A DNA stretch of 20,341 nt from a virus. Numbering within the stretch: the first letter of the stretch is position 1; the number at the start of each line of letters is the position of its first letter. A program made the position numbers and the translations under genes. Positions 1 to 20,341 of the stretch are shown here, piece by piece. The notes beneath the pieces are model-generated. The model had not been told where the DNA came from and ran no database searches. It saw only the letters and a list, made by a program, of their open reading frames with translations. The DNA is taken from the IMG/VR virus record IMGVR_UViG_3300042544_001159, positions 1-20,341 of that record. One strand, written 5' to 3'.

Positions 1-170
1 AAGGCGGTCAAGCAATTGGCGATATGAATGGTTATACATTCACTTTTCAATCAATGGAAGCGGACCAAATGCCTGGGTTAAATAATTTAACTGCAGCGGC
101 TATTTTTGCCATCGCACCTGGTACAACAGCGGCTATTGGTGGGTTTGATTTCCATGCAGCAACTACTTAA
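1..170 (+). CDS. Phage structural protein, C-terminal fragment (major tail or capsid-type)
   Basis: Open reading frame entering from the left edge (first full codon at base 3) and ending at TAA 168-170, giving 55 C-terminal residues. The visible part contains GDMNGYTFTFQSMEADQMPG and ends in an Ala/Gly/Thr-rich tail; the style resembles Bacteroidota phage tail-tube-like proteins, but the family cannot be fixed from this fragment. An intrinsic terminator follows 21 bases after the stop. That layout is common after very highly expressed virion genes (major capsid or major tail), which is an inference only. The next genes are structural too, so a virion role is likely. Confidence 0.6.
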   Translation, partial: GGQAIGDMNGYTFTFQSMEADQMPGLNNLTAAAIFAIAPGTTAAIGGFDFHAATT

Positions 171-191
171 TCTTAACCTTTAAAAAATACA

Positions 192-221
192 AGCGGTGCG
201 AGGAATCGTGCCGCTTTTTTT
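192..221 (+). terminator. Intrinsic terminator after the structural gene
   Basis: AGCGGTGC (192-199) pairs with GTGCCGCT (208-215), 8 bp with two G-U wobbles and an 8-nt loop, followed by a T-run 216-221. The next gene's ATG is only four bases further on, so read-through, not a new promoter, probably feeds the downstream genes at a lower level. Confidence 0.75.
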
Positions 222-225
222 ATCT

Positions 226-585
226 ATGATAAATCTAGTAACAGGCTTAAACACATTTATAATTTACGGGGATTTTACACAAAATATGAATAGTTATAGG
301 ATTCATTTAATTAATGGATTTGATAAATTGGACCATGAATGTAAGTTGATAAACTATAAAGGAAACAGTGTGCGATTTGCAGAATTTACTTTTTATGTTA
401 ATGATGGGATTATAGGAGATTACCATTTGAACGGATTGCCATTTGGTAATTTTGATTATACGATTAACATAGGAAATAACATTTTCAATCGTGGACAAGC
501 ATTTTTAGCGGGCGATACTGAGATACAAACAATTGAATATATATCCAATAATGAAAAAAGCGAAAGCATAATATACGTTAGCTAA
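226..585 (+). CDS. Small virion-type protein, unknown function
   Basis: 119 residues. The frame can be extended to a GTG at 196, but that codon lies inside the stem of the upstream terminator, so ATG 226 just after the T-run is the better start. The sequence is beta-rich and soluble, with no signal peptide or membrane segment. The central stretch (GDYHLNGLPFGNFDYTI) recalls short proteins encoded near tail genes of Bacteroidota phages, where an LPxGxYxYT-type strand pattern is common; I cannot name the family. The stop overlaps the next start as TAATG, showing tight co-translation with the membrane protein downstream. A minor virion or fibre-associated role is an inference from position. Confidence 0.7.
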   Translation: MINLVTGLNTFIIYGDFTQNMNSYRIHLINGFDKLDHECKLINYKGNSVRFAEFTFYVNDGIIGDYHLNGLPFGNFDYTINIGNNIFNRGQAFLAGDTEIQTIEYISNNEKSESIIYVS

Positions 586-782
586 TGAGAACAATAATAG
601 ACACATTAAAAGAGCCCGTAAACATCTTAAACGCCACAACTTTTGGCGTAAGTTTAACTACCCTTCCCGAAGATTTAAAATTAGTTTTTTACATTGTTTC
701 AATAATGGCTTCAATATTGGTTAGCGTGAAGTATATTTACGAAATTATTTCATTGCGAAAAAACGCTAAAAAAGATATTTAA
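585..782 (+). CDS. Small single-span membrane protein
   Basis: 65 residues, starting at an ATG that overlaps the previous stop. An amphipathic N-terminal half is followed by one clear hydrophobic segment (about residues 30-52, LKLVFYIVSIMASILVSVKYIY) and a short basic tail ending in KNAKKDI, predicting one transmembrane helix with the C-terminus in the cytoplasm by the positive-inside rule. Small proteins of this shape are frequent in the late operons of Bacteroidota phages, and some are suspected holins or infection-related membrane proteins. It lies just before the portal gene, not next to the endolysin, so the two-helix protein at 3113 is the better holin candidate. Function unknown. Confidence 0.7.
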   Translation: MRTIIDTLKEPVNILNATTFGVSLTTLPEDLKLVFYIVSIMASILVSVKYIYEIISLRKNAKKDI

Positions 783-787
783 TATAT

Positions 788-1900
788 ATGAACAAGTTTG
801 CTTTTAATTCATTAACTCAAATTCAAATAAATTTACCTACATTTTCCGAACGTAATTCAAAGAAATGGATTTCTTTCGGTGAAGATAATTTATATCCGCA
901 ATTTATAGCGGGCTTATTTTTGCGTAGTGCCATCAATAGAACAGCTATTCAATCCAAGATTGATGCTACTATTGGCAACGGATTAAAGACGAAAGACGAG
1001 GCTTTAAATTACGTTTTAGTGCGTGCCAATCCGATTGATAGTTGGAATGATGTGTTTGAAAAATGCGCACAGGATTACATCACTTTTGGTGGCTATGCTT
1101 TGAATGTAATTTGGTCAAACGATGGTAACAACATTAGTGAGATTTATCACTTAGATTTTACGAAGGTAAGGAGTGGTAAGATTGAAGCTGGCGACGATGC
1201 GCCAATGGAATATTTTTATTCTACAAATTGGGAAAATGCAAACAAATATAAGCCTACACAATACGCAACTTATAATCCTACTTTGTCAATTGAATGCCCT
1301 TCGCAAATTCTTTATGCTTTTGATTATGAGCCGGGGAATATCTATTATCCATTACCAACTTATGCTGGATCAATAAATGATATTCAAATTGATATTGAAG
1401 TGTCTAAATTTCATATCTCAAATTTAGCAAACTCATTGAATCCATCTTTGTTTATTTCGTTGAATAATGGCATACCTGCACCCGAGGAACGCAAAGAGAT
1501 TTACGACGAATTAACAATGGCTTATAGAGGCACAGAGAATGCTGGAAAAGCCTTCGTTGCATTCAGTCAAGATAAAGAGCACGCCCCCGAAGTAACTCCG
1601 ATTTCAAGCACTAATGATAGTTATTACACTACCTTAGAAACTCGAATAACTACACGAATATTAACGGGCCATAGAATAACAAGTCCATTACTTTTGGGAT
1701 TGTATAACGGTGGCGCAGGCTTTAGTTCAAATGCTGATGAATTGGCGGTTGCTTATAATCATTTTATCGGTACATGTATTCGACCAATACAAAAAAGTAT
1801 GTTGAGGGTGTTTAATAATCTATTACTAAATAGAGGTTATGAAACAGAATTACTTATCACTCCGACTACAATTATAGAACCTTTAACAACTGTTGAATAA
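788..1900 (+). CDS. Phage portal protein
   Basis: 370 residues. Portal proteins form the dodecameric ring at the capsid vertex through which DNA is packaged and ejected. Visible hallmarks of the PBSX-like/Bacteroidota portal family are a segment of the form I-x-A-T-I-G-N-G-L (58-66), FGGYALNVIW (100-109), which matches the conserved tfGnay-h-ihw portal motif, YYPLPTYAG (about 187-194), a long-helix region with NSLNPSLFISLNNG, and HRITSPLLLGL (295-305), matching the hRhpspLLlG motif. Length is somewhat short for portals (usually 400-500) but normal for this subgroup. The stop overlaps the next ATG (TAATG). The terminase lies at 17738, not directly upstream as in most siphophages. Confidence 0.85.
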   Translation: MNKFAFNSLTQIQINLPTFSERNSKKWISFGEDNLYPQFIAGLFLRSAINRTAIQSKIDATIGNGLKTKDEALNYVLVRANPIDSWNDVFEKCAQDYITFGGYALNVIWSNDGNNISEIYHLDFTKVRSGKIEAGDDAPMEYFYSTNWENANKYKPTQYATYNPTLSIECPSQILYAFDYEPGNIYYPLPTYAGSINDIQIDIEVSKFHISNLANSLNPSLFISLNNGIPAPEERKEIYDELTMAYRGTENAGKAFVAFSQDKEHAPEVTPISSTNDSYYTTLETRITTRILTGHRITSPLLLGLYNGGAGFSSNADELAVAYNHFIGTCIRPIQKSMLRVFNNLLLNRGYETELLITPTTIIEPLTTVE

Positions 1901-2487
1901 TGGCAATAACTAACGTACTTTTCGTATCCGAAACAAAACTAAAATCATATACTTCGATTCATCAATCGGTGAGCCCTGACGATTTACAGCCGTTTATATT
2001 ACAGGCTCAAGATATCTACTTGCAGAATTATTTAGGAGCTACATTTTACCAAGAGTTACAAACGCAAATTACCAACAACACGTTAACGATACCGAATAAA
2101 AAAATACTAGATGACTTTATTGGAGCCATGTTGTGTAACTATGCTTTGTATCATGCTTTACCTTTTTTAAAATATAAATTGTTCAATAAAAGTATCATGA
2201 ACAATGACAGCGAAAGCGGTCAATCAATTGATTTGGAAGCGTTGAAATTCTTACAAAATGAGGTCCGAAGCGTTGCTGAGAATTATACCAAAATGATGAC
2301 AGTATTTTTAAGAAATAATTTAACCGATTATCCATCTTACAATAGCGCTGATTTCTTAGATGGAATAACTCCGGATAGAGATACACCTTATTTTAGTGGA
2401 TTGCAAACAAATTCAAGTTTCAATTTGAGTAGAAATAGAAACTTAAGACGTGGGGAATGTAACGATTGTAACGATTTCGGATATTAA
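1900..2487 (+). CDS. DUF6712-like protein, probable head-tail connector
   Basis: 195 residues, overlapping the portal stop by one base. The opening (LFVSETKLKSYTSIHQSVSPDDLQPFILQAQDIYLQNYLG), the middle L-D-D-F-I-G-A-M-L-C-N-Y-A-L-Y-H-A-LPFL, and the end (YFSGL) match what I recall of the DUF6712 family of Bacteroidota phages. The mostly helical N-terminal half, together with the position right after the portal, fits a gp6-like head-tail adaptor, but that role is inferred from position and shape. The tail is rich in Asn, Arg and Cys (RGECNDCNDF). An A/T-only spacer of 35 bases separates it from the next gene. Confidence 0.7.
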   Translation: MAITNVLFVSETKLKSYTSIHQSVSPDDLQPFILQAQDIYLQNYLGATFYQELQTQITNNTLTIPNKKILDDFIGAMLCNYALYHALPFLKYKLFNKSIMNNDSESGQSIDLEALKFLQNEVRSVAENYTKMMTVFLRNNLTDYPSYNSADFLDGITPDRDTPYFSGLQTNSSFNLSRNRNLRRGECNDCNDFGY

Positions 2488-2522
2488 AAAATAATTAATT
2501 AATAAATAAAAAATAAAAAAAA

Positions 2523-2810
2523 ATGATAATAGATAACGGAAAATTCATTATTACAAATGAAGTAATTGCGAACAAATATGATATTAGAGTAGTGCCAGAC
2601 GTTACAGGTCAACCAATGGTTTTTGAAGTTGCAGTATATGGCGGTGACATAATTTTTATATGTAATTACATATCTTTAAAATTCTTTGTTGATGGAGTTA
2701 AATTGGTAATTTTAGACAGCAATTTCTATGCTGAATTTTCGGCAAATAATATACAAGATTTTAATACAGCCGAAATTTTATTAACAGATATTCGTGCAAA
2801 CATTGTATAA
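2523..2810 (+). CDS. Small virion-region protein, unknown
   Basis: 95 residues, beta-strand rich, without charged clusters, signal peptide or predicted membrane helix. Its start follows an A/T-only spacer with no Shine-Dalgarno sequence, as usual in Bacteroidota. It sits in a run of three small genes (2523, 2830, 3113) between the connector and the lysis genes. The next protein is about the same length and style (strands, V/I-rich, few Lys), so the two may be distant paralogues, although I see no clear aligned identity. I do not recognise the family; a minor virion component is only a guess from position. Confidence 0.6.
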   Translation: MIIDNGKFIITNEVIANKYDIRVVPDVTGQPMVFEVAVYGGDIIFICNYISLKFFVDGVKLVILDSNFYAEFSANNIQDFNTAEILLTDIRANIV

Positions 2811-2829
2811 TTTTTAAAAAATATAAACC

Positions 2830-3111
2830 ATGACAAAATTAATATTAGAAGCGGGTCAAACATTAGATGTAGTACACTATGGTAGTGCGCAATTTTTTTG
2901 CGTAGTTGACGGACAAACAACGTTAGCCAGTACGATTTACCATGACAATGATATACTTACTAACGTAACTATTCAAAGATTGATAGTTGATAGTACAATG
3001 ATAGTACAAGTTGAAAGCGATTTAGCATTAACTGATGAAAATGGTAATTTTTACGAGTGTGTAAAATTTGCAACTATCTTAACTGAAAACAATTTTAAAC
3101 CATTTTTATAA
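2830..3111 (+). CDS. Small virion-region protein, unknown
   Basis: 93 residues starting MTKLILEAGQTLDVVHYG. Predicted all-beta, no membrane segment, net acidic. The AGQTLDVVHYGSAQFFCVVDG opening looks like a strand-turn-strand fold, but I cannot assign a family. It follows the similarly sized protein at 2523 after 19 A/T-rich bases, and its stop is immediately followed by the holin candidate (ATG two bases after the stop base). The antisense reading frame over the junction of the two genes is a shadow. Function unknown. Confidence 0.6.
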   Translation: MTKLILEAGQTLDVVHYGSAQFFCVVDGQTTLASTIYHDNDILTNVTIQRLIVDSTMIVQVESDLALTDENGNFYECVKFATILTENNFKPFL

Positions 3112-3112
3112 T

Positions 3113-3334
3113 ATGAAAGCAACTACTAAACAATGGTATCAAAGTAAAACAATCATAATGAACATTATGGTTGGAATGACAATGATAATGGCATTATTGC
3201 CTACGTTATTCACGGATTTAAAAATGGATGAAAATTTAAGCCTGAGATTGAGTGTAATGGTTGGTTTCTTAACTAACATTATAAATATTGGGTTGAGATT
3301 TATTTCAACGGATAAAATTAAGAGAAATGCCTAA
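3113..3334 (+). CDS. Two-helix membrane protein, holin candidate
   Basis: 73 residues. Two hydrophobic segments (about 15-33 and 46-63) are joined by a short polar turn (TDLKMDENLSLR), with a basic N-terminus (MKATTKQWYQSK) and a basic C-terminal tail (STDKIKRNA). Both ends are therefore probably cytoplasmic, as in class II holins. The WYxSKTIIMNIMVG opening and the NIINIGLRFIST end are the pattern of small Bacteroidota phage membrane proteins often listed as putative holins. Placement two genes before the endolysin supports a lysis role: permeabilising the inner membrane so the peptidase reaches the wall. Its stop overlaps the next start by eight bases. Confidence 0.65.
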   Translation: MKATTKQWYQSKTIIMNIMVGMTMIMALLPTLFTDLKMDENLSLRLSVMVGFLTNIINIGLRFISTDKIKRNA

Positions 3335-3548
3335 CTCAATCGTTAGTGCTAAGTTTGATTTAATGCGGTTAGCATTGCCAAAAGATAGCTTGTTTACGCT
3401 TGAAAATAATACGATTAAAGTAAAGCATAGCGACGTTAATTTAAAGGCTGAAATCGAGGTACAAATACGGAAAGTAACCGCTTCAATTGGGTGCGAAATA
3501 ACCGACAAATCAACGAGTGCAAAGATTAAATTTGAAATCAAATTTTAA
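3327..3548 (+). CDS. Small lysis-region protein, unknown
   Basis: 73 residues, starting eight bases inside the holin candidate in another frame. Lys-rich and predicted beta, with alternating charged and hydrophobic positions (KAEIEVQIRKVTASIGCEITDKSTSAKIKFEIKF), so an amphipathic sheet is likely. There is no signal peptide or lipobox, which argues against a classical spanin. It lies between holin candidate and endolysin, so a lysis accessory role is possible but unproven. A same-length antisense frame exists over this gene and is rejected because it runs against the operon. Confidence 0.55.
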   Translation: MPNSIVSAKFDLMRLALPKDSLFTLENNTIKVKHSDVNLKAEIEVQIRKVTASIGCEITDKSTSAKIKFEIKF

Positions 3549-3561
3549 TGTTCTAAATTTG
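3531..3561 (+). promoter_or_regulatory. Possible Bacteroidota-type promoter for the endolysin
   Basis: TTTG (3531-3534), 19 bp, then TAAATTTG (3554-3561), a full match to the TTTG / TAnnTTTG consensus at ordinary spacing. The -7 box ends six bases before the endolysin ATG, so a transcript would be leaderless or nearly so. The upstream box lies within the previous gene, and chance matches are expected in such A/T-rich DNA. Confidence 0.4.
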
Positions 3562-3567
3562 TAATTC

Positions 3568-4044
3568 ATGAAGCCAAAAATCTTTAGTCAATTAGAACAG
3601 GAAAAGTATTTCGGAAAAGCGAATCCACAAGGTAGTTACTTGGTAATGATTGATTTGCCATATACGATGTATTACGACAGACAACCGATTAAGCGTATGA
3701 GATGCCATAAAAAAGTAGCTCAAGCCTTTAAAAATGTGTTTAATGATTTATTGACTACATACGGAGAACGAAAACTTAATGAATTAGAAATTACTGATTT
3801 TGGTGGATGCTTTAATTATAGATTAATGCGTGGATCACGTAGTAAGTTAAGCGCACATTCGTGGGGTACTGCAATCGATTTGGATCCGAATAGAAACACT
3901 TTAAAAGAAACAAGTAAAACAGCTCGATTTGCCAAAACTGAATATAAGGCAATGATTGATATATTTGAAAAACATGGTTTTGCTTCATTGGGTAGGTTAA
4001 AAAATAAAGATTGGATGCATTTCCAATATGGTTTACCTATATAA
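3568..4044 (+). CDS. Endolysin, M15-family peptidoglycan peptidase
   Basis: 158 residues, single catalytic domain, no signal peptide. M15 peptidases are zinc enzymes that cut D-Ala-containing bonds of peptidoglycan (D,D-carboxypeptidase or L-Ala-D-Glu endopeptidase). The zinc signature is present: SAHSWGTAIDLD (95-106) supplies H97 and D104, and DWMHFQ (148-153) supplies the third ligand H151 with the usual acidic catalytic residue D148. These are the SxHxxGxAxD and WxHf motifs of the VanY/M15_4 group. It is the last gene of the late block and follows a holin candidate, fitting host-wall lysis; lacking an export signal, it needs the holin. A promoter-like sequence and a strong downstream terminator could let it be expressed on its own. 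Confidence 0.9.
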   Translation: MKPKIFSQLEQEKYFGKANPQGSYLVMIDLPYTMYYDRQPIKRMRCHKKVAQAFKNVFNDLLTTYGERKLNELEITDFGGCFNYRLMRGSRSKLSAHSWGTAIDLDPNRNTLKETSKTARFAKTEYKAMIDIFEKHGFASLGRLKNKDWMHFQYGLPI

Positions 4045-4048
4045 AAAA

Positions 4049-4079
4049 AGGGTAAACTATTAAAAAAATAATTTACCCT
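4049..4079 (+). terminator. Hairpin right after the endolysin
   Basis: AGGGTAAA (4049-4056) pairs with TTTACCCT (4072-4079); after one mismatch the stem continues four more base pairs with an A-only loop. No T-run follows, so it may be a processing or 3'-protection hairpin, not a terminator by itself. A perfect 14-base palindrome (4080-4093) follows directly. Confidence 0.5.
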
Positions 4080-4108
4080 CAAACAATTGTTTGTTATTAG
4101 CTGAATGC

Positions 4109-4123
4109 AAATATAGTATATTT
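4109..4123. repeat. Short A/T inverted repeat in the late-early gap
   Basis: AAATATA-G-TATATTT, perfect 7-base arms around one base. It could be an operator or merely chance in A/T-rich DNA. The minus strand here reads TATATTTGC, a -7-like box, but no TTTG lies at the right distance. Confidence 0.25.
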
Positions 4124-4165
4124 TTTTATTAATTCGTTTTTTTCATAATAAATTTAATGTTTATG

Positions 4166-4196
4166 TCCCGATGTTTCTACATTGGGATTTTTTTTT
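4166..4196 (+). terminator. Strong intrinsic terminator closing the late operon
   Basis: TCCCGATGT (4166-4174) and ACATTGGGA (4179-4187) form a 9-bp stem with one G-U pair and a TTCT tetraloop, followed by nine Ts (4188-4196). It separates the lysis genes from the early promoter at 4259. Confidence 0.9.
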
Positions 4197-4258
4197 AAAA
4201 TTAATAGCCTTTATTCATGCACGTTTCAGCGTATTAACAAAAATAAATGCAAAATATA

Positions 4259-4289
4259 TTTGGTAGTACGAAAAGCGGGTGTATATTTG
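4259..4289 (+). promoter_or_regulatory. Early promoter P1
   Basis: TTTG (4259-4262), 19 bp, TATATTTG (4282-4289), an exact match to the Bacteroidota TTTG/TAnnTTTG consensus. The upstream box is extended as TTTGGTAGTAC, shared with the promoter at 5374. It lies just after a strong terminator and about 30 bases before the first early gene. Confidence 0.85.
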
Positions 4290-4319
4290 CACTATCAATA
4301 ACAAATAAAAATAAATATT

Positions 4320-4505
4320 ATGGAAAAAGAAGTATTAAAACTAATTGATTTTTTGTTATATTTAAACGAAAAAAAAATAATTAACAATTATGATTTTGAT
4401 TATTTAAAAGAAGCAGAATTATATTTAAAACAATTAAAAAAAACAATTAAAATAAACAAGGGGTGCGACTTCAACGCACAATTTTTTAAAACTTTAAAAC
4501 AATAA
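4320..4505 (+). CDS. Small early protein, unknown
   Basis: 61 residues, first gene after promoter P1. Lys/Leu/Asn-rich and almost entirely helical (MEKEVLKLIDFLLYLNEKK... YLKEAELYLKQLKKTIK), with amphipathic heptad-like spacing that would allow coiled-coil dimerisation. No enzymatic motif. First-position early genes of phages often encode small host-takeover proteins, which is the only functional hint and is inference. The following gene starts two bases after the stop. Confidence 0.6.
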   Translation: MEKEVLKLIDFLLYLNEKKIINNYDFDYLKEAELYLKQLKKTIKINKGCDFNAQFFKTLKQ

Positions 4506-4507
4506 TT

Positions 4508-4720
4508 ATGATTACACTAACACAACAAACAAGCGAACAAAACACATTGACTCAAAGCCATTTAGACATGGTAACAATGAATGAAGTAAAAAATGTGCAT
4601 TTAACGTGCCAATTAAAAAGATTACAAATTGAGATGCAACAACCAGTTAAGGATTGGAATAAGATTGCATTCTTAAAAACTGAAATTGCAACATTAAAAA
4701 ACTACTTAAAATTAAATTAA
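4508..4720 (+). CDS. Small early protein, unknown
   Basis: 70 residues. A Thr/Gln-rich N-terminus is followed by a predicted long helix (VHLTCQLKRLQIEMQQPVKDWNKIAFLKTEIATLKNYLKL) with leucines at helical spacing, suggesting an antiparallel helical pair or coiled coil. No recognised domain. It is tightly packed in the early operon, two bases after the upstream stop and one base before the next ATG. Confidence 0.6.
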   Translation: MITLTQQTSEQNTLTQSHLDMVTMNEVKNVHLTCQLKRLQIEMQQPVKDWNKIAFLKTEIATLKNYLKLN

Positions 4721-4721
4721 T

Positions 4722-4919
4722 ATGGAAAAGCAACAAACAGCAGTTGAATGGTTATATCAACAATTAAACGATACACCAAAGGATAAATTAACATGGCAAG
4801 TAATATTAAATAAAGCCAAAGAAATGCAAGATAAACAAATGATTGACTACGGAAGATTTTGTGTTCAATGCGAAAAACAAGGCTTTATAATTCCTAAAAA
4901 TAATCAATTATGCAAATAG
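4722..4919 (+). CDS. Small early protein of the QTAVEWL type
   Basis: 65 residues beginning MEKQQTAVEWLYQQLN. The K-Q-x-T-A-V-E-W-L opening followed by a helix with A-K-E-M is a recurring small-protein pattern in Bacteroidota phages, of unknown function. A second copy of the pattern opens the protein at 13616 (KKQTAVDWLINEI), so the window holds two paralogues in different operons. The C-terminus carries two cysteines (CVQCEKQG) and a third near the end, but not a full zinc-binding set. It overlaps the next gene by ten bases. Confidence 0.65.
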   Translation: MEKQQTAVEWLYQQLNDTPKDKLTWQVILNKAKEMQDKQMIDYGRFCVQCEKQGFIIPKNNQLCK

Positions 4920-5116
4920 TAAATACAACAATCGTAACAAATGTAGCTGAAATAAAGGAGCTTATCCAGTACTGTTTAGTACACAATTTTGAAGGGCAAA
5001 TAAACCTTACTTTTGAAGATAATAGGATAATCGTTTCAGAGCCATCAAAAGAGATAGCACCTGATTTTATAATAGAGCGATTTCCACATTCGGATTGCAT
5101 TGATAACTGCCAATAA
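4910..5116 (+). CDS. Small acidic early protein, unknown
   Basis: 68 residues, acidic (ending SEPSKEIAPDFIIERFPHSDCIDNCQ), beginning with a beta-type stretch MQIVNTTIVTNVAEIKELIQYC. The ATG overlaps the previous gene by ten bases in another frame. Small acidic early proteins can mimic DNA or bind host regulators, but there is no motif here to support any role. No family recognised. Confidence 0.55.
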   Translation: MQIVNTTIVTNVAEIKELIQYCLVHNFEGQINLTFEDNRIIVSEPSKEIAPDFIIERFPHSDCIDNCQ

Positions 5117-5123
5117 AATAAAC

Positions 5124-5360
5124 ATGGAAAAAAGAAAGAACATTAGAAAAGCAAAAGAAGATTACAAACAATTGGGTAGGAAAAGTATTTACATCAATCC
5201 TAAAAACAATATCCTGAAAACTTACAGAAGTAATAACCACAAACTCCTGGACATGGTTAATAAGTTGATCCAAAACAAAAACAAGATTAATCCTAACAAG
5301 CTAACAGAAAAACAACGTCAAGACATTAGCAAAAACATTAACGAATTATTATTTATATAA
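5124..5360 (+). CDS. Small basic early protein, unknown
   Basis: 78 residues from ATG 5124. The frame can be extended to a TTG at 5100, but the ATG after an A/T-rich spacer is the more credible start. Extremely basic and Asn-rich (MEKRKNIRKAKEDYKQLGRKSIYINPKNN), which suggests nucleic-acid binding, though no HTH or zinc motif can be pointed to. It ends the short transcript starting at P1; promoter P2 begins 13 bases after its stop, and there is no obvious terminator between them. Confidence 0.6.
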   Translation: MEKRKNIRKAKEDYKQLGRKSIYINPKNNILKTYRSNNHKLLDMVNKLIQNKNKINPNKLTEKQRQDISKNINELLFI

Positions 5361-5373
5361 TTCTTAAAATAAA

Positions 5374-5404
5374 TTTGGTAGTACAAATAAAAAGAATATC
5401 TTTG
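5374..5404 (+). promoter_or_regulatory. Early promoter P2
   Basis: TTTG (5374-5377), 19 bp, TATCTTTG (5397-5404). It shares the extended TTTGGTAGTAC element and the flanking A/T sequence with P1. It lies in a 75-base gap before the gene at 5436. Confidence 0.85.
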
Positions 5405-5435
5405 CAATTCATTAAACATTTAAAAAATAAAAATT

Positions 5436-5810
5436 ATGAAAATTACAACAACACAAACAGAAACTAAGACAACGGAAATGGAAATCAATTTCCCAACATT
5501 TACGAAAGTAGTAAGTTCATTATCGACTGCATATTATTGCATTAAAAGTGAAGATGAAGTATTGAGACTTGAGCAATACGCTGGCACTAAAATTATAACG
5601 GTTAGCAATTATTCAAACACAAATGAAGCCTTTGATGATGGTTTTGAATTCATTGACAAATCTACATTCTTTCACAATTACGATTTAATTTTAGCAAAAA
5701 TGTGCAACGATTTGGAAGAATTGGAAGCTAGTTTAGTTGAAGATGAAACAGAAGAAAAACAAGAAGATGAAGGCTACGAATACAATCCCGAAACCGAAAC
5801 TATGAATTAA
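5436..5810 (+). CDS. Acidic early protein, unknown
   Basis: 124 residues, first gene after promoter P2. The N-terminal two thirds look globular (FPTFTKVVSSLSTAYYCIKSEDEVLRLEQY); the last about 30 residues are strongly acidic (EELEASLVEDETEEKQEDEGYEYNPETETMN) and probably disordered. This charge pattern resembles DNA mimics or chaperone-like tails, but no family is recognised. A GC hairpin just downstream (5817-5840) may attenuate transcription, so this gene, next to the promoter, is expected to be the most expressed of the block. Confidence 0.65.
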   Translation: MKITTTQTETKTTEMEINFPTFTKVVSSLSTAYYCIKSEDEVLRLEQYAGTKIITVSNYSNTNEAFDDGFEFIDKSTFFHNYDLILAKMCNDLEELEASLVEDETEEKQEDEGYEYNPETETMN

Positions 5811-5816
5811 TCAAAC

Positions 5817-5840
5817 GGGGGTTAACAGCCCCCTTATTTT
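5817..5840 (+). terminator. GC hairpin, attenuator or terminator
   Basis: GGGGG (5817-5821) pairs with CCCCC (5829-5833) around a 7-base loop, followed by the imperfect T-run TTATTTT (5834-5840). Early genes continue downstream without a clear new promoter, so partial termination is likely. Confidence 0.6.
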
Positions 5841-5860
5841 AAACATTAAAAGAAAAAAAC

Positions 5861-6079
5861 ATGGAAAAATTTGAACGCTTATTTAGGCTTTATAAAATAA
5901 ATTATCGTATTGCAGATACTAACTATATTGATGAAAAAGTTGTTTTTTCTGAAAATACTTTTATTAAATTTAAATTTTTGTTTATCAAAGATCAATATGA
6001 TGATATAAATGATATTGAATTTTTATTAAGCAGTATTTATAAAAACATTAAGAATTATCAAAAAAACAAAATAAAATGA
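5861..6079 (+). CDS. Small early protein, unknown
   Basis: 72 residues, Phe/Tyr/Ile/Asn-rich (MEKFERLFRLYKINYRIADTNYID), mixed helix and strand, with a basic tail (KNIKNYQKNKIK). No motif recognised. Its stop overlaps the start of the Rad52-like gene as ATGA (6076-6079), implying translational coupling to the recombination genes. A role as partner of the annealing protein is possible but only inferred from this coupling. Confidence 0.6.
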   Translation: MEKFERLFRLYKINYRIADTNYIDEKVVFSENTFIKFKFLFIKDQYDDINDIEFLLSSIYKNIKNYQKNKIK

Positions 6080-6765
6080 ATAAAGAAATAGCAAAACAAA
6101 CGAAGGCAACGATTACAAGCCTATTCAAACAACTAGATTTCGACGCAGTTCCATTAGAGCAGTTAAACGTTATCTTATCAACACCACCGCCCGCTACTTG
6201 GGTTAAGATGCATCCGTTTATTAAGAATTACAATTACTTACCGATTGATAAAGTTGAGTATTTATTAAGAAGATGCTTTAAAAAGTATCAAATTGAAGTA
6301 ATTAAAACAGCACAATTATTCAATGCAATTGAGGTAACAGTTAGGGTTCATTACTTAAACCCAGCTACCAACGAAATGATGTTTCATGATGGAGTAGGCG
6401 CACAGGAGTTACAAACAAAACAAGGTACGGGTAATCTAAACATGGATATGAGCAACGTAAATAAAGGTTCAGTTATGATGGCTTTACCGATTGCAAAATC
6501 AATTGCCATTAAAGATGCGTGCGACCATTTCGGCGATTTATTCGGTGCTAACTTGAACAGAAAGGATATAGTTCAATTTACAGGTGATACAGAGCTTTTA
6601 AGTGCTGAAGCTACTCATGTATCAAAAGAGAAAGAAAGAGTCAAAAACCATATTCTAAATGCTAATAACGTAGATACATTGGCACAAGTAGAATCTTTGG
6701 TTAACAAATACGATTTAGAAATTATTTATAACGATAAAAAACAAACTTTAGAAAATGGAAAATAA
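6076..6765 (+). CDS. Rad52-like single-strand annealing protein
   Basis: 229 residues. Rad52/Sak-type phage annealing proteins form rings that pair complementary single strands during recombination-dependent replication and repair. The core matches the Rad52 fold pattern: a strand pair VTVRVHYL (87-94), the glycine motif DGVGAQ (105-110), then a helical motif with LPIAKSIAIKDACDHFGDLFGANLNR (137-162), equivalent to the A-x-K-x-A-x-x-D-A-x-x-R-x-x-x-x-F-G signature. The N-terminus (TPPPATWVKMHP) also fits Rad52-like phage proteins, and the C-terminal 60 residues are helical and charged. It overlaps by 11 bases the exonuclease gene that follows, reproducing the exonuclease-annealase pairing of lambda Red-type systems. 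Confidence 0.75.
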   Translation: MNKEIAKQTKATITSLFKQLDFDAVPLEQLNVILSTPPPATWVKMHPFIKNYNYLPIDKVEYLLRRCFKKYQIEVIKTAQLFNAIEVTVRVHYLNPATNEMMFHDGVGAQELQTKQGTGNLNMDMSNVNKGSVMMALPIAKSIAIKDACDHFGDLFGANLNRKDIVQFTGDTELLSAEATHVSKEKERVKNHILNANNVDTLAQVESLVNKYDLEIIYNDKKQTLENGK

Positions 6766-7447
6766 AACTTTATTTCGTTGCTCGGGAGTCGGTTCATTAA
6801 TGACCGAGCCTAAATTAAAAGCCGACAAAGACGCTGGGAATCTTTCAGAAACAGCAAAAACATTTGTTGAAGATAAATGGTTGTTTGAACAATTCGGTTT
6901 TGCCGAATCAATCAAAAATCAATACATGGACAAAGGTATAGAATGCGAACAAAATTCAATGGATTTAGTTAGTCAAGTAGTTGAAGGCGGCTTTCGTGCA
7001 AGATACAATACTAAATTGCAAAACGATTATGTAATTGGCACTCCGGATATAGTATTACAAGATTGTGTTGAAGATATTAAGACATCATGGAATTTAAAGA
7101 CTTTCTTTAACGCTGAATTATCAAAGATGTATTATTGTCAAGCCCAATGTTATATGTGGCTTACCGGTAAAGAAAAGTATAAATTGATTTACGCATTGGT
7201 ACCAACGCCTCAAAGCATGGTATTAAATGAATGCGAAAAGTTGGTTTATAAATATGGTAAAAACTACGATAATGAAGATTACATCAAAGAATGCCAACAA
7301 ATCCAACGTAACAATGATTTGATTAAGGAATTACCAATTGAAAAAAGAGTTAAGGTATTTGCATTCGATTATGATCCAGCATACATTGAAACATTAAAAT
7401 TAAAAATCGAGAGAGCTCGTGAATATTACAACACATTAAAATTATAA
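6755..7447 (+). CDS. YqaJ/lambda-exonuclease-like PD-(D/E)XK nuclease
   Basis: 230 residues. Such enzymes digest one strand from double-stranded ends to give the annealing protein its substrate. Visible motifs: the opening FRCSGVGSLM (7-16), typical of the YqaJ family; MDKGIECEQNSMDL (58-71) with the motif I glutamate; GTPDIV (95-100) with D98; EDIKTSW (106-112) giving the D-x-K catalytic pair D107/K109; and YYCQAQCYMWLTG (126-138), the conserved Gln motif. All key residues appear intact. It overlaps the annealase gene and is followed after one base by a GIY-YIG protein. DNA-end processing in the cytoplasm is a confident family-level call; exact polarity is not knowable here. Confidence 0.8.
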   Translation: MENKTLFRCSGVGSLMTEPKLKADKDAGNLSETAKTFVEDKWLFEQFGFAESIKNQYMDKGIECEQNSMDLVSQVVEGGFRARYNTKLQNDYVIGTPDIVLQDCVEDIKTSWNLKTFFNAELSKMYYCQAQCYMWLTGKEKYKLIYALVPTPQSMVLNECEKLVYKYGKNYDNEDYIKECQQIQRNNDLIKELPIEKRVKVFAFDYDPAYIETLKLKIERAREYYNTLKL

Positions 7448-7448
7448 A

Positions 7449-7754
7449 ATGGGAAATTTAAAAAATAAACCACCCACTTTTGGCAATGTGTTGTTATGTG
7501 CTGTAATTAGTAAGCAAGAAATACCTAAAATACCCGCTCAGGTGAGATATAGAAACTTTGTTTATATGCTTACACACAATGAGGAAATAATATATGTAGG
7601 CAGAAGCACAAATTTAAGACATAGGTTATCTGGGTGGAAAAATTGTAGGGATTTTGACAAAGTGTATTTATGTGAATATTTAACACATACAGAAAATTGT
7701 CAATCAGAAAGGTTCTATATCAATCATTTCAAACCTGCATACAATTGTAGGTAG
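7449..7754 (+). CDS. GIY-YIG domain nuclease
   Basis: 101 residues. GIY-YIG enzymes cut DNA with a single metal ion and occur in homing endonucleases, UvrC and junction-cleaving proteins. Motif A is FVYML (37-41) for GIY and IYVGRS (48-53) for YIG; R57/R59 supply the conserved arginine; the metal-binding glutamate is E87 in SERFYI; the end FKPAYN (94-99) matches the KPxxN motif. There is no extra DNA-binding domain, so it is not a typical homing endonuclease. Its place after the exonuclease suggests a role in recombination or nicking host DNA, by inference. A short hairpin spans the stop codon (7748-7769). Confidence 0.8.
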   Translation: MGNLKNKPPTFGNVLLCAVISKQEIPKIPAQVRYRNFVYMLTHNEEIIYVGRSTNLRHRLSGWKNCRDFDKVYLCEYLTHTENCQSERFYINHFKPAYNCR

Positions 7755-7817
7755 TTATTATAGTACCTAACAAAAGTTTGGCGCATTAAAAAAATTATAA
7801 AAATTAAAACTTTAAAA

Positions 7818-8183
7818 ATGGAAAACAACATAACAGAACACATAAAACGATTAAGTGCTTATGAGTACTCTTTAATAAATACGATTTGCGACTACTCGAA
7901 TATTAAGATTAGTGATTTACTAGGTAAAGTGCGTAAAAATGAATATGTAAATGCCCGAAAAATTGCAAGTTATTTATTTAAGAAAAATGGCTACACGAAT
8001 GAAAGAATAGGCACTTTAATAAGCCTCATTCCAAAAGACCATACAACGATTATTTACAATGTTAAAAAGGCAAATGAACATTACAATTTAGAACCACATT
8101 TTAAAACGATTGTTGATAGTGTAGTAAGCAATTTGAACAAGTCCGATTTCACATCTTTAAAACATAAGCCATGCAAAAAATAA
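7818..8183 (+). CDS. DnaA domain IV-like DNA-binding protein
   Basis: 121 residues. Domain IV of DnaA binds DnaA boxes in double-stranded origins. Here ARKIASYLF (46-54), a following NERIGTLI (61-68) and KDHTTIIYNVKK (73-84) match the R-x-I-A-x-Y-L, IG and D-H-(S/T)-T-V-x-x-A signature of that domain. The ATPase (AAA+) module is absent, so it cannot melt DNA alone; it may mark the phage origin, recruit host proteins, or compete with host DnaA. Its 3' end overlaps by 13 bases the triple-HTH protein, so the two DNA binders are likely co-expressed. The domain match is good; the role is inferred. Confidence 0.7.
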   Translation: MENNITEHIKRLSAYEYSLINTICDYSNIKISDLLGKVRKNEYVNARKIASYLFKKNGYTNERIGTLISLIPKDHTTIIYNVKKANEHYNLEPHFKTIVDSVVSNLNKSDFTSLKHKPCKK

Positions 8184-8656
8184 ACGAATTTATAAAAGAA
8201 AATCCTAAAATGAAACTCAAAGAAATTGGCGAAATATTCGGGCTTTCAGTTTCTGCAATTAGCAAACGACGGGCTTTATTAGGTATTAAGCATGAGACAT
8301 CCGACATTTGTAAAATGATAAAAACAATGCTGAATCTAAAGAATATTGAAATAGCTAATAAGCTCGGTTGTACGCAAAGTTTAGTCGCAGTTGTTAGGCA
8401 TAAAGAAGGTAAAAGGTCTACCCAAAGAGTAGATTTAACAGATGAACAAATTGAGTTAGTTAGGCTTAATTATAACTCAATGACTGGCGTTAAGTTAGCT
8501 GAATTAATTGGAGTTACAAGCCATGTATTGCGAAGTCGAATGGCTGAAATGCAGTTGTATAATGATACGGAGCGTGAAAGTAGTTTCTTTGATTATAGTT
8601 TGGATAATGGAAAAGGGTATTTCGATTTGGAAAAATATAAAGCGGTAATGTTATGA
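8171..8656 (+). CDS. Protein with three predicted helix-turn-helix units
   Basis: 161 residues. Three HTH-like segments can be read: 16-39 (LKEIGEIFGLSVSAISKRRALLGI), 57-79 (KNIEIANKLGCTQSLVAVVRHK) and 106-130 (TGVKLAELIGVTSHVLRSRMAEMQL), each with the A/G-x-x-x-G-x-(S/T)-x-x-x-(V/I/L) turn. The C-terminal 30 residues are aromatic and acidic. Three HTHs in about 130 residues suggest binding of an extended or repeated DNA site, such as origin iterons or operators. It overlaps the DnaA-IV-like gene upstream and, by ATGA, the next gene. It could be a replication initiator or transcription regulator; neither is shown by sequence alone. Confidence 0.6.
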   Translation: MQKINEFIKENPKMKLKEIGEIFGLSVSAISKRRALLGIKHETSDICKMIKTMLNLKNIEIANKLGCTQSLVAVVRHKEGKRSTQRVDLTDEQIELVRLNYNSMTGVKLAELIGVTSHVLRSRMAEMQLYNDTERESSFFDYSLDNGKGYFDLEKYKAVML

Positions 8657-9015
8657 TGGATCCGAAATATTTAAAATCGAATACCGATATAACATTAATT
8701 TTAACTTATGCAACGCAAATAAGTAGGTTGTGTGAGAATGTTATAGTAGATTTACAATTGAGTAAAGGCTATAAACAAGACTTTCAAGACGCAATAAAGG
8801 CGGCTAACAAGGTGCATAAATTGATAGTTGGAGTGACTAATTATGAGATGCGAAAAGAGATACACGAACGAACTACAAACAATTATGAGACGGGAGTTTT
8901 TGACAACATTATGTTTAATTTTGGACAAATGTCCGATGAACAACGCAATCTTGCAGATGAAGTATGCAACGAAATTTTAAATGGAACTTTAAAAATAAAT
9001 AGAGATAATGAATAA
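8653..9015 (+). CDS. Early helical protein, unknown
   Basis: 120 residues; two adjacent ATGs (8653 and 8656) could serve as start, the first overlapping the previous stop as ATGA. Largely helical and charged (ITLILTYATQISRLCENVIVDLQLSKGYKQDFQDAIKAANKVHKLI), without enzyme or DNA-binding motifs. Some hydrophobic surface suggests oligomerisation. Tight linkage to the triple-HTH gene makes an accessory replication or regulation role plausible by context only. Its stop overlaps the lipoprotein start by eight bases. Confidence 0.55.
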   Translation: MMDPKYLKSNTDITLILTYATQISRLCENVIVDLQLSKGYKQDFQDAIKAANKVHKLIVGVTNYEMRKEIHERTTNNYETGVFDNIMFNFGQMSDEQRNLADEVCNEILNGTLKINRDNE

Positions 9016-9232
9016 GATAATATTAATGCTAGTAATAATTACTATAATGTCATGTAATAATACAATAGAAAATAATGAAAAATTAAAAGTTACTAAATAT
9101 AAAAATAACGTAGAGATTGAAAGCATTATGGGAATGGTTCAGTATGGATTAAGTAAAGTTAAATTAAATGACTCAACTACTATTTTAATATATTCAGAAC
9201 CTCAAACTTGTAGCATAATAAAAATAAAATAA
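9008..9232 (+). CDS. Small lipoprotein, superinfection-exclusion candidate
   Basis: 74 residues with a lipoprotein signal: MNK, a hydrophobic core IILMLVIITI (4-13), then the lipobox I-M-S-C with the lipidated cysteine at residue 16. Mature protein of about 59 residues, beta-rich, Lys/Asn-rich after the cysteine (NNTIENNEKLKVTK). In Bacteroidota, residues right after the cysteine decide surface export; the sequence NNTIEN is not the canonical acidic export signal, so the side of the membrane is unclear. Phages encode small lipoproteins such as T5 Llp and phi80/mEp167 Cor that block receptors. That role here is inferred from size, signal and early position. Confidence 0.65.
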   Translation: MNKIILMLVIITIMSCNNTIENNEKLKVTKYKNNVEIESIMGMVQYGLSKVKLNDSTTILIYSEPQTCSIIKIK

Positions 9233-9235
9233 ATA

Positions 9236-9367
9236 ATGAATAATTACGAATATCTAGGTAAAACGAAAAACGATAAGAAGCCTACATTTGACACTAAAAA
9301 AGTAGATGTGGCTACAATGAAAGCGGTACGAATTGATAAAAAAACAATTAAATTAATAAAGAAATGA
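9236..9367 (+). CDS. Very small basic protein (43 residues)
   Basis: ATG 9236 to TGA 9365-9367, beginning MNNYEYLGKTKNDKKPTFDT and ending KTIKLIKK. Very basic (about 14 lysines), likely soluble or nucleic-acid associated. It fills the gap between two genes exactly: it starts three bases after the lipoprotein stop, and its stop overlaps the next start as ATGA (9364-9367). Such gap-filling with overlap is good evidence that this short frame is translated, although the family is unknown. Confidence 0.6.
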   Translation: MNNYEYLGKTKNDKKPTFDTKKVDVATMKAVRIDKKTIKLIKK

Positions 9368-9573
9368 ATCCAAAACAGAAAGCAATGCAATTATTTAATA
9401 GTTTTGAAGATGACTTAATGGAATGCGATGTTTATTATTTAGATTATGCAAAAAAAAGATGTGCATTAATAGCAGTTAATGAATTAATTAAACTTTACGA
9501 ATTTGAAAACCCACATAGAGGATTTAAAATAAGTTATTGGGATGATGTTAAAGAAGAAATAGAAAAATTATGA
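9364..9573 (+). CDS. Small early protein, unknown
   Basis: 69 residues starting MNPKQKAMQLFNSFEDDL. The order KQKAxxLFxxF, then KKRCALIAVNELI, then YWDDVKEEIEKL is a pattern I associate with small hypothetical proteins repeated across Bacteroidota phages, always helical, with no known function. It overlaps the preceding 43-residue protein by ATGA. The tRNA-like gene begins six bases after its stop, so the tRNA is probably released by processing from this transcript. Confidence 0.65.
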   Translation: MNPKQKAMQLFNSFEDDLMECDVYYLDYAKKRCALIAVNELIKLYEFENPHRGFKISYWDDVKEEIEKL

Positions 9574-9578
9574 AAATT

Positions 9579-9665
9579 AGCCATGTGTCGGAATTGATAG
9601 ACGAGTGCTTCCCATTAGAACAGCATACCCTTTGAGGTTTATAGGTTTGAATCCTATCATGGCTA
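9579..9665 (+). tRNA. tRNA-Leu-like gene with an enlarged anticodon loop
   Basis: Type II cloverleaf: acceptor AGCCATG (9579-9585) with CATGGCT (9658-9664), 7 of 7 pairs; bases 8-9 TG; D-arm with TCG/CGA around GAATTGATAGA, the tRNA-Leu pattern; a long variable arm (ACC 9627-9629 with GGT 9636-9638); T-arm ATAGG-TTTGAAT-CCTAT (9641-9657). Discriminator A9665; CCA is not encoded (CTA follows). The anticodon arm is unusual: TGCT (9606-9609) pairs with AGCA (9622-9625), but 12 bases lie between, or 10 after an opposed T/C. Reading ATTAGAA as the loop gives anticodon UAG (9616-9618, leucine) with three extra Cs (9611-9613). It may be functional, degenerate or specialised. Confidence 0.7.
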
Positions 9666-9687
9666 CTAAATTAAAACAAATATAAAC

Positions 9688-10011
9688 ATGAGTACAATGA
9701 TTAGCGGGTATTTTACCCTTGACAAATTAAAAGAAATCGTGAAGGTTTGCGAAAGTAAAAATGAAACAGGCTTTAAATTTACAGCCAGTATTTCAGACCA
9801 GTCAAACCAATTTGGACAAAATGTGTCCTTTTTTGCAGAACAATCGAAAGAGCAAAGAGATGCAAAGGTTAACAAGTATTATTTCGGTAATGGAAAAGTT
9901 TTTTGGACTGATAATAAAATTAGCTTAGGTACAAAGGATCAACCAGCAGAGGTTAAGTATGAGAATAACAAGATACAAGATGCAGTAGTAATTTCAGATT
10001 TACCGTTTTAA
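9688..10011 (+). CDS. SSB-like single-stranded DNA-binding protein
   Basis: 107 residues. The end, VISDLPF (101-107), matches the acidic-hydrophobic tip (D-D-x-P-F) through which bacterial SSB proteins recruit replication and repair partners. The body alternates strands (FKFTASISD, QNVSFFAEQ, VNKYYFGNGKVFWTD), compatible with an OB-like barrel, with aromatic residues that could stack on bases. Length is shorter than E. coli SSB (178) but normal for phage versions. It is the last gene of the recombination/early block, after the annealase and exonuclease, and a terminator follows its stop. The fold was not computed, so SSB is a strong hypothesis, not proven. Confidence 0.6.
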   Translation: MSTMISGYFTLDKLKEIVKVCESKNETGFKFTASISDQSNQFGQNVSFFAEQSKEQRDAKVNKYYFGNGKVFWTDNKISLGTKDQPAEVKYENNKIQDAVVISDLPF

Positions 10012-10045
10012 TCGTTTTGTTGATGCCAACGAAATGATAATTAAG

Positions 10046-10068
10046 CCACCTATTAAGGTGGTTTTTTT
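10046..10068 (+). terminator. Intrinsic terminator closing the early block
   Basis: CCACCT (10046-10051) pairs with AGGTGG (10056-10061) around ATTA, followed by seven Ts (10062-10068). Confidence 0.9.
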
Positions 10069-10302
10069 ATTTATATTGATAATCAATTCTTTATATATAT
10101 TTATATTCCACATGAATAAAAAAGTATGCAAAGTCTCTCTTATAGGCATAGTTAAAGTAATAAATTTTTTTTTTTTCAAATTGTCAAAAAAAAACCTGCA
10201 TCCTGCATGTTTTTGGCTTATAGTCAATGTTTATAATACTTTCGCTCATATATAAATTTTTTTACATGTAGAATATAAATATATGTTTATTATTAAAATA
10301 AA
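10069..10302. other. Noncoding A/T-rich region, possible origin or regulatory zone
   Basis: No credible gene; the only plus-strand frame here has hydrophobic, low-complexity coding with poly-Phe and is rejected. It holds 12 consecutive Ts (10165-10176), nine consecutive As (10186-10194) and a hairpin AAAAAC-C-TGCA / TGCA-T-GTTTTT (10190-10214). It also has a weak promoter-like pair TTTG 10212-10215 / TACTTTCG 10237-10244 (one mismatch, 21-bp spacer) and an 8-base palindrome TACATGTA (10263-10270). Together with the replication genes on both sides, this is the best candidate in the window for a replication origin, by inference. Confidence 0.4.
10190..10214 (-). terminator. Hairpin with T-run on the minus strand
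   Basis: Ten stem pairs with one mismatch and a 3-base loop. On the minus strand the stem is followed by nine Ts (complement of 10186-10194), a better terminator than on the plus strand (five Ts within the stem). It could stop a leftward RNA starting to its right, although no minus-strand gene is seen. Confidence 0.45.
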
Positions 10303-10334
10303 TTAGGAAGTATGAATATAATGTTGTAATATTG
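10303..10334 (+). promoter_or_regulatory. Promoter P3 before the replication block
   Basis: TTAG (10303-10306), 20 bp, TAATATTG (10327-10334). Each box deviates by one base from TTTG / TAnnTTTG, but the sequence AAATAAATTAGGAAGTATGAA aligns closely with P2's AAATAAATTTGGTAGTACAAA, so it belongs to the same phage promoter family. The predicted transcript starts near 10338-10341. Confidence 0.6.
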
Positions 10335-10345
10335 CTTTTAAATTA

Positions 10346-10434
10346 AAGATGTCGCATATCTTATAATAAAAATTTTTTAGTCCTTTAGAATTTAGCATGA
10401 TGCGACCTTGTTATTTTCTTAAAGGACTTTTTTT
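10346..10434 (+). promoter_or_regulatory. Leader RNA: putative kissing-loop attenuator
   Basis: Hairpin I: AAGAT (10346-10350) and ATCTT (10358-10362) enclose a 7-base loop GTCGCAT. Hairpin II: AGTCCTTTAGAA (10379-10390) pairs with TTC-T-TAAAGGACT (10416-10428, one bulged T), followed by a T-run to 10434, an intrinsic terminator. The loop of hairpin II contains ATGCGAC (10400-10406), perfectly complementary to all seven loop bases of hairpin I. Hairpin II also buries AAAGGA (10421-10426), the only Shine-Dalgarno-like sequence before ATG 10439. Promoter P3 would place both hairpins in the 5' leader. Pairings are read directly; control by attenuation or ribosome access is inferred. Confidence 0.6.
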
Positions 10435-10438
10435 ATTT

Positions 10439-10708
10439 ATGAATAAATTATGTCAAAGTTGTAAATCTGAAAATATAGAAACTATTTTTAGTGATGGTGT
10501 TATGAGCTACTTTTGTAAAGATTGCAATTCTTATAATGGTTCAGCTCACAATTATATTAGTACAGGATTAAAATTTAGATTTGGAAAATATAAAGGTAAT
10601 TTAATTGAATTATCCGAAGATGCAAATTACCTTAGTTGGCTGCTTGAAGGTAATAAAGTAGATAAAGGATATAGAATAGCAGTCATTAACACATTAAACC
10701 AAAGATAA
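10439..10708 (+). CDS. Zinc-ribbon protein with ExoX C-terminal-like domain
   Basis: 89 residues from ATG 10439. The frame extends in register to ATG 10397, but that start lies within the terminator hairpin, so the later ATG is chosen. N-terminal zinc ribbon: CQSC (5-8) and CKDC (26-29). C-terminal half: FRFGKYKGN (46-54), then DANYLSWLLEG (61-71), which match the FGKYKGxxxxxxxxxYLxW pattern of the exodeoxyribonuclease X C-terminal/DUF3820 family, a small nucleic-acid-binding module without nuclease residues. It directly precedes the primase-helicase by two bases, so a DNA-binding accessory in replication is likely by context. Expression appears controlled by the structured leader upstream. 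Confidence 0.75.
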   Translation: MNKLCQSCKSENIETIFSDGVMSYFCKDCNSYNGSAHNYISTGLKFRFGKYKGNLIELSEDANYLSWLLEGNKVDKGYRIAVINTLNQR

Positions 10709-10710
10709 TA

Positions 10711-13104
10711 ATGCCACAAATAACAATATACAAATCATTTGGAGATGTATCCGCTGGATATAATAGAGATATTTATTTTATCTTAGATAGGATAAAAAGA
10801 GGTAGTTCAAAGATACTTATTGAACAAATACGTAATTCTAATTTAGAGGATCAAAATAGCCTTAAAAAGAAACTTCCTGCCATTCTATTCAGTGGTACAT
10901 TTAGACAGCGTAATGATGCCTCTATTATCGAACATAGTGGTTTAATTTGTATTGACTTTGATAAGTTTGAAACCAATGATTTAATAAAGGAATTTAGAGT
11001 CCAATTAATAGAAGATGCCTACACATTTAGTGTGTTTACTTCACCTAGTGGTAATGGGCTTAAATGCCTTGTTAAAATACCAACTGAAATAGATAATCAT
11101 AAATTATACTTTGAGTCATTAAAAGAAAAATATAATTCAAAATACTTTGATATTTCATGTTCAAATATTAGCAGAATATGTTTTGAAAGTTATGATCCTG
11201 AAATACACATTAACGAAGATAGTTTGATATGGTCTGAGAAAAGCGAACCCGATATTTACGAAGTTGAAACAATTAATGTCAACATTCCTATAAGGTCGGA
11301 AAATAGAATAGTAGATAATCTTCGTAAATGGTTTACTAAATTCTCAATGAATGAAGGAGAGAGGAATAATAACCTATTCAAGTTAGCCATTGCATTCAAT
11401 GATTTTGGAGTTCCAAAAAACGTTTGCGAAAGCGTTTGTATGGAATATGTAAGGGAGGATTTTCCACTTCGTGAAATACAAACTATTATAAAAAGCGCTT
11501 ATCAACGTACAGGTAGTTTTGGGACTAAATTCTTTGAAGATACTTTCACTAAAGAAAAGATTGAAAAAAACATTAGAAGTGGTAAAGATATTAAAGCAAT
11601 TAAAAAACAATTCCCTGACTTGCAGGAAAATGAGATTGAGAACGCAATTGAAAACGTAAAGGAAAATATTAGTATAACTGATTTTTGGGAGTATTCAAGT
11701 AAGGGCAATATTCAAATTTTACAGCATAAATTTAAGTACTTCTTACAGGAACGTAATTTCTTTAAATTTTATCCGAGTAGTACAAATGGATTTATATTTA
11801 TTAAGATATTTGAAAACTTATTAGAGGAAACTAACAAGGATATGATTAAGGATTATACCCTTAATTATTTAGAGTTCAAAGAAGATATAGGAATGAAACC
11901 ATTTAATTATATGGCTGAAAAAACTAAATATTTTTCATTTGATTTCTTATCATTTTTAGAAACTAAAGAGGTCAAATTACTTGAAGATGATATTGATAAT
12001 TGCTATTTATATTTTAAAAACAAAATAGTATCAATCTCAAAGAATGAGATTAAGCAAATTGATTACATTGACTCCGAAGGTTATGTTTGGAAAAATCAAA
12101 TCATTGATAGGGATTTTGAGTATATTAAAATAGAATCATGCGTATTTGGTAAGTTTTTAAATTACATAGCTGGCGAAGATGTAAGTCGTTATAATTCTTT
12201 AAAATCGGTTATTGGGTATCTATTGCACTCATTCAAAACAAGTGCGAATAATAAGGCTATAATTCTTAACGATGAAACTATTTCAGATACTCCGAATGGT
12301 GGGAGTGGTAAGGGCTTATTTTGGAATGCTTTAAGTCAAATGAAAAAATTAAATAGTTTAGATGGAAAATCATTTAGCTTTGGGGACCAGTTTAAGTATC
12401 AAACAATTTCTGCAGATTGTCAAATATTAGTGTTCGACGATGTAAAGAAAAACTTTGACTTTGAGAGCTTATTTAGTCTTATAACAGAAGGTATAACTTT
12501 AGAGCGTAAAGGTCAACTGGCTATTAAATTACCCGTTAAGAAAAGCCCGAAAATATTAATTACAACTAACTACACGGTAGGTGGCGTTGGTGGATCATTC
12601 GAGCGTCGAAAGTTTGAAGTTGAGTTTAGTAGTTTCTTTAATGCAAACAACACACCTTTAAAAGTATTTAATCATTTATTATTTGACGAATGGAGCGAAA
12701 TAGAATGGAAAAAATTTGATAATTTCATGATTGAATGTGTGCAATATTATTTAGCAAATGGATTGGTTCAGCATGAGTTTAAGAATCTTGAAGTACGTAA
12801 ATTTATTAATAAAACATCGAGTGAATTTTATGAGTTTGTTAATGAAACCGAACATTTACAAACGGGTGTAAGAATTATAAACCAAGTATTTTTTGAGGAA
12901 TTCTTAAACGATTATCCTGACTTTAGAAAGTGGTTAACTAGAAAAAAATTAAAGCAATGGATTGATGTTTATTGTCAATTTAAAGGATATGAAGTAGAAC
13001 ATGGCAAATGTCATTTAGGAGTTTACTTTGAGATACTAGATAAAACGAAACCGAAAAAAAACGATATAACAACCGAACCAATTGATGATGGATTAATATT
13101 TTAA
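10711..13104 (+). CDS. BT4734-like primase fused to SF3-type helicase
   Basis: 797 residues, the largest gene here. N-terminal region (about 1-180) resembles the BT4734/VirE-N type archaeo-eukaryotic primase domain: SGLICIDFDKF (76-86) with the metal-binding D82/D84 motif, FTSPSGNGLKCLVKI (109-123) for the S-x-G-x-G-x-K/H nucleotide site, and SNISRICF (151-158). A middle helical linker (about 190-330) leads to a D5-like helicase: Walker A NGGSGKG (529-535, K534), Walker B ILVFDDV (572-578), sensor KILITTNY (614-621) and arginine finger ERRKFEVEF (631-639). Primer synthesis plus unwinding at the phage fork is the expected role. The next gene starts two bases after the stop. Confidence 0.85.
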   Translation: MPQITIYKSFGDVSAGYNRDIYFILDRIKRGSSKILIEQIRNSNLEDQNSLKKKLPAILFSGTFRQRNDASIIEHSGLICIDFDKFETNDLIKEFRVQLIEDAYTFSVFTSPSGNGLKCLVKIPTEIDNHKLYFESLKEKYNSKYFDISCSNISRICFESYDPEIHINEDSLIWSEKSEPDIYEVETINVNIPIRSENRIVDNLRKWFTKFSMNEGERNNNLFKLAIAFNDFGVPKNVCESVCMEYVREDFPLREIQTIIKSAYQRTGSFGTKFFEDTFTKEKIEKNIRSGKDIKAIKKQFPDLQENEIENAIENVKENISITDFWEYSSKGNIQILQHKFKYFLQERNFFKFYPSSTNGFIFIKIFENLLEETNKDMIKDYTLNYLEFKEDIGMKPFNYMAEKTKYFSFDFLSFLETKEVKLLEDDIDNCYLYFKNKIVSISKNEIKQIDYIDSEGYVWKNQIIDRDFEYIKIESCVFGKFLNYIAGEDVSRYNSLKSVIGYLLHSFKTSANNKAIILNDETISDTPNGGSGKGLFWNALSQMKKLNSLDGKSFSFGDQFKYQTISADCQILVFDDVKKNFDFESLFSLITEGITLERKGQLAIKLPVKKSPKILITTNYTVGGVGGSFERRKFEVEFSSFFNANNTPLKVFNHLLFDEWSEIEWKKFDNFMIECVQYYLANGLVQHEFKNLEVRKFINKTSSEFYEFVNETEHLQTGVRIINQVFFEEFLNDYPDFRKWLTRKKLKQWIDVYCQFKGYEVEHGKCHLGVYFEILDKTKPKKNDITTEPIDDGLIF

Positions 13105-13105
13105 C

Positions 13106-13612
13106 ATGAATAGAAAAACTAAACAAAGATTTTTAGATGCAAAGCGAATGAACTTAATCAGAAAATATCCAACATGGAATGAAGAGGAGTTAAAAAGTTT
13201 CAGTCATTACACAAAAACCGACAATGGAGCTAATGGGTTAACCAGGTGCATTATTGACTGGATCACATTCAATGGTGGGCAAGCAGAGCGAATAAATACA
13301 ATGGGTAGACGTATAGACAATAGAGAGACAATAACCGATGTTATGGGCTACACTAGAACAATCGGTTCGGTATCATGGCAAAAAGGTACAGGAACGAAAG
13401 GGAGTGCTGATATAAGCGCTACAATCCCAATGCAAGTAAATGGTATCAAATTTGGAGTAAGTGTCAAAATAGAGGTAAAATATGGCAAGGATAGGCAAAG
13501 CGAAGACCAAAAGAAATACGAGCACACAATTAATGAAGCTGGGGGTATTTATGTTATTGCTCGAAACATTGATGAATTTATTGAATGGTACGATGAAACT
13601 TTTAAAAATTAA
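13106..13612 (+). CDS. VRR-NUC-like PD-(D/E)XK nuclease
   Basis: 168 residues. VRR-NUC and related small nucleases cut branched or nicked DNA, and standalone phage forms are thought to act as junction resolvases. Motifs: NGGQAERINTMGR (56-68) with E61; GTKGSADISATI (96-107) with D102; VKIEVKYGKDRQSEDQ (120-135) giving E123-x-K125; followed by the Gln/Lys helix DQKKYEHTINEAGGIYVIA (134-152), the usual end of the domain. All catalytic positions are present. It sits directly after the primase-helicase, consistent with resolving replication intermediates before packaging. Substrate is inferred from family and place. Confidence 0.75.
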   Translation: MNRKTKQRFLDAKRMNLIRKYPTWNEEELKSFSHYTKTDNGANGLTRCIIDWITFNGGQAERINTMGRRIDNRETITDVMGYTRTIGSVSWQKGTGTKGSADISATIPMQVNGIKFGVSVKIEVKYGKDRQSEDQKKYEHTINEAGGIYVIARNIDEFIEWYDETFKN

Positions 13613-13615
13613 TAT

Positions 13616-13888
13616 ATGAAACAAGATAAAAAACAAACAGCAGTAGATTGGTTAATTAATGAAATAAAAATAGCAAGAAAACTATGTGATGACCTAAGTA
13701 TGGAAATGGATATTTGGCACACATTGGATGTACTAATAGCTAAAGAAAAACAAGCCAAACAAATAGAAAAGGACCAAATAATATTTACGAAGGTAAGTAG
13801 TTGTAATTCTCAAAATTGTGAAAAACCATTTAAAGAAAAGTTAAAATGTTCATGTGGTCCTTATTTTTACGATAAAACTTTTAAATAA
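13616..13888 (+). CDS. Small protein of the QTAVDWL type with Cys-rich tail
   Basis: 90 residues. The opening KKQTAVDWLINEIKIARK repeats the pattern seen in the protein at 4722 (QQTAVEWLYQQLND), making them likely paralogues. The middle is helical and Lys/Glu-rich. The C-terminal 30 residues hold four cysteines in CNSQNC and CSC arrangements, which could bind a metal, but spacing does not match a standard zinc ribbon. It lies between the nuclease and a small gene at 13942, after a three-base gap. Function unknown. Confidence 0.65.
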   Translation: MKQDKKQTAVDWLINEIKIARKLCDDLSMEMDIWHTLDVLIAKEKQAKQIEKDQIIFTKVSSCNSQNCEKPFKEKLKCSCGPYFYDKTFK

Positions 13889-13941
13889 CATGCCTTATAT
13901 TACACATAACAATCATTAACAAGTAAATTATATAACACATT

Positions 13942-14151
13942 ATGCAAATAGAATTTAAAATTACAGGTGAAGACCAAAACGAGCTCATGCCGTACTTTCA
14001 AGCGCAAAATAGAGATGCTTTTTTATTCGAATTATTCCACAATTTTTTTAGGCAATGGAAAAATACAGATGGACTAGTTGATATCGAAGATGTTAAAGAA
14101 AAGTTATTTGAGTTAAAGAATGAACACAATGTTATTTTAATCGACTATTAA
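13942..14151 (+). CDS. Small acidic protein, unknown
   Basis: 69 residues: MQIEFKITGEDQNELMPYFQAQNRDAFLFELFHNFFRQWKNTDG. Strand-turn-helix start, then an aromatic-rich helix and an acidic end. The order of (F/I)TGEDxxE, then AFxFELxHNxxRQ, recalls short hypothetical proteins of Bacteroidota phages with no known role. A gap of 53 A/T-rich bases precedes it and may contain its own weak promoter, not identified with confidence. Confidence 0.6.
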   Translation: MQIEFKITGEDQNELMPYFQAQNRDAFLFELFHNFFRQWKNTDGLVDIEDVKEKLFELKNEHNVILIDY

Positions 14152-14156
14152 TACAC

Positions 14157-14164
14157 TAACTTTG
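14157..14164 (+). promoter_or_regulatory. Possible -7 box before the sigma-like gene
   Basis: TAACTTTG matches TAnnTTTG and lies in the 31-base gap before the regulator gene. The upstream -33 TTTG is poor (ATTT/TTTT around 14134-14138). If used, the RNA would start about five bases before ATG 14173. Confidence 0.35.
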
Positions 14165-14182
14165 TTTTCCAAATGAATCTAA

Positions 14183-14641
14183 TTGATTGACATAGTTCAA
14201 GAATACCCAATCCTAATAGAAGCCAGTAAGAAGATTACAGGCGGTCATGAATTGCATCTTGACTTACTTCATTATGCAATTGAGGAACTTTATTCAAAGT
14301 CAAATTATAATGAGATTATTAATAGTGGAGGGTTGAGGTTTTATATAGTTAGAATCATGCTTACTCAATGGCGTTCGAATACAGGACCGTTTTATAAGAT
14401 GTTTTTTAACCAAAAATCAAATGAAATAGTAGGTGATTTTATTTACGAAGATGAATATGATTTTAATGAGCTTGAATACATTAAGGCACTAGACGGCTTA
14501 GCGTGGTATGATAAAGAATTATTTAAGATATTCAGTGACAAACAACACACTATATCAAGCCTATCTAGAGAGACAGGAATCCCGAGGTCTAGTGTTGATG
14601 TTACAATAAAAAAAGTACGCAAAATATTAAGGAAACTATGA
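14183..14641 (+). CDS. Sigma-70 region 4-like HTH transcription regulator
   Basis: 152 residues. The C-terminal part HTISSLSRETGIPRSSVDVTIKKVRKILRKL (122-152) is a helix-turn-helix of the sigma region 4/LuxR-like type. The N-terminal part (HELHLDLLHYAIEELY, INSGGLRFYIVRIMLTQWRSNTGPFYKMF) matches my memory of a Bacteroidota phage family often described as sigma-like. The start is uncertain: an in-frame stop (14180-14182) precedes TTG 14183, the first usable codon. A better-looking ATG at 14173 is out of frame because of an ATTGATTG duplication (see findings). The gene overlaps the phosphoesterase by ATGA. Likely job: switching on later phage genes, by inference. Confidence 0.7.
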   Translation: MIDIVQEYPILIEASKKITGGHELHLDLLHYAIEELYSKSNYNEIINSGGLRFYIVRIMLTQWRSNTGPFYKMFFNQKSNEIVGDFIYEDEYDFNELEYIKALDGLAWYDKELFKIFSDKQHTISSLSRETGIPRSSVDVTIKKVRKILRKL

Positions 14642-15270
14642 GTAAAGTTTTAATAATCGGAGATATACACGAACCTTTTTGTTTGGATGGTTACATAGAC
14701 CATTGCAAAAAACAATATAAACAGTTCAATTGTAACAAGGTAGTATTTATCGGAGATATAATCGATAGTCATTATTCATCGTTTCACAATACGGATCCAG
14801 ATGGATTGAGCGCAAAGGATGAGCTCAATGTTTCAATAAAGAAGTTAAGAAAGTGGCACAAGGCATTCCCTAACGCAACTGTTATAATCGGTAACCACGA
14901 TAGAATTGTGGCCCGTAAAGCCCTAGCAAATGGAATAAGCGCAAAATGGATAAAAGAATATAAAGACGTACTTGAAGTACCTACATGGAATTTTAAAACA
15001 GATGAGACAATTGATAATGTTTACTACGTACATGGTGAAGGTTCGACTGCATTTACAAAGGCTAAAGACCAATTTAGATCCGTTGTAGCTGGGCACACAC
15101 ACACAAAGTGTTACATTGAATTTGTTAACAACGTGTTCGGTATGCAAGTTGGTTGCGGAGTGGATAAGGATAGTTACGCAATGGCATACGCAAAGAATTA
15201 CGCACCGCCTCAAATAGCTTGCGGAGTGGTTATTGATGGTAAATTACCGATTATAATAAAAATGCACTAA
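14638..15270 (+). CDS. Calcineurin-like metallophosphoesterase
   Basis: 210 residues with the full two-metal signature: GDIH (8-11), GDIID (39-43), GNHD (85-88), H132 in VHGEG and GHTH (152-155). Such enzymes hydrolyse phosphomonoesters or diesters; substrates range from proteins (lambda phosphatase) to DNA ends (SbcD/Mre11), cyclic nucleotides and RNA repair products. No extra capping or DNA-binding domain is present. The start overlaps the sigma-like regulator by four bases, so they are co-translated, hinting at a shared role in redirecting transcription or nucleotide metabolism, which is only inferred. Confidence 0.85.
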   Translation: MSKVLIIGDIHEPFCLDGYIDHCKKQYKQFNCNKVVFIGDIIDSHYSSFHNTDPDGLSAKDELNVSIKKLRKWHKAFPNATVIIGNHDRIVARKALANGISAKWIKEYKDVLEVPTWNFKTDETIDNVYYVHGEGSTAFTKAKDQFRSVVAGHTHTKCYIEFVNNVFGMQVGCGVDKDSYAMAYAKNYAPPQIACGVVIDGKLPIIIKMH

Positions 15271-15287
15271 AATATATATTTACTAAT

Positions 15288-15572
15288 ATGAAATGGAAAT
15301 TTGAAAACATAGATATTATATTCAGTTGTCATGAGAATGACTTTGAAAGAACTAGTAATTACTCACGAAATAAACTAAATACAAATGATAGAATTATTTA
15401 TCTTGACGGTGCTGTTGTCAATGGCAACGATAGCGTTAATACTGAATCCGATTTACTCGAAAGTGTTGAAACTGATATCAATACTAACGAACATAAACCT
15501 AGAAGGAAAGCCGTTAAAGTGTCCGACGTGCCTACCGTTTTGGATAACGATGATAGTCCTATTGATTACTAG
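15288..15572 (+). CDS. Hydrophilic protein overlapped by a membrane protein
   Basis: 94 residues. The N-terminal half has a possible small fold (MKWKFENIDIIFSCHENDFERTSNYSRNKL); the C-terminal half is acidic, Asn/Asp-rich and disordered-looking (TESDLLESVETDINTNEHKPRRKAVKVSDVPTVLDNDDSPIDY). It starts 17 bases after the phosphoesterase, the normal operon spacing. From 15385 onward it shares its DNA with another frame coding the membrane protein, so one of two explanations holds: a true overlap of two genes, or one frame being a shadow. The normal start position favours translation; the family is not recognised. Confidence 0.55.
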   Translation: MKWKFENIDIIFSCHENDFERTSNYSRNKLNTNDRIIYLDGAVVNGNDSVNTESDLLESVETDINTNEHKPRRKAVKVSDVPTVLDNDDSPIDY

Positions 15573-15654
15573 AGTAGATATACCTATGGTAATATTATTG
15601 AGCTTTAGTGCTTCTTACTTAGGTGAATACTTTTATAAACAATTGACTACATGA
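15385..15654 (+). CDS. Small membrane protein with CPxC motif
   Basis: 89 residues in a frame different from the gene at 15288, with 188 bases of overlap. Hydrophobic segments at about 2-22, 51-62 and 65-80. Between them lies GKPLKCPTCLPFWITM (41-56), close to the K-P-x-x-C-x-x-C-x-x-F-W pattern of small membrane proteins in many Bacteroidota phages, so this frame is likely real. The two cysteines may bind metal or form a disulfide. Its stop overlaps the next gene's start by four bases (ATGA at 15651), also favouring translation. Function unknown. Confidence 0.65.
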   Translation: MIELFILTVLLSMATIALILNPIYSKVLKLISILTNINLEGKPLKCPTCLPFWITMIVLLITRVDIPMVILLSFSASYLGEYFYKQLTT

Positions 15655-15998
15655 GAAAGACATTCAAATTAAATATATTCTATTGTAAAGTAAATTTTAT
15701 CCTTTCAAAGGATATAATTAAGGACGTACAAAAGATATTCAAAAAAAATAAAGAAGTATTTGAATTAGACTGCGAGCTTGAAGGCATTGTTTTTTATTTT
15801 ACGATTAGTGAATACTTTATTATCATTAACGAGAATTATTTATCTCATAATACATTGGCTCATGAGATATATCATTTAGTGGTTAAAGTAACGGAGCCTA
15901 GGGATATAACAGACGAAGAGACGCAATCATGGTTATGTGGGGAGCTAACCCAAGACATATATAAATTTTTAGAAACAAACAAAGTAACAATAAAATGA
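15651..15998 (+). CDS. HExxH zincin-like metallopeptidase
   Basis: 115 residues. LAHEIYHLV (69-77) is the zinc-binding HExxH motif (H71, E72, H75), followed by TDEETQSWLCGELTQDIYKFL (87-107), where E89/E90 probably supplies the third ligand as in gluzincin-type small peptidases. The pattern matches short phage/ICE proteins in Bacteroidota annotated as putative metallopeptidases; some IrrE-like relatives cleave repressors. No signal peptide, so it acts in the cytoplasm. Overlaps the membrane protein upstream and the CGSC protein downstream (ATGA). Targets are unknown; cutting a host or phage regulator is speculative. Confidence 0.65.
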   Translation: MRKTFKLNIFYCKVNFILSKDIIKDVQKIFKKNKEVFELDCELEGIVFYFTISEYFIIINENYLSHNTLAHEIYHLVVKVTEPRDITDEETQSWLCGELTQDIYKFLETNKVTIK

Positions 15999-16210
15999 CA
16001 ATGATAGTAAGCGAACAAGACAAAGAATTATTACTTGAAAATAGTAAGATAATTTTAGACATTACAACAGGATATAAGCCTAACGAATTGAAGGTATTAT
16101 ATGATTTGCATAATCGAATTTACAGCACTAATAAGACTCCAAACGGTTGCGGTTCGTGCATTAGGAGTGTAATCGTATCATTACAAAAAGCATTGTCTAA
16201 AGTTATATGA
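15995..16210 (+). CDS. Small protein with CGSC motif, unknown
   Basis: 71 residues, overlapping the gene before and the one after (ATGA at each end). The order ELKVLYDLHNRIYSTNKTPNGCGSCIRSVIVSLQKAL, that is a helix, a Cys-Gly-Ser-Cys turn, then a basic helix, is a recurring short protein in Bacteroidota phages. The CxxC pair could bind metal or be redox active, but two cysteines alone do not make a zinc ribbon unless it dimerises. It sits right before the methyltransferase and may be its partner by position only. Confidence 0.65.
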   Translation: MTMIVSEQDKELLLENSKIILDITTGYKPNELKVLYDLHNRIYSTNKTPNGCGSCIRSVIVSLQKALSKVI

Positions 16211-17400
16211 AAATAAAATTAAACCCGAACAATCCACGGATAATTAAGGATGATAAATTTAAAAAGTTAGTTCAATCAATAAAGAACTTTCCAGAAATGC
16301 TTGACATCAGACCTATCGTAGTTAATAAAGAAGGTATTATTTTAGGTGGCAATATGCGATTTAAAGCATGTATAGAAGCTGGCATTAAAGAACCGCCTCA
16401 TGTAGTAGTTGACTTAACAGAAGACCAGCAAAAGGAGTTTCTTATTAAAGATAATGTAAGCGGTGGAGAATGGGATTGGGATGCGCTTGCAAGTGAATGG
16501 GATGTTGAACAATTAGATAGCTGGGGATTGGATATGCCTAACGTTGAGGTTGAAGAATTAGAAGCCGAAGAAGATAATTTTGATGCACCCGAAGGCGGGA
16601 TTGAAACGGATATTGTTATAGGTGATTTATTTGAGATTGGTGAGCATAGATTGCTTTGTGGGGATAGTACAGATAGCGATGCAGTTTTAAGGTTAATGAA
16701 TGAATGTAAAGCTAATTTATTAATGACTTCACCGCCTTATTGGGTTGGCAAAGATTACGAAATACAAGAAAGTGAAGAAGAAATAGAAAAATTTATTATT
16801 GATATAGCAAACACTTCCTTATTGGCTATGCACGATAACTATTCAAGAATTATTATTAATACAGGTACAGGAAGGGCTACATCTTTAAAGAGTGAAAAAG
16901 ATACAAGGGTTATTTTATTACTTGATAAATGGGTAAATATTTTACTAGCTAATGAATGGAAATTGAGATATATAAGGCATTGGATAAAAGGTGGTGGTGC
17001 ATCAACACCAAGAAGACCCATTGATGATGTGGTTTATTGTGGTATAGAGTATTTATTAACATTTTACAAAGCAGGAAGTAAAAGTAGAGGGCAAAATAGA
17101 ATTAGTGAATCTTGGGTACAACAAAGCGATTGGACAGATATAAAAGGAGATAAGCAAGAAAATAAAGCAGGATTTCCTGTAGAATTACCTGCTAGATATA
17201 TCAAACTTTATTCATTAGAAGATGAAATAGTTTATGAACCATTTACAGGCAATGGAACTACAATAGTAGCTGCACATCAACTTAAGCGCAAATGTTACGG
17301 AATGGAATTAGACCCGAAATATTGTCAAGTAATAATTGATAGAATGAAAAAACTAGACCCGACATTGGTAATTAAACGAAATGGAATTGAAATAAAATAA
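16207..17400 (+). CDS. ParB-domain/DNA methyltransferase fusion
   Basis: 397 residues. N-terminal ParB/Srx-like domain (about 1-90): LNPNNPRIIKDDKF, IRPIVVNKEGIILGGNMRFKACIEAG with the GGxxR box (47-51). A helical and acidic linker (90-135) joins a class beta methyltransferase: TSPPYW (174-179, motif IV) precedes EPFTGNGTT (344-352, SAM-binding motif I), the order of beta enzymes. TSPPYW is the form typical of N4-cytosine methylases, whereas N6-adenine enzymes usually have DPPY. Likely role: modifying phage DNA to evade host restriction, or hypomethylation-linked control of packaging just upstream of terminase. No restriction partner is seen. Confidence 0.85.
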   Translation: MKIKLNPNNPRIIKDDKFKKLVQSIKNFPEMLDIRPIVVNKEGIILGGNMRFKACIEAGIKEPPHVVVDLTEDQQKEFLIKDNVSGGEWDWDALASEWDVEQLDSWGLDMPNVEVEELEAEEDNFDAPEGGIETDIVIGDLFEIGEHRLLCGDSTDSDAVLRLMNECKANLLMTSPPYWVGKDYEIQESEEEIEKFIIDIANTSLLAMHDNYSRIIINTGTGRATSLKSEKDTRVILLLDKWVNILLANEWKLRYIRHWIKGGGASTPRRPIDDVVYCGIEYLLTFYKAGSKSRGQNRISESWVQQSDWTDIKGDKQENKAGFPVELPARYIKLYSLEDEIVYEPFTGNGTTIVAAHQLKRKCYGMELDPKYCQVIIDRMKKLDPTLVIKRNGIEIK

Positions 17401-17421
17401 CAACGAGAATACAACTTTGAT

Positions 17422-17754
17422 ATGGCAAATAAAGATATAGAACCAAGATGGAATAAAGGCGAAAGCGGTAACCCAAACGGAAGACCGAAAGGTTCAAAGA
17501 ATCGAAGTACGATTGCACGTCGATGGCTTGAGGTTAACCAGAATTTAAAGAATCCATTAACGGGTGAAAGTGAAACTATGAGTCAAGAAGATTTGATGAC
17601 ATTGGCATTGATTAAGAAAGCTCGTGAAGGTGATACGAACGCTTACAAAGCATTAATGGATAGCGGTTACGGAGCACCAGTACAACAAGTTGAAAACGAC
17701 ATCACAATAAAAGAATTCGACATTTCTAAACTCTATAATGGAGAAGCACAGTAG
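17422..17754 (+). CDS. Terminase small subunit-like (DUF5681-type)
   Basis: 110 residues. The opening WNKGESGNPNGRPKGSKNRSTIARRW (10-35) is the conserved KGxSGNPxGRPKGSKN signature of DUF5681-type proteins, found just upstream of phage large terminases and taken to be DNA-recognition subunits. The rest is helical (EDLMTLALIKKAREGDTNAYKALMDSGYGAP), consistent with an oligomerising HTH-like domain. It overlaps the large subunit by 17 bases, the usual terS-terL layout. Role: binding phage DNA and presenting it to the motor. Confidence 0.75.
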   Translation: MANKDIEPRWNKGESGNPNGRPKGSKNRSTIARRWLEVNQNLKNPLTGESETMSQEDLMTLALIKKAREGDTNAYKALMDSGYGAPVQQVENDITIKEFDISKLYNGEAQ

Positions 17755-18952
17755 TACATGGAATTTATTAGGTTCAAAGAGTAGATACTTTGTAGTCACG
17801 GGCGGTAGAGGCAGTGGTAAGTCATTTGAGGTCGGTAGGTTCATTACTTTATTATCCTTCGAACAAGGTCATAAGATACTCTTTACAAGGCAAACAATGA
17901 CAAGTGCTCACTTGTCTATCATTCCTGAATTTAAAGAGAAAATTGAGCTATTAAAATTAGAGGATATGTTTAGCATATCCAAAAGTGAAATTAAGAATAA
18001 GCAATCTCAAAGCGAGATATTTTTCAAAGGATTAAAGACTTCAAGCGGTGACCAAACAGCGAACCTCAAATCTTTACAAGGAGTTACAACTTGGATATTA
18101 GATGAAAGTGAAGAGCTAACCGATGAAGATACGTTTGATAAAATTAACCTATCAATCCGTTCAAATGATAAACAAAATAGAGTAGTTTTAATCCTTAACC
18201 CAGCAACGAAAGAACATTGGATATATAAGAAGTTTTTTGAACAAGAAGGTATCAAAGAAGGCTTTAATGGCACGAAAGGTAATACGACTTACATACATAC
18301 TACTTACGAAGATAACATTAAGAATTTAGGTGTTTCATTCTTACAAGAGATTGAAAAAATTAAGATACACAATCCTGATAAATACGAGCACGTTATACTT
18401 GGCGGTTGGCTTGACAAAGCAGATGGCGTGGTATTTACCAATTGGGAATTCGGGCCATTCAATCCCGACTATCTTCAAACATCATTCGGTATGGACTTTG
18501 GATTTAGTATTGATCCTGACGCACTAGCTGAAGTAGCAATCGATTTAAAGAATAAAATATTATATGTTAAAGAACACATTTATCAACGTGGATTGAAAAC
18601 GCATGAGTTAAGCAAGATGCTACTTGAAAAAACAAAAGGCGGTTTGATTATTGCGGATAGTGCAGAACCTAGATTGATTGATGATTTAAGATTTCAAAAA
18701 GTAAACATACAAGCGGTTAAGAAAGGAACGATTGAAAGCGGTATCGTTAGGATGCAAGATTTCAAAATTATAGTTGAGCCGAACAGCACCAACATAGCAA
18801 AAGAGTTAAATAATTATTGCTACTTAAACAAAGGTTCCAAGCTATATGTAGACAATTGGAATCATATAATTGATGCTATTCGTTATAATATTATTTACAA
18901 CCTTGATAACCCTAGCAAAGGAACGTATGGTTTTTACAAAAAAGGCATGTAA
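17738..18952 (+). CDS. terL: Terminase large subunit (PBSX-type)
   Basis: 404 residues, a two-domain packaging motor. ATPase: Walker A GGRGSGKS (22-29, K28), Walker B WILDESEEL (119-127) with D122 and catalytic E123, and motif III VVLILNP (149-155). Nuclease (RNase H-like): MDFGF (252-256) with D253, IIADSAEP (304-311) with D307 and NHIIDAIRY (375-383) with D379, the three acidic residues coordinating metal. Length and motifs match the Terminase_3/PBSX family. It cuts concatemers and pumps DNA into proheads through the portal encoded at 788. The overlap with the small subunit supports the ATG chosen at 17738. Confidence 0.92.
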   Translation: MEKHSSTWNLLGSKSRYFVVTGGRGSGKSFEVGRFITLLSFEQGHKILFTRQTMTSAHLSIIPEFKEKIELLKLEDMFSISKSEIKNKQSQSEIFFKGLKTSSGDQTANLKSLQGVTTWILDESEELTDEDTFDKINLSIRSNDKQNRVVLILNPATKEHWIYKKFFEQEGIKEGFNGTKGNTTYIHTTYEDNIKNLGVSFLQEIEKIKIHNPDKYEHVILGGWLDKADGVVFTNWEFGPFNPDYLQTSFGMDFGFSIDPDALAEVAIDLKNKILYVKEHIYQRGLKTHELSKMLLEKTKGGLIIADSAEPRLIDDLRFQKVNIQAVKKGTIESGIVRMQDFKIIVEPNSTNIAKELNNYCYLNKGSKLYVDNWNHIIDAIRYNIIYNLDNPSKGTYGFYKKGM

Positions 18953-18979
18953 TTTTACAAAAAAAATATATTTAACAAT

Positions 18980-19450
18980 ATGGTTGGTTCAATTTACGAA
19001 ATATTAATTAAAGATTTAAGGACATTGTGCTTATCTCATAAGGCAGTGAAATCCTTTCGAGTTGGAGATATTAGTGCAATTGAACAACCGACGGGCAACG
19101 ATGGTCCACACACGAATAGCTACGATTACATGGCGGTTCACTTAGTACCGTCAACTGCAGAGATGAATGGACAATCTACGAAGTTTGAATTTGATATGGT
19201 TGTATTTGACTTATGCAAAGATGATTTAGAATTGCAAGTAATAACGCAATCTCAATGCCTTGAAGTTACTAGAGATATTATAAGCAAATTTAACTTAACA
19301 GATTGGAAAGGCTTTCGATACAACATTCAGTTACCAACAACCTCAATGGTATTTGACGAAGCCTTTGTCAACAGTGTGGCTGGTTATACAACACGAATAA
19401 TAGTTGAAGCGATTAGTCCATTTACTTTATGCGAAAATCCATTTAATTAA
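18980..19450 (+). CDS. Tail completion/neck-type protein
   Basis: 156 residues, mixed alpha/beta: an N-terminal helix (MVGSIYEILIKDLRTLCLSHKAVKSF), a loop with NDGPHTNSYDYMAVHLVPS, a strand pair TKFEFDMVVFDLCKDD, then a helix and a beta end (TRIIVEAISPFTLC). The pattern of a short domain with central strands ending in a V-D-L-type edge resembles head-tail or tail-completion proteins (Neck2/gp12-like) encoded beside HK97 gp10-like proteins. The call rests on position between terL and the gp10-like gene plus length; no signature motif proves it. The stop overlaps the next ATG (TAATG). Confidence 0.55.
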   Translation: MVGSIYEILIKDLRTLCLSHKAVKSFRVGDISAIEQPTGNDGPHTNSYDYMAVHLVPSTAEMNGQSTKFEFDMVVFDLCKDDLELQVITQSQCLEVTRDIISKFNLTDWKGFRYNIQLPTTSMVFDEAFVNSVAGYTTRIIVEAISPFTLCENPFN

Positions 19451-19890
19451 TGGACCCAAAGAAACTATATATCCGTCAAGTTACTAAAGCATTAGACTCT
19501 TTAGGTACTGAGATATTAAACATCATGAAGGCGCAAGCACCTGTTAAAACAGGCAAGCTAAAGCGTTCGATAAGGTATAAGGTAGTAACTAAAAATGATA
19601 ACCCCGCATTATCATTCTATTACATCTATTACGGCGTTTACGTTGACTTAGGTACGTATAGCAATGCAGACAAAGCAAGCTATGGAATGAGTCCGTTTAT
19701 TATGCCTAAATGGAATCCAAAGCCAGGGCATAATGGCAAAGGAATTAAACCAAGATATTGGACATCATTAAGTGCGGATGCAAATGAGTTAATAGGATAT
19801 TTCGCAAAGAAATTAGAGCGCACGGTTAGCGCTGACATAGTAGAATTATTAACAGGTATTTCAACAAAAACAAGTAGAGCAACAACATAA
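19450..19890 (+). CDS. HK97 gp10-like head-tail/tail component
   Basis: 146 residues. The motif A-P-V-K-T-G-K-L-K-R-S-I-R (30-42) is the signature of HK97 gp10-like tail proteins (AxxxTGxLRxSI), followed by the expected strand pair YYIYYGVYVDLGT (57-69) with the Y-x-x-F/Y-V-E/D-x-GT element and a proline/basic loop (MPKWNPKPGHNGKGIKP). Gp10-like proteins cap the connector or tail end to join head and tail. It directly follows the neck-type gene and precedes another structural-looking gene, giving a tail-assembly operon. Confidence 0.8.
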   Translation: MDPKKLYIRQVTKALDSLGTEILNIMKAQAPVKTGKLKRSIRYKVVTKNDNPALSFYYIYYGVYVDLGTYSNADKASYGMSPFIMPKWNPKPGHNGKGIKPRYWTSLSADANELIGYFAKKLERTVSADIVELLTGISTKTSRATT

Positions 19891-19893
19891 ATT

Positions 19894-20341
19894 ATGAGAA
19901 CAATAAAAAGTATATCAATAAGAAAATTCATCGAGATTTCGGATTTAATCAAAGATGAAACAAGCATTCACGACCGTATGAACGTGTTCCAAATTGTCAC
20001 AGGTTGCGACATGGAAGAAATTCGTATTATACCCGCTGAAATACTCGATACAATGTGGAATGAGTTTGTTCACAATTGCTTTGACTTAGGAGACGGTAGT
20101 GTTGACAATATCATTACGATTGATGGTAAAAGTTACGGATTGATTAACGTGAAAGGATTAACAGTTGGAGAAATGGCTGACATAGATGTGTTGAAAAATC
20201 ACCCAGTGTTAAACTTTAATCTTCATAAAATAATGGCTATTCTTTACCGACCATTGATAAGCAAGTTACCTTTCAAAATAGAGCCTTATAGTAGTGAAAC
20301 ATTTGAGGAGCGTGCTGAATTATTTGCCGAAAAAATGCCCG
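19894..20341 (+). CDS. Structural-region protein, possible tail assembly chaperone (partial)
   Basis: ATG at 19894, four bases after the previous stop, open through the window end (149 codons). Helical start (ISIRKFIEISDLIKDETSIHDRMNVFQIVTGCDMEEIRIIPAEIL), a central IDGKSYGLINVKGLTVGEMADID, then HPVLNFNLHKIMAILYRPLISK and EERAELFAEKMP. The pattern 'threshold helix, DGKxY, LTxGEfxDie, mAilyRPi, ERaelFxxKMp' is that of Bacteroidota phage proteins lying before the tape measure gene, which I think are tail chaperone-like. The family assignment is from memory; the missing C-terminus may carry a frameshift site as in gpG/gpGT systems. Confidence 0.55.
   Translation, partial: MRTIKSISIRKFIEISDLIKDETSIHDRMNVFQIVTGCDMEEIRIIPAEILDTMWNEFVHNCFDLGDGSVDNIITIDGKSYGLINVKGLTVGEMADIDVLKNHPVLNFNLHKIMAILYRPLISKLPFKIEPYSSETFEERAELFAEKMP

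Follow-up and report, generated by a model that had tools for sequence, protein, structure and literature searches.

Covarying kissing-loop leader RNAs, probably attenuators, ahead of replication and homing endonuclease genes in Bacteroidota phages

The leader and its genes in the window

The DNA analysed here (the window, 20,341 nucleotides) is the whole of the IMG/VR virus contig IMGVR_UViG_3300042544_001159, whose best relatives are phages of Flavobacterium and other Bacteroidota. It contains an operon with a replication gene, a primase/helicase, which is preceded by a leader of two hairpins. Leader and operon consist of the following parts:

10327-10334, plus strand: putative Bacteroidota-type -7 box TAATATTG, with one mismatch to TAnnTTTG
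10346-10362, plus strand: hairpin I, a 5-bp stem AAGAT/ATCTT found in sequence and folding, which covaries in relatives
10351-10357, plus strand: S1, the kissing loop GTCGCAT, an exact complement of S2 with covariation in relatives
10363-10378, plus strand: AT-rich linker between hairpins I and II
10379-10428, plus strand: hairpin II, predicted intrinsic terminator stem-loop (12 pairs, one bulge; -16.9 kcal/mol)
10400-10406, plus strand: S2, the sequence ATGCGAC in the apical loop of hairpin II, complementary to S1
10428-10434, plus strand: terminator T-run, read from the sequence
10439-10708, plus strand: first operon gene, beginning with the ATG at 10439 (89 aa, zinc-ribbon-like/ExoX-C-like)
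10711-13104, plus strand: replication gene downstream of the leader, a primase/helicase (BT4734-like N, PriCT-1)

An earlier sequence-only reading had described this region as a kissing-loop attenuator. The two complementary loops lie exactly where it had placed them, and the terminator of 12 pairs with one bulge and a T-run that it had proposed is seen at 10379-10434. Hairpin II is built from an outer stem, AGTCCTTTA/TAAAGGACT, and an inner stem around S2; with its GC-containing stem and U-run between promoter and start codon, it has, as far as can be read from sequence, the anatomy of an intrinsic terminator. The promoter that had been assumed upstream is recognizable in part: the -7 box is present with its one mismatch, but no -33 element is visible upstream of it. 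The RNA is expected to start near 10340, downstream of this box. For the 89-aa gene product, both Pfam matches (zinc-ribbon-like and ExoX-C-like) are below the curated cut-off.

The leader of the window folds with a minimum free energy of -21.4 kcal/mol (z -3.7; none of the shuffles was as stable), and its centroid structure contains both hairpins. In the ViennaRNA fold, hairpin I gains a G-U and a U-A pair that reduce its loop to a triloop; the open 7-base loop S1 would therefore belong to the docked form and not to the minimum of the isolated hairpin. GTCGCAT has just two sites in the window, S1 and, as its complement, S2, and at least two matches are also obtained in 31 of 100 shuffles. For the pairing of S1 and S2 in the window alone, we obtained p = 0.047 (400 shuffles), in a test whose leader types were chosen partly by eye. 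By itself, the match in the window is marginal; it is the comparison with relatives that makes it convincing.

Two further features lie upstream. An AT-rich stretch ahead of the leader has an inverted repeat on either side, with arms of about 28 bases (10091-10118, left arm approximate, and 10257-10284) that are 89-93% matched in relatives; the repeat may point to an origin or to a divergent promoter region. The upstream operon ends in a terminator-like hairpin of its own, a strong one at 10043-10064, about 280 bases ahead of the leader.

Leaders in related phages and before other genes

Near-full-length relatives of the primase, with 90-98% identity, were found on seven contigs. The leader of the window (type A) recurs unchanged in L003, and because this is the sole relative of the same type, the loop pair of the window shows no covariation within its type. 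L002 and L004 are 93-97% identical in the flanks and carry, at about 10300-10430, a wholly different leader made of the same parts, with GTGAGAA in the loop of hairpin I and TTCTCAC in the terminator loop; the leader is exchanged as a block between phages with approximately 95% identical flanks, and its design is kept. L007, L006 and L008 have the loops GTGGAAG/CTTCCAC, and in the latter two the small 89-aa gene is absent and the leader directly precedes the primase ATG.

Phages with primases of 41-63% identity present the elements in the same order, starting with a -7 box of the form TAnnTTTG, followed no more than about 30 bases on by S1 and then by the terminator, which has S2 in its loop, and the start codon; the -7 box is present at the matching place in nearly all relatives. 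Dozens of further leader versions occur in more distant phages, with different letters in the matched loops. The loop pairs include GTAGTGC/GCACTAC (L014), GGTTCGAC/GTCGAACC (L012), AGTACCATT/AATGGTACT (L038-L041, L043 and L044), AGTCCCATT/AATGGGACT (L042), GATGCAG/CTGCATC (L045) and ATGGAAACC/GGTTTCCAT (L036). In L010, L012 and L013/L017, the promoter and the start of the downstream gene are held in common while the entire leader differs. The element is also found in cultured phages: the Flavobacterium phages elemoF (GTGGAGG/CCTCCAC) and elemoA (TGAGAGC/GCTCTCA) have the same promoter ahead of it, and in Cellulophaga phage phi19:1 (GTACGAC/GTCGTAC) it heads a gene group that includes the primase/helicase. 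It thus spans different phage families.

Within the primase group, some leaders (L065, L090 and L097) show a terminator-like hairpin but no clear matching S1, and a profile scan of genome contigs returned one primase relative, in which no leader was recognised. Other pairings are conceivable at some loci. In two primase leaders without a clear S1 (L090:2460-2695 and L091:2600-2835), the terminator loop TTGAATGAC matches GTCATTCAA behind the T-run, possibly a different switch. At L065:4860-5000 and L066:4860-5000, GCAGG and a CCTGC directly before the T-run could form a terminator, with which another long stem competes.

The element had been described as the leader of a replication operon, and it does precede the primase operon; it also precedes homing endonuclease genes. 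L003 carries, at 7342-8075, a GIY-YIG endonuclease gene with a kissing-loop leader of its own, adjoining a small terminase-like gene, in a stretch for which blast found no counterpart in the window; in L091, a leader stands before a NUMOD4-HNH-like gene (both endonuclease genes are named from their translations). A scan of the relatives of both endonuclease genes gave 34 hits on the plus strand and one on the minus strand, and nearly all plus-strand hits end directly before the endonuclease start codon. The architecture lies directly upstream of 32 of 133 genes and was found 0 times in ten shuffled sets, a control that addresses the whole architecture and not kissing given a terminator. The homing endonuclease genes with a leader are freestanding and of both the GIY-YIG and the HNH type. 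Because the replication leader of L014 resembles the HNH leaders L194 and L197-L199, leaders appear to move between replication and endonuclease genes. Other replication-type genes seem to carry the element too (L157, L149, L245, L250, L251 and L254).

The loop-loop helix and the geometry of the fold

The sequence-only reading had staked the loop-loop pairing on covariation in homologous leaders, and there the 7-base pairs do covary strongly. We counted covariation with the pseudoknotted structure on six family alignments, using slid and shuffled controls. The kissing helix has standard pairs in 100% of the compared cells of all six alignments, and 14 of its pairs are changed on both sides (3, 1, 2, 1, 2 and 5 per alignment); when the partners are slid by 1-3 columns, pairing of the whole structure falls to 20-55%. 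In the relatives, stem I shows double changes in four of its four pairs; covariation extends to all the stems around the loops (I, inner and outer), where G-U pairs account for part of it. Some of these changes stand out against otherwise very similar leaders, as in family M, where L067 has a paired change from G-C to C-G, and L077 differs from L062 by a paired one-base deletion. A paired insertion in the loop-loop helix sets L013 apart from L017. Given alignment A10 and no structure, RNAalifold returned both hairpins.

An approach less biased towards matching loops is the covariance model R1, which was trained on just the nested stems of seven leaders and is blind to the kissing pairs. Outside its training set, it found ten distinct leader versions at E<0.001 in 100 loci (one duplicate excluded), and S1 and S2 match perfectly over 7 bases in all ten. 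Among them are four versions that the scanner had missed (L154, L146, L157 and L174), for which the match was read by eye. Against 395 Bacteroidota genomes, R1 gave no match, a result that shows little, as 11 candidates were scored per genome. The window shuffle test is likewise among the less biased tests; loop p-values over the 35 leader clusters are circular, since these hits had been chosen for S1/S2, and we do not use them as evidence. The leaders thus present a kissing loop, that is, two hairpin loops with covarying Watson-Crick complementarity, and we regard this structure as well supported.

Its geometry is regular. In the 35 leader clusters, the median distance from the -7 box to the start of S1 is 11 bases, and 6-26 bases separate the 3' arm of the terminator from the start codon; the distance from the end of S1 to the 5' arm of the terminator is 21 bases in the window and mostly 21-25 in relatives. 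Such regular spacing fits a compact fold docked in cis. Between the outer and the inner stem of hairpin II, 26 of 58 leaders have an internal loop of either the AGUA/GAA (loop E) type or the UGAN/NGAN tandem-GA type, where about 2.8 would be expected from shuffled junctions. AGUA and GAA are invariant in alignment A9 while the stems vary, and with respect to a conserved core, this internal loop, in one version or the other, is the sole feature that recurs. The window is a divergent member in which the internal loop is not clear and the -7 box is weak. The suggestion that the leader might sense a ligand finds little to build on here, as we see no conserved pocket, just this motif in two versions, and their interchangeability argues against one.

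For the idea that loop pairing competes directly with the terminator stem, we find no support. Across the 35 leader clusters, pairing of the leader with the arms of the terminator is not in excess of chance (combined p of 0.97 for the 5' arm and 1.0 for the 3' arm), so we reject a classical antiterminator switch. In predicted folds of growing window transcripts, the S1 and S2 regions form a long-range pairing at a length of 70-75 bases, when the terminator is still incomplete; the program used cannot represent docking and terminator together.

Regulation in cis and competing explanations

We think it probable that the element is a cis-acting kissing-loop attenuator and that such structured leaders make up a new class of RNA in Bacteroidota phages. 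A host-type promoter would start the RNA, the first 20 or so bases of which would fold into hairpin I, and the intrinsic terminator hairpin would be made some 21-25 bases later. Its apical loop S2, of 6-9 bases, would dock on S1 by exact Watson-Crick pairing, and in many members the AGUA/GAA or tandem-GA internal loop of hairpin II may help the docked fold. The docked fold would then set the share of RNA polymerases that stop at the U-run or read into the replication or homing endonuclease gene. Attenuation as such is what we infer from this arrangement: that the U-run hairpin terminates, and that docking changes its efficiency, which could be in either direction. We lean slightly towards docking that pre-organises the terminator, with low expression as the default; relief, if any, might come from a phage or host protein, from the speed of RNA polymerase, or from an RNA in trans. 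Pairing S1 to the loop and not to an arm is no textbook switch, as docking leaves the terminator stem intact. Since docking and terminator stem can coexist, docking may also not regulate termination at all.

The same pairing could act between molecules, such that short terminated leader RNAs accumulate and bind other nascent leaders through S1 or S2, and expression would drop as phage copy number or the number of co-infecting phages of the same type rises, in the manner of plasmid copy-control RNAs or P4-type RNA immunity. The contacts of 6-9-base loops do resemble antisense kissing complexes, S1 is made well before S2 and would leave time for a partner in trans, leader types are swapped as blocks between near-identical phages, and control would fall on replication genes and endonucleases. 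Even so, we consider such feedback unlikely: local concentration favours docking in cis, no separate antisense gene was found, and loops of other types often match about equally well, although in a cross-type matrix that is too crude for specificity, as AU-rich regions yield many long weak pairings. Nor do we see selection for distinct specificities, because S1/S2 do not consistently diverge faster than the rest of the leader (their divergence is above that of the rest in A2 and A4 and below it in A3 and A5). A wider version, in which terminated leader RNAs acting in trans through matched loops form a phage-wide dosage and compatibility system, appears more doubtful still. If it existed, a phage or endonuclease element would limit its own replication or expression by copy number, like and unlike leaders would be told apart in co-infection, and cassette exchange would change the type. 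Prophage immunity is unlikely, as 29 of 30 relative contigs, which may be incomplete, have no tyrosine integrase (PF00589; one match in 30); these relatives look virulent.

Docking might instead sequester or protect the 5' end and the start region and thereby affect mRNA stability or translation initiation, with the U-run hairpin being a weak terminator or none. Shine-Dalgarno sequences are rarely used in Bacteroidota, which speaks against this, as does the T-rich tail behind the stem in the members found (partly a matter of selection, since the scanner required a tail). The AAAGGA that the earlier reading saw buried in the 3' arm is there in the window but is not kept in relatives, whose 3' arms (CCTACAATGG, TCTCACTTCGGG, GGTTTGAATT and others) retain, by eye, no Shine-Dalgarno-like stretch; we reject a hidden Shine-Dalgarno sequence on this ground. 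In favour of such a role, the start codon follows just 6-26 bases behind the hairpin, and in T4, control of homing endonuclease genes is known to involve 5' hairpins in which the ribosome binding site is masked (PMC2988022). On balance, we hold it to be quite unlikely. A role of S1 and S2 in DNA, as inverted repressor sites downstream of the promoter that support DNA looping and whose letters track the repressor, is very improbable. It would suit the position of S1, which is usual for an operator, and the loop pairs, which are exact in nearly all cases and contain very few G-U pairs (L010 is an exception), but it does not account for an S2 that is invariably in inverted orientation within a U-run hairpin loop, for stems I, inner and outer that covary as RNA helices with G-U pairs, or for the one-sided strand orientation. 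Finally, a chance match of two loops, for which the p-value of about 0.05 in the window alone might speak, is rejected on the comparative data and has a negligible probability, given its recurrence in about 35 leader clusters with compensatory changes and its presence in all ten leader versions from the model blind to kissing pairs.

Attenuators are familiar, and so are kissing loops; to our knowledge, no recurrent class has been described in which the apical loop of a terminator docks onto a 5' hairpin. The sequence-only reading had likewise named no described RNA of this arrangement, and our searches agree with it. Rfam 15 has no match at gathering score in the window (the best sub-threshold match is far below it) and none to the leaders in 16 loci, where it recognised only a tRNA; we found no such element in the open-access literature, and the main texts of two structured-RNA surveys do not name it.

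Several known systems share individual traits with the phage leader. The attenuators of pT181, pIP501 and related plasmid rep genes also combine hairpins with an intrinsic terminator before a replication gene and are decided by loop contacts; there, an antisense RNA comes from the other strand and an antiterminator pairs with a terminator arm, whereas the phage leader has both loops on one RNA and no arm pairing was found. In ColE1, the apical loops of RNA I and RNA II, about 7 bases long, are complementary throughout and have letters that differ between relatives, but their kissing is intermolecular and controls a replication primer, not a terminator. The rep leader pseudoknots of the IncI-alpha/IncB type share the pairing in cis of a 5' hairpin loop before a replication gene; they act on repZ translation and are countered by an antisense RNA, and the pairing hairpin has no terminator. 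P4 CI RNA and c4 RNA are processed trans RNAs of prophages that resemble the phage leader in RNA pairing within a phage replication-operon leader and in premature termination. The leaders studied here differ from them in having no Rfam match, c4 RNA (RF01695) included, and in the near absence of integrase genes (PF00589, 30 contigs). The T4 genes mobE, segB and I-TevI are, like the endonuclease genes described above, preceded by 5' RNA structure; theirs is a single hairpin over the ribosome binding site, with no terminator and no kissing partner (PMC2988022), while the 3' arms of our leaders have, by eye, no common AGGA-like stretch that could be a conserved ribosome binding site in the stem.

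If the cis-acting attenuator is the right reading, a class of regulatory RNA that has gone undescribed and seems to be common precedes replication operons and freestanding homing endonuclease genes of Bacteroidota phages, and docking of a terminator by its apical loop would be a design that is, as far as we know, undescribed for attenuators. The Flavobacterium elemo phages and Cellulophaga phi19:1 offer cultured systems for studying what loop docking does to intrinsic termination and by what means phages and selfish endonucleases meter replication genes, and the freely changing loop letters could supply orthogonal regulatory parts.

A minor observation concerns a gene elsewhere in the window, at 16207-17400, which, judging by its translation, seems to combine a ParB-like part at the N-terminus with one that resembles DNA methyltransferases.
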